In this document: positions 1 to 64,000 of the stretch, in pieces
Numbering within the stretch: the first letter of the stretch is position 1
Layout of the letters: every line of letters starts with the position of its first letter
NCBI GenBank assembly: GCA_002172675.1
Contig: NETF01000020.1
Coordinates: 1 to 64,000 of the forward strand
Length of the DNA: 64,000 bases
Source of the DNA: an unicellular cyanobacterium SU3
GTDB taxonomy: Bacteria; Cyanobacteriota; Cyanobacteriia; Cyanobacteriales; Microcystaceae
Reading direction: 5' to 3'
Notes under the pieces: generated by a model
What the model saw: the letters and a program-made list of their open reading frames with translations, nothing else
Databases searched by the model: none
Told to the model about the DNA's origin: nothing
Program-made: the position numbers and the translations under genes

Positions 1-107
1 ACCTATTTAAGCATCAAATCTCCTTAAAAGCAACCTACATAAAGCTTTTACTTATTATTCTCTTGTCTTTATACTTTTAAAAATACGTTTTTATTTTTGT
101 AATTTAC

Positions 108-530
108 ATGACAAGTTCGGTAGAACCAAATATATTAACTACATCCAATACTGTAAATATAGACAAATATCCTTATTGTAATCTTAGTACCAACAGATAT
201 TATTTTGATAATATTGATATGAGTGGTATATTTTTAGAACATATTAAACTGCATTTTTCCTATGTTAATGGAGCTAATTTTACTGATTCAAAGCTTATGG
301 GTGCAGAATTTATGGGTAGTGGATTTAGAGGAGCTAATTTTACTAATGCTAATTTGAAGAAAACAGATTTTACTGATGCTAATCTTAAGGAAACAATTTT
401 CACTGATGCTGATATTTCAAAAGCTAATTTTACTAAAGCTAAAAATATAACACCAGAACAAATTAAACTAGCCAATAATTGGAAAACAGCAAAATATGAT
501 CCAGATTTTAAGAAAAAATTAGGATTATAA
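108..530 (+). CDS. Pentapeptide-repeat protein
   Basis: A 140-residue protein whose central part, about residues 56-112, is built of five-residue A(N/D)(F/L)xx repeats such as GANFT, NANLK and DANLK, which predict a right-handed quadrilateral beta-helix. The first 50 residues show no repeat, signal peptide or membrane segment, and the charged C-terminus ends KKKLGL. Pentapeptide proteins are very common in cyanobacteria and most have no assigned role, so none is given here. The ATG at 108 has no strong Shine-Dalgarno sequence. The gene stands alone, 90 bases before the next one. Confidence 0.85.
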   Translation: MTSSVEPNILTTSNTVNIDKYPYCNLSTNRYYFDNIDMSGIFLEHIKLHFSYVNGANFTDSKLMGAEFMGSGFRGANFTNANLKKTDFTDANLKETIFTDADISKANFTKAKNITPEQIKLANNWKTAKYDPDFKKKLGL

Positions 531-620
531 GTTTTAGAAAAGTAAAATAGATCATTAGTTTGTTAACACAGTATAATGTATATAAATCTTTAAAGTAATA
601 TCAACTAAAAAATAAAAATT

Positions 621-902
621 ATGTTTAGTTATGAAATAACATCACCCACTGAAGCAAGAAATAGCTTGTTTCAGTTATTAGAAAAAGTAGCAAAAGATCA
701 TCAGGTATGCATCATCAATCGTAATGATGGAGAAAATGTCGCTTTAATTTCTGAATCTAACTTAAGAAGTTTAGTAGAAACAGTTTATTTATTGAGATCG
801 CCTGAAAATGCGCGTCGATTATTTGATGCAATTGACGAATCTATCACAGGAAAAATACAACCCCAAACCCTTGAAGAATTAAAACAGGAATTAGGAATTT
901 AA
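621..902 (+). CDS. Phd/YefM-family antitoxin, orphan
   Basis: A 93-residue protein opening with YEITSPTEARNSLFQLLEKV and continuing into a short segment with NRNDGENVALIS, the layout of Phd/YefM antitoxins: a beta-strand and helix DNA-binding fold followed by an acidic, disordered toxin-binding tail. Such proteins normally sit just upstream of a YoeB/Txe or Doc toxin and repress their own operon. Here the next gene is a Uma2-family protein and no toxin-like frame is seen in the 55-base gap, so the antitoxin appears to be unpaired. An unlinked toxin cannot be excluded. Confidence 0.8.
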   Translation: MFSYEITSPTEARNSLFQLLEKVAKDHQVCIINRNDGENVALISESNLRSLVETVYLLRSPENARRLFDAIDESITGKIQPQTLEELKQELGI

Positions 903-957
903 CCAAAATATAATAGATGATTTATCAATAGGAGAAACAAAGTTTAGGATAATCATT

Positions 958-1650
958 ATGGCACAAAGTATTACAAAATCTACGGTCAACATTCCCCCAT
1001 TAGAAAATGGCGATCGCTTAACTCGTATAGAGTTTGAAACCCGTTATCAACAGATGACTCATGTTAAAAAAGCAGAATTAATAGAAAGTATTGTATATAT
1101 GGGATCTCCTTTAAGAATTAATAAACACGGTGAACCTCATGCTGATATTATAGGATGGCTAACTGTTTATAAAGCTTTCACTCCAAATGTACAAACAGGA
1201 GATAATGCAACAGTTAGATTAGATCCAGAAAATGAACCCCAACCAGATGCTTTATTAAGAATAGAAAAAGATGGGCAATCAATAATTAGTGAAGATGGAT
1301 ATGTAGAAGGTGCGCCAGAATTAATAGTAGAAATTGCAGCGAGTACCGTATCTATCGATTTACATGATAAACTAAAAGCTTATCGTCGTAATCAAGTTCA
1401 AGAATATTTAGTTTGGCGAGTGGATGATAATGAAATTGATTGGTTTAGATTGAAAGAAGAAAAATACATTAAATTACAAGCGGATGAACAAGGAATTATC
1501 AAAAGTGAAATTTATCCTGGTTTATGGTTAGATGTGACTGCTTTATTAAAAGGAGATTTAGCCAAAGTTTTAGAGACATTAAATCAAGGAATACAATCCT
1601 CTGAATATCAAAGTTTTGTTAAGCAATTATCTCTTAAAAATCAAGCTTAA
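958..1650 (+). CDS. Uma2-family (DUF820) nuclease-fold protein
   Basis: A 230-residue protein of the Uma2/DUF820 family, which has the PD-(D/E)XK restriction-endonuclease fold and is heavily expanded in cyanobacteria. The expected landmarks are visible: an N-terminal tract with the motif MTHVKKAELIES, the conserved PQPDALLRIE around residues 98-107, and PELIVEIAAST around residues 119-129, which together supply the acidic and lysine active-site positions. The cellular role of these proteins is unknown. The gene starts with ATG at 958 and contains a HIP1 site near 1011. It follows the orphan antitoxin by 55 bases but I see no functional link. Confidence 0.85.
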   Translation: MAQSITKSTVNIPPLENGDRLTRIEFETRYQQMTHVKKAELIESIVYMGSPLRINKHGEPHADIIGWLTVYKAFTPNVQTGDNATVRLDPENEPQPDALLRIEKDGQSIISEDGYVEGAPELIVEIAASTVSIDLHDKLKAYRRNQVQEYLVWRVDDNEIDWFRLKEEKYIKLQADEQGIIKSEIYPGLWLDVTALLKGDLAKVLETLNQGIQSSEYQSFVKQLSLKNQA

Positions 1651-1992
1651 ACCTAATTTTTTCTTTGATTTTTAGCTTTTGCTCTCCTAAAATACTTTTT
1701 TTATATCCAATAAACAAAAGTAAGTTAATAGACAAATCTTTCTAATAATTTTAAGATAATTTTTTAAATTTTATCCATAGACTTGATATTATTAATTATT
1801 AATTGTTAATTATTTATTAGATTATAGACTATCTTCTAGGTCAGTAATTTGATAAACTAATACAGTGTTGTTGCAGTGTTTCTATTCCATTCATTCTCAA
1901 GAAATGAAGGATTTAGGATCACTCATAGCTTAGTGGTGTCAAAAAATTCCCAAAATATCAACATTGAAAAAAAATTAAAAGGAGAAAATACT
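1651..1992. other. Non-coding AT-rich interval
   Basis: This 342-base interval holds no convincing gene. It is strongly AT-rich, with runs of ATTAATTATTAATTG near 1790-1815. An open frame continues upstream of the next gene to 1876, but its extra 39 codons look non-native and the strong ribosome site lies just before 1993. Confidence 0.6.
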
Positions 1993-2379
1993 ATGTTTAA
2001 TTTTTCAGGAACAAGACCGAATAATTTAGGGGTTAAAAATGATAAACTAACGCCTTGTCCAGGAACTCCTAACTGTGTCAATAGTCAAAGTTCAGATTCT
2101 CAATCAAAAATTGCTCCCCTTCCCATGATTTCTATGGCTGAGTTAAAAAAGATTGTTGAAAATATGGAAAGAACCACCATTATTGAAGAAACAAATGACT
2201 ATCTTTATGCTGAATTTAAAACCCCTTTAATGGGTTTCGTTGATGATGTGGAATTTTATTTTGATTCAGGTCAAAATGTCATCCATGTTAGGTCTGCATC
2301 TCGTCTCGGAAAATCCGACTTAGGCGTTAATCGTAAACGAGTCGAAGAAATTAGAAGTAAAATTGAAGCAAACAACTAA
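1993..2379 (+). CDS. DUF1499 family protein
   Basis: A 128-residue protein of the DUF1499 family. Signature pieces are CPGTPNCVNSQ near the N-terminus, the central EFKTPLMGFVDDVEFYFD and the C-terminal IHVRSASRLGKSDLGVNRKR, all in the family order. I chose the ATG at 1993 because AAAGGAGAA lies just upstream and the family starts close to the cysteine motif. A longer frame from 1876 exists but adds 39 residues of unusual composition. No signal peptide or membrane segment follows the chosen start. The function of the family is not established. Confidence 0.87.
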   Translation: MFNFSGTRPNNLGVKNDKLTPCPGTPNCVNSQSSDSQSKIAPLPMISMAELKKIVENMERTTIIEETNDYLYAEFKTPLMGFVDDVEFYFDSGQNVIHVRSASRLGKSDLGVNRKRVEEIRSKIEANN

Positions 2380-2430
2380 AATTATAGTCTAGAAAACAGA
2401 AAACAAACAAAACTTGAATTTTAAAATCTA

Positions 2431-3384
2431 ATGGCTGAACCCTTCACAATAGGCGGACAAAATGGTTGGTATCATGATCAAGGACATTGGGCAGGTTATT
2501 TTCACACTTATGGTAATTTTAAACAATCTGATAGAGAAGCCAAACCGAGAATAATCCATGTATTCTTACCCAGAGATTATGAATATAGCCAAGAAAGCTA
2601 TCCTGTCATTTATATGAATGATGGAGATACCGCCTTTTTTTCTGGAGGTCAGTATTATAAAAGTTGGAACATGGGGCAGATTTTGACACGGTTATATGTA
2701 ACCAATCAAATTCGGCGAGTGATTGTGGTCGCCATTTGTCCCATTGACCGTAATTATGAATACACCCATGCCCCTATTAAAGAAGGAAATTGGGGGGGAT
2801 TACAAGGATATTCTGATTATATAGCTTTCGAGGTTAAGCCATTTATTGATAATAATTATCGGACCCTTGCTAGCCCCGAAAATTCGATGGTTTTGGGGTC
2901 ATCTCATGGAGGATTAGCTGCTTTTTATACAGCCATAAGACACCCTAAACAATTTCAATGTGTGGCCGCTCTGTCTCCTTCTTTTTGGGTAGGATTAGAT
3001 TCAATGATTGACCCTTGTTTCTTAGATTTATCAGGAGATTTATTAGGGTCACTGGAATATTCAGCCTTGATGTTTACTGGATTAAAAACCTTACAAAATC
3101 CGCAATTACAACCTAAAATTTATTTAGATTGGGGACTGATTCGAGAAGGAGGTTATCATAATTCTTTTATTGAAGCCAGAGCAACCGCAAGAGGCCGAGA
3201 AATGCGAGATTTATTAATAAATAAATTTGGTTATCGCTACAACGAAAATTTATTTGTGGTAGAAGACCCCATCGGCCAACATAGTGAAGAATCTTGGTCA
3301 GGACGCATGGAAACTGTCTTACCTAACTTTTTTGGTTGGCCTGCATTGATGAAACAGTTGTTAGCGCAACAGGCCATCTCCTAA
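2431..3384 (+). CDS. Putative esterase, alpha/beta hydrolase
   Basis: A 317-residue protein of the putative esterase family (esterase D, enterochelin esterase and S-formylglutathione hydrolase-like). It has the oxyanion and strand region YPVIYMNDGDTAFF, a nucleophile elbow GSSHGGL around residue 153, and a late histidine in IGQHSEESWSGRM that fits the third triad position. There is no signal peptide, so it is probably cytoplasmic. The natural substrate cannot be told from the sequence. It follows the DUF1499 gene by 51 bases in the same direction. Confidence 0.85.
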   Translation: MAEPFTIGGQNGWYHDQGHWAGYFHTYGNFKQSDREAKPRIIHVFLPRDYEYSQESYPVIYMNDGDTAFFSGGQYYKSWNMGQILTRLYVTNQIRRVIVVAICPIDRNYEYTHAPIKEGNWGGLQGYSDYIAFEVKPFIDNNYRTLASPENSMVLGSSHGGLAAFYTAIRHPKQFQCVAALSPSFWVGLDSMIDPCFLDLSGDLLGSLEYSALMFTGLKTLQNPQLQPKIYLDWGLIREGGYHNSFIEARATARGREMRDLLINKFGYRYNENLFVVEDPIGQHSEESWSGRMETVLPNFFGWPALMKQLLAQQAIS

Positions 3385-3464
3385 AAGCGAGGACTGAAAA
3401 TTGATGCTTGTCAATGACACTTGTGTGTGTTAGGATAATAAAGCTTGAAAAAATACAAAACTTT

Positions 3465-3535
3465 GCGGGTGTAGTTTAGTGGTAAAACCTTAGCCTTCCA
3501 AGCTAATGATGGGGGTTCGATTCCCCCCACCCGCT
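3465..3535 (+). tRNA. trnG: tRNA-Gly(UCC)
   Basis: A complete 71-base tRNA cloverleaf. The acceptor arms GCGGGTG (3465-3471) and CACCCGC (3528-3534) pair perfectly and are followed by discriminator T. The anticodon stem TTAGC/GCTAA encloses the loop CTTCCAA with anticodon TCC, and the T arm is GGGGG-TTCGATT-CCCCC. The terminal CCA is not encoded. Confidence 0.97.
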
Positions 3536-3592
3536 TTATTAAAAGAGATATGATAATTATGTTCAGATGTCATGGGAAAATGGCGATCGCTT

Positions 3593-4423
3593 ATGCTATT
3601 AGGGTTTCAATTTCAATCTCCAAGCCCCATCTTATTTGAAGCAGGGCCTCTAGTCATCCGTTGGTACGGTTTGTTAATTGCTAGTGCCGTATTAATTGGG
3701 GTAACACTCTCCCAATGGTTAGCCAAACGCCGTCACGTTAACCCTGAATTAATTGGGGATTTAGCTATTTGGCTGGTCATCGCAGCCATTCCTTGTGCCA
3801 GACTTTACTATGTAATCTTTCAGTGGCAAGAATACGCCCAACGGCCTGAAGATATCATCGCCATCTGGAAAGGAGGTATAGCCATTCATGGGGCCATTCT
3901 CGGTGGCATCATAGCCGCTCTAATTTTTGCCCGTTTAAACAAAATTTCCGTGTGGCAACTGGGAGATTTAGTGGTTCCCTCTTTAGCATTAGGGCAAGCC
4001 ATTGGTAGATGGGGTAATTTTTTCAACTCTGAAGCCTTTGGCGCACCCACTAATTTACCCTGGAAGCTTTACATTCCCGTTAACAATCGTCCCGTAGAAT
4101 ATTTGACATTTGAATACTTTCATCCGACATTTCTTTATGAGTCGGTATGGAATGTCCTAGTGTTTATTCTCCTCCTATACCTGTTTTTTTGGGGACTAAA
4201 GCATCCTAACCGCTTCTATGTGGGGACTTTATCTTTGGTGTATTTAATCGCTTATAGTTGTGGCAGAATTTGGATAGAAGCATTAAGAACCGATAGTTTA
4301 ATGTTAGGACCATTGAGGGTGGCACAGGTTATCAGTTTAGTTATGATTAGTGTAGGGATTTTGGGGCTAGTGTGGTTATATCGTTTAAAAAAACCTTTAC
4401 CAGACGTGGTTTCCCCTCAATAG
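3593..4423 (+). CDS. lgt: Prolipoprotein diacylglyceryl transferase
   Basis: Lgt transfers a diacylglyceryl group from phosphatidylglycerol to the lipobox cysteine of prolipoproteins, the first step of lipoprotein maturation in the inner membrane. The protein is about 276 residues with seven predicted membrane segments. It carries the family signature [13 protein letters not shown], the early IRWYGLLIA segment and HGAILGG, which holds an essential histidine. The frame is open from an ATG at 3572; I prefer the second ATG at 3593, giving [10 protein letters not shown], because cyanobacterial Lgt proteins usually start there. Predicted lipoproteins in the window, such as the one at 7097, would be its substrates. 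Confidence 0.95.
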
Positions 4424-4534
4424 TCTCTTCAAAGTAAGTTACCAATTCTTATAAGATCATGACTTATCGTCGAAGGCATAAACAAGACTATCCAAGAAAT
4501 CTCGTTTGATGTTTTTACATTGACCTCACACCAT

Positions 4535-6985
4535 ATGAAAACGCTACAATTATTAAAACGAAACTTAGAGAAGTTACGACAAAAGTATAAAAAAGGTCGT
4601 CATTCTCCCCTGCACGAAGCTCAAAGTCTCTCCAAAAAAACTCCTTCTCAATCCCTTCATCAGTCTGACTGGTTGAGCAAATTACATAAGTCAAAGCCTA
4701 TCCGCCAACTCCATCCACCTTTGATGTGGGGACTGACTGTTATCTCTTTAACCAGTGTGATTGGTTATCGTTTTTACAATCAACCTCAACTGTCTGTCGG
4801 AACCGTTTCCCCCGTAAAAGTGGTGGCTCCTAAAGATGGAACCTTTGAAGATGAAAAAACTACCGAAGAAAAGCGCAAAGAAGTTCGTACAGGCATTATT
4901 CCCATCCTACAAAGAGACCCTCAACTCACCAGCAAACTTAAAGGCGAATTAACAGAAACCATTATTGAAATTAGACAATTTCGTCAGGAAGTTGGGGCAT
5001 TTCCTTTTATTAGTGTGTCCTCTATTCCCCTGGAAACTCAACAATATTTGCGTAGCATTGATGAAAAAACATGGCTAACTATTCGCTCAACTTTACTTAA
5101 TGATAACGCCGCAACAGCAGACAACCTTAAACCCGAAGACAAAGAAGCCATAACCCAGTTAAAAAGTTATGAAGACACCACATCAACCACAACCCTAAAA
5201 GGTCTTTTAGATACCATCGAACAATCTCGTCAACGTTACTATGTAGCTAAACGAGAAATCTTAAATACTAAAACCTCCAATCTCACACCAGAGTTATTAG
5301 GGACATTTCTTAACCTAGATGATACCACTTGGCAAACTACAGAAAAAACCTTAAATCTTACTTTAAATCGCATTTTATTACAGGGACTACCCTCTGGAAT
5401 GCCAGATTATTTGCTCAGCGAAATTATTAAAAATCAGCTAGAATCTACGGCTTCATCGGTTCCTCAAGGAGCAATTACTGATTTATTAATGAAAATTTTG
5501 CAAAATAAACATAATTTGACAGTCGATAAAGATGCCACTAAACAAAGGGCTGAACAAGCAGCCCAAGCGGTTGAACCAGTGATTGTGGAAGTCAAAGCAG
5601 GAGATGTGATTGTCGAAGCCGGTGAAAAAATCACTCAAGAAGAATTTGTTCTCTTAGATAGTTTTCAACTCAGTCGTCGCGGTATTAATTGGGTCGGGTT
5701 AGGCATTTCTGCTGTGATTGTTATGGGAACAGTGAGCATTTTTTGTGTGGTGAGTCACAAGATTCATCGTCCGATGCGTCGCCGAGATCACATTCTTCTT
5801 TGTCTGCTAAGTCTGAGTACCCCCCTATTAGCCATTTTCAATCTCGGTTACACCAATTTGCCCGCTGTGGGACTCCTAACCAGTAGTTTCTATGGCCCGA
5901 CTTTAGCGATTACTCAAGTGGTCTTATTGAGTGGATTATCGACCTTTGCGGCCACCACCATCAACTGGAGTTATGTCTTAGCCGGGACTGCAGGGGGACT
6001 CCTGGCGGCTTCTGTCGCTTGGAAATTGCGATCGCGCGATGAGTTAGCCTGTTTAGGGGGTGTGGTGGGACTGGTACAAGGAAGTCTCTACTTTGTGGGT
6101 TATCTCATTGTTGCTCCGGTGGCCGGTACAATTTGGTCTATTGTCTTACCCGAAGCGATTATTTATGGCTTATCGGGGATTGCCTGGAGTGTCATGGCCT
6201 TAGGGGTTTCTCCTTATTTGGAACGTCTCTTTGATTTAGTGACTCCCATTCGTTTAGTGGAATTGGCTAATCCTAATTGTGCTTTACTTAAACGCTTAGC
6301 CACCGAAACCCCTGGAACCTTTCAACACACTTTATTTGTTGCCTGTTTAGCAGAAGCAGCCGGTCGTGAATTACACTGTAATGTAGAGTTGATTCGTGCC
6401 GGTACTTTATATCATGATATTGGCAAAATGCACGACCCTATGGGCTTTATTGAAAATCAAATGGGTAATCCCAATAAACACGATATAATTAATAATCCTT
6501 GGGTGAGTGTGGAAATTATTAAAAAGCACGTTTCAGAAGGATTAGTAATGGCCAATAAATATGGTCTTCCTAGAGTCATTCGTGATTTTATTCCTGAACA
6601 TCAAGGAACTTTATTAATTTCCTATTTTTATTATCAAGCTAAACAAGAAGCCGAACGCAATGGAACGACAATTACTGCAGAAGAAGAATTTCGCTATGCA
6701 GGCCCAGTTCCTCAGTCAAGAGAAACTGGAATTGTTATGTTAGCCGATGGCTGTGAAGCGGCTTTACGTTCTCTAAAAGAAGCTACTCCAGAAACGGCTT
6801 TAGCTATGATTCAAAAGATTTTTAAAGCCCGTTGGCGAGATAATCAATTAAAAGATAGTGGAATAAAATATGAGGAATTACCCATTATTGCCGAGGTGTT
6901 TGTAAAGGTTTGGCAACAGTTTCATCACCAAAGAATTGTTTATCCTAAAGCAGCTCTAGAACCTCAAAATAATAAGCAAGCTTAA
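4535..6985 (+). CDS. 7TM-HD phosphodiesterase, PgpH/YqfF type
   Basis: A large membrane phosphohydrolase of the 7TMR-HD family, whose Listeria member PgpH hydrolyses cyclic di-AMP. The order is family-typical: a short basic cytoplasmic head, a membrane anchor at about residues 67-88, an extracytoplasmic 7TMR-HDED region to about residue 380, a block of about seven membrane helices (385-570) and a cytoplasmic HD domain with LYHDIGKMHDP near residue 630. The frame can begin at a TTG at 4520, but the ATG at 4535 is more likely. The cyclic di-AMP substrate is inferred from homology. The gene follows lgt by about 110 bases and is probably transcribed independently. Confidence 0.88.
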   Translation: MKTLQLLKRNLEKLRQKYKKGRHSPLHEAQSLSKKTPSQSLHQSDWLSKLHKSKPIRQLHPPLMWGLTVISLTSVIGYRFYNQPQLSVGTVSPVKVVAPKDGTFEDEKTTEEKRKEVRTGIIPILQRDPQLTSKLKGELTETIIEIRQFRQEVGAFPFISVSSIPLETQQYLRSIDEKTWLTIRSTLLNDNAATADNLKPEDKEAITQLKSYEDTTSTTTLKGLLDTIEQSRQRYYVAKREILNTKTSNLTPELLGTFLNLDDTTWQTTEKTLNLTLNRILLQGLPSGMPDYLLSEIIKNQLESTASSVPQGAITDLLMKILQNKHNLTVDKDATKQRAEQAAQAVEPVIVEVKAGDVIVEAGEKITQEEFVLLDSFQLSRRGINWVGLGISAVIVMGTVSIFCVVSHKIHRPMRRRDHILLCLLSLSTPLLAIFNLGYTNLPAVGLLTSSFYGPTLAITQVVLLSGLSTFAATTINWSYVLAGTAGGLLAASVAWKLRSRDELACLGGVVGLVQGSLYFVGYLIVAPVAGTIWSIVLPEAIIYGLSGIAWSVMALGVSPYLERLFDLVTPIRLVELANPNCALLKRLATETPGTFQHTLFVACLAEAAGRELHCNVELIRAGTLYHDIGKMHDPMGFIENQMGNPNKHDIINNPWVSVEIIKKHVSEGLVMANKYGLPRVIRDFIPEHQGTLLISYFYYQAKQEAERNGTTITAEEEFRYAGPVPQSRETGIVMLADGCEAALRSLKEATPETALAMIQKIFKARWRDNQLKDSGIKYEELPIIAEVFVKVWQQFHHQRIVYPKAALEPQNNKQA

Positions 6986-7096
6986 TTGTTACATGATATT
7001 TCATGATTGAAAAAAGTTGAACCAAAAAAATGCTTTTAACCCTGCAACTTCAGGGGCCGGCAATTCTAAATTTTACATTCTACATTTTGATTCACT

Positions 7097-8254
7097 ATGT
7101 ATCGTTATATCATTCTTAGTCTACTCTTCCCTATTATTACCGCTTGTAGTAGTATTAGCGATTTAGAAAATCGCTTTTCTCCTAATCCTGAATTGGCTGA
7201 AAAACAAGAAAATGTCACCCAGTCTACCCTAGAAATTCCTGAGACTTTTCCTGATACCATTCCTCAATATTCCAATTCAGAATTACAAGAAGTTTCTGAG
7301 AATTTAAGCAATGAACAAGGTCTCATTCGCTGGTCATCTTCTGATTCTATTAGTCAGATTAGTGACTTTTATCAAGCACAGTTTGAACGTGATAACTGGG
7401 AAATTAGTCAACCATTTAATGAAGAAAATAACACATTAATTGCTAAAAAAGACGGCTTAGAAGTACAATTATCCTTTCTTTCTGCTAGTAATGGTAATAC
7501 TGATTATTCTATTCGTTATCAAACCTTAAACAATACAACTGCATCAAACACTGAAGAAAACCCTACTTCTTCTGAAACAAAAAATAATGATAATTCTAGT
7601 TTTAATAACGTCCCTGAATCATTAAAATCTTATGTTAAAGATGTTCGTCAGTTAGAAACAGTTAACTTGAGGAACACTGATAATAAAACCGTCAAAGAAA
7701 GCGATATTATTAACCGTAGAACCTATGCACGATGGTTAGTCGAAACTTATAACAAATTTTATGAAAATAACCCAGCCAAACAGATTAGATTAGGGGTTGA
7801 AACCTCTAAACCGGCTTTTTCTGATGTTTCGAGTAATGACCCTGACTTTGCCGTTATTCAAGGGTTAGCAGAAGCAGGAATCATTCCCTCTCCCTTAACA
7901 GGAAATAGTAGCGCGTCTTTATTTCGTCCCGACAACCCTTTAACCAGAGAAGATTTAGTGACCTGGAAAGTGCCTTTAGACATGGGAAAAGGATTACCAC
8001 AAGCCTCTATTGATAATATAAAAGAAACCTGGGGTTTTCAAGATACAACGAAAATTGATACAAAAGCCATACAAGCTTTATACGCAGATTTTCAAAATGC
8101 AGAACAATCCAATGTAAGGCGCGTCTTCGGTTATACCACATTGTTTCAACCCAATAAAGGGGTGACTTTACCGGAGGCCGCTGCTAGTTTATGGTACTTT
8201 GGCTATCAAGGAGATGGACTTTCTGCCGAAGATGTATTATCTATAAATAATTAA
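7097..8254 (+). CDS. SLH-domain lipoprotein
   Basis: A 385-residue predicted lipoprotein. The signal peptide MYRYIILSLLFPIITAC ends in a lipobox with the cysteine at position 17. Residues 40-140 form a small globular segment, residues 150-170 are Asn/Ser-rich linker, and residues 205-290 resemble an S-layer homology domain: ARWLVETYNKF, PAFSDVSSNDPDFAVIQGLAEAGII and FRPDNPLTREDLV. SLH domains bind secondary cell-wall polymers, and in cyanobacteria such proteins are anchored at the outer envelope. It lies 21 bases before the DUF3754 gene and may share its transcript. Confidence 0.85.
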   Translation: MYRYIILSLLFPIITACSSISDLENRFSPNPELAEKQENVTQSTLEIPETFPDTIPQYSNSELQEVSENLSNEQGLIRWSSSDSISQISDFYQAQFERDNWEISQPFNEENNTLIAKKDGLEVQLSFLSASNGNTDYSIRYQTLNNTTASNTEENPTSSETKNNDNSSFNNVPESLKSYVKDVRQLETVNLRNTDNKTVKESDIINRRTYARWLVETYNKFYENNPAKQIRLGVETSKPAFSDVSSNDPDFAVIQGLAEAGIIPSPLTGNSSASLFRPDNPLTREDLVTWKVPLDMGKGLPQASIDNIKETWGFQDTTKIDTKAIQALYADFQNAEQSNVRRVFGYTTLFQPNKGVTLPEAAASLWYFGYQGDGLSAEDVLSINN

Positions 8255-8275
8255 TCATTTCCTTTTTAGTATTTT

Positions 8276-9616
8276 ATGTCCGATATTCGAGAATCATTTA
8301 TTCCTTTTCGTCGTACAGATATTATTAATCTCTGTCTTGAAGATGGCAAACTTCAAGGTAAAGATGTTCAATTATTTAAACAATTTTGTGACATTTTAAC
8401 TGCTTTTTTTCATTTTCGTTTTCATTATACATTAGAAAAGATCAAAGATAATTATACGGTTTTTAATCCTAATTCTGATGTTCAAACGTTACAAGAACCG
8501 AGTTTAGAACAGTATGAAGAAATGGAAAATAAAGTTATTCAAGGGTTTAAATATGTTTTAGAAAGGGCTAATTATATCCAACTATCTGATGACATTATTC
8601 AGAAATCTTTAGAAGAAAAGTCTTTAATTAATCTAGAAACAGATGTAGATTTTGAAGATTTTGATCAGTTCTATTGTTATTATCGGGGAGATATTGATAA
8701 ACATATTACTCTAAAAAAGTTTAAGTTTTTTAAGCAAGAGAAAGTTATTAATATTTTAGAAAGAGTCGTTTTATTAATTAAGTTTAAAGGTCAAGGGTAT
8801 TTTCAAGCAAAAGCAAAAAAAGATAAGAAATATCAAAGCCTAAATTTTACACCAGGAAAAATGTACCTTTATTTTTATAAAAATATCCCAAAACTCGATC
8901 TGGATCTGCTTTTTCCTAATATTCAAACTAGCATGACATGGAAAGATAAATTGTTGTTTGGTGTTCCTGCTATTGGTGCAGCTGTTCCTTTAATCGTTCG
9001 AGCAATTCCTAATATTTTACTAATTATTGTTGCTATTTTGCTATTAGTTAAAGCAGATTCTGTTGTAGATTCTATAGAAGTTGATCAAAGAAAAGTACGT
9101 GATATTATGCCTATTTTAGTAGCAACTTTATCTTTAGCGATAACATTAGGAGGATTTGCTGTTAAACAATATACTAAATATAAAAGTAAAGAAATTAAGT
9201 TTCAAAAAGAAGTAAGTGACACTTTATTTTTTAAGAATTTAGCTAATAATTCCAGTGTATTTCAAGCATTGACAGATATTGCAGAAGAAGAAGAATGTAA
9301 AGAAATTATTTTAGTCTATTATCATTTATTAACCAGCAAAGAAAAATTAAGCCCTAAAAAGTTGGATAGAAAAATTGAACAATGGATGATGGAAAAATTA
9401 GGTATTCGCCTAGATTTTGATATTCATGGTCCTTTGAATAATTTAGAAAAAATCAAGGGTAAAATTGTTTATGAAGACGACAATGAAAATCAGAGGAAAG
9501 CGGTTCCTTTATTGTCCTACAATGAGCAAGGAAATATAAACATTTTATCTCTAGAACAATCAAAAATGGTTTTAGACTATGTTTGGGATAATGCCTTTCA
9601 ATATAATGGATGTTAA
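8276..9616 (+). CDS. DUF3754 family membrane protein
   Basis: A 446-residue protein of the DUF3754 (TMEM143-like) family. It opens with the conserved RESFIPFRRTDIINLCLEDG, has a soluble N-terminal part rich in charged residues, and carries two hydrophobic segments at about residues 225-260 and 280-302. The C-terminal part, from KEIKFQKEVSDTLFFKNLA onward, is family-typical. The function is unknown. It starts 21 bases after the SLH lipoprotein gene and converges with the next gene, leaving a 42-base gap with no obvious terminator. Confidence 0.82.
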   Translation: MSDIRESFIPFRRTDIINLCLEDGKLQGKDVQLFKQFCDILTAFFHFRFHYTLEKIKDNYTVFNPNSDVQTLQEPSLEQYEEMENKVIQGFKYVLERANYIQLSDDIIQKSLEEKSLINLETDVDFEDFDQFYCYYRGDIDKHITLKKFKFFKQEKVINILERVVLLIKFKGQGYFQAKAKKDKKYQSLNFTPGKMYLYFYKNIPKLDLDLLFPNIQTSMTWKDKLLFGVPAIGAAVPLIVRAIPNILLIIVAILLLVKADSVVDSIEVDQRKVRDIMPILVATLSLAITLGGFAVKQYTKYKSKEIKFQKEVSDTLFFKNLANNSSVFQALTDIAEEEECKEIILVYYHLLTSKEKLSPKKLDRKIEQWMMEKLGIRLDFDIHGPLNNLEKIKGKIVYEDDNENQRKAVPLLSYNEQGNINILSLEQSKMVLDYVWDNAFQYNGC

Positions 9617-9658
9617 AGAGATTATCTTGGGTTGTTCTAACTATCTATATATTAATGA

Positions 9659-10645
9659 TCAACTAATATAAAAGTTAAGAACTAAACCCAAAACTAAAAT
9701 TAATTGTGCTGTCAAAATAAATATATAACTAGCAAATTTAATACGTATTATTCCTAATAACAATATTAAACTTGGAATATTAAACAGAGAATTTAACAGT
9801 AAGAAAACAAAAGCAGAACCATATAATACAGAGGATAAAATAGGAACTAAAAAATAAGCCGAACCCAGAGAATTAAGTGATATTCCTAAACCAAATACTA
9901 TCATAATTAATAATTGGTTTAACGGAGTTTCTCCCCATTGAAAAAGGTGTGCTTGAGGTAGAAAAACTTGACAAGCGGTAGAGATAGCAACCCCAACTAA
10001 AAGAATATTTCCTAATTCAATAAACTCTTTAATTATATTCTCAAAAAATAATAAAAATTGTTTCCATATTCCTAAAGAATTCCTAACATTACCCTGATAT
10101 TCATAAACTAAATTACCAGCACGATGAAATGGTTGAAAATTCTCTGAAGGTGGTAAAATAGTACCAGAATTAACTAAGGTAGAACGACTTTTAAGAACAG
10201 AAGATGATTCATCAATTATGACAGATTTTTCTGGATAGGCACTAAAAACTAAACCCACCATAATAGCAATTATCCAAGCACCTAAAATTCTCAAAAAGAC
10301 TAATCTCGGATGATCTCCTAACACTTCCCAACTATTACTAATAACAAACGGGTTAACCGTAGGAGAAGCAATAAGGAAGCTAATACATAAAGGAATAGGT
10401 ACACCTTGTAATAATAACCGTCTAACTATTGGAAGATTACCATATTGTCCAAAAGGAAGTAAAAAACCTAAACTACTGCCAATAATAACTGCTAGAATAC
10501 GAGTGCGAGGTAATTTAGCCACTAATTGATGTTCATCAACAAACACTAATAACCCACTAGACACAACAATACCTAAGAGAAGAAACGGTAAAGAGATTAA
10601 TAGGTTACTGACAAATAAGGTATAGATATAATTCAGTTGGGACAT
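9659..10645 (-). CDS. Permease, UPF0718/ArsP-like
   Basis: A 328-residue integral membrane protein of the DUF318/ArsP-type permease family with about eight hydrophobic helices. Recognisable pieces are LLISLPFLLLGIVVSSG, the glycine-rich PFGQYGNLPIVRRLL and IASPTVNPFV, followed by a longer hydrophilic loop of about 60 residues before the second half. Family members have been linked to export of organoarsenicals or other small solutes, but no substrate can be assigned here. It lies downstream of glcD on the same strand, 111 bases away, and is likely an independent gene. Confidence 0.82.
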   Translation of the reverse strand: MSQLNYIYTLFVSNLLISLPFLLLGIVVSSGLLVFVDEHQLVAKLPRTRILAVIIGSSLGFLLPFGQYGNLPIVRRLLLQGVPIPLCISFLIASPTVNPFVISNSWEVLGDHPRLVFLRILGAWIIAIMVGLVFSAYPEKSVIIDESSSVLKSRSTLVNSGTILPPSENFQPFHRAGNLVYEYQGNVRNSLGIWKQFLLFFENIIKEFIELGNILLVGVAISTACQVFLPQAHLFQWGETPLNQLLIMIVFGLGISLNSLGSAYFLVPILSSVLYGSAFVFLLLNSLFNIPSLILLLGIIRIKFASYIFILTAQLILVLGLVLNFYIS

Positions 10646-10756
10646 ATTTTAAAAGCGATAATTAATAACGCTTGTTTCAGAAAATTATCAACACTATCAA
10701 GGATGATATCTATCATCAACTCAGGGAACAATACTATACACTTTTCAGCTCAAACG

Positions 10757-12214
10757 TCAAGACATTTTTTTAGCATTGGCTGCTTCTCCACAAGTTCGAG
10801 GGGTGGGAAAAAGCTTACCAGGGTTGGCTAAATTATCGGGGTTAAACACTTGTCTTACCCATTGCATGGTTTCTATATCAGTTTCATTAAACATATAGGT
10901 CATATATTCATTTTTATCCGAACCAATACCGTGTTCTCCTGATAAACTGCCTCCTAATTCTACACAAAGTTTAAGAATTTCTCCCCCTAATTTTTCCACT
11001 TCTTCCCATTGTCCAGGAATTGAATTATCATACAAAATTAAAGGATGTAAGTTACCATCTCCGGCATGAAAAACATTAGCAATACGATAACCATGTTCTT
11101 CTCCTAAGTGATCAATTTTTTCGAGAACCTTTGCCAGTTGAGTACGGGGAACGACCCCATCTTGAACAAAATAATCAGGACTAATATTACCAGCAGCCGC
11201 GAAGGCAGCTTTTCGTCCTTTCCACAGTTTTAAACGGGTTTCTAAATCATTGGCTGTTGTAATTTCCCGTGAGCCATTTTGGCGACAAATTTGAGCAACT
11301 TTTTCTTTATAAGCTGCCACTTCAACCCCTAATCCATCTAATTCTACTAATAAAATGGCTGCGGCATCCCGTGGATAACAATTAGTTTTAACTGTATCTT
11401 CTACCGCATTAATGGAGAAATTATCCATAATTTCCATACCAGCAGGAATGATACCAGCACTAATAATATCAGCCACCGCTTTTCCTGCGGATTCAACATT
11501 AGTAAAATCTGCTAAAACAACACAAATGGTTTCAGGAGTTTTGAGAATTTTTAAGGTAATTTCTGTTGCTATCCCTAACGTTCCTTCTGACCCCACAAAT
11601 AAGCCAGTTAAGTCATATCCTGGCATCTCAGGAACACTACCACCCACTTCAATAATTGACCCGTCAGGAATCACTAATTTTAAGCCTAAAACATGATTCG
11701 TTGTCACCCCATATTTTAAACAGTGAACGCCTCCAGAATTTTCTGCTACATTACCCCCAATAGAACAGATAATTTGACTCGAAGGGTCCGGCGCGTAATA
11801 AAAACCGGCTCCACTCACCGCTTGAGTTACCCAATTATTAATTACCCCTGGTTGCACCGTAACCCGTTGATTTTCTAAATCAATGTCGAGTATTTGTTTC
11901 ATGCGAGCGGTGACAATTAACACACAATCTTCGACTGGTAACGCACCTCCTGATAGTCCGGTGCCGGCTCCTCTTGCTACCCAAGGTATTTGATAATCAT
12001 GACAAATTTTAACCGCTGCGGCCACCTCTTCTGTGGTGCGAGGTAATACTACTATCGCCGGACGTTTACGGTAAGCAGTTAAGCCATCACATTCGTAGGT
12101 CAATAATTCTTCTTTACGACGCACGACCCCGTCTTTACCAACGGCTGCTTCTAAAGCTTTAATAATGGGTCGCCATTTTTTATCAGTGTCGTTAAAAATT
12201 CGATTTAATAACAT
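10757..12214 (-). CDS. glcD: Glycolate dehydrogenase FAD subunit GlcD
   Basis: A 485-residue FAD-linked oxidase that converts glycolate to glyoxylate in cyanobacterial photorespiration. The PCMH-type FAD domain includes PWVARGAGTGLSGGALP (about residues 77-93), where the flavin pyrophosphate binds, and IGGNVAENSGG. The C-terminal oxidase domain ends with FHAGDGNLHPL and GEHGIGSDK, which carry the substrate and metal ligands. Length and order match GlcD throughout. No GlcE or GlcF gene lies nearby, as is usual in cyanobacteria. A D-lactate dehydrogenase activity is a possible alternative or addition. With gcvH and glyA elsewhere in the window it belongs to the photorespiratory route. Confidence 0.9.
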   Translation of the reverse strand: MLLNRIFNDTDKKWRPIIKALEAAVGKDGVVRRKEELLTYECDGLTAYRKRPAIVVLPRTTEEVAAAVKICHDYQIPWVARGAGTGLSGGALPVEDCVLIVTARMKQILDIDLENQRVTVQPGVINNWVTQAVSGAGFYYAPDPSSQIICSIGGNVAENSGGVHCLKYGVTTNHVLGLKLVIPDGSIIEVGGSVPEMPGYDLTGLFVGSEGTLGIATEITLKILKTPETICVVLADFTNVESAGKAVADIISAGIIPAGMEIMDNFSINAVEDTVKTNCYPRDAAAILLVELDGLGVEVAAYKEKVAQICRQNGSREITTANDLETRLKLWKGRKAAFAAAGNISPDYFVQDGVVPRTQLAKVLEKIDHLGEEHGYRIANVFHAGDGNLHPLILYDNSIPGQWEEVEKLGGEILKLCVELGGSLSGEHGIGSDKNEYMTYMFNETDIETMQWVRQVFNPDNLANPGKLFPTPRTCGEAANAKKMS

Positions 12215-12361
12215 GGGGTTAGGATTGATTCTTGTGTTTTATTGTAGCTGATTTGTTCGTTTTTAGGGGAAAAATAGAATATAATTATATATTAAAAGTT
12301 TATTTCTGGTTTAACTATATTTATATTAAGTTATTATAGATAAAAATTAGGAGATAACTAA

Positions 12362-12574
12362 ATGCTAGAAATTAGTAAAAGCTATGTCTTAGACGACGAT
12401 AATAACCCGATTGCAGTGCAGATTCCTCTCGCTGAGTTTGAAAAAATCGAAGAAATCATCGAAGATTATGGACTGGGAAAACTTATAGAAGAAGTTGAAA
12501 ATGATGAAACCTTATCTAAAAAAGAAGCCTTAAAATATCTAGAATCAATTAAAAATAAAAATGTGGGAAATTAA
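12362..12574 (+). CDS. RelB-type antitoxin of a decayed pair
   Basis: A 70-residue acidic protein beginning MLEISKSYVLDDDNNPIAVQ, followed by an amphipathic helix (PLAEFEKIEEIIEDYGLGKL) and a charged tail. This is the layout of short cyanobacterial antitoxins paired with RelE/ParE-family toxins. A good ribosome site, AGGAG, lies about 9 bases before the ATG. Its 3' end overlaps the start of the adjacent relE-like frame by 14 bases, the usual translational coupling of such pairs. The toxin itself is broken, so the antitoxin now appears to be solitary. Confidence 0.82.
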   Translation: MLEISKSYVLDDDNNPIAVQIPLAEFEKIEEIIEDYGLGKLIEEVENDETLSKKEALKYLESIKNKNVGN

Positions 12575-12838
12575 ATACACTAAAAGATTTTTAAAAGAAT
12601 TAGCTTGTTTACCAAGAGATATACAATCTCGTATCTAATTAATTATTTTTGATGAATTAGAAACTGATAATCCCTTTAAGTTAGGCTATATCATATCAAT
12701 AAAATGAAAGGTTATAAAGATAAGTATAAAATTAGAGTCGGAGATTATAGAATAGGGTTAACCCTTGATAAAAAGAATCAGACTATTATTTGTCAGCGAG
12801 TTGCACATCGTAGAAAAATTTACAAAATTTTCCCCTAA
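12561..12838 (+). pseudogene. RelE/StbE-type mRNA interferase, broken
   Basis: A remnant of a RelE-family toxin of about 90 codons. The frame from the ATG at 12561 reads MWEIKYTKRFLKELACLP and then meets an in-frame TAA at 12636. Readthrough continues IIFDELETDNPFKLGY, and near 12700 the frame must change to continue as MKGYKDKYKIRVGDYRIGLT and the family C-terminus VAHRRKIYKIFP, ending at 12838. One nonsense codon and one frameshift therefore separate three recognisable pieces. The residues that remain, including the Arg and Tyr of the C-terminal strands, are those of an active toxin, so inactivation looks recent. Confidence 0.85.
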
Positions 12839-12858
12839 CTCCGAACTCCTAACTCTGA

Positions 12859-13308
12859 TTAATTCTCCTCTGCGAACATAGCTTGTCGCTTATTCGTAAT
12901 GGGCCAATCTTGATTTTCTCCCCCAATAATTAATTTTTTAATAAAGATTAACTCCTTACTTAATTGAGTCAAAGCATTGATTAAAATATCGAGAGCAATT
13001 AAATCACTGGTTCCGAGATCAAACCAACAACGACCCCAAACCCCTTCGTATTCAAATTCTGCCATATTGTGCATTGGAGCCATCATCATTTCATCGGATA
13101 CTTTGGTATCGTAATCCATATAACTAATTTCAACCCCCATATCTTGAACTTGTAGATTTTCAGCATTGAACCCGCCTAATTTACCTAAATAAAACCAGGA
13201 ATTAAACACTTCTTCTACATATTGTCTTTCCATAGGAGAAGGAACAGTTTCAAACTCTAACCAAATCCACAGATCAAACGGATTAAACTCTCTAAATTTA
13301 ACTTCCAT
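12859..13308 (-). CDS. DUF3531 family protein
   Basis: A 149-residue protein of the DUF3531 family, found in cyanobacteria and plastids. It begins MEVKFREFNPFDLWIWLEF, continues with FNSWFYLGKLGGFNAENLQV and YEGVWGRCWFDLGTSDLIAL, all conserved tracts. It has no membrane segment or signal peptide. The role is unknown. It follows the CPBP-protease gene on the minus strand by 30 bases, so the four minus-strand genes from 15216 down to here may form one transcript. Confidence 0.85.
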   Translation of the reverse strand: MEVKFREFNPFDLWIWLEFETVPSPMERQYVEEVFNSWFYLGKLGGFNAENLQVQDMGVEISYMDYDTKVSDEMMMAPMHNMAEFEYEGVWGRCWFDLGTSDLIALDILINALTQLSKELIFIKKLIIGGENQDWPITNKRQAMFAEEN

Positions 13309-13338
13309 ACAATCGTAAAAATTAAATGAAACAATTAA

Positions 13339-13932
13339 TTAAGAAGACGCATCACTGGTTCTATTGTTAAACTTCCAGAGCGCACTTGACATCCAATTAG
13401 TAATAATATGAGCAGTAATTGGAACTAATAGATTATCAGTCATTAAGGCACTATAACCAAGGGCAAATCCTACCAAACTTGCCCAAACCACATAAGGCCA
13501 TTGTTGTGAGCCACTTAAATGTAAGACTCCGAACACTAAACTTGATAAAATGACCGCTAGTAGATCGTATCCTAAGGCCGGTAACATGACCCCACGAAAG
13601 AGTAATTCTTCACTGAGGCCAGGTAATAAACCTAACCAAATTAAATCAGGCCACACTAAAGGTTTTAAGACCAATTCTAAATAAGAATCTGCACTTTGAC
13701 GATAAGCGGGCCAGACACGATAGACAAGACTACTAGCAACAATAATGACACCAGCTAAACCAGCCCCGTACAATAACCCATCAATAGAGAATTGAATTTT
13801 AATTAAAGCAATGGAGCCAAAATATTGCCATATTTTAGCAACAACTAGCAAAATAATGGCCGTTACTCCCATAACCACTAAAATCTGGGTACGGGTTAAC
13901 GGTTCCATATCGGAGGAATTTGGATTAGTCAC
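13339..13932 (-). CDS. CPBP-family intramembrane metalloprotease
   Basis: A membrane protein of the CPBP (CAAX protease and bacteriocin-processing, Abi) family with about six hydrophobic helices. The three catalytic motifs are present: EELLFRG (EExxxR type), FGVLHLSG with the metal-binding histidine, and PITAHIITN with the second histidine. The frame is open to 13974, but that start lies inside the upstream gene. I prefer the GTG at 13932, which overlaps the upstream stop by eight bases; an ATG at 13908 (MEPLTRTQ) is the alternative. The substrate is unknown. Confidence 0.85.
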   Translation of the reverse strand: MTNPNSSDMEPLTRTQILVVMGVTAIILLVVAKIWQYFGSIALIKIQFSIDGLLYGAGLAGVIIVASSLVYRVWPAYRQSADSYLELVLKPLVWPDLIWLGLLPGLSEELLFRGVMLPALGYDLLAVILSSLVFGVLHLSGSQQWPYVVWASLVGFALGYSALMTDNLLVPITAHIITNWMSSALWKFNNRTSDASS

Positions 13933-14977
13933 AGGCTTGAGAAATAGAGCGAACAACAGGACGTAAGGCATCAATACTAACGCCAGCTTTATGAGCTACC
14001 AAGACACCCAACGCCTCTAAATACGAGTTTACCGTAATTACCTCCATTCCTAAGTCTTGGGGAGTGACATTCAGAGCCGTTGTATTGTCTCTAACCGTAA
14101 TGATACGGGTGTTTCCTTGACTAAAACTGAGCATGGCACTACCGCCACAAGCTGTCTCAGGAATAACCACAGCATCCACTTGATCAGCCCAAATACTATA
14201 AGGGTGAGGTTGAGTAACAAATTGAGGCGCACGACTTAACCCTACTAACACACAGGGTAAAAACGTATAACCTAGTTCTTCGGCTGCCGCCCGAGGGGAA
14301 ATGGTATCATCGACGGGTAAAGGCTCCAAAGCTGGCGCATGGGCGCAGGGAATACGAAATTCACGGACAATAAGGTGAGAAATAACAGCTTCTGCACCAG
14401 CTAAGGGATCAACCCCTTGTCCATGACGATAATTATCTAAAACTAAACTATCGACATCATCAGGAAACCGGGCTACAACGGCGATCGCTTCTGCTTTGTT
14501 TTGGGTGATTAACTTCTCGGCAGCCCTCAGTAAACTATCGGGGTGGCCAATGGTTCCCCAACTCGCCCCAGAATCGGCGGTACGCAATTCTACCTGTAAA
14601 GGGGTGTCAGTTACCACATAGTCCGTTAACGTCAGTCCTAGGGTAGCTCTAGTGGCATCTGCTGCTTGAATATGACGGGTTCTTAACTCAGGTTCAATCC
14701 CTCGATCCAAAATTAATCCGACTCGGTTTTGATGAACAGGGTTTAAACCCCAGTCTCCTTGGGCAAAGCAATCTAAGCCGTACCCTTCGACATAAAAAAT
14801 ATTGTCTAGGGGCCAGTACAGTTGCGCCCCATTGAGAACATTGGGGTGAGTAATTAGGCGATCGCAAACTTTAGCCATGGCTTTGGCTACCGGTAAGGCA
14901 TCTCCTGCATAACCGCCAATGGCCGCGCCAATACCAGTGGGAACGATTAGTACAGCCGTATAAGGACGATGAATCAT
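13925..14977 (-). CDS. DUF3326 family protein
   Basis: A conserved protein of about 350 residues, matching the DUF3326 family of cyanobacteria and plants. Conserved stretches include AVLIVPTGIGAAIGGYAGDA, ITHPNVLNGAQLYWPLDNI and IGHPDSLLRAAEKLI. The frame extends to 15022, but I place the start at the ATG at 14977 (MIHRPYTAVLIVPTG) because the upstream bases form a repeat-derived inverted repeat. The function is unknown. The 3' end overlaps the CPBP gene, suggesting translational coupling. Confidence 0.85.
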   Translation of the reverse strand: MIHRPYTAVLIVPTGIGAAIGGYAGDALPVAKAMAKVCDRLITHPNVLNGAQLYWPLDNIFYVEGYGLDCFAQGDWGLNPVHQNRVGLILDRGIEPELRTRHIQAADATRATLGLTLTDYVVTDTPLQVELRTADSGASWGTIGHPDSLLRAAEKLITQNKAEAIAVVARFPDDVDSLVLDNYRHGQGVDPLAGAEAVISHLIVREFRIPCAHAPALEPLPVDDTISPRAAAEELGYTFLPCVLVGLSRAPQFVTQPHPYSIWADQVDAVVIPETACGGSAMLSFSQGNTRIITVRDNTTALNVTPQDLGMEVITVNSYLEALGVLVAHKAGVSIDALRPVVRSISQACD

Positions 14978-14981
14978 CAAT

Positions 14982-15039
14982 AAAATGTAGAATTTAGAAT
15001 GGACGAATTTAAAATTGACCATTCTGCATTCTACATTTT
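14982..15039. repeat. Inverted repeat between two minus-strand genes
   Basis: Two 21-base arms, 14982-15002 and 15019-15039, each containing AAAATGTAGAAT and its complement, pair at 19 of 21 positions around a 16-base loop. The repeat contains the stop codon of the small gene at 15031 and lies just before the DUF3326 start. A related sequence occurs at about 7060-7089, so it is probably a dispersed repeat rather than a dedicated terminator. Confidence 0.75.
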
Positions 15040-15204
15040 GGTAACAATGGCTTCTACTTGGGCGGTTTGCTTGTCTTTATCTACTTTAGTAATAGCCCAC
15101 CGTAAGGGTTCCCCTTGTTCTTGCAGGGACGCTTCTACGGCTTCTTTCGTTGTCAAGGGGGTTTGTTGGAGATCGATTTCGGCTTCAATAAAATGGGTTG
15201 TCAT
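15031..15204 (-). CDS. Small conserved cyanobacterial protein
   Basis: A 57-residue protein beginning MTTHFIEAEIDLQQTP, with a central EQGEPLRWAITKVD segment. I believe similar short proteins occur widely in cyanobacteria, but I cannot name a family. I chose the ATG at 15204 because AGGTGAA lies about eight bases upstream; an ATG four codons earlier (15216) has weaker support. There is no membrane segment. Its 3' end runs into the inverted repeat, and it is the first gene of the minus-strand cluster ending at the DUF3531 gene. The function is unknown. Confidence 0.7.
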   Translation of the reverse strand: MTTHFIEAEIDLQQTPLTTKEAVEASLQEQGEPLRWAITKVDKDKQTAQVEAIVTKM

Positions 15205-15369
15205 AATTAGTTTCACCTAATAACTTATACATAGTGATCAGTTTATCAGGCTTCTTAACCTGAATTTATACACAAAGTTATACAAAAAATAACATGAACG
15301 CTAACACGAAAACTAACATCCTTCTCTTATTCTGGTAATCAAGAGAGTAAAGACCGATTTAGTAGAGCC

Positions 15370-16053
15370 ATGACAGCATATAGTTTCTTAGATCAAAATT
15401 CCCATTCTTTAGCTGTGACACAAACAACTTACCCCCTTAACACTTTCCATCCCTCGATTAACAGTAAACTCAAGCGAGGAATCGATATTATTGGGGCTTT
15501 AGTCGGATTAATCATAACAGGGATGATTGCTATTCCTATTATGGTAATCATGGCTATCGCTGATCCGGGCCCCTTACTTTATAGCCAAGTTCGTTGTGGC
15601 TTACATGGCCGTCCCTTCCGCATTTGGAAATTTCGTTCTATGGTGGTTGGGGCTGATCAAATGAGACATTTAGTTAAAAATGAAGCTGAGGGACATATTT
15701 TTAAGAACACTAAAGACCCTCGCATTACCTGTTTAGGAGCATTTTTGAGAAAAACCAGTCTTGATGAATTTCCCCAGTTCTGGAATGTTTTAATGGGAGA
15801 TATGAGTTTGGTAGGAACTCGTCCTCCTACTGTAGATGAAGTGGAAAAATATGATCCTCATCATTGGCAACGCCTTAACGTTAAGCCTGGGATAACTGGT
15901 GAATGGCAAGTGAATGGACGCTCCAGCGTTAAAAATTTTGAAGATATTGTCAAAATGGACATTAGCTATCAAAATAAATGGTCTTTATGGTATGACCTTA
16001 ATCTAATTGTAAAAACGGTTCTTGTTGTCTTCAATAAAACAGGTGCTTACTAA
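15370..16053 (+). CDS. Bacterial sugar transferase (polyprenyl-phosphate sugar-1-P transferase)
   Basis: A 227-residue member of the bacterial sugar transferase family, which loads a sugar-1-phosphate onto undecaprenyl phosphate to begin exopolysaccharide or O-antigen repeat synthesis. Visible elements are a membrane hairpin (about residues 38-65), the basic FRIWKFRSMVVGAD, TSLDEFPQFWNVLMGDMSLV with the conserved acidic pair, and VKPGITGEWQVNGRS. The length matches the single-domain, WbaP C-terminal-like forms. It is a lone gene converging with a glycosyltransferase on the other strand. The sugar cannot be told. Confidence 0.9.
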   Translation: MTAYSFLDQNSHSLAVTQTTYPLNTFHPSINSKLKRGIDIIGALVGLIITGMIAIPIMVIMAIADPGPLLYSQVRCGLHGRPFRIWKFRSMVVGADQMRHLVKNEAEGHIFKNTKDPRITCLGAFLRKTSLDEFPQFWNVLMGDMSLVGTRPPTVDEVEKYDPHHWQRLNVKPGITGEWQVNGRSSVKNFEDIVKMDISYQNKWSLWYDLNLIVKTVLVVFNKTGAY

Positions 16054-16138
16054 TTCTAATTCTCTCTCTCTTTAAGAACTTTTCTCACACAACACAATCC
16101 TATCAAATTTACCTGTAAACTTATTAATAACTTAATAG

Positions 16139-17350
16139 TTAGTAACAAAATGGTTCTAAAATTTGAGATAGAATCGTGGCCATTGACTGTAAACTGTATG
16201 ATTTAATGCATCTTTGTCTTGCTTTTTTACCTTGAGCTTTTGCTTCTTCTAAATGATTAAAAATCCAGTCAATTTGAGTAGCCAACTGTTCAGGGGAACT
16301 GGGATCAACTAAGTAACCAGTCTCCCCTAAAATTTCAGGAATATCCCCGACTCTAGTGGCTAAAATCGGTTTTTCCATAGCCATACCATCGGTTAATTTT
16401 AAGGGAAATTGGGCTTTTGTCGCTGGCGTATCTTGTTGAGGAACCACCACTAAATGGGCAGCAGAAACAATTTCAGGCATAGCGTCAACAGGAGATTTGG
16501 GTAGTTGAATTAACCATTTTTCCCATGTTTCTCGTAGCTTTTTATCATAATTGTCATAGGGACTGCCCCCAACAATCACTAATTTCAACTCAGGATTATT
16601 GAGTTTTTCTAAGGCCATTAATATATCTTCTACTCCCTTATAAGGCCGTGGTGCGCCAGGAAACATTAAAATTTTATAATTTTCTAAGTTATATTTTTTA
16701 CGACTTTCTTTGGGATCATATTTTTGGGGATCGAATAAATCGGTATCTTTCCCATTAGGAATATAAATACCTCCAAATCGTTGTTGAATAAATTGGGTGT
16801 GTAGGGTAACTTGATCAGCTAAAGAAACTAATTTTTCTATTCGTTGTAAATAAAAAGGATGATCAGGATGTTGTAGGGGTGCATTTCCTTTAAATAAATC
16901 CTCAATAAACCCCTTTACAGTAAAATTATATCGCCAACCATCACCCCCAAACCAACTCATTTCCCAATCATCAATATCGACGATCAAAGGACGATGACTG
17001 AGGTATTTTTTCAGTAAAGCAATACCATAACTACTGGGTTTTAATTTAACAGCGTAAAGAATATCTCCATCAATTTTTGGTAATAATTGTTTCAGCGATC
17101 GCCAGGTTCCTCCAAACCCTGCATAATAAGGACAAGGAATCGATACAATGGGAAAATCTTGGGGTAATTCTGATAAGCCATTTTCTTCATAAGCAATGCC
17201 AAAAATCTTGACGGTATGACCTAATTTTTGTAAAGCTTGTGCTAATAAAAAAGGTCGAATTGCCCCACCCCAACGGCCTGCACCTTTACTGGATAAATCA
17301 CTAACAATAAGAGAAATATTTAATTGCTTATTGGGTTTTAAAATGGTCAT
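16139..17350 (-). CDS. Glycosyltransferase, GT4-like
   Basis: A 403-residue GT-B glycosyltransferase of the group 1 (GT4) type. The N-terminal half opens with LNISLIVSDLSSKGAGRWGG. The C-terminal nucleotide-sugar domain contains the loop PGAPRPYKGVEDILMALEKL and, later, GMAMEKPILATRVGDIPEIL with the acidic nucleotide-sugar contact region. No signal peptide or helix is seen. The substrate is unknown, but the adjacent convergent sugar transferase suggests surface polysaccharide. It lies 11 bases downstream of cutA on the same strand. Confidence 0.87.
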   Translation of the reverse strand: MTILKPNKQLNISLIVSDLSSKGAGRWGGAIRPFLLAQALQKLGHTVKIFGIAYEENGLSELPQDFPIVSIPCPYYAGFGGTWRSLKQLLPKIDGDILYAVKLKPSSYGIALLKKYLSHRPLIVDIDDWEMSWFGGDGWRYNFTVKGFIEDLFKGNAPLQHPDHPFYLQRIEKLVSLADQVTLHTQFIQQRFGGIYIPNGKDTDLFDPQKYDPKESRKKYNLENYKILMFPGAPRPYKGVEDILMALEKLNNPELKLVIVGGSPYDNYDKKLRETWEKWLIQLPKSPVDAMPEIVSAAHLVVVPQQDTPATKAQFPLKLTDGMAMEKPILATRVGDIPEILGETGYLVDPSSPEQLATQIDWIFNHLEEAKAQGKKARQRCIKSYSLQSMATILSQILEPFCY

Positions 17351-17361
17351 AAAAATAACTA

Positions 17362-17682
17362 TTATTTAAGTTGTTGATTTAACCAATTCAGATAACCTTG
17401 ACTTCCTTCTAAAATGGGTAAACTAATAATTTCAGGAACATCATAAGGGTGAATTTCGGTTATGGTCTTTTCTAGAGTGTGATAATTGTTTTGGCTACTT
17501 TTAATTAAACAAATCCATTCTTCATCGATACATAGTTCATTATTCCAATAATAATGACTACTCATCGGACCGAGGATTTGAATACAACCTGCTAGTTTTT
17601 TTTCTAACAAAGTTTTGGCGATTTGATTAGCATCTTCTTTTTTTGATGTTGTTGTAATCACAACAATAAAGGGTGAAGACAT
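17362..17682 (-). CDS. cutA: Divalent-cation tolerance protein CutA
   Basis: A 106-residue trimeric CutA1 protein. It begins with the strand FIVVITTTSKKEDANQIAKT and continues KLAGCIQILGPMSSHYYWN and EEWICLIKSSQ, ending YDVPEIISLPI, which is the whole family pattern. CutA has been linked to copper and other metal tolerance in bacteria, but its molecular role is unresolved. Length is family-typical. It lies 11 bases upstream of the GT4 gene on the minus strand and 159 bases from the divergent permease gene. Confidence 0.95.
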   Translation of the reverse strand: MSSPFIVVITTTSKKEDANQIAKTLLEKKLAGCIQILGPMSSHYYWNNELCIDEEWICLIKSSQNNYHTLEKTITEIHPYDVPEIISLPILEGSQGYLNWLNQQLK

Positions 17683-17841
17683 AAATAATTTTTTCTATCT
17701 CAATTACAGTTAACTTTGAATATTGAATAACTAACAATCTAGATTATACCAGAATAAAATAAAGTGACGACCTAATCGTTCTGACTTTTGTCATCATGAG
17801 TTACAATTTTCTCGTATCTATTCCTTGAAAATAATTAGCTT

Positions 17842-18714
17842 ATGATAACCTCGAAACTTACCATAGGACGTTTTTCTCGTTTGAGTCTTGCTCAAAAATT
17901 AATGTATATTGGTGGATTAATTACATTATTTTGGTTATTTATTGCTTTGTTTGCTCCTATTTTACAAGGAATTGGCTTTCTGCAAGATCCCACAGATTTA
18001 TTAAGTAATATTCCTGGAGAGTCTCCTAGTTTACGTCATTGGTTCGGCACAAATGTTCGAGGATATGATGTGTTTTCTCGTACTCTTTTGGGTTCACAAG
18101 CTGCTTTAAAGGTGGTTTTTTTAGCCACGTTTTTATCGATGTTAATTGGTGTACCCCTTGGCTTAATTAGTGGATATTTAGGAGGAAAGGTTGATAAAAT
18201 ATTGTTGTTTTTCATGGATACTATTTATACAATCCCTGGTCTATTATTGTCCGTAACTTTAGCTTTTATTTTAGGGCGTGGCATTTTGAATGTAGCGATT
18301 GCTGTTAGTATCGCCTACATTCCTCAATATTATCGTATCGTTCGCAATCATACCACCAGCGTTAAAAATGAGTTATTTATTGAAGCAGCAAAAGCGATGG
18401 GAGCAACCCCTAACCGTGTTTTATCTCGCTACTTATTTTTAAATGTTATTCAAAGTGTTCCTGTTGTGTTTACCTTGAACGCAGCCGATGCTATTTTAGT
18501 ATTAGGGGGTTTAGGATTTTTGGGGTTAGGATTACCTGAAGAAGTTCCAGAATGGGGTCATGATCTTAAAGAAGCATTACCGGACTTATCTACAGGTATT
18601 TGGTGGACAACTTTATTTCCTGGAATGGCCATGACATCGATGGTTGTGGGATTATCTTTTATCGGGGAAGGTATTAGTGAAATGTTTAACCCAACTTTAC
18701 GCAATAAACGATGA
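17842..18714 (+). CDS. ABC transporter permease, DppC/OppC type
   Basis: A 290-residue inner-membrane permease of the peptide/nickel ABC transporter group. It has an N-terminal helix (YIGGLITLFWLFIALFAPIL), the OppC-like HWFGTNVRGYDVFSRTL, and the binding-protein-dependent permease motif near EAAKAMGATPNRVLSRYLF, which contacts the ATPase. Partner permease, ATPases and binding protein are absent from the window, so it is a detached component, as is common in cyanobacteria. Its stop overlaps the thiL start by four bases (ATGA), so the two are translationally coupled. Confidence 0.88.
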   Translation: MITSKLTIGRFSRLSLAQKLMYIGGLITLFWLFIALFAPILQGIGFLQDPTDLLSNIPGESPSLRHWFGTNVRGYDVFSRTLLGSQAALKVVFLATFLSMLIGVPLGLISGYLGGKVDKILLFFMDTIYTIPGLLLSVTLAFILGRGILNVAIAVSIAYIPQYYRIVRNHTTSVKNELFIEAAKAMGATPNRVLSRYLFLNVIQSVPVVFTLNAADAILVLGGLGFLGLGLPEEVPEWGHDLKEALPDLSTGIWWTTLFPGMAMTSMVVGLSFIGEGISEMFNPTLRNKR

Positions 18715-19691
18715 AAATTAAGGATATTGGAGAACAAGGACTGCTCAAAAGGTTAAAGTCTTTTTGCCCCCATGATATAATTGGAGATGATGCAGCCGTC
18801 TTATCCATTGATCCTCAACAACAGTTAGTGGTAACTACTGACGTTTTAGTGGACAGGATACACTTTAGTCAGCAGACAACTCCCCCTGACTCTGTGGGTT
18901 GGCGTGCGATCGCTGCTAATTTATCCGATCTTGCAGCGATGGGAGCGAGTCCTGTGGGAATTACTGTTGGCTTAAGTTTGCCTGGAAATCTTTCTGTGGA
19001 TTGGGTAGGACGATTGTACCAAGGCATGAGCCATCTGTTAGCAGAGTATAACACACCTATTATCGGGGGAGATATTTGTCGCTCAGAAGTGATAACGGTG
19101 AGTATTACTGCTTTGGGTCAAGTTTATCCCAATCACACTATTAAACGTTCTACTGCTCAACCTGGAGATGTTATTCTTACCACGGGATATCACGGTATGT
19201 CACGGGGAGGGTTAGAATTGTTACTTAACCCTAGTTTAGCCAAGAATCTAGGTAACAAAATCCAGGATAGACTGATTAAGGCTCATCAATACCCTAAACC
19301 CCGTTTAGACTTGCTTCCGCATCTTTGGGAGATTATGAAGACTCATACTATTACAGGGATGGATAGTAGTGATGGGTTAGGGGATGCGGTTGTGCAGATT
19401 TGTACCATGAGTGGGGTCGGCGCACAGATACAGTTATCCAATTTACAATGCGTATCTATGATATCACAGTGGTTTAGTTCAGAGCAAGCCTTAAATTGGG
19501 TGTTATATGGGGGAGAAGATTTTGAATTAGTCTTATGTTTAGCCGAAGAAAAGGCTAAGAAACTGGTTGAAATAATAGGACAAGAAGCCAAAATTATAGG
19601 TAAAATTGTCGAAGAAAAATCAGTCAAATTAATAGATGGAGATCAAGAACAAGCCTTAAGTTTAACAGCAAGTTTTCAGCACTTTTCTTAA
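18711..19691 (+). CDS. thiL: Thiamine-monophosphate kinase
   Basis: ThiL phosphorylates thiamine monophosphate to thiamine diphosphate, the last step of coenzyme synthesis. The 326-residue protein has the family order: HDIIGDDAAVLSIDPQQQLV with the metal-binding aspartates, TTDVLVDRIHFS, NLSDLAAMGASPVGITVGLS, IIGGDICRS, and MDSSDGLGDAVVQICTMSG in the C-terminal half. No other thiamine gene lies beside it and I see no TPP riboswitch upstream. It is joined to the OppC-like gene by a four-base overlap, so expression may depend on that transcript. Confidence 0.96.
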   Translation: MKIKDIGEQGLLKRLKSFCPHDIIGDDAAVLSIDPQQQLVVTTDVLVDRIHFSQQTTPPDSVGWRAIAANLSDLAAMGASPVGITVGLSLPGNLSVDWVGRLYQGMSHLLAEYNTPIIGGDICRSEVITVSITALGQVYPNHTIKRSTAQPGDVILTTGYHGMSRGGLELLLNPSLAKNLGNKIQDRLIKAHQYPKPRLDLLPHLWEIMKTHTITGMDSSDGLGDAVVQICTMSGVGAQIQLSNLQCVSMISQWFSSEQALNWVLYGGEDFELVLCLAEEKAKKLVEIIGQEAKIIGKIVEEKSVKLIDGDQEQALSLTASFQHFS

Positions 19692-19732
19692 GAGTTGTCA
19701 TCTCTGAGAAATATAAACTATCAGGTAAAAGA

Positions 19733-21271
19733 ATGAATTTATTACTTTCAATTCCTCCCACATCGGTCATTTTATTACGAACAGGAGAACATATAACCTT
19801 AGTATTAATTGCCATGATAGTAGCCACTGGAATAGGTATTCCTTTAGGCATTATCATGAGTCGCTACCCGAAATTAGCTAATCCTATTTTATTAGCAACT
19901 AATGCAGTACAAACCATTCCCAGTTTAGCCTTGTTTGGCTTTTTAATTACAGTTCCTTTTTTAGGAGGGATTGGAAAAAGACCTGCAATTATTGCTTTAA
20001 TTTTATATGCTTTACTACCGATTATCAAAAATACTTATATTGGGATTACTCAAATTAAAAAGGGAGTCAAAGAAGCTGGAAAATCCCTAGGATTAGACCC
20101 TTTAAAAATTTTATTTTTAATTGAATTACCTTTAGCTTTAAAAGTCATTTTAGGAGGAGTAAGAATTGCTGCTGTTATTTGTGTTGGAATTGCGACGATT
20201 GCAGCAGCGATAGGAGGAGGAGGATTAGGCGTATTTATTTTTAGAGGGCTGTCTACGGTTGATAATACTATGATTTTGGCCGGTGCTATTCCTTCAGCTA
20301 TTATTGCTTTATTAGTAGACTGGGGACTCGGTTGGTTAGAGAAAAACTTGACGCAAACGGATACACAAAAGAAAAAAAATAAACAAAAATTCTTAGTGAT
20401 TTTCCTGTTACTTGTTTCATTAGGATTTATTGCATTTAGTTTGATTAATCAATCACAAGGTCAAATTATTATCGGCTCAAAAAACTTTACAGAGCAAATA
20501 ATTTTAGGGGAAATGGTAGCACAGCAAATTGAAAATAATAGTGATTTAAAAGTGGATCGTCGTTTTAATTTAGGGGGAACGTTTATCTGTCATGAAGCAG
20601 TTAAAGCACAAGAAATAGATGGTTATGTTGAATATACAGGAACCGCTTTTACTGCTATTTTAGAACGGAAACCTATCAGTGATCCTAATCTTGTCTATCA
20701 AGAAGTTAAAGACGTTTATAATCAAGACTATCAATTAGAAGTAATGCCATCTCTCGGATTTGAAAATACCTATGCTATTTTAATTAGAGAAGAAGATGCT
20801 AAAAAATATAACATCGAAACTATTTCAGATGTTGCTAAATATACCCCTGAATGGACAGCAGGATTTAGTTATGAATTTTTAGCTAGAGAAGACGGTTATC
20901 CTGGACTTTCTAAGACCTATAATTTACAATTTGCTCAGCAACCAAAGACTATGGAATTAGGATTAATGTATCGTGCTTTGGCAGAGAATAACGTCGATTT
21001 AGTAGCAGGAAATTCCACCGATGGATTGATTAGTGTTCTTAATTTAGAGATGTTAGAAGATAATAAAAATTATTTTCCTCCTTACGAAGCAGTTCCTGTT
21101 TTTAATCAAGAAACATTAGAAGAGCATCCCAATTTAAGCGATATTATACAACAATTATCAGGAGAAATTTCTTCAGAGGAGATGCGACAACTTAACTATC
21201 TCGTTGATCACGAAAGACAGTCAGTTAATAAAGTCGTTGAAGATTTTTTAAGAGAGAAAAATTTAACTTAA
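19733..21271 (+). CDS. Osmoprotectant ABC permease fused to binding protein
   Basis: A 512-residue fusion of a betaine/choline-type permease and a substrate-binding protein. Residues 1-235 form the membrane part, with ATGIGIPLGIIMSRYP, NAVQTIPSLALFGFL and the ATPase-coupling GVKEAGKSLGLDPLKILF. After a short linker the binding domain opens IIIGSKNFTEQIILGEMVAQ, the OpuCC/ProX-type motif. Such fusions exist in other bacteria and deliver glycine betaine, choline or similar solutes. No ATPase gene lies in the window. The gene follows thiL by 41 bases. Confidence 0.9.
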   Translation: MNLLLSIPPTSVILLRTGEHITLVLIAMIVATGIGIPLGIIMSRYPKLANPILLATNAVQTIPSLALFGFLITVPFLGGIGKRPAIIALILYALLPIIKNTYIGITQIKKGVKEAGKSLGLDPLKILFLIELPLALKVILGGVRIAAVICVGIATIAAAIGGGGLGVFIFRGLSTVDNTMILAGAIPSAIIALLVDWGLGWLEKNLTQTDTQKKKNKQKFLVIFLLLVSLGFIAFSLINQSQGQIIIGSKNFTEQIILGEMVAQQIENNSDLKVDRRFNLGGTFICHEAVKAQEIDGYVEYTGTAFTAILERKPISDPNLVYQEVKDVYNQDYQLEVMPSLGFENTYAILIREEDAKKYNIETISDVAKYTPEWTAGFSYEFLAREDGYPGLSKTYNLQFAQQPKTMELGLMYRALAENNVDLVAGNSTDGLISVLNLEMLEDNKNYFPPYEAVPVFNQETLEEHPNLSDIIQQLSGEISSEEMRQLNYLVDHERQSVNKVVEDFLREKNLT

Positions 21272-21378
21272 TGAGGTGATTTACCCAATTAATCCTTAAT
21301 TTTCAGGAAATCTCTAAAATTTGTTATAATGATAAAGATACAAATAATTTAATAAATTAATAAAATTGTGAGTAAAAA

Positions 21379-22643
21379 ATGATTAATAAATATGGACTAA
21401 AAACAATAATTAAAAGAGCAATACTCCTATCCATTTCTCTAGTTTCGTTGGAATCATTTAATGCTGCGATCGCCAATGAAACTCCATCAAATTCAACGGA
21501 AAATCAACAAGAGAATCAAAAGAAAAATCCCTTAGTGGGAACGGAATGGCAATTAGTTGATTGGACTGAAAAGCAAAGCTTAACCAAAGAAAACTCTACT
21601 ATTACCTTTCAAAAAGATGCACTCTCAGGAAGCGGAAGTTGTAACCGTTATACAGCAGGATATGCAGTTCAAGAAAATTCTATGAAAGTGGGTTTAATTG
21701 CTGCAACCCGTAAAGCTTGTCCTGAAGACATAATGACTCAAGAAATGTTATTTTTAGGCGCTTTAGAAGGGGCAAAAATTTATAGTATTAATGCAAAAGG
21801 ACAATTACAAATTGCTTATATTAAACAGAAAGGAATTGGTATTTTAACATTCAAACCGACCAATAACGAAAATAGTAAAACTGTAGAAAAAACAGTTTAT
21901 ATTAGTCCCGAAACTATAGATTGTATTGGAGTTGTACCTCAACAATGTTTAAAAATAAAAGAAAATGTAGAAGATGAGTGGACATTATTCTATGGTTCCA
22001 TTGAAGGATTCGACTACGAACCTGGATATTTTTATGAGTTAAAAATTGCTCAAAAAAAAAATTAAATCCCCCTGCTGATAGTAGTAGTATTCAGTGGTCA
22101 CTCGTTGAAATTATTGATAAAAAAACAGTTGAGGAAAGAAAAAAAATATGGTTAGATAATAAAATAAGTAATTGGAATGCTGTCGGGAAAATGGTTCCCA
22201 ATGCACCAAAAATAGACGCTGAACTTCCCAATATTGATAGGTGTAAAGACCAATTAAGAGAAGCACAAAGCACCGAAGAAAAAGATATTATTAAAGCAGG
22301 TTGGGAGTTATTTGGACCTAGACAAACCTACGATGAAACAACAGTCATAACTGCTATGAGTGGAGTAGATGGGATGTGTCGTCCTTTAGGTTATCAAGGG
22401 TTTGTCTTTGTGGGAGAACAATTTGCCGGAACTTTATCCCCTCAACCGATAAACTCTCGTACAGATGGTGATATAGCAAGGATTGTAGTAACTAATTCTT
22501 CTCGTTTATTAGTAGAATATAAACGCTATGATAACGATGATCCCCTCTGTTGTCCTTCTGATATGAATCGGGTATTGTTTAACATTGAAGCCAAAAATGC
22601 TAAACCCCTGTTAATTCCTGTTGAAGTTATCTCAGAAGAATAG
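21379..22643 (+). pseudogene. Secreted META/DUF4377 and LppP-like protein, split by a frameshift at A10
   Basis: Two frames read as one protein. The first (21379-22065) has a signal peptide of about 31 residues, a META domain (PLVGTEWQLVDWTEKQ to FKPTNN) and a DUF4377 segment (VYISPETIDCIGVVPQQC). It stops three codons after a run of ten A at 22052-22061. A change of one base there (11 or 8 A) joins it to a frame open to 22643, which at once gives NPPADSSSIQWSLVEII, the expected DUF4377 end, and then an LppP/LprE-like domain with LCCPSDMNRVLFN. An ATG-initiated part starts at 22191. Either this is a pseudogene, or a slippage site, or a sequencing error in the homopolymer. Confidence 0.75.
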
Positions 22644-22768
22644 AAAATTGTTTATTAAATAAGCATTAAAAATACATAGAAATTTCTAGTTAGTGTTTTA
22701 GATTTATTAGAAGGGTGAGTTTTGTCGTCAAACATTCAGTAATGATAAATTAAGGGGAATTACGAGTT

Positions 22769-23294
22769 ATGAATATAACCATTAAAATATATTTAACTCG
22801 AACCTTAAATATCCTTGGTATAATTAAACTATTATTTTCTTTAGTTTCTTGTTCAAAACCAATACCAATAGAATGTTATGCTGATAAAAATCATCCTAAG
22901 TGTATTGAATCTAACCAAAATTCTTCTTTAGAACCACAAACAAATAATTCAATAACAAATTCTAATAATTCTCGATCTTCTCTATCTAAGTAATACTCCT
23001 ATTCAAAATAATGTTACTTCTCCTTTACAACAGCAAATTATTGGTAAATGGGAATGTAATAGTTTTGAGAAGGAAGATAATTATAGTTTTAATTTTAACT
23101 TTACTTTCTACAATAATGGAGACGTTGTAACTTCTGGTAATTCAGGAAAGTATGAAATTATGGAGGACAATAATTTGAGGATTGAATAGAACTCTGAAAC
23201 TAATCAGTTTGCTCGATACGATGTGATTATTTCAAGTAATAGTTTAGAATTAGATCACCCAGCCGTAAAATATAATTGCACAAAAATAAGATAA
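22769..23294 (+). pseudogene. Small lipoprotein gene, frameshifted and nonsense-mutated
   Basis: The frame from 22769 codes a hydrophobic leader with lipobox LVSC, then a polar, Asn/Ser-rich stretch ending at 22993. The +1 frame takes over near 22983 and reads NTPIQNNVTSPLQQQIIGKW and a beta-rich domain (KWECNSFEKEDNYSFNF, GKYEIMEDNNLRIE), broken by TAG at 23187, then continuing to a stop at 23294 after YNCTKIR. One frameshift and one nonsense codon thus interrupt a lipoprotein of about 170 residues. I do not recognise the domain. GGGGAATT precedes the ATG. Like its neighbour at 21379 it is decaying. Confidence 0.7.
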
Positions 23295-23404
23295 GTTTAC
23301 TATCTTCAATAAAAATATTGTTTAGTTTATTATTTATTTTTACAGTAAATAGGTTGGTTTTCGTCTCTCAACCTAAAAAAACGCAGTTTGATATAGGTTA
23401 TTTT

Positions 23405-23466
23405 GGTGGGTTACGACAGATTTTTAGATCCTTATGGTAACTGACTTTATTTCCGTCTAACCCACC
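23405..23466. repeat. MITE-like inverted repeat (GGTGGGTTA family)
   Basis: A 62-base segment begins GGTGGGTTACGACAG and ends CGTCTAACCCACC; the outer nine bases are perfectly complementary and the inner parts partly so. GGTGGGTTA...TAACCCACC elements are frequent short repeats in cyanobacterial intergenic DNA. It lies in the otherwise empty 263-base gap between the lipoprotein remnant and the HicB gene. Confidence 0.6.
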
Positions 23467-23557
23467 CTACTACTAAATTCTTTTTAAATTTAAGTTATGC
23501 CTCAGAAAAGCTGTATTAACATTGAGGTAAGAAAAATAATTTGAATGAGGATGACTG

Positions 23558-23767
23558 ATGCGTTACGCAGTAATTATTGAAAAGGGAAGATTTCATTACG
23601 GCGCTTATGTTCCTGATATACCCGAATGTTCTGCCGTCGGAAAAACAGTTGAAGAGGTAAAAAAATCGATTTATGCTTCTATTTCTAATCATCTTAGTAG
23701 CTTACAAGCAGAAGGCAATGAATTTCCTAATGCTAAAACCCTATGTGAATATGTAGAAGTGAGTTAA
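23558..23767 (+). CDS. HicB-family antitoxin-like protein, orphan
   Basis: A 69-residue protein with the partial RNase H fold of HicB/UPF0150: MRYAVIIEKGRFHYGAYVPD, IPECSAVGKTVEEVKKSIYA and a helix ending in NHLSSLQAEG. It lacks the C-terminal DNA-binding part of some HicB proteins. HicB antitoxins are usually next to HicA, a double-stranded-RNA-binding-fold toxin of about 60 residues; none is visible on either side. A short ribosome site, GAGGATGA, precedes the ATG. Its current role is unknown. Confidence 0.85.
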   Translation: MRYAVIIEKGRFHYGAYVPDIPECSAVGKTVEEVKKSIYASISNHLSSLQAEGNEFPNAKTLCEYVEVS

Positions 23768-23839
23768 ATAAATTAAGGGGCGATCTCTATTATTTAATTA
23801 TTGTTCGATTGCTCCTTATACTTACAATATAACCTAAGC

Positions 23840-24862
23840 TTATAATCCTATCATTTCTCTATTTCCCTCTATAACTTCTCCAATTTCGTAAGCATCAATT
23901 TCTTGACTTTTTAGCCATTTTATGATATGCTCTACTTTAATTTTAGGGACAATAATAACAAAACCAATCCCCATATTAAACGTATCGAACATAGCCGACA
24001 TTTCTACATTTCCCATGTTAGTAATCCATTGAAAAATGGGTAAAATCGGCCAACTTTCGGGATTAATTTTTATAGCTTGATTTTCTCCTAAACAACGGGG
24101 TAAATTTTCAGGTAAACCGCCTCCTGTAATGTGCGCCATTCCCTTAATTTCCATCCCTGATTTTAACGCTTCAAGAATGGGTTTAACATAAATTTGGGTG
24201 GGAGTAAGTAGAACGTCTCCTAATGTTTTATCTCCTAAACTATCAAAGCGATCGCTCCAACTAAAGCCATTAACTTCGACAATTTTACGCACTAAACTAA
24301 AGCCATTACTATGTACCCCACTACTACTTAATCCGATGGCCACATCACCGATATTAATTTGCGATCCATCGAGGAGTTTTGTTTTTTCTACCACTCCCAA
24401 ACAAAACCCCGCCACATCGTATTCACCCACCCCATAAAACCCTGGCATTTCTGCGGTTTCGCCTCCTAATAAAGCACAACCACTGAGATGACATCCTTCT
24501 ACTATTCCTGTTACCACATCGCTTAATTGTTGAGGGTTTAACTTTCCTGTGGCTAAATAATCTAAAAAGAATAAGGGTTTGGCCCCAGAGGTTAAAATAT
24601 CATTGACACACATGGCCACTAAATCAATACCAATGGTGTAATGACGATTTAAAGCGTGAGCAATTTTTAACTTTGTCCCCACCCCATCGGTTCCCGATAC
24701 CAAGACAGGATTTTCATAACCTTTAGGTAATTCAAAGTAACCGCCAAAACCCCCTAATCCCCCTAGAACGTGAGGATTATAGGTACTTTCTACAGAACGA
24801 CGAATTTTATCGACAAATGAACGACCCGCTTCAATATTAACCCCTGCGTCTTGATAGTCCAT
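23840..24862 (-). CDS. purM: Phosphoribosylformylglycinamidine cyclo-ligase
   Basis: PurM (AIR synthetase) closes the imidazole ring in purine synthesis, using ATP. Landmarks are [20 protein letters not shown] at the start, [17 protein letters not shown]-like signature [50 protein letters not shown] and [12 protein letters not shown]. The frame is open to 24925, but the family starts at MDYxxAG, so the ATG at 24862 is used, giving 340 residues. The gene is isolated, convergent with the HicB gene and divergent from the GT2 gene. Confidence 0.96.
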
Positions 24863-25032
24863 ACAAAACTTAAGAAACTTGGATAAGTTGCACTCAGTCA
24901 TTTTAACTGATATCGTCTCAAGCATCTGAGGAAAATGTTACACAGATACTTAAAAAACAACCTTAAAGTAAAGGTGTCATAATTAAATAATTTATTAAAT
25001 CCGTACCCTGTCTTCAAACTCCTGATAACCTT

Positions 25033-26022
25033 ATGTCTTTTAATCTTAATCAAGTGGAAATATCAATTATTGTGCCTTGTTATAACGAAGAAGAAGGCCT
25101 CGATCTGCTCTTTAAAAGACTATTTACAGTATTAAACAACCTAAATCTATCTTATGAGATTGTTTGTGTCGATGATGGAAGTAGAGATAAGACCCTAGAA
25201 CGTTTAATTGACTATCATCGTCGTTATCAGGCCATAAAAGTCATTAGTCTTTCTCGTAATTTTGGTAAGGATATTGCCTTAACTGCAGGGCTAGAAAATG
25301 CTCAAGGACAGGCGATTATTCCCATTGATGCTGATTTACAAGATCCCCCAGAATTAATTGAACAGTTGATTGAGAAATGGCGACAAGGGTACGATGTCGT
25401 TTATGGAAAACGTCGCTCACGACAAGGGGAAAGTTGGGTTAAAAAGACAACAGCTAACGCTTTTTATCGGATTATTAGTCGTATCAGTAGTGTTCCTATT
25501 CCCCGTGACACAGGAGATTTCCGCTTATTGGATAGACGGGTAGTAGACGCAATTAAAACGATGCCGGAACGAACTCGTTTTATGAAAGGTCTGTTTGCTT
25601 GGGTGGGATTTAAACAGACTTACATAGTCTATGATCGCCCCAATCGACTCCAAGGAACTACCAAATGGAATTACTGGAAGTTATGGAATTTTGCCTTAGA
25701 TGGAATTACTTCGTTTAGTTTAGTGCCTTTAAAAGTTTGGAGTTATTTAGGGTTATTTTTATCCTTATTAGCCTTTACCTATGGTAGTTTTCTGATTATT
25801 AGAACGATTATTTTAGGCATTGATGTGCCAGGATATGCGTCTTTAATGGTGACTATACTGTTTATTGGGGGAGTACAGTTAATTACCTTAGGAATCCTCG
25901 GAGAATATTTAGGCCGCATTTATGAAGAAACCAAACAACGTCCCCTTTATTTAGTTCGAGAACGTTATGGGTTTCATGATGATCTCCATTCTAGAGAGTT
26001 AGAAAGGTCAAAATTAAGCTGA
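25033..26022 (+). CDS. GT2 polyprenyl-phosphate glycosyltransferase, GtrB/DPM1-like
   Basis: A 329-residue family 2 glycosyltransferase that probably transfers a sugar to polyprenyl phosphate at the inner membrane. It shows SIIVPCYNEEEGLDLLFKRL, VDDGSRDKT for nucleotide binding, the metal motif DADLQDPPELI and, further on, PRDTGDFRLLDRRVVDAIK. Two C-terminal membrane helices (about 235-265 and 270-295) match GtrB-like enzymes. The flippase or acceptor transferase usually paired with it is not adjacent. The ATG at 25033 lacks a strong ribosome site. Confidence 0.92.
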   Translation: MSFNLNQVEISIIVPCYNEEEGLDLLFKRLFTVLNNLNLSYEIVCVDDGSRDKTLERLIDYHRRYQAIKVISLSRNFGKDIALTAGLENAQGQAIIPIDADLQDPPELIEQLIEKWRQGYDVVYGKRRSRQGESWVKKTTANAFYRIISRISSVPIPRDTGDFRLLDRRVVDAIKTMPERTRFMKGLFAWVGFKQTYIVYDRPNRLQGTTKWNYWKLWNFALDGITSFSLVPLKVWSYLGLFLSLLAFTYGSFLIIRTIILGIDVPGYASLMVTILFIGGVQLITLGILGEYLGRIYEETKQRPLYLVRERYGFHDDLHSRELERSKLS

Positions 26023-26152
26023 TCCGAGTTTCGGGTTCGGAAGAAAGGAGATCGCAGTTAAATCATTTTCGATCTACTTTGAGATCGTCTCTCTTATCCT
26101 ACAAAAATACAGATATCTGTCTTTAAAAAATTTCTCAAACGTTGAGAATATT

Positions 26153-26251
26153 ATGCAAAAAAATTTTAAACTTATTTTTTGGGTCTTTTATGGTTATTGG
26201 AAAGTAATGGGACAATTAATTGAATATTTTTGTGTCAAATTGAGTCATTAA
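26153..26251 (+). CDS. Possible 32-residue ORF
   Basis: A short frame that encodes MQKNFKLIFWVFYGYWKVMG and ends in VKLSH. It is strongly hydrophobic and aromatic, as a small membrane peptide might be, but the ribosome site is weak and no homologue comes to mind. It lies in the 249-base gap before the propeller gene. The rest of that gap holds only scattered direct and inverted GAGATCG words. Treat as unproven. Confidence 0.25.
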   Translation: MQKNFKLIFWVFYGYWKVMGQLIEYFCVKLSH

Positions 26252-26271
26252 CTGCGTATTTTTAAAAAGCT

Positions 26272-27477
26272 ATGTTTCGAGCAAATTTTCAAAGGACTGG
26301 CGTTTATCAGACAATTGGTGTCCATCAACTTGGGGGATTAAAGTGGAAGTTTCAACAACCTCCTGAGATAGCTAGTCGGATGCCAGGCTTCCATTGGCGT
26401 TTAACGGCTGGAGATGGAATAGTTTGTGCAAAAAGTCCTGGAGATGGAGAAAATCTATATGGATTGGACTCTCAAACAGGACAGCTATTGTGGAGGTATC
26501 AAATTGGTAAAGGCAAAAAATTCTTCCCACTAGGAATTGATAATGGAGTCGTCTACTTTGGTTATCGTCGACTTGACAGTGTTACAAGGGATGAGTATCT
26601 GATCGCAGTCAACGTGCAAACGGGACAACAGAAATGGCAATTTAAACTGCCTTTTCAAACAACGACTTTCTCGTTTGAGTCTCTTGTTTCTTTGTCTTCC
26701 CCTGCTGTTGCTGATGGCGTTGTCTATATCGGAGGTAGCGACGGTAATCTTTATGTTGTAGATGCTTCTTCTGGAGAGTTTCTCTGGCATTTCAAAACCA
26801 CCAAGAATATGGCACTTACTTCACCAGCAATTGACGAGGGAATTCTTTGTGTCTATAGCAGTGATGGTTATCTCTATGCGGTGGATGTGACTACAAGACA
26901 ACAACGATGGAAGTTTGAAATTGGTGCATTATCTTCTTCTCTTTTTTCCGCTTCAGTGCCTGTAATGGCTAATGAAAAGGTTTATATTACTAGCGGTGAC
27001 AATACCCTTTATTCCTTAGATATTCAGACTGGAGAGACATTATGGACATTCAAAGCAGCCAATCATCTCCTTTATCAACCAGCAGTAGCAGAACACATTC
27101 TTTGTGTTGGTAGCAGTGAGGGTCTTTTTTATGCTTTAGACTTAGAGACGAACCAACCAATATGGACTTTCAAAACAGGAGACTTCAGGTACTGGTCTAG
27201 TCCCGTTATTGCTGATGGCATAGTTTACCTGGGTAGTGAAGGATTTTTGCAAGCACTGAATTTAGAAACTGGAGAACAACTGTGGCAATTTCAGCCTCCC
27301 TTACCCGATCAGTGGGTGTTAGATCCCCCAATGTTTTTCTATGGACTATTTAATCAATTCCTAAAAGTCTTTACAGGAAATACCTTTAATCTCGAAAAAT
27401 TTTCGTCTCCAGTTATTGCTGATGGCGTAGTTTATGTTGGTTGTAGCAATGGGTATCTTTATGCTTTGCATAAATAG
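26272..27477 (+). CDS. PQQ-type beta-propeller repeat protein
   Basis: A 401-residue protein built from about seven to eight tandem blades of the PQQ/BamB type. Blade motifs recur as GxVYxGxxDGxLYAVDxxTGxxxWxF: GVVYIGGSDGNLYVVDASSG, GILCVYSSDGYLYAVDVTT, KVYITSGDNTLYSLDIQTGE and GVVYVGCSNGYLYALHK. There is no signal peptide or dehydrogenase domain, so the likely role is binding or scaffolding. In bacteria such propellers occur as BamB-like outer-membrane assembly factors or regulatory sensors; the function here cannot be told. Confidence 0.85.
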   Translation: MFRANFQRTGVYQTIGVHQLGGLKWKFQQPPEIASRMPGFHWRLTAGDGIVCAKSPGDGENLYGLDSQTGQLLWRYQIGKGKKFFPLGIDNGVVYFGYRRLDSVTRDEYLIAVNVQTGQQKWQFKLPFQTTTFSFESLVSLSSPAVADGVVYIGGSDGNLYVVDASSGEFLWHFKTTKNMALTSPAIDEGILCVYSSDGYLYAVDVTTRQQRWKFEIGALSSSLFSASVPVMANEKVYITSGDNTLYSLDIQTGETLWTFKAANHLLYQPAVAEHILCVGSSEGLFYALDLETNQPIWTFKTGDFRYWSSPVIADGIVYLGSEGFLQALNLETGEQLWQFQPPLPDQWVLDPPMFFYGLFNQFLKVFTGNTFNLEKFSSPVIADGVVYVGCSNGYLYALHK

Positions 27478-27571
27478 CAATTTCTCATATTTTACGATTA
27501 CGATAGGTGTTTCAGACAACAATTTTATTAGCCTTTGAGCTTATGCTGAATTCACATTAAGCAAAAAAAAA

Positions 27572-28318
27572 TTAATCAGCTTGCAAAAATTTTAAATAAC
27601 TTTCGCTCAACTCCTTAACCGCCAATTCATACAATTGTTGACCATGTTCAGGGGTTGCTAAAGCAGGATTCGACCCCATTCTACCATCAGGATAATGGGC
27701 GCGAAAATCTTTGGCTCCATAAATGGGATAACCTGAAGCAACATCAGGGGATAAGTCCGCTTTTTTAATGGAGTCAGGATAAACAAATTGAGTCACTGCT
27801 ACTTCTGAGGGGGTAGCATGAGATCCTTCTTGATCGCCATAAAGTTCTTTAGCTTTTTGATAAACGGAACGACACATAAACCAATTACCCACTTTAGCGC
27901 GAACTTGCTCAGCTTGGGGAATATTGAGACTCGATAAATGATAATAACTTTCAGAAAAAGCCGCCTTTAAAGGAGAAATATTGCCCCCATGACCATTAAT
28001 AAAAAAGTAGCGAGTAAATCCGGCTTGAGTTAAATAGGTAAGATAATCAAGAATGACTTGAATGAGGGTACTGGGCCGTAAACTCATGCTGCCAGGAAAA
28101 GCGGTATGGTGTAAAGCCATTCCGACGTTGATCGTCGGGCCGACAATGGTTTGAGTTTGTTCTCCGACTCCTTTGGCGATCGCTTCTGCACAAATGGCAT
28201 CCGTTCCAATCAGTCCGGTGGGGCCGTGTTGTTCAGTAGAACCAATGGGAATAATGATTCCTGTATTCGTTTGTAAATAGTCTTCGACTTCGGGCCAGGT
28301 CATTAAATGTAGCAACAT
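27572..28318 (-). CDS. Creatininase-family amidohydrolase
   Basis: A 248-residue protein of the creatininase superfamily. It contains the metal-binding motifs IPIGSTEQHGPTGLIGTDA and RYFFINGHGGNISPL with the expected histidines and acidic residues, and the mid-protein HHTAFPGSMSLRPSTLI. Members hydrolyse creatinine or open rings in pathways such as mycofactocin or riboflavin/F420 synthesis. The cyanobacterial substrate is unknown, so no symbol is given. It is divergent from the response-regulator gene across a 96-base gap. Confidence 0.88.
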   Translation of the reverse strand: MLLHLMTWPEVEDYLQTNTGIIIPIGSTEQHGPTGLIGTDAICAEAIAKGVGEQTQTIVGPTINVGMALHHTAFPGSMSLRPSTLIQVILDYLTYLTQAGFTRYFFINGHGGNISPLKAAFSESYYHLSSLNIPQAEQVRAKVGNWFMCRSVYQKAKELYGDQEGSHATPSEVAVTQFVYPDSIKKADLSPDVASGYPIYGAKDFRAHYPDGRMGSNPALATPEHGQQLYELAVKELSESYLKFLQAD

Positions 28319-28414
28319 AGAGATTCAATGGTATAACAAGGATGAGGATATTTTCAATCCTAGCGGTTTCGTTGTGTTGTCTATATTGGCATAGAATCAA
28401 AAATCAGATTAATT

Positions 28415-29173
28415 ATGTTGTCTTTTGATACCCCTCAAACTCCCCCTAACCCTTCTGTGGTCAATACTCACCGCATCCTGGTGGTAGAAGATGAAGATGT
28501 GATCCGCGATATGATTGTTCTGGCCTTAGAAGATGAAGGCTATGATATCACTGCCGTCAATAATGGACGGAGTGCCTTAAATTTATTAGCAGAAGAAAAC
28601 AAAAATTCTAAGGGAACCGAAACAGAGTTTGATCTGTTAATTTTGGATTTGATGTTACCCCAAGTTAACGGTTTAGACATCTGTCGTTTATTGCGTTATC
28701 AGGGCAATATTATTCCTATTTTAATCCTGAGTGCAAAAGCCAGTGAAACAGACCGTGTATTAGGCTTAGAAGTGGGGGCTGATGATTATTTAACCAAGCC
28801 CTTTAGTATGCGAGAATTAGTGGCTCGTTGTCGGGCTTTAATTCGTCGTCAAAATTTAACCAATTCTTCTTCAAGTTCGGTCAAACAATTCCGTGACATT
28901 ATCCTTTATACCCAAGAATGTCGGGTCACGGTGGGAGACCAAGAAATTGGACTTTCTCCAAAAGAATATCGCTTATTAGAATTGTTTATGAGTTATCCTC
29001 GGCGGGTTTGGTCGCGAGAGCAACTGATTGAACAAATTTGGGGGCCTGATTTTCTGGGAGACACTAAAACCGTTGATGTTCATATTCGGTGGTTACGGGA
29101 AAAATTAGAACAAGATCCCAGTCAACCGGAATATTTAATTACAGTTCGGGGGTTTGGTTATCGTTTTGGTTAA
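28415..29173 (+). CDS. OmpR/PhoB-type response regulator
   Basis: A 252-residue two-component regulator. The receiver domain (about residues 18-150) begins RILVVEDEDVIRDMIVLALE, has the phospho-acceptor aspartate in LLILDLMLPQ and the lysine in ADDYLTKPFSMREL; it carries an internal acidic insertion (AEENKNSKGTETEF). The winged-helix effector follows, with LSPKEYRLLELFMSYPRRVW and TVDVHIRWLREKLE. It is not RpaA or RpaB, whose N-termini differ. A similarity to SphR-type phosphate regulators is possible but not certain. No kinase is adjacent. Confidence 0.88.
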   Translation: MLSFDTPQTPPNPSVVNTHRILVVEDEDVIRDMIVLALEDEGYDITAVNNGRSALNLLAEENKNSKGTETEFDLLILDLMLPQVNGLDICRLLRYQGNIIPILILSAKASETDRVLGLEVGADDYLTKPFSMRELVARCRALIRRQNLTNSSSSSVKQFRDIILYTQECRVTVGDQEIGLSPKEYRLLELFMSYPRRVWSREQLIEQIWGPDFLGDTKTVDVHIRWLREKLEQDPSQPEYLITVRGFGYRFG

Positions 29174-29177
29174 TGAA

Positions 29178-29420
29178 TTATTGCTCTGATAAAATAGCTT
29201 CCATTTCTTGAAATTCGGCGAGACTCTTTTCGGCTGCTTCTTGGTCTAAAATACTAAGGGCAAATCCCACATGGACAATTACATAGTCATCGATTTTTAC
29301 GTCAGGAACATAAGCTAAACTCACCTCTTTAATGACTCCCCCAAAACTTACTTTTCCTTTTCTCAGTAAAGGTTCATCTTCGCTAATACTAATTACTTTT
29401 CCAGGAACAGCTAAACACAT
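29178..29420 (-). CDS. hypC: Hydrogenase maturation chaperone HypC/HupF
   Basis: HypC delivers the iron-cyanide precursor during NiFe hydrogenase assembly, with its N-terminal cysteine as ligand. The start is the ATG at 29420, which gives MCLAVPGKVISISED, the invariant MC-A-P-K motif; the frame is open to 29483 but the extra 21 residues would mask that cysteine. The remaining protein is 80 residues, as usual. No other hyp or hydrogenase gene is in the window. It converges with the response regulator, the stop codons being four bases apart. Confidence 0.95.
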   Translation of the reverse strand: MCLAVPGKVISISEDEPLLRKGKVSFGGVIKEVSLAYVPDVKIDDYVIVHVGFALSILDQEAAEKSLAEFQEMEAILSEQ

Positions 29421-29544
29421 TATTTTTGTCTCGTTCAATTGAATACTAAAGCTTAATACTTTTTTTCTAACACAAGTTTTCAAAAAAAACTGTAATTAAA
29501 GGCTCTAATCTCTTATTCTTAATACGTTTTTTAGGTTTAAAAAA

Positions 29545-29575
29545 GAAGGCTCTACTAAAATTTAGTAGAGCCTTC
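29545..29575 (-). terminator. Terminator after psaI
   Basis: A 15-base perfect stem (GAAGGCTCTACTAAA with TTTAGTAGAGCCTTC) separated by one base. Read on the minus strand it is followed by a run of six T, so it should end the psaL-psaI transcript. It lies 62 bases beyond the psaI stop. Confidence 0.85.
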
Positions 29576-29637
29576 CAAAAAATGGAAAAAACTATTCTAA
29601 GGATTAAACAATCCCTAATTCTCCATTTTTTGTCGAG

Positions 29638-29754
29638 TTAAGCATCTTGTTCAATGTAGATAAATAAAAGTCCCATGACTACGATTGGCATGAGCCAAGT
29701 AACAACGGGAATTAAAATCCAAGGTAAGTAAGAGGCAGCATAAGCACCATTCAT
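29638..29754 (-). CDS. psaI: Photosystem I subunit VIII, PsaI
   Basis: A 38-residue single-helix photosystem I subunit. The translation begins [17 protein letters not shown], continues into [16 protein letters not shown] and ends QDA; all of this matches cyanobacterial PsaI, which sits beside PsaL and PsaM near the trimer axis. It is too short for routine gene calling. It follows psaL by 97 bases on the minus strand. The hairpin at 29545 marks the transcript end, so psaL and psaI form one unit. Confidence 0.95.
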
Positions 29755-29851
29755 GTGATTCTTCTCCTGTAAGTTGTTTTTTGAATTGGGTCAAGCACTT
29801 TTTCAAAAATTTGAAATTCTGAAAATCGAATTAAACCGTTTTCAGCGATGT

Positions 29852-30343
29852 TTAGTTAACTAAGCCACGGAAAATTGCATCAATAGTCGAAAACTTCTCA
29901 AGTAAGAAATAAGCCATAAAGGCACTACCAGTCCCACCTAAGAAAAAGCCACTAGCAAAGAGACTCCAACCTTCAGAGGTTTGCATCGCATCGGTTCCCG
30001 GTTCGCATTCATTAGCACTCTTGAGAGAAACTAAACCATGAGCATTGAGTCCAATGGTACCGATGATGACAATGGCCACTGCCGTTAAGAAAGCAGCTAA
30101 ATAGGGATCTGCGGGAAAATCACGGTTAGTACCGAAAACGACTTCAGGCCCAACTAAGAAATAACCATGAGCAAGGCCGACTTCTAAACCTCGTGCCAGA
30201 GGGGAAAGTCCTTTACGATAAATGGGTAAATTGTTAATGAAAGTTCTTGTAAAGCCAGAGTCAGAGATAGGGGTTGACAAATGACCAACAAAGGGGTCAC
30301 CTTTATAGGCTTTAACCATCTGGGTGTATCCAGTTTCTGCCAT
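29852..30343 (-). CDS. psaL: Photosystem I subunit XI, PsaL (major form)
   Basis: PsaL contacts its copies at the trimer axis of photosystem I. The 163-residue protein has the conserved head VKAYKGDPFVGHLSTPISDS, RTFINNLPIYRKGLSPLARG, EVGLAHGYFLVGP and the tail LLEKFSTIDAIFRGLVN. An AGGAGG-like ribosome site lies before the ATG. The middle loop reads FGTNRDFPADPYLAAF in place of the more common GPLRxSE motif. psaL is next to psaI rather than psaF-psaJ. A paralogue is transcribed divergently from 30571. Confidence 0.96.
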   Translation of the reverse strand: MAETGYTQMVKAYKGDPFVGHLSTPISDSGFTRTFINNLPIYRKGLSPLARGLEVGLAHGYFLVGPEVVFGTNRDFPADPYLAAFLTAVAIVIIGTIGLNAHGLVSLKSANECEPGTDAMQTSEGWSLFASGFFLGGTGSAFMAYFLLEKFSTIDAIFRGLVN

Positions 30344-30570
30344 TTTTCTTGAGTCCTCCTGATTTTGGTGAATAGGATGGCTTGACTTGTAAGATTACAT
30401 TTTAGGCAAGTAAGGGACAAGGGAAGGTTAATTTTGCCTTTAACGTAAAAAAAATTCATTAATTTTTGTATCTAAGTAAAGATTCTTTACATTTTGCCCT
30501 GAAAAGGAACAAAAAAAGCGGTAAAGTTAAGAACTGGTAAGCAATCATTAAAATCCAACAATTGATCACA
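30344..30570. promoter_or_regulatory. Divergent psaL / second psaL promoter region
   Basis: A 227-base interval between two divergently transcribed psaL genes must hold both promoters. Direct observations are AT-rich tracts, a TTTACATTTTG word at about 30487-30497 and an AGGAGG-like ribosome site immediately before psaL. No full pair of HLR1 half sites (RpaB binding) could be recognised by eye. Confidence 0.6.
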
Positions 30571-31044
30571 ATGGACATTATAAAACAGGGTGAAGATTCT
30601 AAAGTAGGCAATTTAGCCACTCCGATTAATTCTTCACAGTTGTCTCTTACGTTTATCAGAAACTTACCGGCCTATCGCAAAGGATTATCGGCTCATCGTC
30701 GTGGTTTAGAAGTGGGGATGGCTCACGGTTACTTTCTCTACGGACCATTTGCCATTCTCGGTCCTTTGCGTAACACTGAATATGCAAGCACTGCAGGTTT
30801 ATTATCCGCAGTTGCCATAATCTCTATTTTAACCATTGCTTTATCGTTGTACGCTTCTGTTGACGTAAGTCAACCCATAGAAACCTTAACCACTCCTAAT
30901 GTTCCTGAAGATTTCAGAACCTCTGTTGGTTGGGGTGAGTTTGCTAATGGTTTCTTTATTGGCGGTTCAGGGGGAGTTGTTTTTGCCTATCTTCTCTTCT
31001 GCCAAATTCTCTCTTTTGACTTAGTACAACAAATCTTAGGTTAG
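30571..31044 (+). CDS. Second PsaL-like photosystem I subunit
   Basis: A 157-residue PsaL paralogue on the opposite strand. It shares TPINSSQLSLTFIRNLPAYR, KGLSAHRRGLEVGMAHGYFL and a GPLRNTEYASTAGLL loop typical of many cyanobacterial PsaL proteins, and then diverges in its second half (DVSQPIETLTTPNVPEDF) and C-terminus (CQILSFDLVQQILG). The ATG at 30571 is preferred to the upstream TTG at 30562. Second PsaL copies are known from other cyanobacteria, for example far-red acclimation clusters; none of the other far-red genes is here. It may adjust PSI oligomeric state in some condition. Confidence 0.88.
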   Translation: MDIIKQGEDSKVGNLATPINSSQLSLTFIRNLPAYRKGLSAHRRGLEVGMAHGYFLYGPFAILGPLRNTEYASTAGLLSAVAIISILTIALSLYASVDVSQPIETLTTPNVPEDFRTSVGWGEFANGFFIGGSGGVVFAYLLFCQILSFDLVQQILG

Positions 31045-31069
31045 CTTTACTTCTGCCTAAAAAAAGACA

Positions 31070-31102
31070 AAAATCAACAGTTGGGACAGCACTGTTGATT
31101 TT
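31070..31102 (+). terminator. Terminator after second psaL
   Basis: A stem formed by AAAATCAACAGT and ACTGTTGATTTT around a 9-base loop, 26 bases after the second psaL stop. It is A-rich upstream and T-rich downstream, so it may serve the facing DUF1815 gene as well. Confidence 0.75.
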
Positions 31103-31158
31103 CAGCAAAGAGATACGAATGCTTTTGTCAATGGGAAAATTAACTGTATTCGCAACAT

Positions 31159-31524
31159 TTAAGCCATATTTTGGAGTTCTTTACTAGGTGTGCTGTCAAT
31201 GATGCTTGAAGGTTCATCTTTATCTTGATATTTGATCAAGTCAGCTAATTCCTGTAATTGACTGATAGCTTCTGCCCCTTCTAATTTCATTAATTCACGA
31301 TCATCTCTCATTTCTGTCCAAGTAATACCATAGTCAGATACTAAAAATCGGATCAGGTGATCTTTGCCTAAACTAACCATAAATGAGGCACTATTCATTT
31401 CCCCGCCACAAGTATAGCAAGAAGCTAAATAACCGCGATTTTCTAGAACAATTGCTAAGGCTTGTAAGTTCATTACTAAGTCCCTGACAAAATCACGATG
31501 TTGTTGAGCTAGTCGAGTAAACAC
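31159..31524 (-). CDS. DUF1815 family protein
   Basis: A 121-residue cyanobacteria-specific protein of the DUF1815 family. It begins with FTRLAQQHRDFVRDLVMNLQ and carries a CYTCGG motif around residue 36 and NSASFMVSLGKDHLIRFLVS, followed by YGITWTEMRDDRELMKLEGA. The GTG at 31524 is selected because AGGAGG stands seven bases before it; a longer frame to 31545 starts at an ATG that lies upstream of that ribosome site. Function is unknown. It converges with the second psaL. Confidence 0.88.
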   Translation of the reverse strand: MFTRLAQQHRDFVRDLVMNLQALAIVLENRGYLASCYTCGGEMNSASFMVSLGKDHLIRFLVSDYGITWTEMRDDRELMKLEGAEAISQLQELADLIKYQDKDEPSSIIDSTPSKELQNMA

Positions 31525-31545
31525 GTTTTTTCCTCCTGATAACAC

Positions 31546-31961
31546 TCCTCATTATAAAACCTTAATACTTTTTAAAGATTTTATTTTTGCCATTAAAGAT
31601 ACAATTTAATATAAAGTGTACTATTCAATAAGCTAAACTCATCATCAACTAGGCTAACCTAGTTTCTCTTTATTGCCTAGTATCAGGAGTTACACTATAC
31701 AGATTGTCTGATTCTCTTTACATTTCAATTAACAGCAATAAATTTTTATAAGTCGCTTTATATCTGAGTTTTAACGATATTTGACCCGAGTTTAGAGGTT
31801 AATATTTCTACAAAAAACTTTACATTTATTATTCTTATAAGAAGCATTGATAAAAATAATTATAGAATTAACCTATCCTTAATCACTTGGCAAATTGAGC
31901 GTCTCTTGCTAAGCTCTATCGGTAATTAGTCAAGAATCCTTTGTGTGGTGTGGAGGCATTC
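31546..31961. other. Long intergenic interval with no gene seen
   Basis: This 416-base gap lies between divergent genes and is AT-rich. I see no convincing small frame, tRNA or repeat. It probably carries the promoters of the DUF1815 gene and of the small membrane protein at 31962, whose ribosome site GGAGG lies at the right edge. Confidence 0.5.
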
Positions 31962-32153
31962 ATGAAAGTATCTAATTCTCGTCCTTGGTTATTTATCCTA
32001 GAGTTTCTTTTGCTTACTAATGCGATCGCCATAGCTGCTGGTGTAGGGTTTGGTGCAGCATTACGTTTAAACAAACCAGAAGAACCCGGTTCAACAGTAC
32101 TACATTCTGAACAATCGTTTCCTCCTCGTCAAGATTGGCCAGTGGGAGACTAG
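31962..32153 (+). CDS. Small single-helix membrane protein
   Basis: A 63-residue protein, MKVSNSRPWLFILEFLLL and so on, with one membrane helix at about residues 9-33 and a polar tail that ends in FPPRQDWPVGD. The ATG at 31962 follows GGAGG by five bases; the alternative ATG at 31941 precedes that ribosome site and is rejected. Proteins of this pattern seem to be common in cyanobacteria, but I cannot name a family. It precedes the ycf51 gene by 65 bases on the same strand. Confidence 0.65.
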   Translation: MKVSNSRPWLFILEFLLLTNAIAIAAGVGFGAALRLNKPEEPGSTVLHSEQSFPPRQDWPVGD

Positions 32154-32218
32154 AACTAGAGAGAATAAACAGCTAATTTAAGCTAAAATATGGGGATGTA
32201 ATCACTCAATTATTACTG

Positions 32219-32755
32219 ATGGAAACATTAACATCCCTTGGTTTTTCGACCTATACACAATGGTCTATTATTGCCACTGTTGTCTTTTTCTTATTAGCCA
32301 TTGTCGGTTTTATCTTTAAGTGGGGAATTCGTTTTCGATTAGTAGGAATTACCGGTTTTATGATAGTTCTAACGGTAGGATTATTTGGGTTAGGATTAGG
32401 TTTATTTGAGCGGACAGAAATTCCTGGAGCAGTTCGTTTTTCTCGTGTCTATGATAATGGAGGTAATCAAGTTGTCATTGTCGTTAAACCTTCCATTACA
32501 GAAACAGAATTAGAAGCGACTTTAAAGCAAGCTGGTAATGATTATTTTTCCTACGGGAGACGGGGAGGAAAAGATAATAAATTAACGGTTCGTGCGCGTA
32601 CATTAGTCCATCCTGAACCTGGAATCAGCTTACCTTTATATCTGGGTCAAGTCAAGCGATCGCTATCGGTTAGAGAGGATGAAAATATGGAGATTAATAT
32701 TTACGATGATGAGATTCAGGAGTTATCTAAGTATCAAGAGGTTGCTAAGGGTTAA
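32219..32755 (+). CDS. ycf51: Ycf51 (DUF2518) family protein
   Basis: A 178-residue protein of the Ycf51/DUF2518 family, found in cyanobacteria and red-lineage plastids. Two membrane segments (about residues 15-35 and 40-60) are followed by a soluble domain containing GAVRFSRVYDNGGNQVVIVV, ARTLVHPEPGISLPLYLGQV and the acidic tail. The function is unknown. Its 3' end overlaps the 3' end of the convergent heparinase-like gene by 11 bases. Confidence 0.87.
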   Translation: METLTSLGFSTYTQWSIIATVVFFLLAIVGFIFKWGIRFRLVGITGFMIVLTVGLFGLGLGLFERTEIPGAVRFSRVYDNGGNQVVIVVKPSITETELEATLKQAGNDYFSYGRRGGKDNKLTVRARTLVHPEPGISLPLYLGQVKRSLSVREDENMEINIYDDEIQELSKYQEVAKG

Positions 32756-35048
32756 TGGTAGATAATCGAATTCTATCTTGATCAAAAGAAATCTTTTGTT
32801 GTCCAATTTCAACTTGTGCTGTCATCCCTATTCCTGTAATTTTTAATGAAGGTGGGGATTTTTTTTGTACGGTCATAATCACAAAAAATTCTTGTCCTCC
32901 TGTGGCTATAATTTTAGTTCCTTCCTCAGTTTTTTTTGTAGTAATTTTAACAGATTTTGGTACAATAAATGTACCTTTCATTGTTGCTTGATTTTTACCT
33001 TGAATCAGAAAGGTATTATTATTAACCGTTACAGTTCCTGCTGTGTGCATTATCCATACTTTTTCTTTGAATTCTTCAGCTTCGTTATTGCCAATAAAGC
33101 GATCAACTAACACAAATAAACCAGGAACTCCTGAAGCTTTACTATAATCAACAGCAAAAGATCGTAAACCAGCAATTCCTACCGAAGGTTTACTATTTTT
33201 GCGCCAATTTGTATTAGTTTGTAGGGTGACAATTCCTGAACCATCGGGGTTAGAAATAAAAAAGAGGGGTTTAGAGGTTTTCCAAGGGGAACTTTTAGGT
33301 AAAATAACCACATTTTCTTCTTGCCATTCGGGGATAGATTTACCCGCTTTTGCCCAAGTTTCTCCTAACCCTGAAATGCGAAAACTACCCACATCGGGAA
33401 AATGCCAAGTTCCTCCTATCAGTTCTTTTTTTAAGTAAATATTAGCGACAAAATCATTTTTATTTTCCCATTGATTTCTAAAATTATAGAACCCTTTTTG
33501 CTGATCAACAAAATTATAATCAAATAGTTCAACAGGATTTTGAGGTTCGTGATTATTCTTTTCACTATAAAACTTTAAAATAAAAGGAGCATGATAAGGT
33601 AGATTAATGCCAAATTTTTTATTACCTTTCAATCCTAAATATTTCTCAAAAATTGAGACAATTCCTGGTAATAAATTATCAGGTACTGTTACTAAACCCG
33701 TAGCAAAAAGAGCCGATCCTGCATAGTAGCGATGTCTTCCATAAGCGGTAATATTTAACTTAGTATCATCAGGTATTATTCGCATCAGATAATGGGGTAA
33801 CATCCATTGAGCCGGAGACCCTTTAACTAAGTCTTTTCCCATTACATTGCTATAAGCTTGTAAAAAAGGAAAAACTGTTAAAATTAAAGGCTCTGTCGTG
33901 TAATGATCCCCTTCACTTCCAAAACCATAATCACCAATTGCGGTGGTAAAATATCGTTTAATATTACGTTCTGCAGTTCTCATATAATGGTATATTTGAT
34001 CATTAGATATATCAGGCTCATTTAAAATAGCTAAAGCAGCTAATCCAGCTGCACCTCTTGCTCTTGCATTCCAGTTACTTCCTGCATTACTATTCCAACC
34101 ATTATTTAGAGAATCACCTTTAACTAATTGTTCTGTTTGGGCTGCTAACCAATGAGTTACAGTTGTTATTTTTTCCTCATCCCAGAGAGAGTAACAAAAA
34201 TCATAAGCTAAAGCTATACCTGCTACAATAGGAGAATGTTCTAATAATCTCCTCCCAGGATTTTCTATAGACTTTTTTACTATGTTCCACCCTTTATCTG
34301 CCAGTTTTTGATCATTATTTATTAAAGCTAGAAAGCAGTAACCAGAAGCATGATAACCACCAGTTGGCACATATCCATCATAATAAATAGGTTTTAATAA
34401 ACTTATTTTTAACTGTTCTATAATCGCTTTACCTTCTGGAGTTTCAACGGCTTTTTTGACGGAGTGTAACTGATGTTTACGGAAAATAAGACGAGGATGC
34501 TCTTGAGGCATCAAATCCTTATAATTTTTAATAGGAACTGGCCACGGAGATTGTATATTACCAGTGACACTACCTTGTAAAAATTTTTCATTGTATTTTC
34601 CTTGATAACTGCCGATAAGCTTATCTTTGTGAGGAACTAAATTGATAGTGTAAATGGCTTCTGAAACTTGAGTATTCCAAGGATTAGTTTGAATATTCAT
34701 GACAATTTTTAGATGCCATGATTGACGTAATTTTTTAGTTTTAATTTCTTTTATTGTTAATTGTTCTAAATTATTTTTTTCTAAAGTTCCTTGGTGGTCG
34801 ACATCTTGATTAAATTTTTTTGCATATCCCCAAACTTCAGGTTCACATTTACCTTGATTGCAGACTAAATCTAGGGTTATATTTTGATAAACGGGTTTTT
34901 CTTCCCATAATTTCCAAACCCCATGTTTTAAAGTTAAATGAATGTTACCAGATAATTTTTTTACGTCAAAAGAATGTAAAATAGGTGCAGTTGTGCCTCC
35001 TAATAAGAAAAGGAGCAAGGGAAATAGAACTAAATATGGTTGTTTCAT
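32745..35048 (-). CDS. Secreted heparinase II/III-like protein
   Basis: A protein of about 767 residues with a signal sequence (MKQPYLVLFPLLLFLLGGTT). Residues up to about 185 form an extra beta-rich region. The central part starts HPRLIFRKHQLHSVKKAVET, the usual heparinase/alginate-lyase entry, and forms the (alpha/alpha) toroid with NGWNSNAGSNWNARARGAAG and GFGSEGDHYTTEP. The C-terminal part (LKKELIGGTWHFPDVGSFRI) is beta-sandwich-like. The start at 35048 is preferred over an upstream TTG. The likely role is cleavage of uronic-acid polysaccharides in the periplasm or sheath, but neither substrate nor activity is known. Confidence 0.78.
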   Translation of the reverse strand: MKQPYLVLFPLLLFLLGGTTAPILHSFDVKKLSGNIHLTLKHGVWKLWEEKPVYQNITLDLVCNQGKCEPEVWGYAKKFNQDVDHQGTLEKNNLEQLTIKEIKTKKLRQSWHLKIVMNIQTNPWNTQVSEAIYTINLVPHKDKLIGSYQGKYNEKFLQGSVTGNIQSPWPVPIKNYKDLMPQEHPRLIFRKHQLHSVKKAVETPEGKAIIEQLKISLLKPIYYDGYVPTGGYHASGYCFLALINNDQKLADKGWNIVKKSIENPGRRLLEHSPIVAGIALAYDFCYSLWDEEKITTVTHWLAAQTEQLVKGDSLNNGWNSNAGSNWNARARGAAGLAALAILNEPDISNDQIYHYMRTAERNIKRYFTTAIGDYGFGSEGDHYTTEPLILTVFPFLQAYSNVMGKDLVKGSPAQWMLPHYLMRIIPDDTKLNITAYGRHRYYAGSALFATGLVTVPDNLLPGIVSIFEKYLGLKGNKKFGINLPYHAPFILKFYSEKNNHEPQNPVELFDYNFVDQQKGFYNFRNQWENKNDFVANIYLKKELIGGTWHFPDVGSFRISGLGETWAKAGKSIPEWQEENVVILPKSSPWKTSKPLFFISNPDGSGIVTLQTNTNWRKNSKPSVGIAGLRSFAVDYSKASGVPGLFVLVDRFIGNNEAEEFKEKVWIMHTAGTVTVNNNTFLIQGKNQATMKGTFIVPKSVKITTKKTEEGTKIIATGGQEFFVIMTVQKKSPPSLKITGIGMTAQVEIGQQKISFDQDRIRLSTINP

Positions 35049-35211
35049 TAACTTTTTGAGGATTGATTGATATTTAAAGAATAACAAAATAAATAAACAA
35101 GGTTTTTTAGCAACTGTATAATAGATCAGTGTTATCTATTACCTAAGTATAGAAAATTATGCTCATACTATGTAGAAGATTAACATTTATTATAATTGAC
35201 ATAGTTACATT

Positions 35212-35835
35212 ATGAATCAACCATCATCTTTAAATCATCCTATTGTTAAAGAAAGTTTTAGAATTATTGATCAAGAAATTGGTCAACACAATCTGAGTTT
35301 ATTAGAGTATCAAATTGCTCGTCGGGTTATTCATTCAACAGCAGATTTTGAATTTATTAATTTACTTAAGTTTAGTCCTAATTCCATTGCTATTGGTGTT
35401 AATGCTTTAAGGAAGAAAACTCCTATTATTACAGATGTAACAATGGTAAAACAAGGTATCGTTAATTTAGTGGCTAGAACTTTCCATAATCCCATTATTA
35501 CAGCTATAGAAAAAGCACCTAATCCTCTTCCTGGAAAAACCCGAACCGAAACAGGTTTATTAGAATGTTATCAACAGTATCCTCAAGGAATATATGTCAT
35601 TGGGAATGCTCCCACTGCGTTACTTGCTTTGTGTCAACAAATTACTCAAACAAAACTTAAACCTAGTTTAATTATTGGTGTGCCTGTTGGCTTTGTTTCT
35701 GTATTAGAATCAAAAAAGAGCTTAGAACAAATTGATATCCCTCAAATTCGTGCAGACGGACGAAAAGGAGGCTCATCTGTTGCTGCTGCTATTATTAATG
35801 CTTTAATAGTTTTAGCGTGGGAAAATAATCCCTAA
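35212..35835 (+). CDS. cobH: Precorrin-8X methylmutase
   Basis: CobH/CbiC moves the C-11 methyl to C-12, converting precorrin-8X to hydrogenobyrinate in corrinoid (pseudocobalamin) synthesis. The 207-residue protein has HPIVKESFRIIDQEIGQHNL, the active-site histidine in ARRVIHSTADFEF, the substrate segment PITDVTMVKQG-like IITDVTMVKQGI, and GFVSVLESKKSLEQ. Length is family-typical. It lies 115 bases before cobL, on the same strand, and the two are likely co-expressed. No cobalamin riboswitch is seen in the 163-base upstream gap. Confidence 0.95.
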   Translation: MNQPSSLNHPIVKESFRIIDQEIGQHNLSLLEYQIARRVIHSTADFEFINLLKFSPNSIAIGVNALRKKTPIITDVTMVKQGIVNLVARTFHNPIITAIEKAPNPLPGKTRTETGLLECYQQYPQGIYVIGNAPTALLALCQQITQTKLKPSLIIGVPVGFVSVLESKKSLEQIDIPQIRADGRKGGSSVAAAIINALIVLAWENNP

Positions 35836-35950
35836 ACCTTAAAATACTTAAAAAAAAATTAATTATTCTTCAAAATGTGGTTAAATAAGTACATCGAATA
35901 ACTATTTTAAATTGTTATTTTATTACATTGGCAGAAGTTATGAAAATTGT

Positions 35951-37198
35951 ATGATTAAAGTGGTAGGAATTGGTTTAAATGGAAAAGAAAGTTTAACAAC
36001 TAAGATACAAAATATTGTTAATAATGCTAACTTATTAATGGGAAGCGATCGCCATTTAAGTTATTTTCAGGAGCATCCTGGGGATAAGGTTATTATTAGT
36101 AACTTTTATGAGGATATCAAAACCCTTCAACACATTAAAAGTTATCATGAATCCATTGTTATTTTGGTGAGTGGTGATCCTTTATTTTTCGGTTTAGGAC
36201 GATTATTATTAGAGCAATTTGAAGTAGAAGAATTAGAATTTTATCCTAATGTCAGTTCTATACAATTAGCATTTAGTCACATTAAAATACCTCGGAATGA
36301 TGCTAAAATTATTAGTGGTCATGGTCGTGATTTAGATGAGTTAATTACTAACTTACAGCAAGGGGTAGAAAAAATTGCTATCCTGACAGATAGTAAAAAT
36401 AATCCCCAAGCGATCGCTAATCTTTTTTTAAGTTTAAATATTCCGATCAATTATGAGATTTGGGTATGCGAAAATTTAGGTCATACCGATGAAAAAGTTA
36501 ATTGTTTTACTCCTCAAACTTTAGCTAATACAAGTGATCAGTTTGCTGCACTTAATGTTGTTATTTTAATACGAAAAAATGATTTTAATTTAACTAAACA
36601 AGAGCTTGATAATTTACAACTTTTTGGTATCGAAGATCATTATTTTTTGAGTTTTAAAGATCGTCCTGGACTGATGACAAAACGAGAAGTTAGGATGATT
36701 ATTTTAGGAGAATTAGAATTAAAATCACAAGAAACTATTTGGGATATTGGCGCAGGAACAGGATCAGTTTCGGTTGAAATAGCTCGTTTATGTCCCAATA
36801 GTCAAGTGTTTGCCATCGAAAAAACAGCAATGGGAATCAATTTAATTAATAAAAATTGTAAGCGATTTAAGGTTAATAATATCACATCTATTCAAACAAA
36901 AGCACCCGATAAATTATCAACATTACCATTACCTAATCGTATTTTTATCGGAGGAAGTGGGGGAAATTTAATTAATATTTTAGATGTTTGTCAAGAAAAA
37001 TTAGTCGAAAATGGCATTATTCTGATTGCTCTGGCAACCTTAGAAAATTTAGCATTAAGTTTAGATTGGATTAAGAAAAATAACTGTAATTATCAATTAT
37101 TAAATATTAATATCGCTCGCTCTCTTTCCATTGCGAATTTAACCCGTCTATCCCCGTTAAATCCTGTATTTTTAGTCAAAATTCAAAAACAAGAATGA
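35951..37198 (+). CDS. cobL: Precorrin-6Y C5,15-methyltransferase (CbiE-CbiT fusion)
   Basis: CobL methylates precorrin-6B at C-5 and C-15 and decarboxylates it, in the same pathway as cobH. The N-terminal CbiE domain begins IKVVGIGLNGKESLTTKIQ and has SGDPLFFGLGRLLL. The C-terminal CbiT domain starts RPGLMTKREVRMIILGEL, with the SAM-binding IWDIGAGTGSVSVEIARL. I chose the ATG at 35951 (MIKVVGIG) because the family starts there; the frame is open to 35912. It is a full-length 415-residue fusion. Confidence 0.95.
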   Translation: MIKVVGIGLNGKESLTTKIQNIVNNANLLMGSDRHLSYFQEHPGDKVIISNFYEDIKTLQHIKSYHESIVILVSGDPLFFGLGRLLLEQFEVEELEFYPNVSSIQLAFSHIKIPRNDAKIISGHGRDLDELITNLQQGVEKIAILTDSKNNPQAIANLFLSLNIPINYEIWVCENLGHTDEKVNCFTPQTLANTSDQFAALNVVILIRKNDFNLTKQELDNLQLFGIEDHYFLSFKDRPGLMTKREVRMIILGELELKSQETIWDIGAGTGSVSVEIARLCPNSQVFAIEKTAMGINLINKNCKRFKVNNITSIQTKAPDKLSTLPLPNRIFIGGSGGNLINILDVCQEKLVENGIILIALATLENLALSLDWIKKNNCNYQLLNINIARSLSIANLTRLSPLNPVFLVKIQKQE

Positions 37199-37201
37199 GA
37201 G

Positions 37202-37288
37202 TTATATAGAAGTAACAATTAAACCCAGAATTCCCGCAGCAATCAGATAATAACCCAGAGGAAATAACATTCGGTTAATGAGACTGCC
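37202..37288 (-). pseudogene. C-terminal remnant of a membrane protein
   Basis: On the minus strand this stretch reads LINRMLFPLGYYLIAAGILG followed by LIVTSI and a stop at 37202-37204. It is a plausible hydrophobic C-terminus, and its frame closes at the edge of the palindrome at 37287. Its N-terminal part is missing, probably through the rearrangement that left the transposase relic. I cannot name the family. Confidence 0.4.
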
Positions 37289-37304
37289 CCCTCAATTGAG
37301 GGGG
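37287..37304. repeat. Perfect 18-base palindrome
   Basis: CCCCCTCAATTGAGGGGG is fully self-complementary and lies between the minus-strand protein remnant and the transposase relic. It has no T run on either side, so it is not a standard terminator. It could mark an element boundary. Confidence 0.6.
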
Positions 37305-37461
37305 TGACAAGAATTAGCAAAACTAAATCCAATCAAGGTTCCAGAATTTGAGTTGACTAAAAAATCAACTTTTTTAATAAGTGGTAATGATGATTAAGCA
37401 GTTTAGAATAACCCAAGTTAATATAATGATGAGGAAAATTATCAAAATTATTTTTATTAGT

Positions 37462-37638
37462 TTATAATCCCTGCTTATATTCATTAATTTTATGCCAGTT
37501 TAATTTCATCAACTCTTCAGTTATAAATGAACAAAAATCCCAAGCTAAGACCCAACTCTGCCCATAGAGTCCTACCCAGAAGTCGCTATGTCTTCTAACG
37601 TATCTTTTTGGTTCAGTTAGCCTAGAAATGTATTTTTG
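37462..37638 (-). pseudogene. Trp-rich gene remnant, family unknown
   Basis: A 58-codon open stretch without a clear start reads, in part, RLTEPKRYVRRHSDFWVG, LYGQSWVLAWDF and CSFITEELMKLNW, ending INEYKQGL before a TAA at 37462. The Trp and aromatic content looks like real protein rather than chance. It abuts the transposase relic and probably lost its 5' end. I do not recognise it. Confidence 0.35.
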
Positions 37639-37639
37639 A

Positions 37640-38274
37640 TATCCTTTATTTTTGATTGACTTGCCTCTTAAAGCTGAAGATATCTATAAAACCAAACCCC
37701 AACTAGCCATAGAAATAATTGAAGAATTACAAAAATGGAATTTTAATATAAAGCTAGTATTGGCAGATAGCTTGTATGGAGAAAGTGGAGATGTGATTAC
37801 AGTTTTAGATAAATTGAATTTGGAGTATATTGTAGCAATCCGATCTAATCATAAGGTTTGGATGTTCGGAAATGAGAGAAAAAGATATAATCAATGGAAA
37901 GGCTATCAACAAAAATTATCCCATCGTCAAAGTGAAACTAGATATATTAGAGAAATTAGTTTTGGGAAAAGAAAACATATTCGTTTTTATCAAATAAGTA
38001 AGAAAGAAGAGAAAATAAATCAGTATCTTCAAACCCTTTTTCTAATCATCCTTGGTGGGATTTTTGCAAGAGTTGGAAGAGTTCGTTAAATAACTTACGT
38101 TTAATTATTCAACCATTCATCTTTTTCTGTCTCATTCAACCTTGGTTATCTGTCTTTCCCAGTCAACATATCGAACTGGGTTTTTCTCAATTAATCAATA
38201 TTATGAATCGCTTTCGTGGCTCTCCTTTTTCTCAAAGTTTGTTTATAGAATATCCATTCCCTGTTACTTGCTAA
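37640..38274 (+). pseudogene. IS701/IS4-type DDE transposase relic
   Basis: A degraded C-terminal half of a DDE transposase. Pieces in order are IDLPLKAEDIYKTKPQLAIE, the catalytic-region LVLADSLYGESGDVITVLDK, YIVAIRSNHKVWM, then RFYQISKKEEKINQ. A short deletion removes the segment before the next block, and near 38045 the frame shifts to SNHPWWDFCKSWKSSLNNLR and the C-terminus MNRFRGSPFSQSLF, ending at 38272-38274. The N-terminal half with the first Asp is missing. No terminal inverted repeats could be found, so the element cannot move. Confidence 0.75.
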
Positions 38275-38311
38275 TTCGACATTTTACTCCATAGTCATAA
38301 AAGAGAGATTA

Positions 38312-38377
38312 GATTGCTTCGGGGTGTTATTAATGACAATCAAACTTACTGTTTAGCCTACCCCTCGCAATGACAAT
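38312..38377. repeat. Dispersed repeat GATTGCTTCGGG ... CCCTCGCAATGACAA
   Basis: A 66-base segment with imperfectly complementary ends, ATTGCTTCGGGG and CCCCTCGCAAT. A second copy with the same ends and a different middle occurs at 59574-59637, so it is a small dispersed element. Confidence 0.65.
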
Positions 38378-38418
38378 GTAAGGTGTAGTAATGTATTTGT
38401 ACTGCTATAACAAACAAA

Positions 38419-38444
38419 AAGAGACGCTATAACTAGCGTCTCTT
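38419..38444 (-). terminator. Terminator after groEL
   Basis: An 11-base stem (AAGAGACGCTA with TAGCGTCTCTT) with a four-base loop. On the minus strand it is followed by a T run. It lies 46 bases beyond the groEL stop. Confidence 0.88.
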
Positions 38445-38490
38445 GCAAAGTGTCATGGTGAATAGACAGATGAACGAAGGATAAAAGCTT

Positions 38491-40254
<1,764 letters not shown>

Positions 40255-40264
40255 TTATGTTAAT

Positions 40265-40291
40265 TTAGCACTCTTGTGGTGTGAGTGCTAA
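40265..40291. promoter_or_regulatory. CIRCE operator (HrcA binding)
   Basis: TTAGCACTC (40265-40273) and GAGTGCTAA (40283-40291) form the perfect inverted repeat of the CIRCE consensus, with the standard nine-base spacer. It lies about 90 bases upstream of the groEL start on the minus strand. Binding by the repressor HrcA is established for this element in bacteria, including cyanobacteria. Confidence 0.97.
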
Positions 40292-40383
40292 GGCTTCTAG
40301 TCAAAGAATCGAAAAGTTTTTCTTAAGGAAAGGGGATGAGGTGTGGATGTTTAGGTAGTCAAGGTGAGGATATCTAGAAAATA

Positions 40384-40407
40384 GGGTGTCGGGTGTCGGG
40401 TGTGGGG
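40384..40407. repeat. Heptamer tandem repeat (STRR-like)
   Basis: GGGTGTC occurs twice in tandem and is followed by GGGTGTGGGG. It resembles the short tandemly repeated repetitive sequences of cyanobacteria. It lies in the 340-base gap between groEL and the next gene, which otherwise contains the CIRCE site and no gene. A similar GGGTGTA array is at 54173-54200. Confidence 0.7.
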
Positions 40408-40516
40408 AATAGGCAATATAGTTTCATTGCGACTTCTGCCTCCTGCCTTGATTGACTGGGAAATGATAAGATAACTTAATGTAACTTAATACTCTAAGAT
40501 TAATATTTTTACCATT

Positions 40517-41050
40517 GTGAATACGCCTATTTTAATTTCTACCTTCTTTCTTACTCTCCTTTTAATGGTTGGTTTATTTTTCTTTATTCGCGCCTCAGTT
40601 AAGGATCGCACAGAAGAGGTTAAACTGATCTCGGAAACTCCTAAAACTTCCTTATTAGAACAACTTAAAGCTTATTTTACTGAACGAGCTTACAACGTAA
40701 CTAATTCTAATGCCAGTCAAGATACTATCACCTTTGAAGGGTTAGTTCGTCCTAGTCTATTTTTAGCCATTTTCTTAACATTTCTCGCCGCATTAGGGCT
40801 GCTTTGTTTAGTGTTAGTTCTTTCTTTTGTTTATCCCCCTTTGACCCCCTTATTTTTCGTTTTAGAACTTTTGTCCCCCGTAGCTGGTATTTTTTATTGG
40901 AAAAAAGCTCGCAGAATAGAAAGGGTATTTTTATCCCTCGAAAGTCTTACTGAACAAGGGTCACAGCAAGGTAGTTTATTAACCTTAACCGCTCATCGCG
41001 ATGAAGTCATCCAATTAAAACAAAATTTTCCGCTAAAATCAGCCAATTGA
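40517..41050 (+). CDS. Cofactor assembly of complex C subunit B-like protein
   Basis: A 177-residue membrane protein. It has an N-terminal helix (LISTFFLTLLLMVGLFFFIR) followed by ASVKDRTEEV, a soluble loop of about 55 residues, and a helix pair at residues 80-130. Cyanobacterial proteins of this pattern are often annotated as cofactor assembly of complex C subunit B, involved in covalent haem c(i) attachment to cytochrome b6; I base the name on remembered similarity and hold it cautiously. The start is GTG at 40517. Confidence 0.6.
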   Translation: MNTPILISTFFLTLLLMVGLFFFIRASVKDRTEEVKLISETPKTSLLEQLKAYFTERAYNVTNSNASQDTITFEGLVRPSLFLAIFLTFLAALGLLCLVLVLSFVYPPLTPLFFVLELLSPVAGIFYWKKARRIERVFLSLESLTEQGSQQGSLLTLTAHRDEVIQLKQNFPLKSAN

Positions 41051-41072
41051 TATATAATAATCAAGCGAATAA

Positions 41073-41102
41073 AAATCCCCCGAGATAGCAGTGGGGGGAT
41101 TT
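41073..41102. terminator. Bidirectional terminator
   Basis: AAATCCCCC and GGGGGATTT pair around a short loop, with A and T runs on the two sides. It lies between convergent genes (41050 and 41129) and probably serves both. Confidence 0.85.
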
Positions 41103-41128
41103 GAGTTGTTTTCTTGGTTCAGTCGTCG

Positions 41129-41452
41129 TTAACCAGTAACAGCAGGAGTCTTTGTTTGCGCTTTTGGCACCTGTGGCTGGTATTCTTTAAGACTAGGGAA
41201 GAGAAAATGGTTTTCTTCGACGTACTGCGCGCCGAATAAACCTTTCTCCGCCCAAAAATATCTATCTGTGGTGTGTTCGTTTCGTCTTACAATTAGTAAG
41301 GCCGGCGGTTGTATCCCAATATCATGGATATATTTCCTAGCGGCAGTAACTGGTTTATCTTCGCCGCTTTCGATATTATACTGGGGTACAAGCTCGAGAA
41401 TTTTCCGGCCTTCCTGGCGACGACGACTTTTACGTTTGCGCTTTCTTGCCAA
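41129..41452 (-). CDS. DUF3155 family protein
   Basis: A 107-residue protein of the cyanobacterial DUF3155 family, with the very basic start MARKRKRKSRRRQEGRKILE and then LVPQYNIESGEDKPVTAARK and RYFWAEKGLFGAQYVEENHF. The basic head suggests nucleic-acid binding, which is an inference. An AGGAGG-like ribosome site, visible on the minus strand near 41460, precedes the ATG. It is convergent with the complex C assembly-like gene and divergent from the kinase gene. Confidence 0.88.
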   Translation of the reverse strand: MARKRKRKSRRRQEGRKILELVPQYNIESGEDKPVTAARKYIHDIGIQPPALLIVRRNEHTTDRYFWAEKGLFGAQYVEENHFLFPSLKEYQPQVPKAQTKTPAVTG

Positions 41453-41691
41453 CCCGTTTACCTCCTGTTTTGACTACACACTGTAGTCATAGTTACAAAA
41501 TCCGAGGTCATTATATCTTTTTAATTTTTAAAAATCAAGTATTGCTTACATAATTGTTTAATTTTAAGAATCCTCCCTAGGTTAGACTATTCTTTCGATT
41601 GAGCGATTTATACTAACTTCATCCTCTGGTTTGATGTTACAAAAGTTTATTTTTTGTTACAAAACTTAAATAAGATATTCTTTGTTGCGTT

Positions 41692-42984
41692 ATGTTTTCT
41701 GCTAATGCCAGCCTACCCCATCCTAGTCAAGATTTTATCGCTTTGTGTCAATCGCAGGTAATGCTGTTAACGAAAACGTTACAAGCAGACTGGAGTGGAG
41801 TCTATTTAACCTCAGAAGAAGAAGGTCAACCCGTTAACTTAATTCCTGTGGTAATCTATCCTCTACAAGAAACACCACACAGAGCATCAGACAATCAAAT
41901 TCAGTTGAGGGAGGGAAAAGAAGAGGTAACTTTAGCCAACCTGTCCAAGTCTTTGCCGAGTGATCTCAGTCGCTCTTTAATTATCCCAGAAACCGACGGT
42001 TTTGATTCAAAAGATTATCAAATTGTATTACCTTTAGTTTATCAAGAAGTGGTGTTAGGGGTATTAGTAACACGAAGAGACACTTATCCCTGGAAACCAG
42101 AAGAATTTAATCAAGTTGAACAAATAGCAGATACGTTAGCCATTGCTCGTTTATTGGATCAACGTCAAGAGTGGTATGAAGAACAACTCAAACAACAACA
42201 ACTAGAACAACAAAAAGAACGCGATCGCCTTGATGATTTGTTTCATCAGTTACGCAATCCTTTGACAGCATTAAAGGTCTTTGGCAAGTTATTACTAAAA
42301 CGCTTAGGAAAAGACGAGCAAAATCTTTCAATCATAAATAATATAGTACGAGAAGGGGAGCATTTGCAAGAACTAATTAAAGAGTTTGAAAGTCATCAAA
42401 AAACGATAGTTAATGATCCTCAAACCATTACATTAAATACGGATTCTGTGGCTATTCCTGAGCAAAGTTCTCTTCATTTACCTCCATCACAATCTTTAAA
42501 ATTAACCTCAGTTTATGTTCGAGATATATTAGAAACCGTTGTCATGTCAGCAGAGTCCATTGCAGAGAATAAAGGGATTAATTTAAACGTTGAAACATCT
42601 GATTATTTAGATCCTGTGTTAGGGAATTACTCGGCATTAAGGGAAGTTTTTAGTAATTTAATTGATAATAGTATTAAATATACTCCTGTATCCGGTGAGG
42701 TAAAAATTCAATTAGGGCTATCAAAAATTATTAATCATAAAAAATACCAAGGTCTTTTAATCGAAGATACTGGTTATGGGATTCCCCCTGAAGATCAGGC
42801 ACATATTTTTGAGCGACATTATCGAGGCATTCAAGAAAATAGTGATATTTCAGGAAGTGGGTTAGGATTAGCTATTGTCAAAGAATTAGTAATACAAATG
42901 GGAGGATTAATTGAGTTATATAGTCCGATTAATTTAGAAAATAATACAGGAACTAGGATAATTGTTTGGCTAGTTATTAATTAA
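41692..42984 (+). CDS. GAF-domain sensor histidine kinase
   Basis: A 430-residue cytoplasmic histidine kinase. Residues 10-150 form a GAF-like sensory domain, residues 160-185 a coiled coil (EEQLKQQQLEQQKERDRL), then the phospho-acceptor helix DLFHQLRNPLTALKVFGKLL. The ATPase domain has NLIDNSIKYTP (N box), EDTGYGIPPED and GSGLGLAIVKELV. The HQLRNPLTAL helix resembles Hik2/chloroplast sensor kinase, but I hold that identification weakly. No response regulator is adjacent. Confidence 0.88.
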   Translation: MFSANASLPHPSQDFIALCQSQVMLLTKTLQADWSGVYLTSEEEGQPVNLIPVVIYPLQETPHRASDNQIQLREGKEEVTLANLSKSLPSDLSRSLIIPETDGFDSKDYQIVLPLVYQEVVLGVLVTRRDTYPWKPEEFNQVEQIADTLAIARLLDQRQEWYEEQLKQQQLEQQKERDRLDDLFHQLRNPLTALKVFGKLLLKRLGKDEQNLSIINNIVREGEHLQELIKEFESHQKTIVNDPQTITLNTDSVAIPEQSSLHLPPSQSLKLTSVYVRDILETVVMSAESIAENKGINLNVETSDYLDPVLGNYSALREVFSNLIDNSIKYTPVSGEVKIQLGLSKIINHKKYQGLLIEDTGYGIPPEDQAHIFERHYRGIQENSDISGSGLGLAIVKELVIQMGGLIELYSPINLENNTGTRIIVWLVIN

Positions 42985-43175
42985 TATTAATACCTTTTAA
43001 ATTTACCAGTACAAATTTATCAAAATATTGGTTGAACTTGAATTCTCAGTTTCCATAAATCTGATAATTAAATTTTTATATTTTCAAGTCATTTTTAAAA
43101 ATGCTCTTGACAATTTTTTTTCCAAAGTTTATGATTTGGCTTGCAACTTTCCGTATATTTAACCAAGGGAAAATA

Positions 43176-44135
43176 ATGAAGCAACTTAAATTTCTTCTCT
43201 CGTTTAGTATTGGCTCTTTAGTAATTGTTGGTGTTAATCAAAACGCCGAAGCATCTACTATCAGAACACTCTGGTGGGATTCAACTCCTAGCTATGGAGG
43301 TCAAGCTCTTGATGCCTTTCGCCAAGAAATGTCGGACTTTTTAGACACATTTGATGATGGCAGTATTTTTGACGCAACATACATCAGCAGTGAAACACCA
43401 GGTACTCTTAGTACACATTTACTTTCTAATAGTTATGATGTTATTGTTTTCGATGCAACAAGTCAGACCACTAAATTTAATAGTGCGGATTTGGCTGCAA
43501 TTCAAACCCATTACACTAATGGAAATAGCAATTTAATGCTTGATGGGACTTTGTATATTCGTAGTATTAATTTGAATGCTACAACCGATTTCCCTGGTAT
43601 CAACGAAGCAACCGGTGGGTTACTCGCTAACCAAGTTCATCAACTTGGAATCAGAGGTGGCGGTATTATGATCGGTACAGATCATGATTGCTGTCAAGTG
43701 GATGCCAATCAAGTTTTACAGGCAATTTTACCTGATGCTGCTTTTACTGGTTTGACAATTCCTTCGACTGATGGTGAATTTTTTGGAACAGATTTACTTA
43801 ATAGCGTTACACCTGTTGCACCTCTCGATATATTCAACCATTGGAATAGTGTTCCTTCTCAAGCAATAGCACCCACAGGAATTTACACCGATTTTCTGGG
43901 GAATGATATTACCCTTTATACTCAAGTCCAAGCAGCTGATGCTCCAGGAGGTGGTACAAAATTTCCCTATATTTCTACAAGTTGGACACCAGGGGATCAA
44001 GTTATTGACATTGACGATCCAGAACCTCCTGAACCAGACCCTGAGCAAGTTCCCGAACCTTATTCCGTAATCGGATTGTTGGCTTTTGGTGGTATTAACT
44101 TCTTATTCAGAAAAGGGAAAAAGCAAAATATTTAA
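43176..44135 (+). CDS. PEP-CTERM exported protein
   Basis: A 319-residue exported protein. A signal peptide (FLLSFSIGSLVIVGVNQNAE, with Ala-Ser after it) leads the mature part, and the C-terminus has a PEP-CTERM sorting tail: VPEPYSVIGLLAFGGINFLF followed by RKGKK. Such tails are recognised by exosortase and the protein is attached to the cell surface or sheath. The middle holds two DHDCC-type residues and many Thr/Asn. The ATG at 43176 follows AAGGGAAA; the longer frame from 43101 is rejected. I do not recognise the domain. Confidence 0.82.
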   Translation: MKQLKFLLSFSIGSLVIVGVNQNAEASTIRTLWWDSTPSYGGQALDAFRQEMSDFLDTFDDGSIFDATYISSETPGTLSTHLLSNSYDVIVFDATSQTTKFNSADLAAIQTHYTNGNSNLMLDGTLYIRSINLNATTDFPGINEATGGLLANQVHQLGIRGGGIMIGTDHDCCQVDANQVLQAILPDAAFTGLTIPSTDGEFFGTDLLNSVTPVAPLDIFNHWNSVPSQAIAPTGIYTDFLGNDITLYTQVQAADAPGGGTKFPYISTSWTPGDQVIDIDDPEPPEPDPEQVPEPYSVIGLLAFGGINFLFRKGKKQNI

Positions 44136-44205
44136 CCTTAAAACTTACCTAGTATTTAAAAAAAACACTGTTGTTCTCTAATTTAAATGTATAATTTTTT
44201 ATTTT

Positions 44206-44239
44206 ACAAAACATTCTGCTAACCAGCAGAATGTTTTGT
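44206..44239 (+). terminator. Terminator after the PEP-CTERM gene
   Basis: A 15-base stem, ACAAAACATTCTGCT with AGCAGAATGTTTTGT, with a four-base loop. The stem ends in T-rich sequence on both sides, so it may work in both directions. Confidence 0.85.
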
Positions 44240-44370
44240 TTAAAGAACTAATCAAAAGGATAATTGATTATGACGGGATTATAATATTTTTATCTAATTT
44301 TCCCCCAAGGATTTTTTACTGTTTAGATAACTGTTATATTAAATATAATAAATTGATTTAAGTTATTGCT

Positions 44371-44775
44371 ATGACTCAAACTGCTGATAGTTCAGCCATG
44401 AAATATGGAGAACGGGAAATCGAAGAAGGAAAATTAATTACTTTCCCGAATCCTCGGATTGGTCGCTATTACACCATCGATATCACGTTACCAGAGTTTA
44501 CTTGTAAATGTCCGTTTTCTGGTTATCCTGACTTTGCAACCTTACATTTGACCTATGTTCCTAACGAAAAAGTTGTTGAATTAAAAGCGATCAAATTGTA
44601 CATTAATCGTTACCGCGATCGCTACATTTCTCATGAAGAATCAGTTAACCAAATTTTAGATGATTTTGTAGCAGCTTGTGACCCATTAGAAGCAACCTTA
44701 AAAGGTGATTTTCATCCTAGAGGGAATGTTCATACTGTTGTGGAAGTAAATCATAAAAAAGAGAATTTAAGCTAA
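44371..44775 (+). CDS. queF: PreQ0 reductase QueF
   Basis: QueF reduces 7-cyano-7-deazaguanine (preQ0) to preQ1 with NADPH in queuosine synthesis. The 134-residue short form has the thioimide cysteine in FTCKCPFSGYPDF and the substrate-binding segment LKAIKLYINRYRDRYISHEE. These match the short YkvM-type enzymes. I see no preQ1 riboswitch in the upstream 230 bases. The remaining gap to the next gene (44776-44948) is filled with AAGAGGCAAGAG-type repeats and a TGCCTTAT...AAGGCTTG hairpin-like pattern and carries no gene. Confidence 0.96.
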   Translation: MTQTADSSAMKYGEREIEEGKLITFPNPRIGRYYTIDITLPEFTCKCPFSGYPDFATLHLTYVPNEKVVELKAIKLYINRYRDRYISHEESVNQILDDFVAACDPLEATLKGDFHPRGNVHTVVEVNHKKENLS

Positions 44776-44948
44776 GAGGCAAGAGGCAAGAGTCGGTTTT
44801 TTAAAGAAGCAGATTGCCTTATAAGGCTTGCCCCTGACGCAAAAGCCTCGATAACTTAAAGTGCCTCCTGTTCATCTTGTCGCCTCAACGTGATATTATT
44901 ACCACTGGTTTGCTATGAAACCTTTTATAGCATTTTTTTTGTGACTGT

Positions 44949-45368
44949 ATGCCATTGACTGAAACGACATTCCAAACTGCCGAAACACCATCAGCGAAAA
45001 CTGATTCCATGAAAGACTATTATCGACTGCAACGTAACCTGTTGCTGTTAAGTTTAGTCTTAACTGGAATTATTTTTGTGTCTGTGTGGATATTCTACTC
45101 TCTGAATTTAGCCCTTAACTACCTGTTAGGTGCTTGTGTTGGCATTGTTTATTTAAAATTGCTCGCAGGAGAAGTAGAGAAACTTGGCACATCAAAACAA
45201 AAAGTTGGTACCAAAGGGTTAGCCATCTTTGCTGCCATGATTATTGTAGCCAGTCAATGGCAACAACTGAACATTCTCCCAGTCTTTCTGGGATTTTTGA
45301 CTTATAAAGTCGCCATAATCGCCTACACCATTCAAAGTGTAATGGACTTAGAGTCCAAAAGCGATTAA
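44949..45368 (+). CDS. atpI: ATP synthase subunit I (Atp1)
   Basis: A 139-residue membrane protein with about four helices that heads the ATP synthase operon, as Atp1/AtpI does in most cyanobacteria. It has [20 protein letters not shown] and the second-half [20 protein letters not shown]. The protein is thought to help assemble the c ring and is not part of the finished enzyme. It is 37 bases before atpB and shares its transcript. Confidence 0.93.
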
Positions 45369-45405
45369 ACCTTATTTCGTAACCAGATTCGGTAAATTCT
45401 ACCCA

Positions 45406-46161
45406 ATGACAATGTTAAATGGTTTACGCATTTTAGATACTTTACCCCTTGCTGCCTTAGAAGTGGGTAAACACTGGTATTGGGAGATTGGCAACTTAAA
45501 ATTACACGGACAGGTATTTTTAGCCTCCTGGGTAGTGATTGCCTTATTGATTATCGCTTCATTACTAGCAACCCGAAATATACAAAGGGTTCCTAGTGGA
45601 ATGCAAAACTTCATGGAATACGTTCTAGAATTTTTGCGGGACTTAGCGAGAACTCAGTTAGGAGAAAAACACTATCGTCCTTGGTTGCCCTTTATCGGGA
45701 CCCTATTTTTATTCATTTTCGTCTCCAACTGGTCAGGTTCATTAATCCCTTGGAGACTGATAGAAATTCCCGAAGGAGAATTAGCTGCCCCCACCAACGA
45801 CATTAATACCACCGTAGCCTTAGCCCTATTAACCTCTTTAGCGTACTTTTACGCCGGTTTGAGTAAAAAAGGATTAGGGTACTTTGCCAATTATGTCCAG
45901 CCCATTCCCGTTCTCCTACCCATCAAAATTTTAGAAGATTTTACCAAGCCCCTCTCCCTAAGTTTCCGTCTTTTCGGAAACATTTTGGCCGATGAATTGG
46001 TAGTAGCGGTGCTTGTATTTTTAGTCCCCTTATTTGTGCCATTACCCCTGATGGCCTTAGGATTATTTACCAGTGCCATCCAAGCCTTAGTATTTGCCAC
46101 CTTAGCAGGGGCTTATATTCATGAGGCCATCGAGTCCGAAGAAGAAGAAGAACACGCTTAA
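45406..46161 (+). CDS. atpB: ATP synthase subunit a
   Basis: Subunit a provides the proton half-channels beside the c ring. The 251-residue protein has five to six helices, the conserved [20 protein letters not shown], and the key arginine in [20 protein letters not shown]. Its length and pattern match cyanobacterial AtpB. The start is ATG at 45406 (MTMLNGLRI). It is followed by a 254-base untranslated stretch before the c-subunit gene that may hold regulatory structure. Confidence 0.97.
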
Positions 46162-46373
46162 AGGTAAAATCTTTAGGGGTAAACAGGAGATAGACGAATA
46201 TCTGTTGAACAAAAATGACCAAAACGTAAGACAATAACATGAGAAGTCGTACAGAGAAAAGGTGAATTAATCATGTTCTCTGACATCTCAAATCCTTACC
46301 GATTGGGAGTTCACCATACTTCGTCACCCAAAAGGGAAACTTCGCGCTCTTAAACGCTTAAGCTAACCATTAG

Positions 46374-46661
<288 letters not shown>

Positions 46662-46677
46662 AACCTAATCCAATGGT

Positions 46678-46701
46678 AGAGACAGCACTATTGCTGTCTC
46701 T
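46678..46701 (+). terminator. Hairpin after atpE (attenuator or RNA stabiliser)
   Basis: A perfect ten-base stem, AGAGACAGCA with TGCTGTCTCT, around the loop CTAT, 16 bases after the atpE stop. No long T run follows immediately. It may stop part of the transcription or protect the upstream mRNA, which would favour c-subunit synthesis. Confidence 0.6.
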
Positions 46702-46746
46702 GCATCAAAAAAGCGTTAAAAAAAACAAGACGTAGATGGGTGAACC

Positions 46747-47178
46747 ATGTTTGATTTTGATGCAACTTTGCCCTTAATGGCATTGCAATTTGTATTGTTG
46801 GCGATTATTCTTAACGCCATTTTTTATAAGCCCTTGAATAAGGCATTAGACGAAAGAGCCGACTACATCCGTCAAAAAGAAACCGGTGGACAAAAAGAGT
46901 TAGCCGAAGCTAAAGAACTCGCTGCCAAGTACCAACAACAACTGGCAGACGCTCGTAAGCAATCTCAAGACATTGTAGCCCAGGCTCAAGCAGAAGCGAA
47001 GCAACTGGCAACAGAAGCCGTCGCCGAAGCCCAAAAAGAAGCCATAGCCAAAAAAGAGGCCGCTGCCCAAGAAATTGAGCAGGAACGCCAAGAGGCTCTA
47101 AAAACCCTAGAACAACAGGTTGATGCCTTAAGTCGTCAAATTCTAGAAAAACTTTTAGGGCCAGAATTAGTCAAATAA
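46747..47178 (+). CDS. atpF2: ATP synthase subunit b'
   Basis: The b' subunit pairs with b as the peripheral stalk in photosynthetic ATP synthases. The 143-residue protein has an N-terminal membrane helix ([20 protein letters not shown]) followed by a long heptad-type helix rich in Ala, Glu and Lys, ending LLGPELVK. It lies 85 bases after atpE and 12-30 bases before atpF. Confidence 0.96.
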
Positions 47179-47208
47179 CGATACTGTCCGTTGACTTCAA
47201 TAACCGGT

Positions 47209-47745
47209 ATGATCGATCCTTTTTTATTATTAGCCACTGAAAGTCACGCCGAAGGGGAAGCTCTCATCGGTTTCCACTTCGACTTCTTAGAAAGTAACAT
47301 CCTCAATTTAGCCATTTTGATCGGGGTTTTGGTGTTTTATGGTCGTAAAGTTGTGGGAAATATCCTCAGCGAACGACGCAATCAAATTGCCGAAGCCATT
47401 CAAGAGGCTGAAGGAAAACAACGTAAAGCAGCCGAAGCATTAGCTAAAGAAAAAGAAAACTTAGCTCAAGCTCAAAAAGAAGCCGAGCGCATTCGCCAAG
47501 CTGCCACCGAAAGAGCTAAAAGCGTTAAAGCCGAAATTGAGGCACAAAGCGAACGAGATATCGCTCGTCTTAAAGAAACCGCTGCAGCCGATCTTTCCTC
47601 TGAGCAAGAACGAGTCATGGCGCAATTGAAAAAGCAAATTGCAGAACAAGCCATTGCTCAAGCAGAAAATCAACTCAAAGCACAAGTTGATAACAATACC
47701 CAACAGCGACTTATTGATCGCAGTATCACTAGGTTAGGAGGTTAA
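47209..47745 (+). CDS. atpF: ATP synthase subunit b
   Basis: The b subunit of the peripheral stalk, about 178 residues. The N-terminal membrane helix is [20 protein letters not shown], then [20 protein letters not shown] and a long coiled coil to the end. The frame is open from TTG at 47191, but the ATG at 47209 ([12 protein letters not shown]) is the likely start. The stop is two bases before the delta-subunit start, so the two are translationally coupled. Confidence 0.96.
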
Positions 47746-47747
47746 GG

Positions 47748-48305
47748 GTGAAAGGATCACTGTTTAGTTCAGAAATCGCTGAGCCTTACGCTCAAGCACT
47801 TATATCCCTCGCAGAATCCCACGATATTACTCGCCCTGTTGGGGAAGACTGCCGTAGCATTTTAGAAATTTTAGAAGACTCTGCGGAGTTACGGCAATTT
47901 ATTAGCTCTCCTGTTATTAAGGATGAGGATAAACGAGCAGTTCTCAATCGTATTTTAGGAGATGATATTCATCACTATTTACGAAATTTCATCATGCTGT
48001 TGGTGGATAAACGCCGAATCGTTTATTTAGAAGCCATTTGTGAACAATACTTGGCTTTACTAAGAAAATTAACCAATACCGTTCTTGCTGAAGTCACCGC
48101 TTCAACCGAGTTAAGCGATCGCCAACGTCGTGACGTAATCGATAAAATTAAAGCTTTAACCGGAGCAGAATCGGTAGAACTAAAAACCGATAATGACCCC
48201 GAATTAATCGGCGGTGTCATTATTAAAGTTGGCTCCCAGGTATTTGACGCTAGTTTGCGCGGACAACTCCGTCGCATTGGTATCAGTCTTGCTGGAGCAT
48301 CCTAA
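47748..48305 (+). CDS. atpH: ATP synthase delta subunit
   Basis: The delta subunit caps the stalk on top of the alpha-beta hexamer. The 185-residue protein begins [18 protein letters not shown] and ends with the signature [20 protein letters not shown], followed by [13 protein letters not shown]. The start is GTG at 47748, two bases after atpF, with the ribosome site AGGAGG inside the atpF 3' end. Confidence 0.97.
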
Positions 48306-48349
48306 GCTTAACCCCTTGTAATTCATTCAATTGCTAAAAAGATCCCACT

Positions 48350-49861
48350 ATGGTTAGTATCAGACCTGACGAAATCAGCAGCATTATTCGCGAACAAATC
48401 GAGTCCTATGACCAAAGTGTTCAAGTCTCTAATGTGGGAACCGTTCTCCAAGTCGGAGACGGAACTGCCCGTATTTATGGCTTAGAACAATGTATGGCAG
48501 GGGAATTATTAAACTTTGAAGATGGAACCGTTGGTATTGCTCTCAACTTAGAAGAAGATAATGTTGGGGCGGTATTAATGGGGACTGGTTTAGATATTCA
48601 AGAAGGTAGTACCGTTCAAGCTACAGGGAAAATTGCTCAGGTTCCTGTAGGGGACGCTATGGTTGGTCGGGTGGTAGACTCCCTCGGTCGCCCCATTGAT
48701 GGTAAAGGCGATATCAACACCTCAGAAACCCGTTTAATTGAATCTCCCGCTCCTGGTATTATTGCCCGTAAATCCGTGTGTGAACCCATGCAAACTGGTA
48801 TCACCGCGATCGATGCCATGATTCCCATCGGTAGAGGTCAACGGGAATTAATTATCGGTGACAGAAAGACAGGAAAAACTGCGATCGCTATTGACACCAT
48901 CATTAACCAGAAGTCAGAAGATGTAATCTGTGTTTATGTTGCCATCGGTCAAAAAGCGTCTACCGTTGCTCAGGTTATCAATACTTTAGAAGAAAAAGGC
49001 GCAATGGACTACACCATCGTGGTTGCAGCTAACGCCAACGACCCTGCTACCTTACAGTATCTTGCCCCTTACACCGGAGCAACCTTAGCAGAATACTTCA
49101 TGTATAACGGTAAAGCGACCTTAGTTATCTATGATGACCTTTCTAAGCAAGCTCAAGCTTACCGTCAATTATCCTTGTTACTCAAACGCCCACCCGGACG
49201 GGAAGCTTATCCTGGAGACGTTTTCTACATCCACTCTCGCTTATTAGAACGGGCGGCTAAACTCAGTGATGCTCTTGGTGGTGGTAGTATGACTGCACTA
49301 CCTATCATTGAAACCCAAGCAGGGGACGTATCGGCTTACATTCCCACTAATGTAATTTCTATTACTGACGGACAAATTTTCTTATCCAGTGACTTGTTTA
49401 ACGCTGGTTTCCGTCCCGCCATTAACGCAGGTATTTCTGTGAGTCGGGTAGGTTCTGCTGCTCAAACCAAAGCCATGAAACAGGTGGCAGGTAAGTTAAA
49501 GTTAGAACTGGCTCAGTTTGCTGAACTAGAAGCGTTCTCTCAGTTTGCTTCTGACTTAGACGCTGCGACCCAAGCACAACTAGCACGGGGTCAACGGTTA
49601 CGTCAAATTCTCAAACAACCCGAAAACTCTCCTTTATCAGTCTGGGAACAGGTAGCGGTTTCTTACGCAGGACTCAATGGTTATATTGATGATGTTCCTG
49701 TAGATAAAGCCACTGAGTTCGCTACGGGTTTAAGAGAATATATTGCGACCAGTAAGCCCAAATATCCTGAAATCATCAAGAGTGAGAAAAAACTCACCGA
49801 TGAAGCAGAAAGCTTACTCAAAGAAGCGATTTCTGAGTACAAGCAAGCCTTTAGTGCTTAG
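48350..49861 (+). CDS. atpA: ATP synthase alpha subunit
   Basis: The 503-residue non-catalytic nucleotide-binding subunit of F1. It has the N-terminal [20 protein letters not shown], the P-loop GDRKTGKTA around residue 170, the [20 protein letters not shown] region and the C-terminal alpha-helical domain. Length is family-typical. It is 44 bases after atpH. The gene ends before an 11-base hairpin at 49879. Confidence 0.98.
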
Positions 49862-49878
49862 TAATGTCGAGTTGTTAG

Positions 49879-49905
49879 GTCAGTGATCTTCTAGAGATCA
49901 CTGAC
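49879..49905 (+). terminator. Hairpin between atpA and atpG
   Basis: A perfect 11-base stem, GTCAGTGATCT with AGATCACTGAC, around a five-base loop, 17 bases after the atpA stop. It lacks a T run and lies inside the operon, so it may stabilise the 3' end of the upstream message or lower gamma expression. Confidence 0.55.
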
Positions 49906-49949
49906 TTTGGAGTAGAACTTAAGTATTAATTTAGAATCACTCTCACATT

Positions 49950-50894
49950 ATGCCTAATCTTAAAGCGATTCGCGATCGCATTCAGTCGGTCAAGAATACC
50001 AAAAAAATTACAGAAGCCATGCGTTTAGTGGCCGCAGCGAAAGTGCGTCGGGCGCAAGAACAAGTTATCTCAACTCGTCCCTTTGCTGATGCGTTAGCTA
50101 ACGTTCTGTTTAACTTACTGAACCGTTTGCAGTTCGTAGATGTTAGTTTACCCCTATTGCAACAAAGAGACGTGAAAACCGTCGGCATCGTGGTTGTTTC
50201 AGGCGATCGCGGTTTATGTGGCGGTTACAACAGTTATGTCATCCGTCGGGCTGAACAACGGATTAAAGAGTTAAAAGAACAAGGGATTGATTATCGTTTA
50301 ATTACCATTGGCCGCAAAGCGACTCAATATTTTACTCGTCGGGAAGCCCCCATTGCTAATAAATATACCGGGTTAAACCAAATTCCTACCGCCGATGAAG
50401 CCGGAACCATTGCTGATGAATTACTTTCTTTGTTTTTATCGGAAACAGTGGATAGGGTAGAGTTAGTTTACACTCGTTTCGTCTCTTTAATTAGTTCTCG
50501 TCCCGTGGTGCAAACTTTAGCCCCGTTAACGATGCAGGGTTTAGAAACAGAAGACGACGAAATTTTCCGTTTAATTACCAAAGAAGGTAAATTAGGCGTT
50601 GAACGGCAAACTGTCACTCAAGATATGAGTAGTTTTCCTCAAGATATGATTTTTGAACAAGATCCTGTTCAAATTTTAGACGCTTTGTTACCTTTGTATA
50701 TTAATAACCAGTTATTGAGAGCGTTACAAGAAGCGGCTGCTAGTGAATTAGCGGCTAGAATGACCGCTATGAGTAACGCCAGTGACAATGCTGGTCAATT
50801 AATCGGAACTCTGACCTTATCTTATAACAAAGCCCGTCAGGCAGCCATTACGCAACAGTTAATGGAAGTGGTTGCCGGTGCTAATGCTTTATAA
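49950..50894 (+). CDS. atpG: ATP synthase gamma subunit
   Basis: The 314-residue rotor shaft. It begins [20 protein letters not shown], has [20 protein letters not shown] and the C-terminal [20 protein letters not shown]. An insert of about 30 residues in the mid-region, typical of photosynthetic gamma subunits, is present without the plant thiol-regulatory cysteines. It is the last gene of the operon; beta and epsilon are elsewhere, as usual in cyanobacteria. Confidence 0.97.
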
Positions 50895-50920
50895 GATATT
50901 ATTTTTTGAAGCAATATAAG

Positions 50921-50949
50921 GCGTTTAGAGGCGATCTAAACGCTTTTTT
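50921..50949 (+). terminator. Terminator of the atp operon
   Basis: GCGTTTAGA pairs with TCTAAACGC around a GGCGA loop and is followed by TTTTTT. It stands 26 bases after atpG and is a classic Rho-independent terminator. Confidence 0.93.
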
Positions 50950-51010
50950 CATGGCAACATTTTAATATTTGTTATTATTTAATATTTGTTATTATTTAAT
51001 TATAACTATT

Positions 51011-51358
51011 CTAGTCTTCATTTAACCGACTTTCTACTGCTGTAATAATCTCCTCAAAATCTGATTCCTTGTGCATCGTCGGGGTAAGTACATTAATATT
51101 TTTTAAAATATTGGTTAGGTTGGGTAAGTTACGTTTAATTTCTTCGTAAAGATTCAAATCATCATAAATTCCAGCAAGGTTAGTAATATCTCCTTGTTTG
51201 GTAGCTTCTTGAAGTTCATTTAGTTCATCTTCTCAATAGCGACGGTATTTTAATCTATCAGTTGCTTTGTAAATCTTAGCGTTGATATTAATGGGAAAAA
51301 TTCCATCAGTAAAGTTATCATTTTTGAAGATTTCTATCAATTCAAACATACAATTTAT
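51011..51358 (-). pseudogene. TIR-like domain protein, C-terminal remnant
   Basis: A minus-strand frame reads NCMFELIEIFKNDNFTDGIF, PININAKIYKATDRLKYRRY, meets TGA at 51233-51235 where homologues would have Trp, and continues EDELNELQEATKQGDITNLA, IYDDLNLYEEIKRN and MHKESDFEEIITAVESRLNE to TAG at 51011. The pattern matches the second half of bacterial TIR-domain proteins and their helical extension, as I remember them. The N-terminal half with the catalytic region is absent; the sequence before 51358 belongs to a transposase relic. Confidence 0.6.
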
Positions 51359-52359
51359 AACAACGGAAAGCTTCTTCCACTGAAGATAAACTTTTATACG
51401 CTTTGACGACTTCAAAACCATTCATCAGAGTTTTATCTACAGAAGTTCTCAAAATATAAACCCCATCTAAAGCTATTTCTTGCTCAATTAATTCTTGTTT
51501 ACGCTCATAATTAAAGCTGAAATCTGTGATGTCTAAATCATAGTATTTATTGATTTTATACTTGTTTAAGACTTTGCCAACTCTTAAAGCTATTTTGTCA
51601 GCACCTTTCAAAGCTCTTTTTTCTCTTTTTATAGCTTTAATAATCAACTCGAATTGTTCTTCTGCTATTTGTAATAATGCTTCTCTTTGTTTTTTATTCT
51701 TAGCAGCTACCAATGGGTTTCGACAAGCAATTAGTCTTTCATCTGGGTAATCTTCACTTTCAAACTCGACGAGATTCACCTCATCAAACAATCCTAATTG
51801 AATAGCCTCAACTTCTGCTAATTTTCTAATGCTTGCCTTACTTAAACCACTGATATAATCTAATCCTTCTACTGGTTTTACTAACTCTTTAATATTTGAA
51901 GATGTTAATATCCCTCTATCTGTCACCCATACCACATTCTTAACACCAAACCGTTTCCTCACTTTCTCTATTTGACTTCCTAATGTGCTAGTATCTGAGG
52001 TATTTCCTTCAAAAACTTCTACAGCGATAGGACAACCCTTTTGGTCACAAAGCAGTCCAAATACTATTTGAGTTTTCCCCTTCTTTTTATCTCTATTATA
52101 TCCATACTTTCCTAATTCACATCCGTTGCCTTCTAGATAAGTTGAGGTAACATCATATTACTTCAAAATTATCAGGTATCGCTTCAGTCATTGAAACTTT
52201 TGCCCCTTTTAAGACCAGTTTCATATTATCAACAACTTCATCTGGCAATGTTGATAGATTTGCCAGGGTTCTTTTTTTGACTTGATCTCCTTCTCTGTAA
52301 GATTCGCGAAGAAGAACAGCCGGTGGGGAATTTCTATTAGGAACTCTCTCTATATACAT
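51342..52359 (-). pseudogene. IS1634-type transposase relic with internal deletion
   Basis: An N-terminal piece (52153-52359) reads YIERVPNRNSPPAVLLRESY and REGDQVKKRTLANLSTLPDE. After a frame change near 52155 the middle of the protein follows, from YDVTSTYLEG through KTQIVFGLLCDQKGCPIAVE to TDRGILTSSNIKELVKPVEG, ending at 51342 in LSSVEEAFRCYKLYV. About 100 residues between the two pieces and the C-terminus are lost. The pattern matches IS1634-family transposases. No inverted terminal repeats remain, so it is a dead element, now fused to the TIR-like remnant. Confidence 0.78.
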
Positions 52360-52476
52360 GACTACTATTTTAGCTTAGTTCCCTCCTCGCTGTCCATTAA
52401 GAAATATTACAATTTACATGGGTACAGCGTCAAGAACTAATCGCCGTATCCCTTCATAGATAAGGCTTTTAGGACT

Positions 52477-52665
52477 CTATAGTAGATTTATATGGGGGAA
52501 GTTCAGTAACAAAAAAGGCGATCCTGTAGGGGCGAACGGCCATTCGCCCCTACCCTTAGATATTTCTTTGCCAACAACATCCGTAACAGTATAAGTCTGC
52601 CACCACTGCGTATATTTAGGATTATTGCAGATTGCCTCTAAATATGCCGAAAAATCCACCGTCAC
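52477..52665 (-). pseudogene. N-terminal remnant of a NACHT-type NTPase
   Basis: A GTG-started frame reads VDFSAYLEAICNNPKYTQWW and QTYTVTDVVGKE, after which the coding runs into a 28-base palindrome at 52526. That beginning resembles the leader of large cyanobacterial NACHT-domain proteins, where it precedes the ATPase; the match is from memory. The ATPase domain and everything after it are missing. The fragment probably comes from a defence or signalling protein. Confidence 0.5.
52526..52553. repeat. 28-base near-palindrome GTAGGGGCGAA ... TTCGCCCCTAC
   Basis: Arms GTAGGGGCGAACGG and CCATTCGCCCCTAC pair with a single mismatch. This is a common cyanobacterial short repeat. It interrupts the NACHT-type remnant. 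A shorter version, GTAGGGG and CCCCTAC around a six-base loop, lies at 54309-54328. Confidence 0.8.
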
Positions 52666-52848
52666 GATTAATTAAACACTTATCAATAACATGATTTGAT
52701 TATAATCAATAAAATAACGAAAAATTAGCTATATACTCCCTGTTCCCTGAATATTAAACTGATCTTGTATTATTGAACCCTAACGCAAACATTAACTATA
52801 ATTAGGGATTGGGAACACCGTAAGCCAAAACGAAAGGATTGAATAACA

Positions 52849-54132
52849 GTGAGTGATACTAATTTAGATTTTTTAGCCCAAACCGATCCCACCCTTGCCG
52901 CTATGATACAAGGGGAACTACAACGGCAGCGAGAACATTTAGAATTAATTGCCAGTGAAAACTTTACCTCACCCGCCGTATTAGCTGCACAAGGCTCGGT
53001 GTTGACCAATAAATATGCAGAAGGATTACCGAATAAACGTTATTATGGCGGTTGTGAATGGGTTGATAAAGCCGAACAATTAGCCATCGATCGCGCCAAA
53101 GAGTTATTCGGTGCAGCACACGCCAACGTCCAACCTCATTCCGGCGCACAAGCCAACTTTGCCGTTTTCTTATCCCTCCTTAACCCTGGAGATAAGATCA
53201 TGGGAATGGACTTATCTCACGGTGGCCATTTAACCCACGGTTCCCCCGTCAACGTTTCAGGAAAATGGTTCGAGGTATCTCACTATGGCGTTAGTCCCGA
53301 AACGGAACGATTAGACTATGATGCTATTCTAGAATTAGCCAAGAAAGAGAAGCCAAAATTATTGATCTGTGGTTACTCTGCTTATCCGAGAATTATTGAA
53401 TTTGATAAATTCCGAGCGATCGCAGATGAAGTGGGAGCCTACCTTATGGCTGATATTGCTCACATTGCTGGTTTAGTAGCTAGTGGTCATCATCCTAACC
53501 CCTTACCCTACTGCGATGTCGTTACCACCACCACCCATAAAACCCTACGGGGGCCTAGAGGTGGTTTAATTATGACCAAGAACCCTGAGTTGGGCAAAAA
53601 GTTTGATAAGGCTGTCTTTCCTGGCACGCAAGGGGGTCCATTAGAACAGGTAATTGCAGCGAAGGCTGTCGCCTTTGGAGAAGCCCTTAAGCCTGAGTTT
53701 AAGGTGTATTCTGGCCAAGTGATTGCCAATGCTCAAGCTCTAGCTAATCAGTTGGCGCAACGAGGCTTTAAGCTGGTTTCTGGTGGCACTGATAACCATT
53801 TAATGTTAGTGGATTTACGCTGCATCGACATGACAGGGAAAGAAGGAGATAAATTAGTCAGTGAAATTAATATTACTGCTAATAAGAATACGGTTCCCTT
53901 TGATCCAGAGTCTCCCTTTGTTACCAGTGGTTTAAGGTTAGGATCGCCAGCTATGACCACTAGAGGCTTAGGAGTGGAAGAATTTACCGAAATTGGTAAT
54001 ATTATTGCTGATTGTTTACTCAATCGCAACGATGAAGCGGTTAAAAAAGATTGTTTAAACAGAGTGAAAGCGTTATGCGATCGCTTTCCTCTTTATCCTC
54101 ATCTCAATATGCCTGTACCTGTCTTAGCGTAA
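52849..54132 (+). CDS. glyA: Serine hydroxymethyltransferase
   Basis: GlyA interconverts serine and glycine with tetrahydrofolate, using PLP. It begins [20 protein letters not shown], includes the substrate-binding [35 protein letters not shown] with the Schiff-base lysine, and [16 protein letters not shown]. The 427-residue length is family-typical. The start is GTG at 52849 with ribosome site GAAAGGA 14 bases before. Glycine cleavage H protein (gcvH) at 58491 works in the same photorespiratory pathway. Confidence 0.97.
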
Positions 54133-54136
54133 ACTA

Positions 54137-54294
54137 ATACCAATTCTCGAAAATAGCTAGAGAGATGTAGCTTGGGGTGTGGGGTGTAGGGTGTAGGGTT
54201 AAATCCCTTTTTAAACCTACTCAATTCAATATATCTCTAGTCAGGACAATTGTTAGAACAATTTAACTCTCTAGTCACTTTTGAGATTTGGTAT
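54137..54294. mobile_element. MITE-like element with 28-base inverted ends
   Basis: Arms at 54137-54164 and 54267-54294 begin and end ATACCAA...TTGGTAT. They pair at 23 of 28 positions. The interior of about 100 bases carries a GGGTGTA array (54173-54200) and no protein. A transposase that could move it is not visible nearby. Confidence 0.7.
54173..54200. repeat. GGGTGTA tandem array (STRR-like)
   Basis: The block reads GGGGTGT, GGGGTGTA and GGGTGTAGGG in tandem. It is a variant of the array at 40384 and lies inside the MITE-like element. G-quadruplex formation is possible. No gene lies between 54133 and 54479; the rest of the gap is the small palindrome at 54309-54328 and TTGCC-type words. 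Confidence 0.65.
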
Positions 54295-54479
54295 AAATTT
54301 AATCCGTTGTAGGGGTTCATTCCCCTACTCAACAGTGATTCAAAAAAACTCATTAAATCCTTGTTTAAAATACCCGTTATTTCGTTAATTTTAAAAGTAG
54401 ACTAACAGAACTTCTCTATTGCCTGTTGCCTTTTGCCTGTCTTCGTTAGTAACCTTTGATAATCAGAGTTAGTATCATA

Positions 54480-54917
54480 TTATTTACCAATATCTTCGTC
54501 CCATAATCGAGGATTATTTTCAATAAATTGTCTCATCAAATCTTTGCATTCTCCTAAGTCGAGATCAATCACTTCAACCCCATGAGACTCCATAAAATCT
54601 TTAGCCCCTGTAAAGGTTTTTGATTCTCCTGCAATGACTTTTTTAATATTAAATTGAACCACTGCTCCAGCACATAAATAACAAGGCATTAACGTCGAAT
54701 AAAGCACCGTATCTTGATAATTACCAATTCGTCCAGCATTGCGTAAACAGTCAATTTCTGCGTGGGTAATCGGATCACCGTCTTGTACTCGTTTATTGTG
54801 TCCTCTACCGATAATTTTATTATCTTTAACTAACACCGAACCGATGGGAATACCTCCCGTTTTTAACCCTTGTTTAGCTTCTGTGATCGCAGCTTTTATA
54901 AACTCATCCATCATCAT
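54480..54917 (-). CDS. Yeast-type cytosine deaminase
   Basis: A 145-residue zinc-dependent deaminase of the cytidine deaminase fold, resembling yeast Fcy1 along its whole length. It has GIPIGSVLVKDNKIIGRGHN, the catalytic ITHAEIDCLRNAGRIGN (HAE) and TLMPCYLCAGAVVQF (PCxxC), then FIENNPRLWDEDIGK, the same ending as the yeast enzyme. It should convert cytosine to uracil. A tRNA adenosine deaminase (TadA) is less likely because the C-terminal end is Fcy1-like. It lies 15 bases downstream of the next minus-strand gene and may share its transcript. Confidence 0.87.
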   Translation of the reverse strand: MMMDEFIKAAITEAKQGLKTGGIPIGSVLVKDNKIIGRGHNKRVQDGDPITHAEIDCLRNAGRIGNYQDTVLYSTLMPCYLCAGAVVQFNIKKVIAGESKTFTGAKDFMESHGVEVIDLDLGECKDLMRQFIENNPRLWDEDIGK

Positions 54918-54932
54918 AATTTTTCCAACGCT

Positions 54933-55439
54933 TTAATCATTTGATAAAGATAAACGAGATAAAATATTATTCCTTAAGGCTTCAAAATACAAAGATAAAG
55001 GAAACTGGTAATATTCTAAAACTAACCAAAGTAAACAACTCAAATGACAGATAAAAGTCAGTCCAGTCCAAAACCAAGGAAACCAGATTAAAGGACTATC
55101 CGGTAACCCAGGAAATAAATAAGCTCCGGCCCCTACAATTAATGTAGGTAAGCTTACAAAACCTAACGCTAAGAAACGATAACCCCATTGAAAGCTTTTA
55201 ACAGAACGAATATTTTTCCAGCGTTTTCCTGTCCAATACCAAGTCAAAGGAAGTTGACTATCAACAATAGTAATGGCTTGTTTATCGATATTAGCCGTAA
55301 AAATATGACGACAAAAATTACAAGAAAAAGCTTCCATCAAGGGCAATGTAGCAATTTCTCCATGACGACAAACCGGACAATAATAAGCACTATAATAGTT
55401 TAGTAAATTGGATGAAGGACGAGAAGATAACATAGACAC
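54933..55439 (-). CDS. Conserved membrane protein with zinc ribbon
   Basis: A 168-residue protein. Two Cys pairs, YYCPVCRHG and FSCNFCRHIF at residues 20-45, form a zinc-ribbon-like motif, and two to three helices follow: ALGFVSLPTLIVGAGAYLF, WFWTGLTFICHLSCLLWLVL. It lies 12 bases upstream of the deaminase gene by orientation and 12 bases after the next gene. I know the pattern from cyanobacteria but cannot assign a family or function. Confidence 0.65.
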   Translation of the reverse strand: MSMLSSRPSSNLLNYYSAYYCPVCRHGEIATLPLMEAFSCNFCRHIFTANIDKQAITIVDSQLPLTWYWTGKRWKNIRSVKSFQWGYRFLALGFVSLPTLIVGAGAYLFPGLPDSPLIWFPWFWTGLTFICHLSCLLWLVLEYYQFPLSLYFEALRNNILSRLSLSND

Positions 55440-55451
55440 CAGACAATAAAC

Positions 55452-55937
55452 TTACGCAAGATTAGGAGGAATATTATTGTTATTTGGAGGGTTCAACGTT
55501 AGACGGCGTAATTGTTGTTGAATAATATTTTGTAGTTTAGCACGGGAAATTTCAGCTTGCTGCTCCTCATTACCAGGGACTTCCAGAAAAATAATGCTAT
55601 CAATAGATTCTACAGAAAACAATTGAAACAATAAATGAGTCACAGGGATAGAAATAATGCGAATTTCAGGGTTAATAATACCTTGGAAAGTTTCAGCATC
55701 TTTTTTAGTAGCAAACGCATAGATCACTCGTTTTTCTTCCTTGGGATTTTTACGATTACTTAACGTTGTCATCATCCAAGAGCGATTTTTACCCTGTAAA
55801 ACATAATATTTCTCGTGTTGTAGCTGACTGGCAAACAATTTAAGGGTTGGGGCTACTGCCTTTTCCATCACAGGAATAGGAACACCCTGTTGAGGGGCTT
55901 CATGAATAAGAATTTCTAATTGTTCGTCTAAATACAT
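55452..55937 (-). CDS. Conserved hypothetical protein
   Basis: A soluble protein of about 161 residues starting MYLDEQLEILIHEAPQQGVP and containing KYYVLQGKNRSWMMTTLSNR and RVIYAFATKKDAETFQGIIN. The frame is open to 55964, but the ATG at 55937 gives the more natural start. I recognise no motif. It lies between an RNase H-domain gene (23 bases upstream) and the zinc-ribbon membrane gene (12 bases downstream), so the four minus-strand genes 57235-54480 are probably one transcript. Confidence 0.6.
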   Translation of the reverse strand: MYLDEQLEILIHEAPQQGVPIPVMEKAVAPTLKLFASQLQHEKYYVLQGKNRSWMMTTLSNRKNPKEEKRVIYAFATKKDAETFQGIINPEIRIISIPVTHLLFQLFSVESIDSIIFLEVPGNEEQQAEISRAKLQNIIQQQLRRLTLNPPNNNNIPPNLA

Positions 55938-55987
55938 CACTCTTTCCAATATTGTAAGTGTCAATCTTAAATCAATAAAAGAATATA

Positions 55988-57235
55988 TTATGATTCAGGA
56001 TTACTTTTAGAGACATTATCAGCGATCGCTTTAAGAATGAGGTTAACCATTTCCGGTATTTTAACCAATTCCTGAGCTAAGGTCATTTGTTCTTCAGGAG
56101 CCAGATTCTCAATCAGTTTAAGAATATCGACAATACTCGATTCTGATGGTAACGTATCTTGACTAACATCTATCTCGGAATCCATGTTTTCTTCATTTAA
56201 TGATAAATTAGCTTTTTTGTTTCCTGGTAGCTTATCGGTTGAAGATAAAGACTCTTTCGCTTCTATGAATTCATTGTCTTGAAGATTAGTTTCTACGAGG
56301 GTTTCAAACAACGTAGATTCCCTTTGATTTGACTCAGATGGCTCTAAAGAATGCGCCTGAAAACTTTCCTGAGGAGCATCCAACTCTGATAATAAAGCAA
56401 GCAAGGGATCTGAGGTGTCCTCAGAGTCAGTTAACATTGGCTGTGGCAAGTTCAGGGCTTCTTCCCAGGGAAGTTTTGTTTTAGCTTCTTGGTCGATTTT
56501 GTAATCGAGATTAACTTTATGACAAGCCATTTTTGGAGGCAGCCCCCGTAAATGCCAACGATACATCTGGGCTAAATTCTCCTCATCTCCTTGCCATTGT
56601 AAAGCGATAATATCCCGAACCTCTACTGGAATTAAAGTTCTCAATTCTGAGAGAGATTTCTCGCTCCATTGATCAGATTCGACTGTCAGTTGGCTATACT
56701 CTTCATCGGTTGCTTTATCTCCCTTATTGATTAAACGAATAATGTCAGACTGTTGAGAAGGGACAATGGCTGTTAATGGAGGTTGCTGTTTTTTTTCTCT
56801 TCCTAAGGCATCATTAATACATCGTTTAAGTGCTGATTTAGCTGGTCTGTTTTGTTCAGAGGAAATCCATTCTAAAGAGGTTTTTTCGAAACTTCTGATC
56901 AATTTTATAGCGATACGATATAGTTTAATTAACCTTTCTTGAGTGACAGGGGTTAGGCCATTAACTTGATTAAAAATGAGATCACTATCCCCTTTAATAG
57001 CTAGGGTATTTAAACCTAATTTTTGTGCTTTTTTTAAACCGATAATTAGGGCTGTATATTCTGCTTCATCCTTATGGTTAACGGATACTAATTGACTCAC
57101 CGTGTATCGTCGTCCATTAGGCATTAAAAGAATAGCGGCAGCAACTCCTTGCAGCAAATCACCTTGAAATTCCCCATCAAACAGCATGACTGGTATATCC
57201 TTAGGGACGATAGGTTTTTGGCGATTAGTCGACAT
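55988..57235 (-). CDS. RNase HI-domain protein with long C-terminal extension
   Basis: A 415-residue protein. The N-terminal 145 residues are an RNase H-type domain: IPVMLFDGEFQGDLLQGVAA with the first Asp, DEAEYTALIIGLKKAQKLGL, and LAIKGDSDLIFNQVNG with the third acidic residue. The rest is a long acidic tail, with coiled-coil-free segments at residues 175-260 and a Ser/Glu-rich stretch to the end. RNase HI cleaves RNA in RNA-DNA hybrids; whether this one is active is uncertain. The tail is not known to me from any family. Confidence 0.75.
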   Translation of the reverse strand: MSTNRQKPIVPKDIPVMLFDGEFQGDLLQGVAAAILLMPNGRRYTVSQLVSVNHKDEAEYTALIIGLKKAQKLGLNTLAIKGDSDLIFNQVNGLTPVTQERLIKLYRIAIKLIRSFEKTSLEWISSEQNRPAKSALKRCINDALGREKKQQPPLTAIVPSQQSDIIRLINKGDKATDEEYSQLTVESDQWSEKSLSELRTLIPVEVRDIIALQWQGDEENLAQMYRWHLRGLPPKMACHKVNLDYKIDQEAKTKLPWEEALNLPQPMLTDSEDTSDPLLALLSELDAPQESFQAHSLEPSESNQRESTLFETLVETNLQDNEFIEAKESLSSTDKLPGNKKANLSLNEENMDSEIDVSQDTLPSESSIVDILKLIENLAPEEQMTLAQELVKIPEMVNLILKAIADNVSKSNPES

Positions 57236-57321
57236 CGTAAGTTTATGATAATGAGGAGATCAGACAAATAGCAAAGATCACTGTTTACAAGGGAATGAAT
57301 GATTCTCCCTTCAATTTTGAG

Positions 57322-58245
57322 TTAGTATCCATATTGATTAACTTGAGGGGGTTGAATTCCGTAATTAGGTTGGGGTGGGGCTTGATTTGTTTGATTAGGA
57401 GCATTGACATTGGAATTGCCATTACCATAAGCATTGGGAAACTGAGTGGAGGAAGGGTTGACAGGCACTGGTGCTGGACCTCTACCACTCCCATAGGGTT
57501 GAGTATAGGGCTGAGGAGGGGAATAGGTATAGGGGTTATTAAAGGATGGATCAGAAGAAGAATTGCCTCTAGATGCAGTTCCAGAGGTGGGATAGTTGGG
57601 GCGTGTTGATCTAGTTCTTGGGGAACGGGGCTGCTTATTTTCTTCAGGGGAGGGATCAATAGACGAAGATTCTTGAGAAAAGACATCTTCTATGGCATCT
57701 TTTAGGGGACTTTCCTGAGGGGTTTTACTGGCATCAAGGGCGCTATCAGGTAGTTTAATTGGTTTGCCTGAATCTTTAGAAGGAGTCAGAGGAGGAAACA
57801 AAGAACCCAAATCCTTTCGATTAGGCATTAGTGGTTGAAATTCAATGGAGGGATTAGATGGGTTTAAGTTTGGATTTTGTTCATCGGGGGAGAGAGGCAA
57901 ATCAGAAGGATTACCGCTATTTTCTTGGATAGGCTCCTGCAAGGAGCTGGTTGGTACTTGGGAAGGTTGAGGGGGGAATCCTTGTGAATTGAGGCGGTTT
58001 TCTTGTAAATCTTGTATGTTTACCCCAACATCAACATTGTTTCCCACTTCTCCTTCAAATTCTCCCTCAATTGGCGATGTTGCTGTATCATTTCCTAACC
58101 ATTCAGGATGACGGGAATATTGCCAAAGAACTACAGAAACCAGTCCTACAATGGCGACTGATCCCCAAAGTTTCACACTAGCTAAGGGTTTGAGTCCTGC
58201 AATCAAATAACGGAATGATGATTTAGAGGGTTTAGGATGAGTCAT
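57322..58245 (-). CDS. Pro/Asn-rich single-helix membrane protein
   Basis: A 307-residue protein with a short cytoplasmic head, one membrane helix at about residues 27-45 (LWGSVAIVGLVSVVLWQYSR) and a long low-complexity outside part rich in Pro, Asn, Ser and Gln, ending GIQPPQVNQYGY. Nothing enzymatic is visible. It may be an envelope or secretion-linked scaffold; that is a guess. It is 87 bases from the RNase H gene and is divergent from gcvH. Confidence 0.6.
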   Translation of the reverse strand: MTHPKPSKSSFRYLIAGLKPLASVKLWGSVAIVGLVSVVLWQYSRHPEWLGNDTATSPIEGEFEGEVGNNVDVGVNIQDLQENRLNSQGFPPQPSQVPTSSLQEPIQENSGNPSDLPLSPDEQNPNLNPSNPSIEFQPLMPNRKDLGSLFPPLTPSKDSGKPIKLPDSALDASKTPQESPLKDAIEDVFSQESSSIDPSPEENKQPRSPRTRSTRPNYPTSGTASRGNSSSDPSFNNPYTYSPPQPYTQPYGSGRGPAPVPVNPSSTQFPNAYGNGNSNVNAPNQTNQAPPQPNYGIQPPQVNQYGY

Positions 58246-58433
58246 GGCCAGACCTTGATTGAGTCGTTCTTCATTTAGTCTATCTTAGATTATCGAAGTC
58301 GCAGTCATTGAATCTTAGTAACAATATTTCAGTTTGGTTAACACTGATAGCTATCTCCAAGACAGTGTAAACTGAGAAAACAAGGCTTTTAGTTAGTGAT
58401 GACTATAACTAAACAAACCTAGTGAAATAAAAA

Positions 58434-58457
58434 TCCCACAGGCATATTGCTGTGGGA
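58434..58457 (+). promoter_or_regulatory. Hairpin in the gcvH leader
   Basis: TCCCACAG and CTGTGGGA form an eight-base stem in the leader, 34 bases before the gcvH start. It is not followed by a long T run. The sequence does not look like a full glycine riboswitch. It could act as an attenuator or simply stabilise the leader. Confidence 0.4.
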
Positions 58458-58490
58458 CTGTTAATGTAATTCTTACTTTGAGGATAGGTT

Positions 58491-58892
58491 ATGGAACTAG
58501 AATTTCCTGAAGATTTAAGATATTTGGATAGTCACGAGTATGTTCGTTTAGATGGAGAAATTGGAACCATTGGTATTAGTGCTTATGCTATTGAACAATT
58601 AGGGGATATTGTTTTTCTCGAATTACCTGAAGTGGGAGACTCCTTAGAAAGAGGGAGCAGTTTTGGTTCGATTGAATCAGTTAAAGCAGCAGAAGACCTT
58701 TATCCCCCTGTCTCAGGAACGGTTATTGATCGCAATGAAGCCATGATCGATACGCCAGAGGTGATTGCTGATGATCCTTATGGAGATGGATGGTTGCTCA
58801 AAGTTCGCGTGGAAAACCCAGATGACGAATTAGAAGATACCATGTCTGCTCAAGACTATCGTGGGATGCTTGAAGGGGAAGACGCAATCTAA
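58491..58892 (+). CDS. gcvH: Glycine cleavage system H protein
   Basis: The lipoyl carrier of the glycine decarboxylase complex. The 133-residue protein begins [20 protein letters not shown], then [20 protein letters not shown] and the lipoylation site [17 protein letters not shown], where the lysine is modified. No P or T protein genes lie beside it. With glyA and glcD in the window it is part of photorespiration. The ATG at 58491 has the ribosome site GAGGATA nearby. Confidence 0.97.
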
Positions 58893-59003
58893 GATAGCTA
58901 GAGTTAACCTGTCCACCTTGTTGCTGTTCTTGTTGCTGTTGTTTCAGAGATTACCCCCTGATTAAAAGGCTTTGAAATGACAGCAATAAACTCCTAAAAT
59001 TCT

Positions 59004-59117
59004 CTAGGTGACGGGTGTTGCTGTAACCACTAAGTAGAGAATGACAGCTAAAAAGAGAACACAGAGTTTAACGATTAGGTAGGTAATACTATCAGGATAT
59101 AAAAATGGATGAATCAT
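59004..59117 (-). CDS. 37-residue membrane protein
   Basis: A tiny protein, MIHPFLYPDSITYLIVKLC followed by VLFLAVILYLVVTATPVT, with one membrane helix. The ribosome site GGAGAG lies six bases before the ATG. It resembles in size the small subunits of photosynthetic complexes, but its sequence is not one I can identify with PsaM, PetN, PsbX, Psb30 or NdhP. It is too short for routine calling. Confidence 0.55.
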   Translation of the reverse strand: MIHPFLYPDSITYLIVKLCVLFLAVILYLVVTATPVT

Positions 59118-59220
59118 AATTTCTCTCCTGGGGAAATAGTCTGATGCTTAGTCTTTTCCCTACTTCTATTATCTCGTAAACATTAGATTTTGTTGCACAA
59201 ATTAAGTAAAAATTTACAAT

Positions 59221-59532
59221 ATGGTAATCGAGTGGCTTAAATTTCGAGTTTCTCCTGAATCTAGAGATATTTTTATTCAATCCGATAATGAAATTTGGAC
59301 TCCAATTTTAGCACAGTTTCCAGGTTTTCTAGGAAAAGAAGTTTGGATCTCCCCTACTATTCCCGAAGAAATTACTTTAATTATTCGTTGGGAAACCCGT
59401 GAACAATGGAAAGCAATTCCTTTAGATATTTTAGAAGCAACGGAGCAAAAAATGGCTCAACGGATGCAAAATCATTTCTATGAAATGACGGAAAGTAAAG
59501 AATATCAAGTGAGAAAATTTCCTAATTCTTAG
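59221..59532 (+). CDS. TIGR03792 family protein
   Basis: A 103-residue protein of a cyanobacterial family with a dimeric alpha-beta barrel, similar to antibiotic biosynthesis monooxygenase-like folds. It opens MVIEWLKFRVSPESRDIFIQ and includes PGFLGKEVWISPTIPEEITL and IIRWETREQWKAIP. Function is unknown. The start at 59221 has no clear ribosome site. It is divergent from the 37-residue membrane gene. Confidence 0.78.
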   Translation: MVIEWLKFRVSPESRDIFIQSDNEIWTPILAQFPGFLGKEVWISPTIPEEITLIIRWETREQWKAIPLDILEATEQKMAQRMQNHFYEMTESKEYQVRKFPNS

Positions 59533-59573
59533 ATTTTTTTAATTAAGAAGCAATCTTTGATGTGGTTTGTGGT

Positions 59574-59638
59574 GATTGCTTCGGGAATTTTCAGTGAAAG
59601 TCGAAAGTTAATGTTAAATTTTCCCTCGCAATGACAAG
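59574..59638. repeat. Second copy of the GATTGCTTCGGG repeat
   Basis: The ends GATTGCTTCGGG and CCCTCGCAATGACAA match those at 38312-38377, with a different middle. It lies in a 285-base gap that also holds a HIP1 site near 59713 and no gene. Confidence 0.65.
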
Positions 59639-59817
59639 ATAAGTTCAATGTAGGTTGAATTGAGCAATGAAACCTAACAAAATTCAATTCTAATTTACTG
59701 TAATAGTATAAAGCGATCGCACCTCATCTTCAGAAAGACTGATTTATAAAATCATTAACAACACGCTCATCTTAAAAATATCTTAAACGCACACTTTCTG
59801 CTTCAAAAATAAGTTAA

Positions 59818-60513
59818 TTAAAATGGAAGTTCGTCTTCAGTTTGAGAAGAAATATCATTATCAACAGACGAAGAATTATTTTTAGGTTTAGTGAATGCTT
59901 GATAGGACGAGGGTGGATGAAAGTATAATAGTCTAGCACCAAGTAATTCTAGTTCTTGTGGTTCTTGATAAACCTTATAAGCTAAGGTCTTTGTTATAAA
60001 CCAATAATTGCCTTGAGGATCAAATAAATCTGCCATAGCGTGGTCGATACGCTCTGTATAACCTGGCACATCTTGTATTAACTGGTAATATTCAGGACTA
60101 CCATCTTTTTCTAGTTTTTGTATCTCAGCTTCTTGTTTTTTCACTTCTGGTGATTCGTTAATATTAATAGCTACTTGCATTGATTCTGGTACTTCGATTA
60201 AAGAAAATTGTTGAATAAAATCGGGTTGATTAACTTTTGGTTCATTGTAAAATTGAAAATTGTCGGGATAGTCTGCACCAGGACTTCCAGAAAGAGCTAT
60301 ATGACCAGAAGCATCGGTTTCTAAAAGGTATCCATACCTTAGTTGTTTTGGCTCAACATTGAGTTTAGGAAGCTGAGAAAGACGAAAACAATTTTCTTCC
60401 TCTTCCAACAATTTATTTATCTTTTGTTCGAGAATATCTAGATTATTGCAATCTAAACAAGTGGTGAAATTCCAATATCTAAAAAAAACCATTTGCTTGT
60501 CTAAGAAGATCAT
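59818..60513 (-). CDS. Hypothetical protein, no family recognised
   Basis: A 231-residue protein with no signal peptide or membrane helix. Regions are an early CLDCNNLDILEQKINKLLEE helix, a Gly-rich middle (GSPGADYPDN), a charged helix KKQEAEIQKLEKDG, and an acidic tail ending EDELPF. The DELPF end resembles the C-terminal tip of single-stranded DNA-binding proteins (DDxIPF), but nothing else supports that. I cannot name a function. The start has no strong ribosome site and is uncertain. Confidence 0.55.
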   Translation of the reverse strand: MIFLDKQMVFFRYWNFTTCLDCNNLDILEQKINKLLEEEENCFRLSQLPKLNVEPKQLRYGYLLETDASGHIALSGSPGADYPDNFQFYNEPKVNQPDFIQQFSLIEVPESMQVAININESPEVKKQEAEIQKLEKDGSPEYYQLIQDVPGYTERIDHAMADLFDPQGNYWFITKTLAYKVYQEPQELELLGARLLYFHPPSSYQAFTKPKNNSSSVDNDISSQTEDELPF

Positions 60514-60649
60514 AGTGAATAGTTGATAGTTAATTTTGCTTCTACTGACTCCTAAAATTTAACGCTAAGCGCAAAGGTTCCCGAAGTCCCATAAAATGAA
60601 ACCAGTAGAAAACCCATCAAACTATTTGGTTGAACGCAGAGGAACTTTT

Positions 60650-61555
60650 ATGAAAATTGCCATCTTGTCCCAAGATGCTTCATTATACTCAACAAGACGA
60701 CTCAAAGAAGCAGGAGAAGAATTAGGACACGAAATCCGTGTCGTTAACTATCTTCGCTGTTATATGAATATTACCTCCCATAAACCTGAAGTTTACTACA
60801 ACGGTAAACCCCTAGAAAGTTTTGACGCAGTTATTCCTCGTATTGCTGCGTCTAAAACCTTTTACGGTACAGCAGTAGTCCGTCAATTTGAAGTGATGGG
60901 AGTCTTTAGTGCCAATGAATCACAAGCCATTTCGCGATCGCGTGATAAGTTGCGCTGCTTACAAATTTTAGCAAGGGACGGCATCGGTTTGCCCGTTACA
61001 GGATTTGCCCATGCAACTCAAGATATTGACGGGTTACTGGACTTTGTAGGTGGTGCGCCGGTGGTGATTAAACTCCTAGAAGGAACTCAAGGAATAGGAG
61101 TGGTTCTCGCAGATACCAAGAACGCAGCAAAATCAGTCATAGAAGCGTTCCGTCAGTTAGATGCGAACATTTTGGTACAAGAGTTTATCAAAGAGGCCGC
61201 AGGGGTAGATTTACGCTGTTTTGTGGTTGGCGGTAAAGTGGTGGCTGCTATGAAACGTCAAGGGGCCGAAGGAGACTTTAGATCAAACCTCCATCGAGGA
61301 GGGAAAGCAGATATGGTCAAATTGACTCCAGAAGAACGAACAACCGCCGTTAGGGCTGCAAAATCTATGGGGTTAAAAGTAGCAGGGGTGGATATGTTAC
61401 GGTCAAATCATGGCCCAGTGGTAATGGAAGTGAACTCTTCCCCTGGAATAGAAGGGATAGAAAAAGCATCCGGAATTGATGTGGCCAAGAAAATTATTGA
61501 ATTTTTAGCCAAAAATGCTCCTTCTGGGAGTACCCGCGATCGCATTCAGTTTTAG
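60650..61555 (+). CDS. rimK: RimK-type ATP-grasp ligase
   Basis: RimK adds glutamate residues to the C-terminus of ribosomal protein S6; related enzymes make other amino-acid ligations. The start is the ATG at 60650 ([20 protein letters not shown]), giving 301 residues; the frame is open from 60596. It has the ATP-grasp elements [37 protein letters not shown] and [19 protein letters not shown] with the metal-binding acidic pair. Ribosome site GAGGAAC lies before the ATG. The aspartoacylase-like gene downstream may be its partner. Confidence 0.93.
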
Positions 61556-61560
61556 AGAAA

Positions 61561-61588
61561 AGTGAACAGTTACCAGTGAACAGTTACC
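61561..61588. repeat. 14-base tandem duplication
   Basis: AGTGAACAGTTACC occurs twice in tandem, followed by a partial third copy (AGTTAC), between rimK and the aspartoacylase gene. Repeats of this word are common in cyanobacterial intergenic DNA. Confidence 0.75.
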
Positions 61589-61692
61589 AGTTACTTGAGA
61601 TTGAAACTGTTGGGAGTGTCGGAAGAAGATTAATTTTTTCTTCCTTTGCTCCCTATTATTCGTGCTTTAAAATCTAATTCTTAAACTAACTC

Positions 61693-62658
61693 ATGACCAA
61701 CCAAACCTTAGAAATTGGTGGAATGGCGATCGCCCCTGGCCAAAGACAACGTTTAGAGATTCCTGTTGCTCAACTACCCACCAGAACCGCTATTTCTTTA
61801 CCGGTAGTTGTGATTAATGGTCAATATCAAGGGCCTATATTGTGGTTAAGTGCGGCCATTCATGGGGATGAAATTAACGGCGTTGAGATTATTCGACAGA
61901 TTTTAAGCAAAATTAAGGCTAAATTTTTATACGGAGCCATTATTGCTGTTCCTGTGGTCAATGTCTTTGGATTTATTGAACAGTCCCGTTATTTGCCCGA
62001 TCGCCGTGACTTAAACCGTTCTTTTCCAGGTTCTCCGCAAGGTTCCTTGGCTTCCCGTCTGGCTCATTTATTCATGACAGAAATTGTCAACCATAGCACC
62101 CACGGCATTGATTTACACACTGCAGCCCAACCCAGGATTAATTTACCTCAAATTCGGGGAAATTTAGCGGATACCGAGACTTATCAATGCGCTCAAGCCT
62201 TCGGCGCACCTTTAATGATTCATGCTACCACCCGTGACGGTTCTCTGCGTCAAGCAGCCAGTAAAAAAGGGATTCCTGTGTTGCTATACGAAGCAGGAGA
62301 AGCTTGCCGTTTTGATGCACAGGCGATCGAGATTGGAGTTAGGGGAATTTTACAAGTCATGGATCGCTTGGAAATGTATACCCATGCGCTAACGCAGGAT
62401 TTACCGTCTCCCTCTCCTTCCCTAGAAATCGAGAAAACAAAATGGATCAGAGCATCTCGAGGGGGATTATTACATCTAGACGTTAATTTAGGGGATAAAA
62501 TCGAAAAAAAGCAACTGTTAGGCATAATTACTGACGCATTCGGCGAAACTTTAGCAAAAATTCGTTCTCCTGATCACGGTGTTGTCATTGGCCAAGTACA
62601 AAATCCTTTAGTTAATCAGGGGGATGCAGTGGTTCATCTCGCTTTAGTGAAGAAATGA
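61693..62658 (+). CDS. Succinylglutamate desuccinylase/aspartoacylase family zinc hydrolase
   Basis: A 321-residue carboxypeptidase-like protein. It has the zinc-binding SAAIHGDEINGVEI (HxxE), the arginine-rich DRRDLNRSFPG, and GIDLHTAAQPRINLPQIRGN with the third ligand; a beta-sandwich or biotinyl-like domain follows (RASRGGLLHLDVNLGDKI). Members deacylate N-acyl amino acids. It lies 137 bases after rimK. In Pseudomonas a related protease (RimB) reverses S6 glutamylation, but this protein is not a RimB homologue by sequence as far as I can see. Confidence 0.85.
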   Translation: MTNQTLEIGGMAIAPGQRQRLEIPVAQLPTRTAISLPVVVINGQYQGPILWLSAAIHGDEINGVEIIRQILSKIKAKFLYGAIIAVPVVNVFGFIEQSRYLPDRRDLNRSFPGSPQGSLASRLAHLFMTEIVNHSTHGIDLHTAAQPRINLPQIRGNLADTETYQCAQAFGAPLMIHATTRDGSLRQAASKKGIPVLLYEAGEACRFDAQAIEIGVRGILQVMDRLEMYTHALTQDLPSPSPSLEIEKTKWIRASRGGLLHLDVNLGDKIEKKQLLGIITDAFGETLAKIRSPDHGVVIGQVQNPLVNQGDAVVHLALVKK

Positions 62659-62742
62659 ACGGAATTAGTTGGGGATGGGTAACAATCCTCTACCAAATTT
62701 TTCACTCTTGCTTATTGCCTTTTGCCTTTTGCCTTGAAAAAA

Positions 62743-62910
62743 TCATTCCCCAAACAACCAACTAAACAGTAGCAAAAGGATGATTAACAGAATTAAATGC
62801 CCAAAAGAGCCTAAACTGGTGAAGAAGTGAATCGGGAAAATAACCAGTGTATTCGCTGCCAGCCAACTGATAAGAAAAAAAAATAAAACCACAATAATCA
62901 AAAACATCAT
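62743..62910 (-). CDS. 55-residue membrane protein
   Basis: A small protein starting MMFLIIVVLFFFLISWLAAN, with two hydrophobic helices separated by TLVIFPIHFFTSLGS, and ending LLFSWLFGE. GAGAGGG precedes the first ATG at 62910, supporting translation. No homologue or function is recognised. It is divergent from the phycocyanin promoter region and close to TTGCCTT-type repeats downstream. Confidence 0.55.
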   Translation of the reverse strand: MMFLIIVVLFFFLISWLAANTLVIFPIHFFTSLGSFGHLILLIILLLLFSWLFGE

Positions 62911-63245
62911 CCCTCTCTAGTTGAGTAATATAAAGGTTTTGAGACAATTGCTTAACGTTACTTTACAAAAAAACAGCATTTTTTTTAATAATATGTAATA
63001 AATAATGACGCAAAGGCATTGTATAAAATTAACTTGAAGGGGACACAAGTAGAGATGAAGGTCATCTTGAAAACCTCTGATAATTCTGAGACGACTATCT
63101 AGTTTTCTCAGGTTTCTTAAGAAAACTTTTGTAAAGAACTTAGGGAACCGCAGCCATTGTGGCCTGTATTTACAGCACAATAGATGATGGAAGTCCTGAG
63201 TTCTAACCAACTCAACTTATTAAAGTCAAGTAGGAGATTAATTCA
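62911..63245 (+). promoter_or_regulatory. Phycocyanin operon upstream region
   Basis: A 335-base gap before cpcB with no gene visible. It should carry the cpc promoter and a long leader; strong cpc promoters are known to sit in such regions. The right edge has GTAGGAGATTA before the cpcB ATG, a good ribosome site. I could not place a -10/-35 pair with confidence. Confidence 0.6.
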
Positions 63246-63764
63246 ATGTTTGACGCATTTACCAGAGTTGTTTCTCAAGCTGATGCCCGTGGTGAGTTCC
63301 TATCCACCTCTCAGCTAGATGCTCTGAGCCAAATGGTAGCTGAAAGCAACAAGCGTATGGATTCAGTTAACCGCATCACCAGTAACCAATCCACCATCGT
63401 TACCAATGCTGCTCGCGCTTTATTCGCTGAGCAACCCCAATTGATCAATCCCGGTGGAAACGCTTACACCAGTCGTCGTATGGCTGCTTGCTTACGGGAC
63501 ATGGAAATCATCCTACGCTACGTTACCTACGCCACCTTTAGTGGAGACGGCAGTGTACTTGAAGATCGTTGTTTAAATGGTCTTCGTGAAACCTATGTTG
63601 CGTTAGGTGTTCCCGGTGCTTCCGTTGCTAACGGCGTTCAAAAAATGAAAGAAGCAGCTCTCGAAATCGTTAACGATCGCAACAATATCACCCAAGGCGA
63701 TTGTAGCGCGATCACATCCGAAATTTCCGGATACTTTGATAAAGCTGCTGCAGCTGTTGCTTAA
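63246..63764 (+). CDS. cpcB: C-phycocyanin beta subunit
   Basis: The 172-residue beta chain of phycocyanin in the phycobilisome rod. It begins [20 protein letters not shown], has the methylated Asn-72 region [20 protein letters not shown] with the bilin cysteine (Cys-82), and the second bilin cysteine in [16 protein letters not shown] (Cys-153). Pattern and length match cyanobacterial CpcB throughout. It heads the cpcBA operon. Confidence 0.98.
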
Positions 63765-63859
63765 TAGAAACCCTGAAGTGGTCAATAAGCAATTTCGTAC
63801 ACGATTTCAACACCGTATTCTAGGAAAACTTAGCAAAACAATCGGGAGATATAAAAACC

Positions 63860-64000
63860 ATGAAAACCCCTTTGACTGAAGCCGTCGCAGCTGCTGATTC
63901 CCAAGGACGTTTCTTAAGCAGCACCGAAATCCAAACTGCTTTTGGACGTTTTCGTCAAGCTTCTGCCAGCTTAGAAGCTGCTAAAGCTTTAACCAACAAA
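63860..64000 (+). CDS. cpcA: C-phycocyanin alpha subunit, 5' part
   Basis: The first 47 codons of cpcA, cut by the window end. The translation [20 protein letters not shown] and [20 protein letters not shown] matches the CpcA N-terminus. The ATG at 63860 follows cpcB by 95 bases, with ribosome site GGGAGAT. The bilin cysteine lies outside the window. Confidence 0.97.

Follow-up and report, generated by a model that had tools for sequence, protein, structure and literature searches.

Cyanobacteria with more than one PsaL have been described before. The accessible parts of earlier reports mention several PsaL copies in a single genome (PMC8760143) and second, paralogous PsaL copies in far-red (FaRLiP) systems (PMC10694217). 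In the portion of PMC8428864 available to us, the PSI of Cyanobacterium aponinum is described as trimeric without the Ca considered below, and a smaller number of long-wavelength chlorophylls is associated with the loss of the Ca site, PsaI Trp20, and PsaL Trp65. PSI trimers have also been seen in Crocosphaera watsonii, according to an excerpt of PMC13408156. Our analysis of a nitrogen-fixing cyanobacterium near Crocosphaera points to a different arrangement. We consider it likely that the locus is the product of an in-place swap, after which a foreign PsaL1 and its A-type PsaI most probably became the main pair and the native PsaL2 a minor or conditional subunit. In the open-access literature, we found no description of this psaL-psaI swap.

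The locus consists of two intact and highly dissimilar PsaL genes standing head to head, with psaI located 3' of one of them (Table 1). The earlier note had reported two divergent PsaL types, one with psaI, at a spacing of 227 bases. Both points were confirmed in the sequence, the spacing when counted from ATG to ATG with psaL2 starting at 30571, a start that we prefer to the listed TTG at 30562. In the source genome, a draft of 5.6 Mb in 208 contigs, the PsaL matches were psaL1 and psaL2 only; psaA, psaB, and psaI each occur once, the psaI being A-type, and B-type psaI was not found there. The hypC-like gene that adjoins psaI does so in the other three genomes with psaL1 as well (G010, G048, and G001), and in G037 it stands beside a B-type psaI. 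The hairpin 3' of psaI is one of two hairpin and T-run sites in the window, a number near chance (1.4 expected). An OmpR/PhoB-type response regulator gene adjoins the locus in the window and in G010; its product scored under the cut-off of every NCBIfam model among the 25 listed, RpaB included.

Table 1. Features of the psaL-psaI locus, in positions of the window (the whole 64,000-nucleotide stretch of DNA that was analysed).
Feature	Positions	Strand	Remarks
Locus	29638-31044		two PsaL genes and psaI
Response regulator gene	28415-29173	+	OmpR/PhoB type
hypC-like gene	29178-29423	-	adjoins psaI
Terminator-like hairpin	29576-29544	-	15 pairs and T run; 3' of psaI
psaI	29638-29754	-	38 aa; A-type (foreign); Trp at 12 and 20
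psaL1	29852-30343	-	163 aa; A-type (foreign)
psaL1 upstream region	30344-30463	-	two donor-like blocks, 30442-30463 and, -10-like, 30395-30406
Palindromic element GTAAAGATTCTTTACATT	30476-30493	none	native; between psaL1 and psaL2
psaL2 upstream region	30494-30570	+	without TATACT box
psaL2	30571-31044	+	157 aa; B-type (native)

Family membership of all three products is secure. The two PsaL proteins reach 184 and 203 bits against a cut-off of 25 for Pfam PsaL (PF02605), and PsaI exceeds the cut-offs of both PSI_8 (PF00796; 42 bits versus 19.8) and NF008830 (79 versus 50). At the level of NCBIfam equivalogs, PsaL1 scores 265 bits (cut-off of NF001926, 231), while PsaL2, the only B-type PsaL scored, stays under the cut-off of all seven models listed (best 169 bits versus 240). 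Both proteins keep E52 and H57 (Synechocystis numbering) of the motif GLEVGxAHGYF, which we take to be chlorophyll ligands. With 46% identity over the aligned part, psaL2 is not a recent copy of psaL1.

The two proteins differ in the Ca-site residue and at the C-terminus. PsaL1 has Asp at the Ca-site position (D73 of Synechocystis, which binds Ca there between monomers) and a Synechocystis-like C-terminus, IDAIFRGLVN; PsaL2 has Asn and a C-terminus of another kind. The combination of an acidic residue at D73 with such a C-terminus, which marks the Ca-type trimer PsaL, was thus found in PsaL1 and not in PsaL2. Asp alone is not diagnostic: among B-type PsaL the position can be Asn, Ser, or His, and in the non-carrier G015 it is Asp, which also occurs in the tetramer PsaL of TS-821. 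At position 65 (Trp65 in the numbering used), PsaL1 has Glu. The swap supplies PsaI Trp20 and the Asp, but Glu instead of Trp at 65. The loop of PsaL1, FGTNRDFPADPY, had been called unusual; it recurs unchanged in Petrachloros, G330 and G681 have a similar one, and the white-light PsaL of Halomicronema has the extra residue as well. A simple division into trimer-forming A-type and non-trimeric B-type PsaL was dropped, since the PSI of C. aponinum contains a B-type PsaL and yet forms trimers, as the available part of PMC8428864 has it. The native pair likewise appears to support trimers if C. watsonii is without psaL1, as its absence among the contig-scan loci hints.

The distribution of psaI is evidence for replacement in place. 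Among 15 genomes of the lineage, the four with psaL1 (G000, G010, G048, and G001; hereafter carriers) have A-type psaI only and the 11 non-carriers B-type only. In non-carriers, psaI and psaL are divergent, and the B-type psaI product lacks Trp12 and Trp20 and is one residue shorter. When 14 genomes were searched with a B-type psaI alignment, the gene was found in all nine PsaL-bearing non-carriers (E of 1e-22 or better), and in all four carriers only the A-type psaI beside psaL1 matched; G011 had neither psaI type and no PsaL either. Local search recovered B-type psaI in G013 and G015, and A-type psaI was not found in any of the 11 lineage non-carriers having psaL. An initial reading that these relatives have no psaI at all was wrong; the divergent B-type escapes the Pfam model. 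Read from this genome comparison, the ancestral layout would have been a B-type psaI and psaL2 diverging from a shared element. A psaL1-psaI(A) operon, apparently bringing its core promoter along, would then have entered from a Petrachloros-like cyanobacterium and taken the place of psaI(B) as far as the native element, with psaL2 staying where it was.

The control region bears marks of both partners. The element TAAAGATTCTTWACATT lies between psaI(B) and psaL2 in all ten non-carrier intergenic regions read and is kept in the three unbroken carrier regions (G000, G010, and G048). It begins 95 bases upstream of the psaL2 start in these carriers; in non-carriers, the distance is 98-101 bases (five regions) or 208-281 bases (the other five). 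Overall, the element was present in 33 of 173 loci scanned, many of them overlapping, and was not in the loci of Petrachloros, G330, or G681. A relaxed pattern with three mismatches occurs once in the window against 0.04 expected. The suggestion of a shared control region was thus borne out by a conserved element between the divergent genes. A -10-like TATACT follows the element by 36-38 bases in nine of ten non-carriers, and is absent from all four carriers (by alignment in G000, G010, and G048, by eye in G001). On the other side, two short blocks upstream of psaL1 resemble those upstream of A-type psaL in Petrachloros, G330, G681, G569, G591, and G546, a likeness judged by eye from an alignment without a statistic and with G580 left out. 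We read the region as a chimera, in which a donor core promoter for psaL1 adjoins the native element, with the junction between 30463 and 30477. A general promoter scan returned one site against 4.0 expected. An HLR1 (RpaB) site was also considered and set aside, as 59 loose matches in the window compare with 70 expected; the claim is limited to a TTTACA half-site within the element. In G001, the pair is split: psaL1, psaI, hypC, and the element are on one contig, and psaL2 is on another without the element, with a transposase gene (DDE_Tnp_1) upstream.

A PSI monomer contains one PsaL. With one PsaI as well, PsaL1 and PsaL2 would have to compete for a single site. Any PSI containing PsaI would now use the A-type. 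The main pair is most likely PsaL1 and PsaI(A), which together offer Asp at the Ca site, a C-terminus like that of Synechocystis, and, next to chlorophyll B7, PsaI Trp20; PsaL2, without a PsaI of its own, would be less constrained and serve as a minor or conditional subunit. The faster evolution of psaL2 and its missing -10-like box suggest that psaL1 is the main gene. Between G000 and G010, PsaL2 differs at 17% of residues (dN 0.098, dS 0.48, dN/dS 0.20, or 0.17 over a shorter alignment), compared with 3% and a dN/dS of 0.043 for psaL1 and a dN/dS of 0.052-0.106 for psaL2 in ten congeneric pairs of non-carriers. The contrast fades in distant pairs (carriers 0.13-0.16; non-carriers 0.025-0.154 in the 35 pairs listed, G003 left out). 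Relative-rate tests, which share branches and use G001's own rpoC1 relatives as outgroups, showed carrier PsaL2 to have changed more in 67 of 72 cases (p<0.05; 18/18 each for G000, G010, and G048, 13/18 for G001), versus 0 of 36 for rpoC1. A set of 109 sites does not vary among nine non-carriers; at these, we counted 18 changes in G000, 16 in G010, 16 in G048, and 9 in G001, each including one alignment gap at the start; leave-one-out controls gave 0-5. Fast PsaL2 is not exclusive to carriers, because G003, a UCYN-A-like genome without psaL1, has 20 changes with gaps at these sites (the UCYN-A and Synechocystis labels on genomes are guesses).

Two further readings of psaL2 can be weighed against these rates. 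It is possible, though on balance we doubt it, that PSI is condition-specific, the idea put forward in the earlier note. Both PsaL proteins would then be in use, each in its own regime of light, iron, or day and night, and the two resulting PSI populations would not be alike in Ca binding, in the contacts within oligomers, or in red chlorophylls. Both genes are intact in all four carriers and under purifying selection, they share a conserved element, and the proteins differ in the Ca-site residue and in their C-termini. Furthermore, several PsaL2 changes are common to G000/G010 and G048, Glu119 to Val or Ile among them (G001 is without the Glu119 change). Against this stand the fast evolution of psaL2, its missing TATACT, and the severed link to the element in G001. 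The other reading, rather unlikely in our judgment, is that psaL2 is a remnant on its way to loss and the psaL1-psaI pair is fully in charge. The raised dN/dS in the close pair, the changes at the 109 invariant sites, the lost -10-like box, and the shortened C-terminus of PsaL2 in G010 would all fit. Yet psaL2 has no internal stop in any of the four carriers despite synonymous divergence of 0.48 to 1.54 between them, and its dN/dS of 0.13-0.20 is well below 1, so the gene is not simply dying. Given its intactness in all carriers, psaL2 may still have a specialised role alongside the main pair that we favor. A more specific proposal, unlikely and offered tentatively, is that two PSI populations share the borrowed PsaI and differ in PsaL, with a reshaped and specialised PsaL2, and that the borrowed pair is a mobile allelic cassette among relatives. 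PsaL2 could then serve, for example, in PSI monomers or in night-time and nitrogen-fixing phases, the reshaping being seen in the conserved TSEGW Glu, which three of four carriers have lost, and in the altered upstream region.

The preferred reading, a swap with psaL1-psaI as the newcomer, draws further on identities and on the PsaL tree. A contig scan returned three loci for PsaL1: Cyanothece sp. BG0011 (97%), Petrachloros mirabilis ULC683 (82%), and the Thermosynechococcaceae MAG MS004 (77%). BG0011 is counted among coastal Crocosphaera in the part of PMC11630315 that was available. Whole-genome searches over three overlapping sets (386, 388, and 29 genomes) recovered PsaL1 at 90% or more from the four carriers alone. 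The tree had 107 rows (103 distinct), with Anabaena PsaL left out. In it, PsaL1 of the four carriers forms one clade (support 100/98) that is sister to Petrachloros (98/80); together, they join G330 and G681 (100/97) and then the white-light PsaL of Halomicronema (100/98). PsaL2 groups (99/97) with B-type PsaL from 13 further genomes of the lineage, the three other carriers among them, and outside the far-red clade. By sequence comparison, psaL2 is the native gene and psaL1-psaI the newcomer, which looks borrowed from a distant cyanobacterium. This reverses the roles guessed in the earlier note, and the view of psaL2 as the odd acquisition is not supported. As to a vehicle, no PsaL1 relatives were found in phage records or in viral contigs, the latter scan reaching close relatives only, and the base composition of the insert showed nothing odd. 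A plasmid was set aside: the one match, a psaL at about 291194-291700 of plasmid AP018300.1 (Fischerella sp. NIES-4106), is 45% like PsaL1 and too distant.

These data also bear on whether the family started out with both PsaL types and lost them differentially, without any transfer, which we find highly improbable. The combination of A-side and B-side PsaL is not rare, occurring in seven genomes of the tree besides the carriers (G008, G009, G021, G022, G196, G330, and G681), and rpoC1 does not conflict with the way the carriers branch within the PsaL1 clade. Yet the family's other A-type PsaL are 52-63% like PsaL1 among the matches listed, versus 82% for Petrachloros, and A- and B-type psaI are mutually exclusive within the lineage (outside it, G681 has both). 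Forcing all 25 family A-type rows into one clade lowered the log-likelihood by 140 and was rejected (p-AU 5.9e-7), with the group chosen after the tree was seen and the bootstrap not fully settled. Other arrangements were seen in passing. In G681, a Petrachloros relative, an A-type psaL-psaI (L109, 2418-3152) and a divergent psaI(B)-psaL(B) (L094) are on separate contigs; an A-type psaL-psaI is convergent to psaA-psaB in G330 (L053/L142); and G676, of the Petrachloros order, has a tandem pair of B-side psaL (L111, about 2950-4000).

A single swap followed by vertical descent is insufficient, because carriers are scattered on the rpoC1 tree (no match in G015 and G017, only a fragment in G016): G000, G010, and G048 are in one clade and G001 in the other, with non-carriers in both. 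Exchange between relatives is needed. Synonymous distances between G048 and G001 are 0.44 for psaL1, 0.28 for psaI, and 0.76 for hypC, versus 1.25 for rpoC1 and 1.23 for psaL2; for psaL1 between G000 and G048, the value is 0.72 (rpoC1, 0.91). The genes are short, and we take this as a lead rather than proof that the cassette moves between relatives, perhaps via homologous flanks. The B-type PsaL of G012 (L014) and G035 (L019) are 96% alike even though their rpoC1 clades differ, so the native locus may move too. In three genomes of 2.8-3.1 Mb (G036, G039, and G040), psaL is broken by several stops, and these are perhaps non-photosynthetic endosymbionts. Relatives of the family also contain a PsaL domain within open frames of 506-521 aa (L004, L006, L009, L033, and L036, in G019, G021, G020, G008, and G009). 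These are probably IsiA-PsaL fusions; the open frames of 167 and 180 aa in the window are not of this kind.

If the preferred reading is true, the locus is a natural subunit-swap experiment in the PSI core of a nitrogen fixer, in which relatives of the same genus carry either the native B-type PsaI and PsaL or the foreign A-type pair. Among the residues that set the two pairs apart are ones linked to Ca binding and to long-wavelength chlorophylls, so the effects of PsaL/PsaI type could be compared across species. It would suggest that distant cyanobacteria can swap small subunits of the PSI core in pairs, with a chimeric control region, and would reveal the fate of the partner gene left behind.

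A far-red PsaL paralog is next to impossible here, for although such second copies are known, neither PsaL falls in the far-red clade (in the loci read, each of its seven rows adjoins psaA/psaB-like genes), the far-red-type PsaI of L104-L107 carry Tyr at the position of Trp20 in this PsaI (aligned by eye), and the absence of a psaA2/psaB2 pair from the window and the draft genome agrees with the observation that no other far-red gene is present. Among known systems, FaRLiP PsaL2/PsaI2 resembles the locus in that a second PsaL comes with its own PsaI in one genome, and differs in its psaA2/psaB2, its clade, and its PsaI Tyr. For PsaL2, the nearest solved PsaL is that of the C. aponinum PSI trimer (PDB 6vpv; PMC8428864, in the part available), which likewise has no Asp at the Ca site and has the other C-terminus, with Leu in place of Asn. 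PsaL2, although on the B side, does not fall with the tetramer-type PsaL of Chroococcidiopsis TS-821: its place is in the clade of its lineage (99/97), separate from the TS-821 row. For PsaL1, the nearest solved relative is PDB 6kmw, presumably the white-light PSI of Halomicronema hongdechloris; its PsaL likewise has the longer loop, as well as Glu in place of Trp65, and it is less distant (71-bit class) than Synechocystis, although of a different lineage. Closest in layout on the foreign side are Petrachloros mirabilis ULC683 (L052) and MS004 (L053), which have psaL followed by psaI as in the window, the same or a similar loop, and similar upstream blocks, but have neither the adjoining divergent B-type psaL nor the native element. 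On the native side, the divergent psaI(B)-psaL(B) locus of non-carriers shares psaL2, the element, and their position with the window, and differs in that psaI(B) stands where the window has psaL1-psaI(A).
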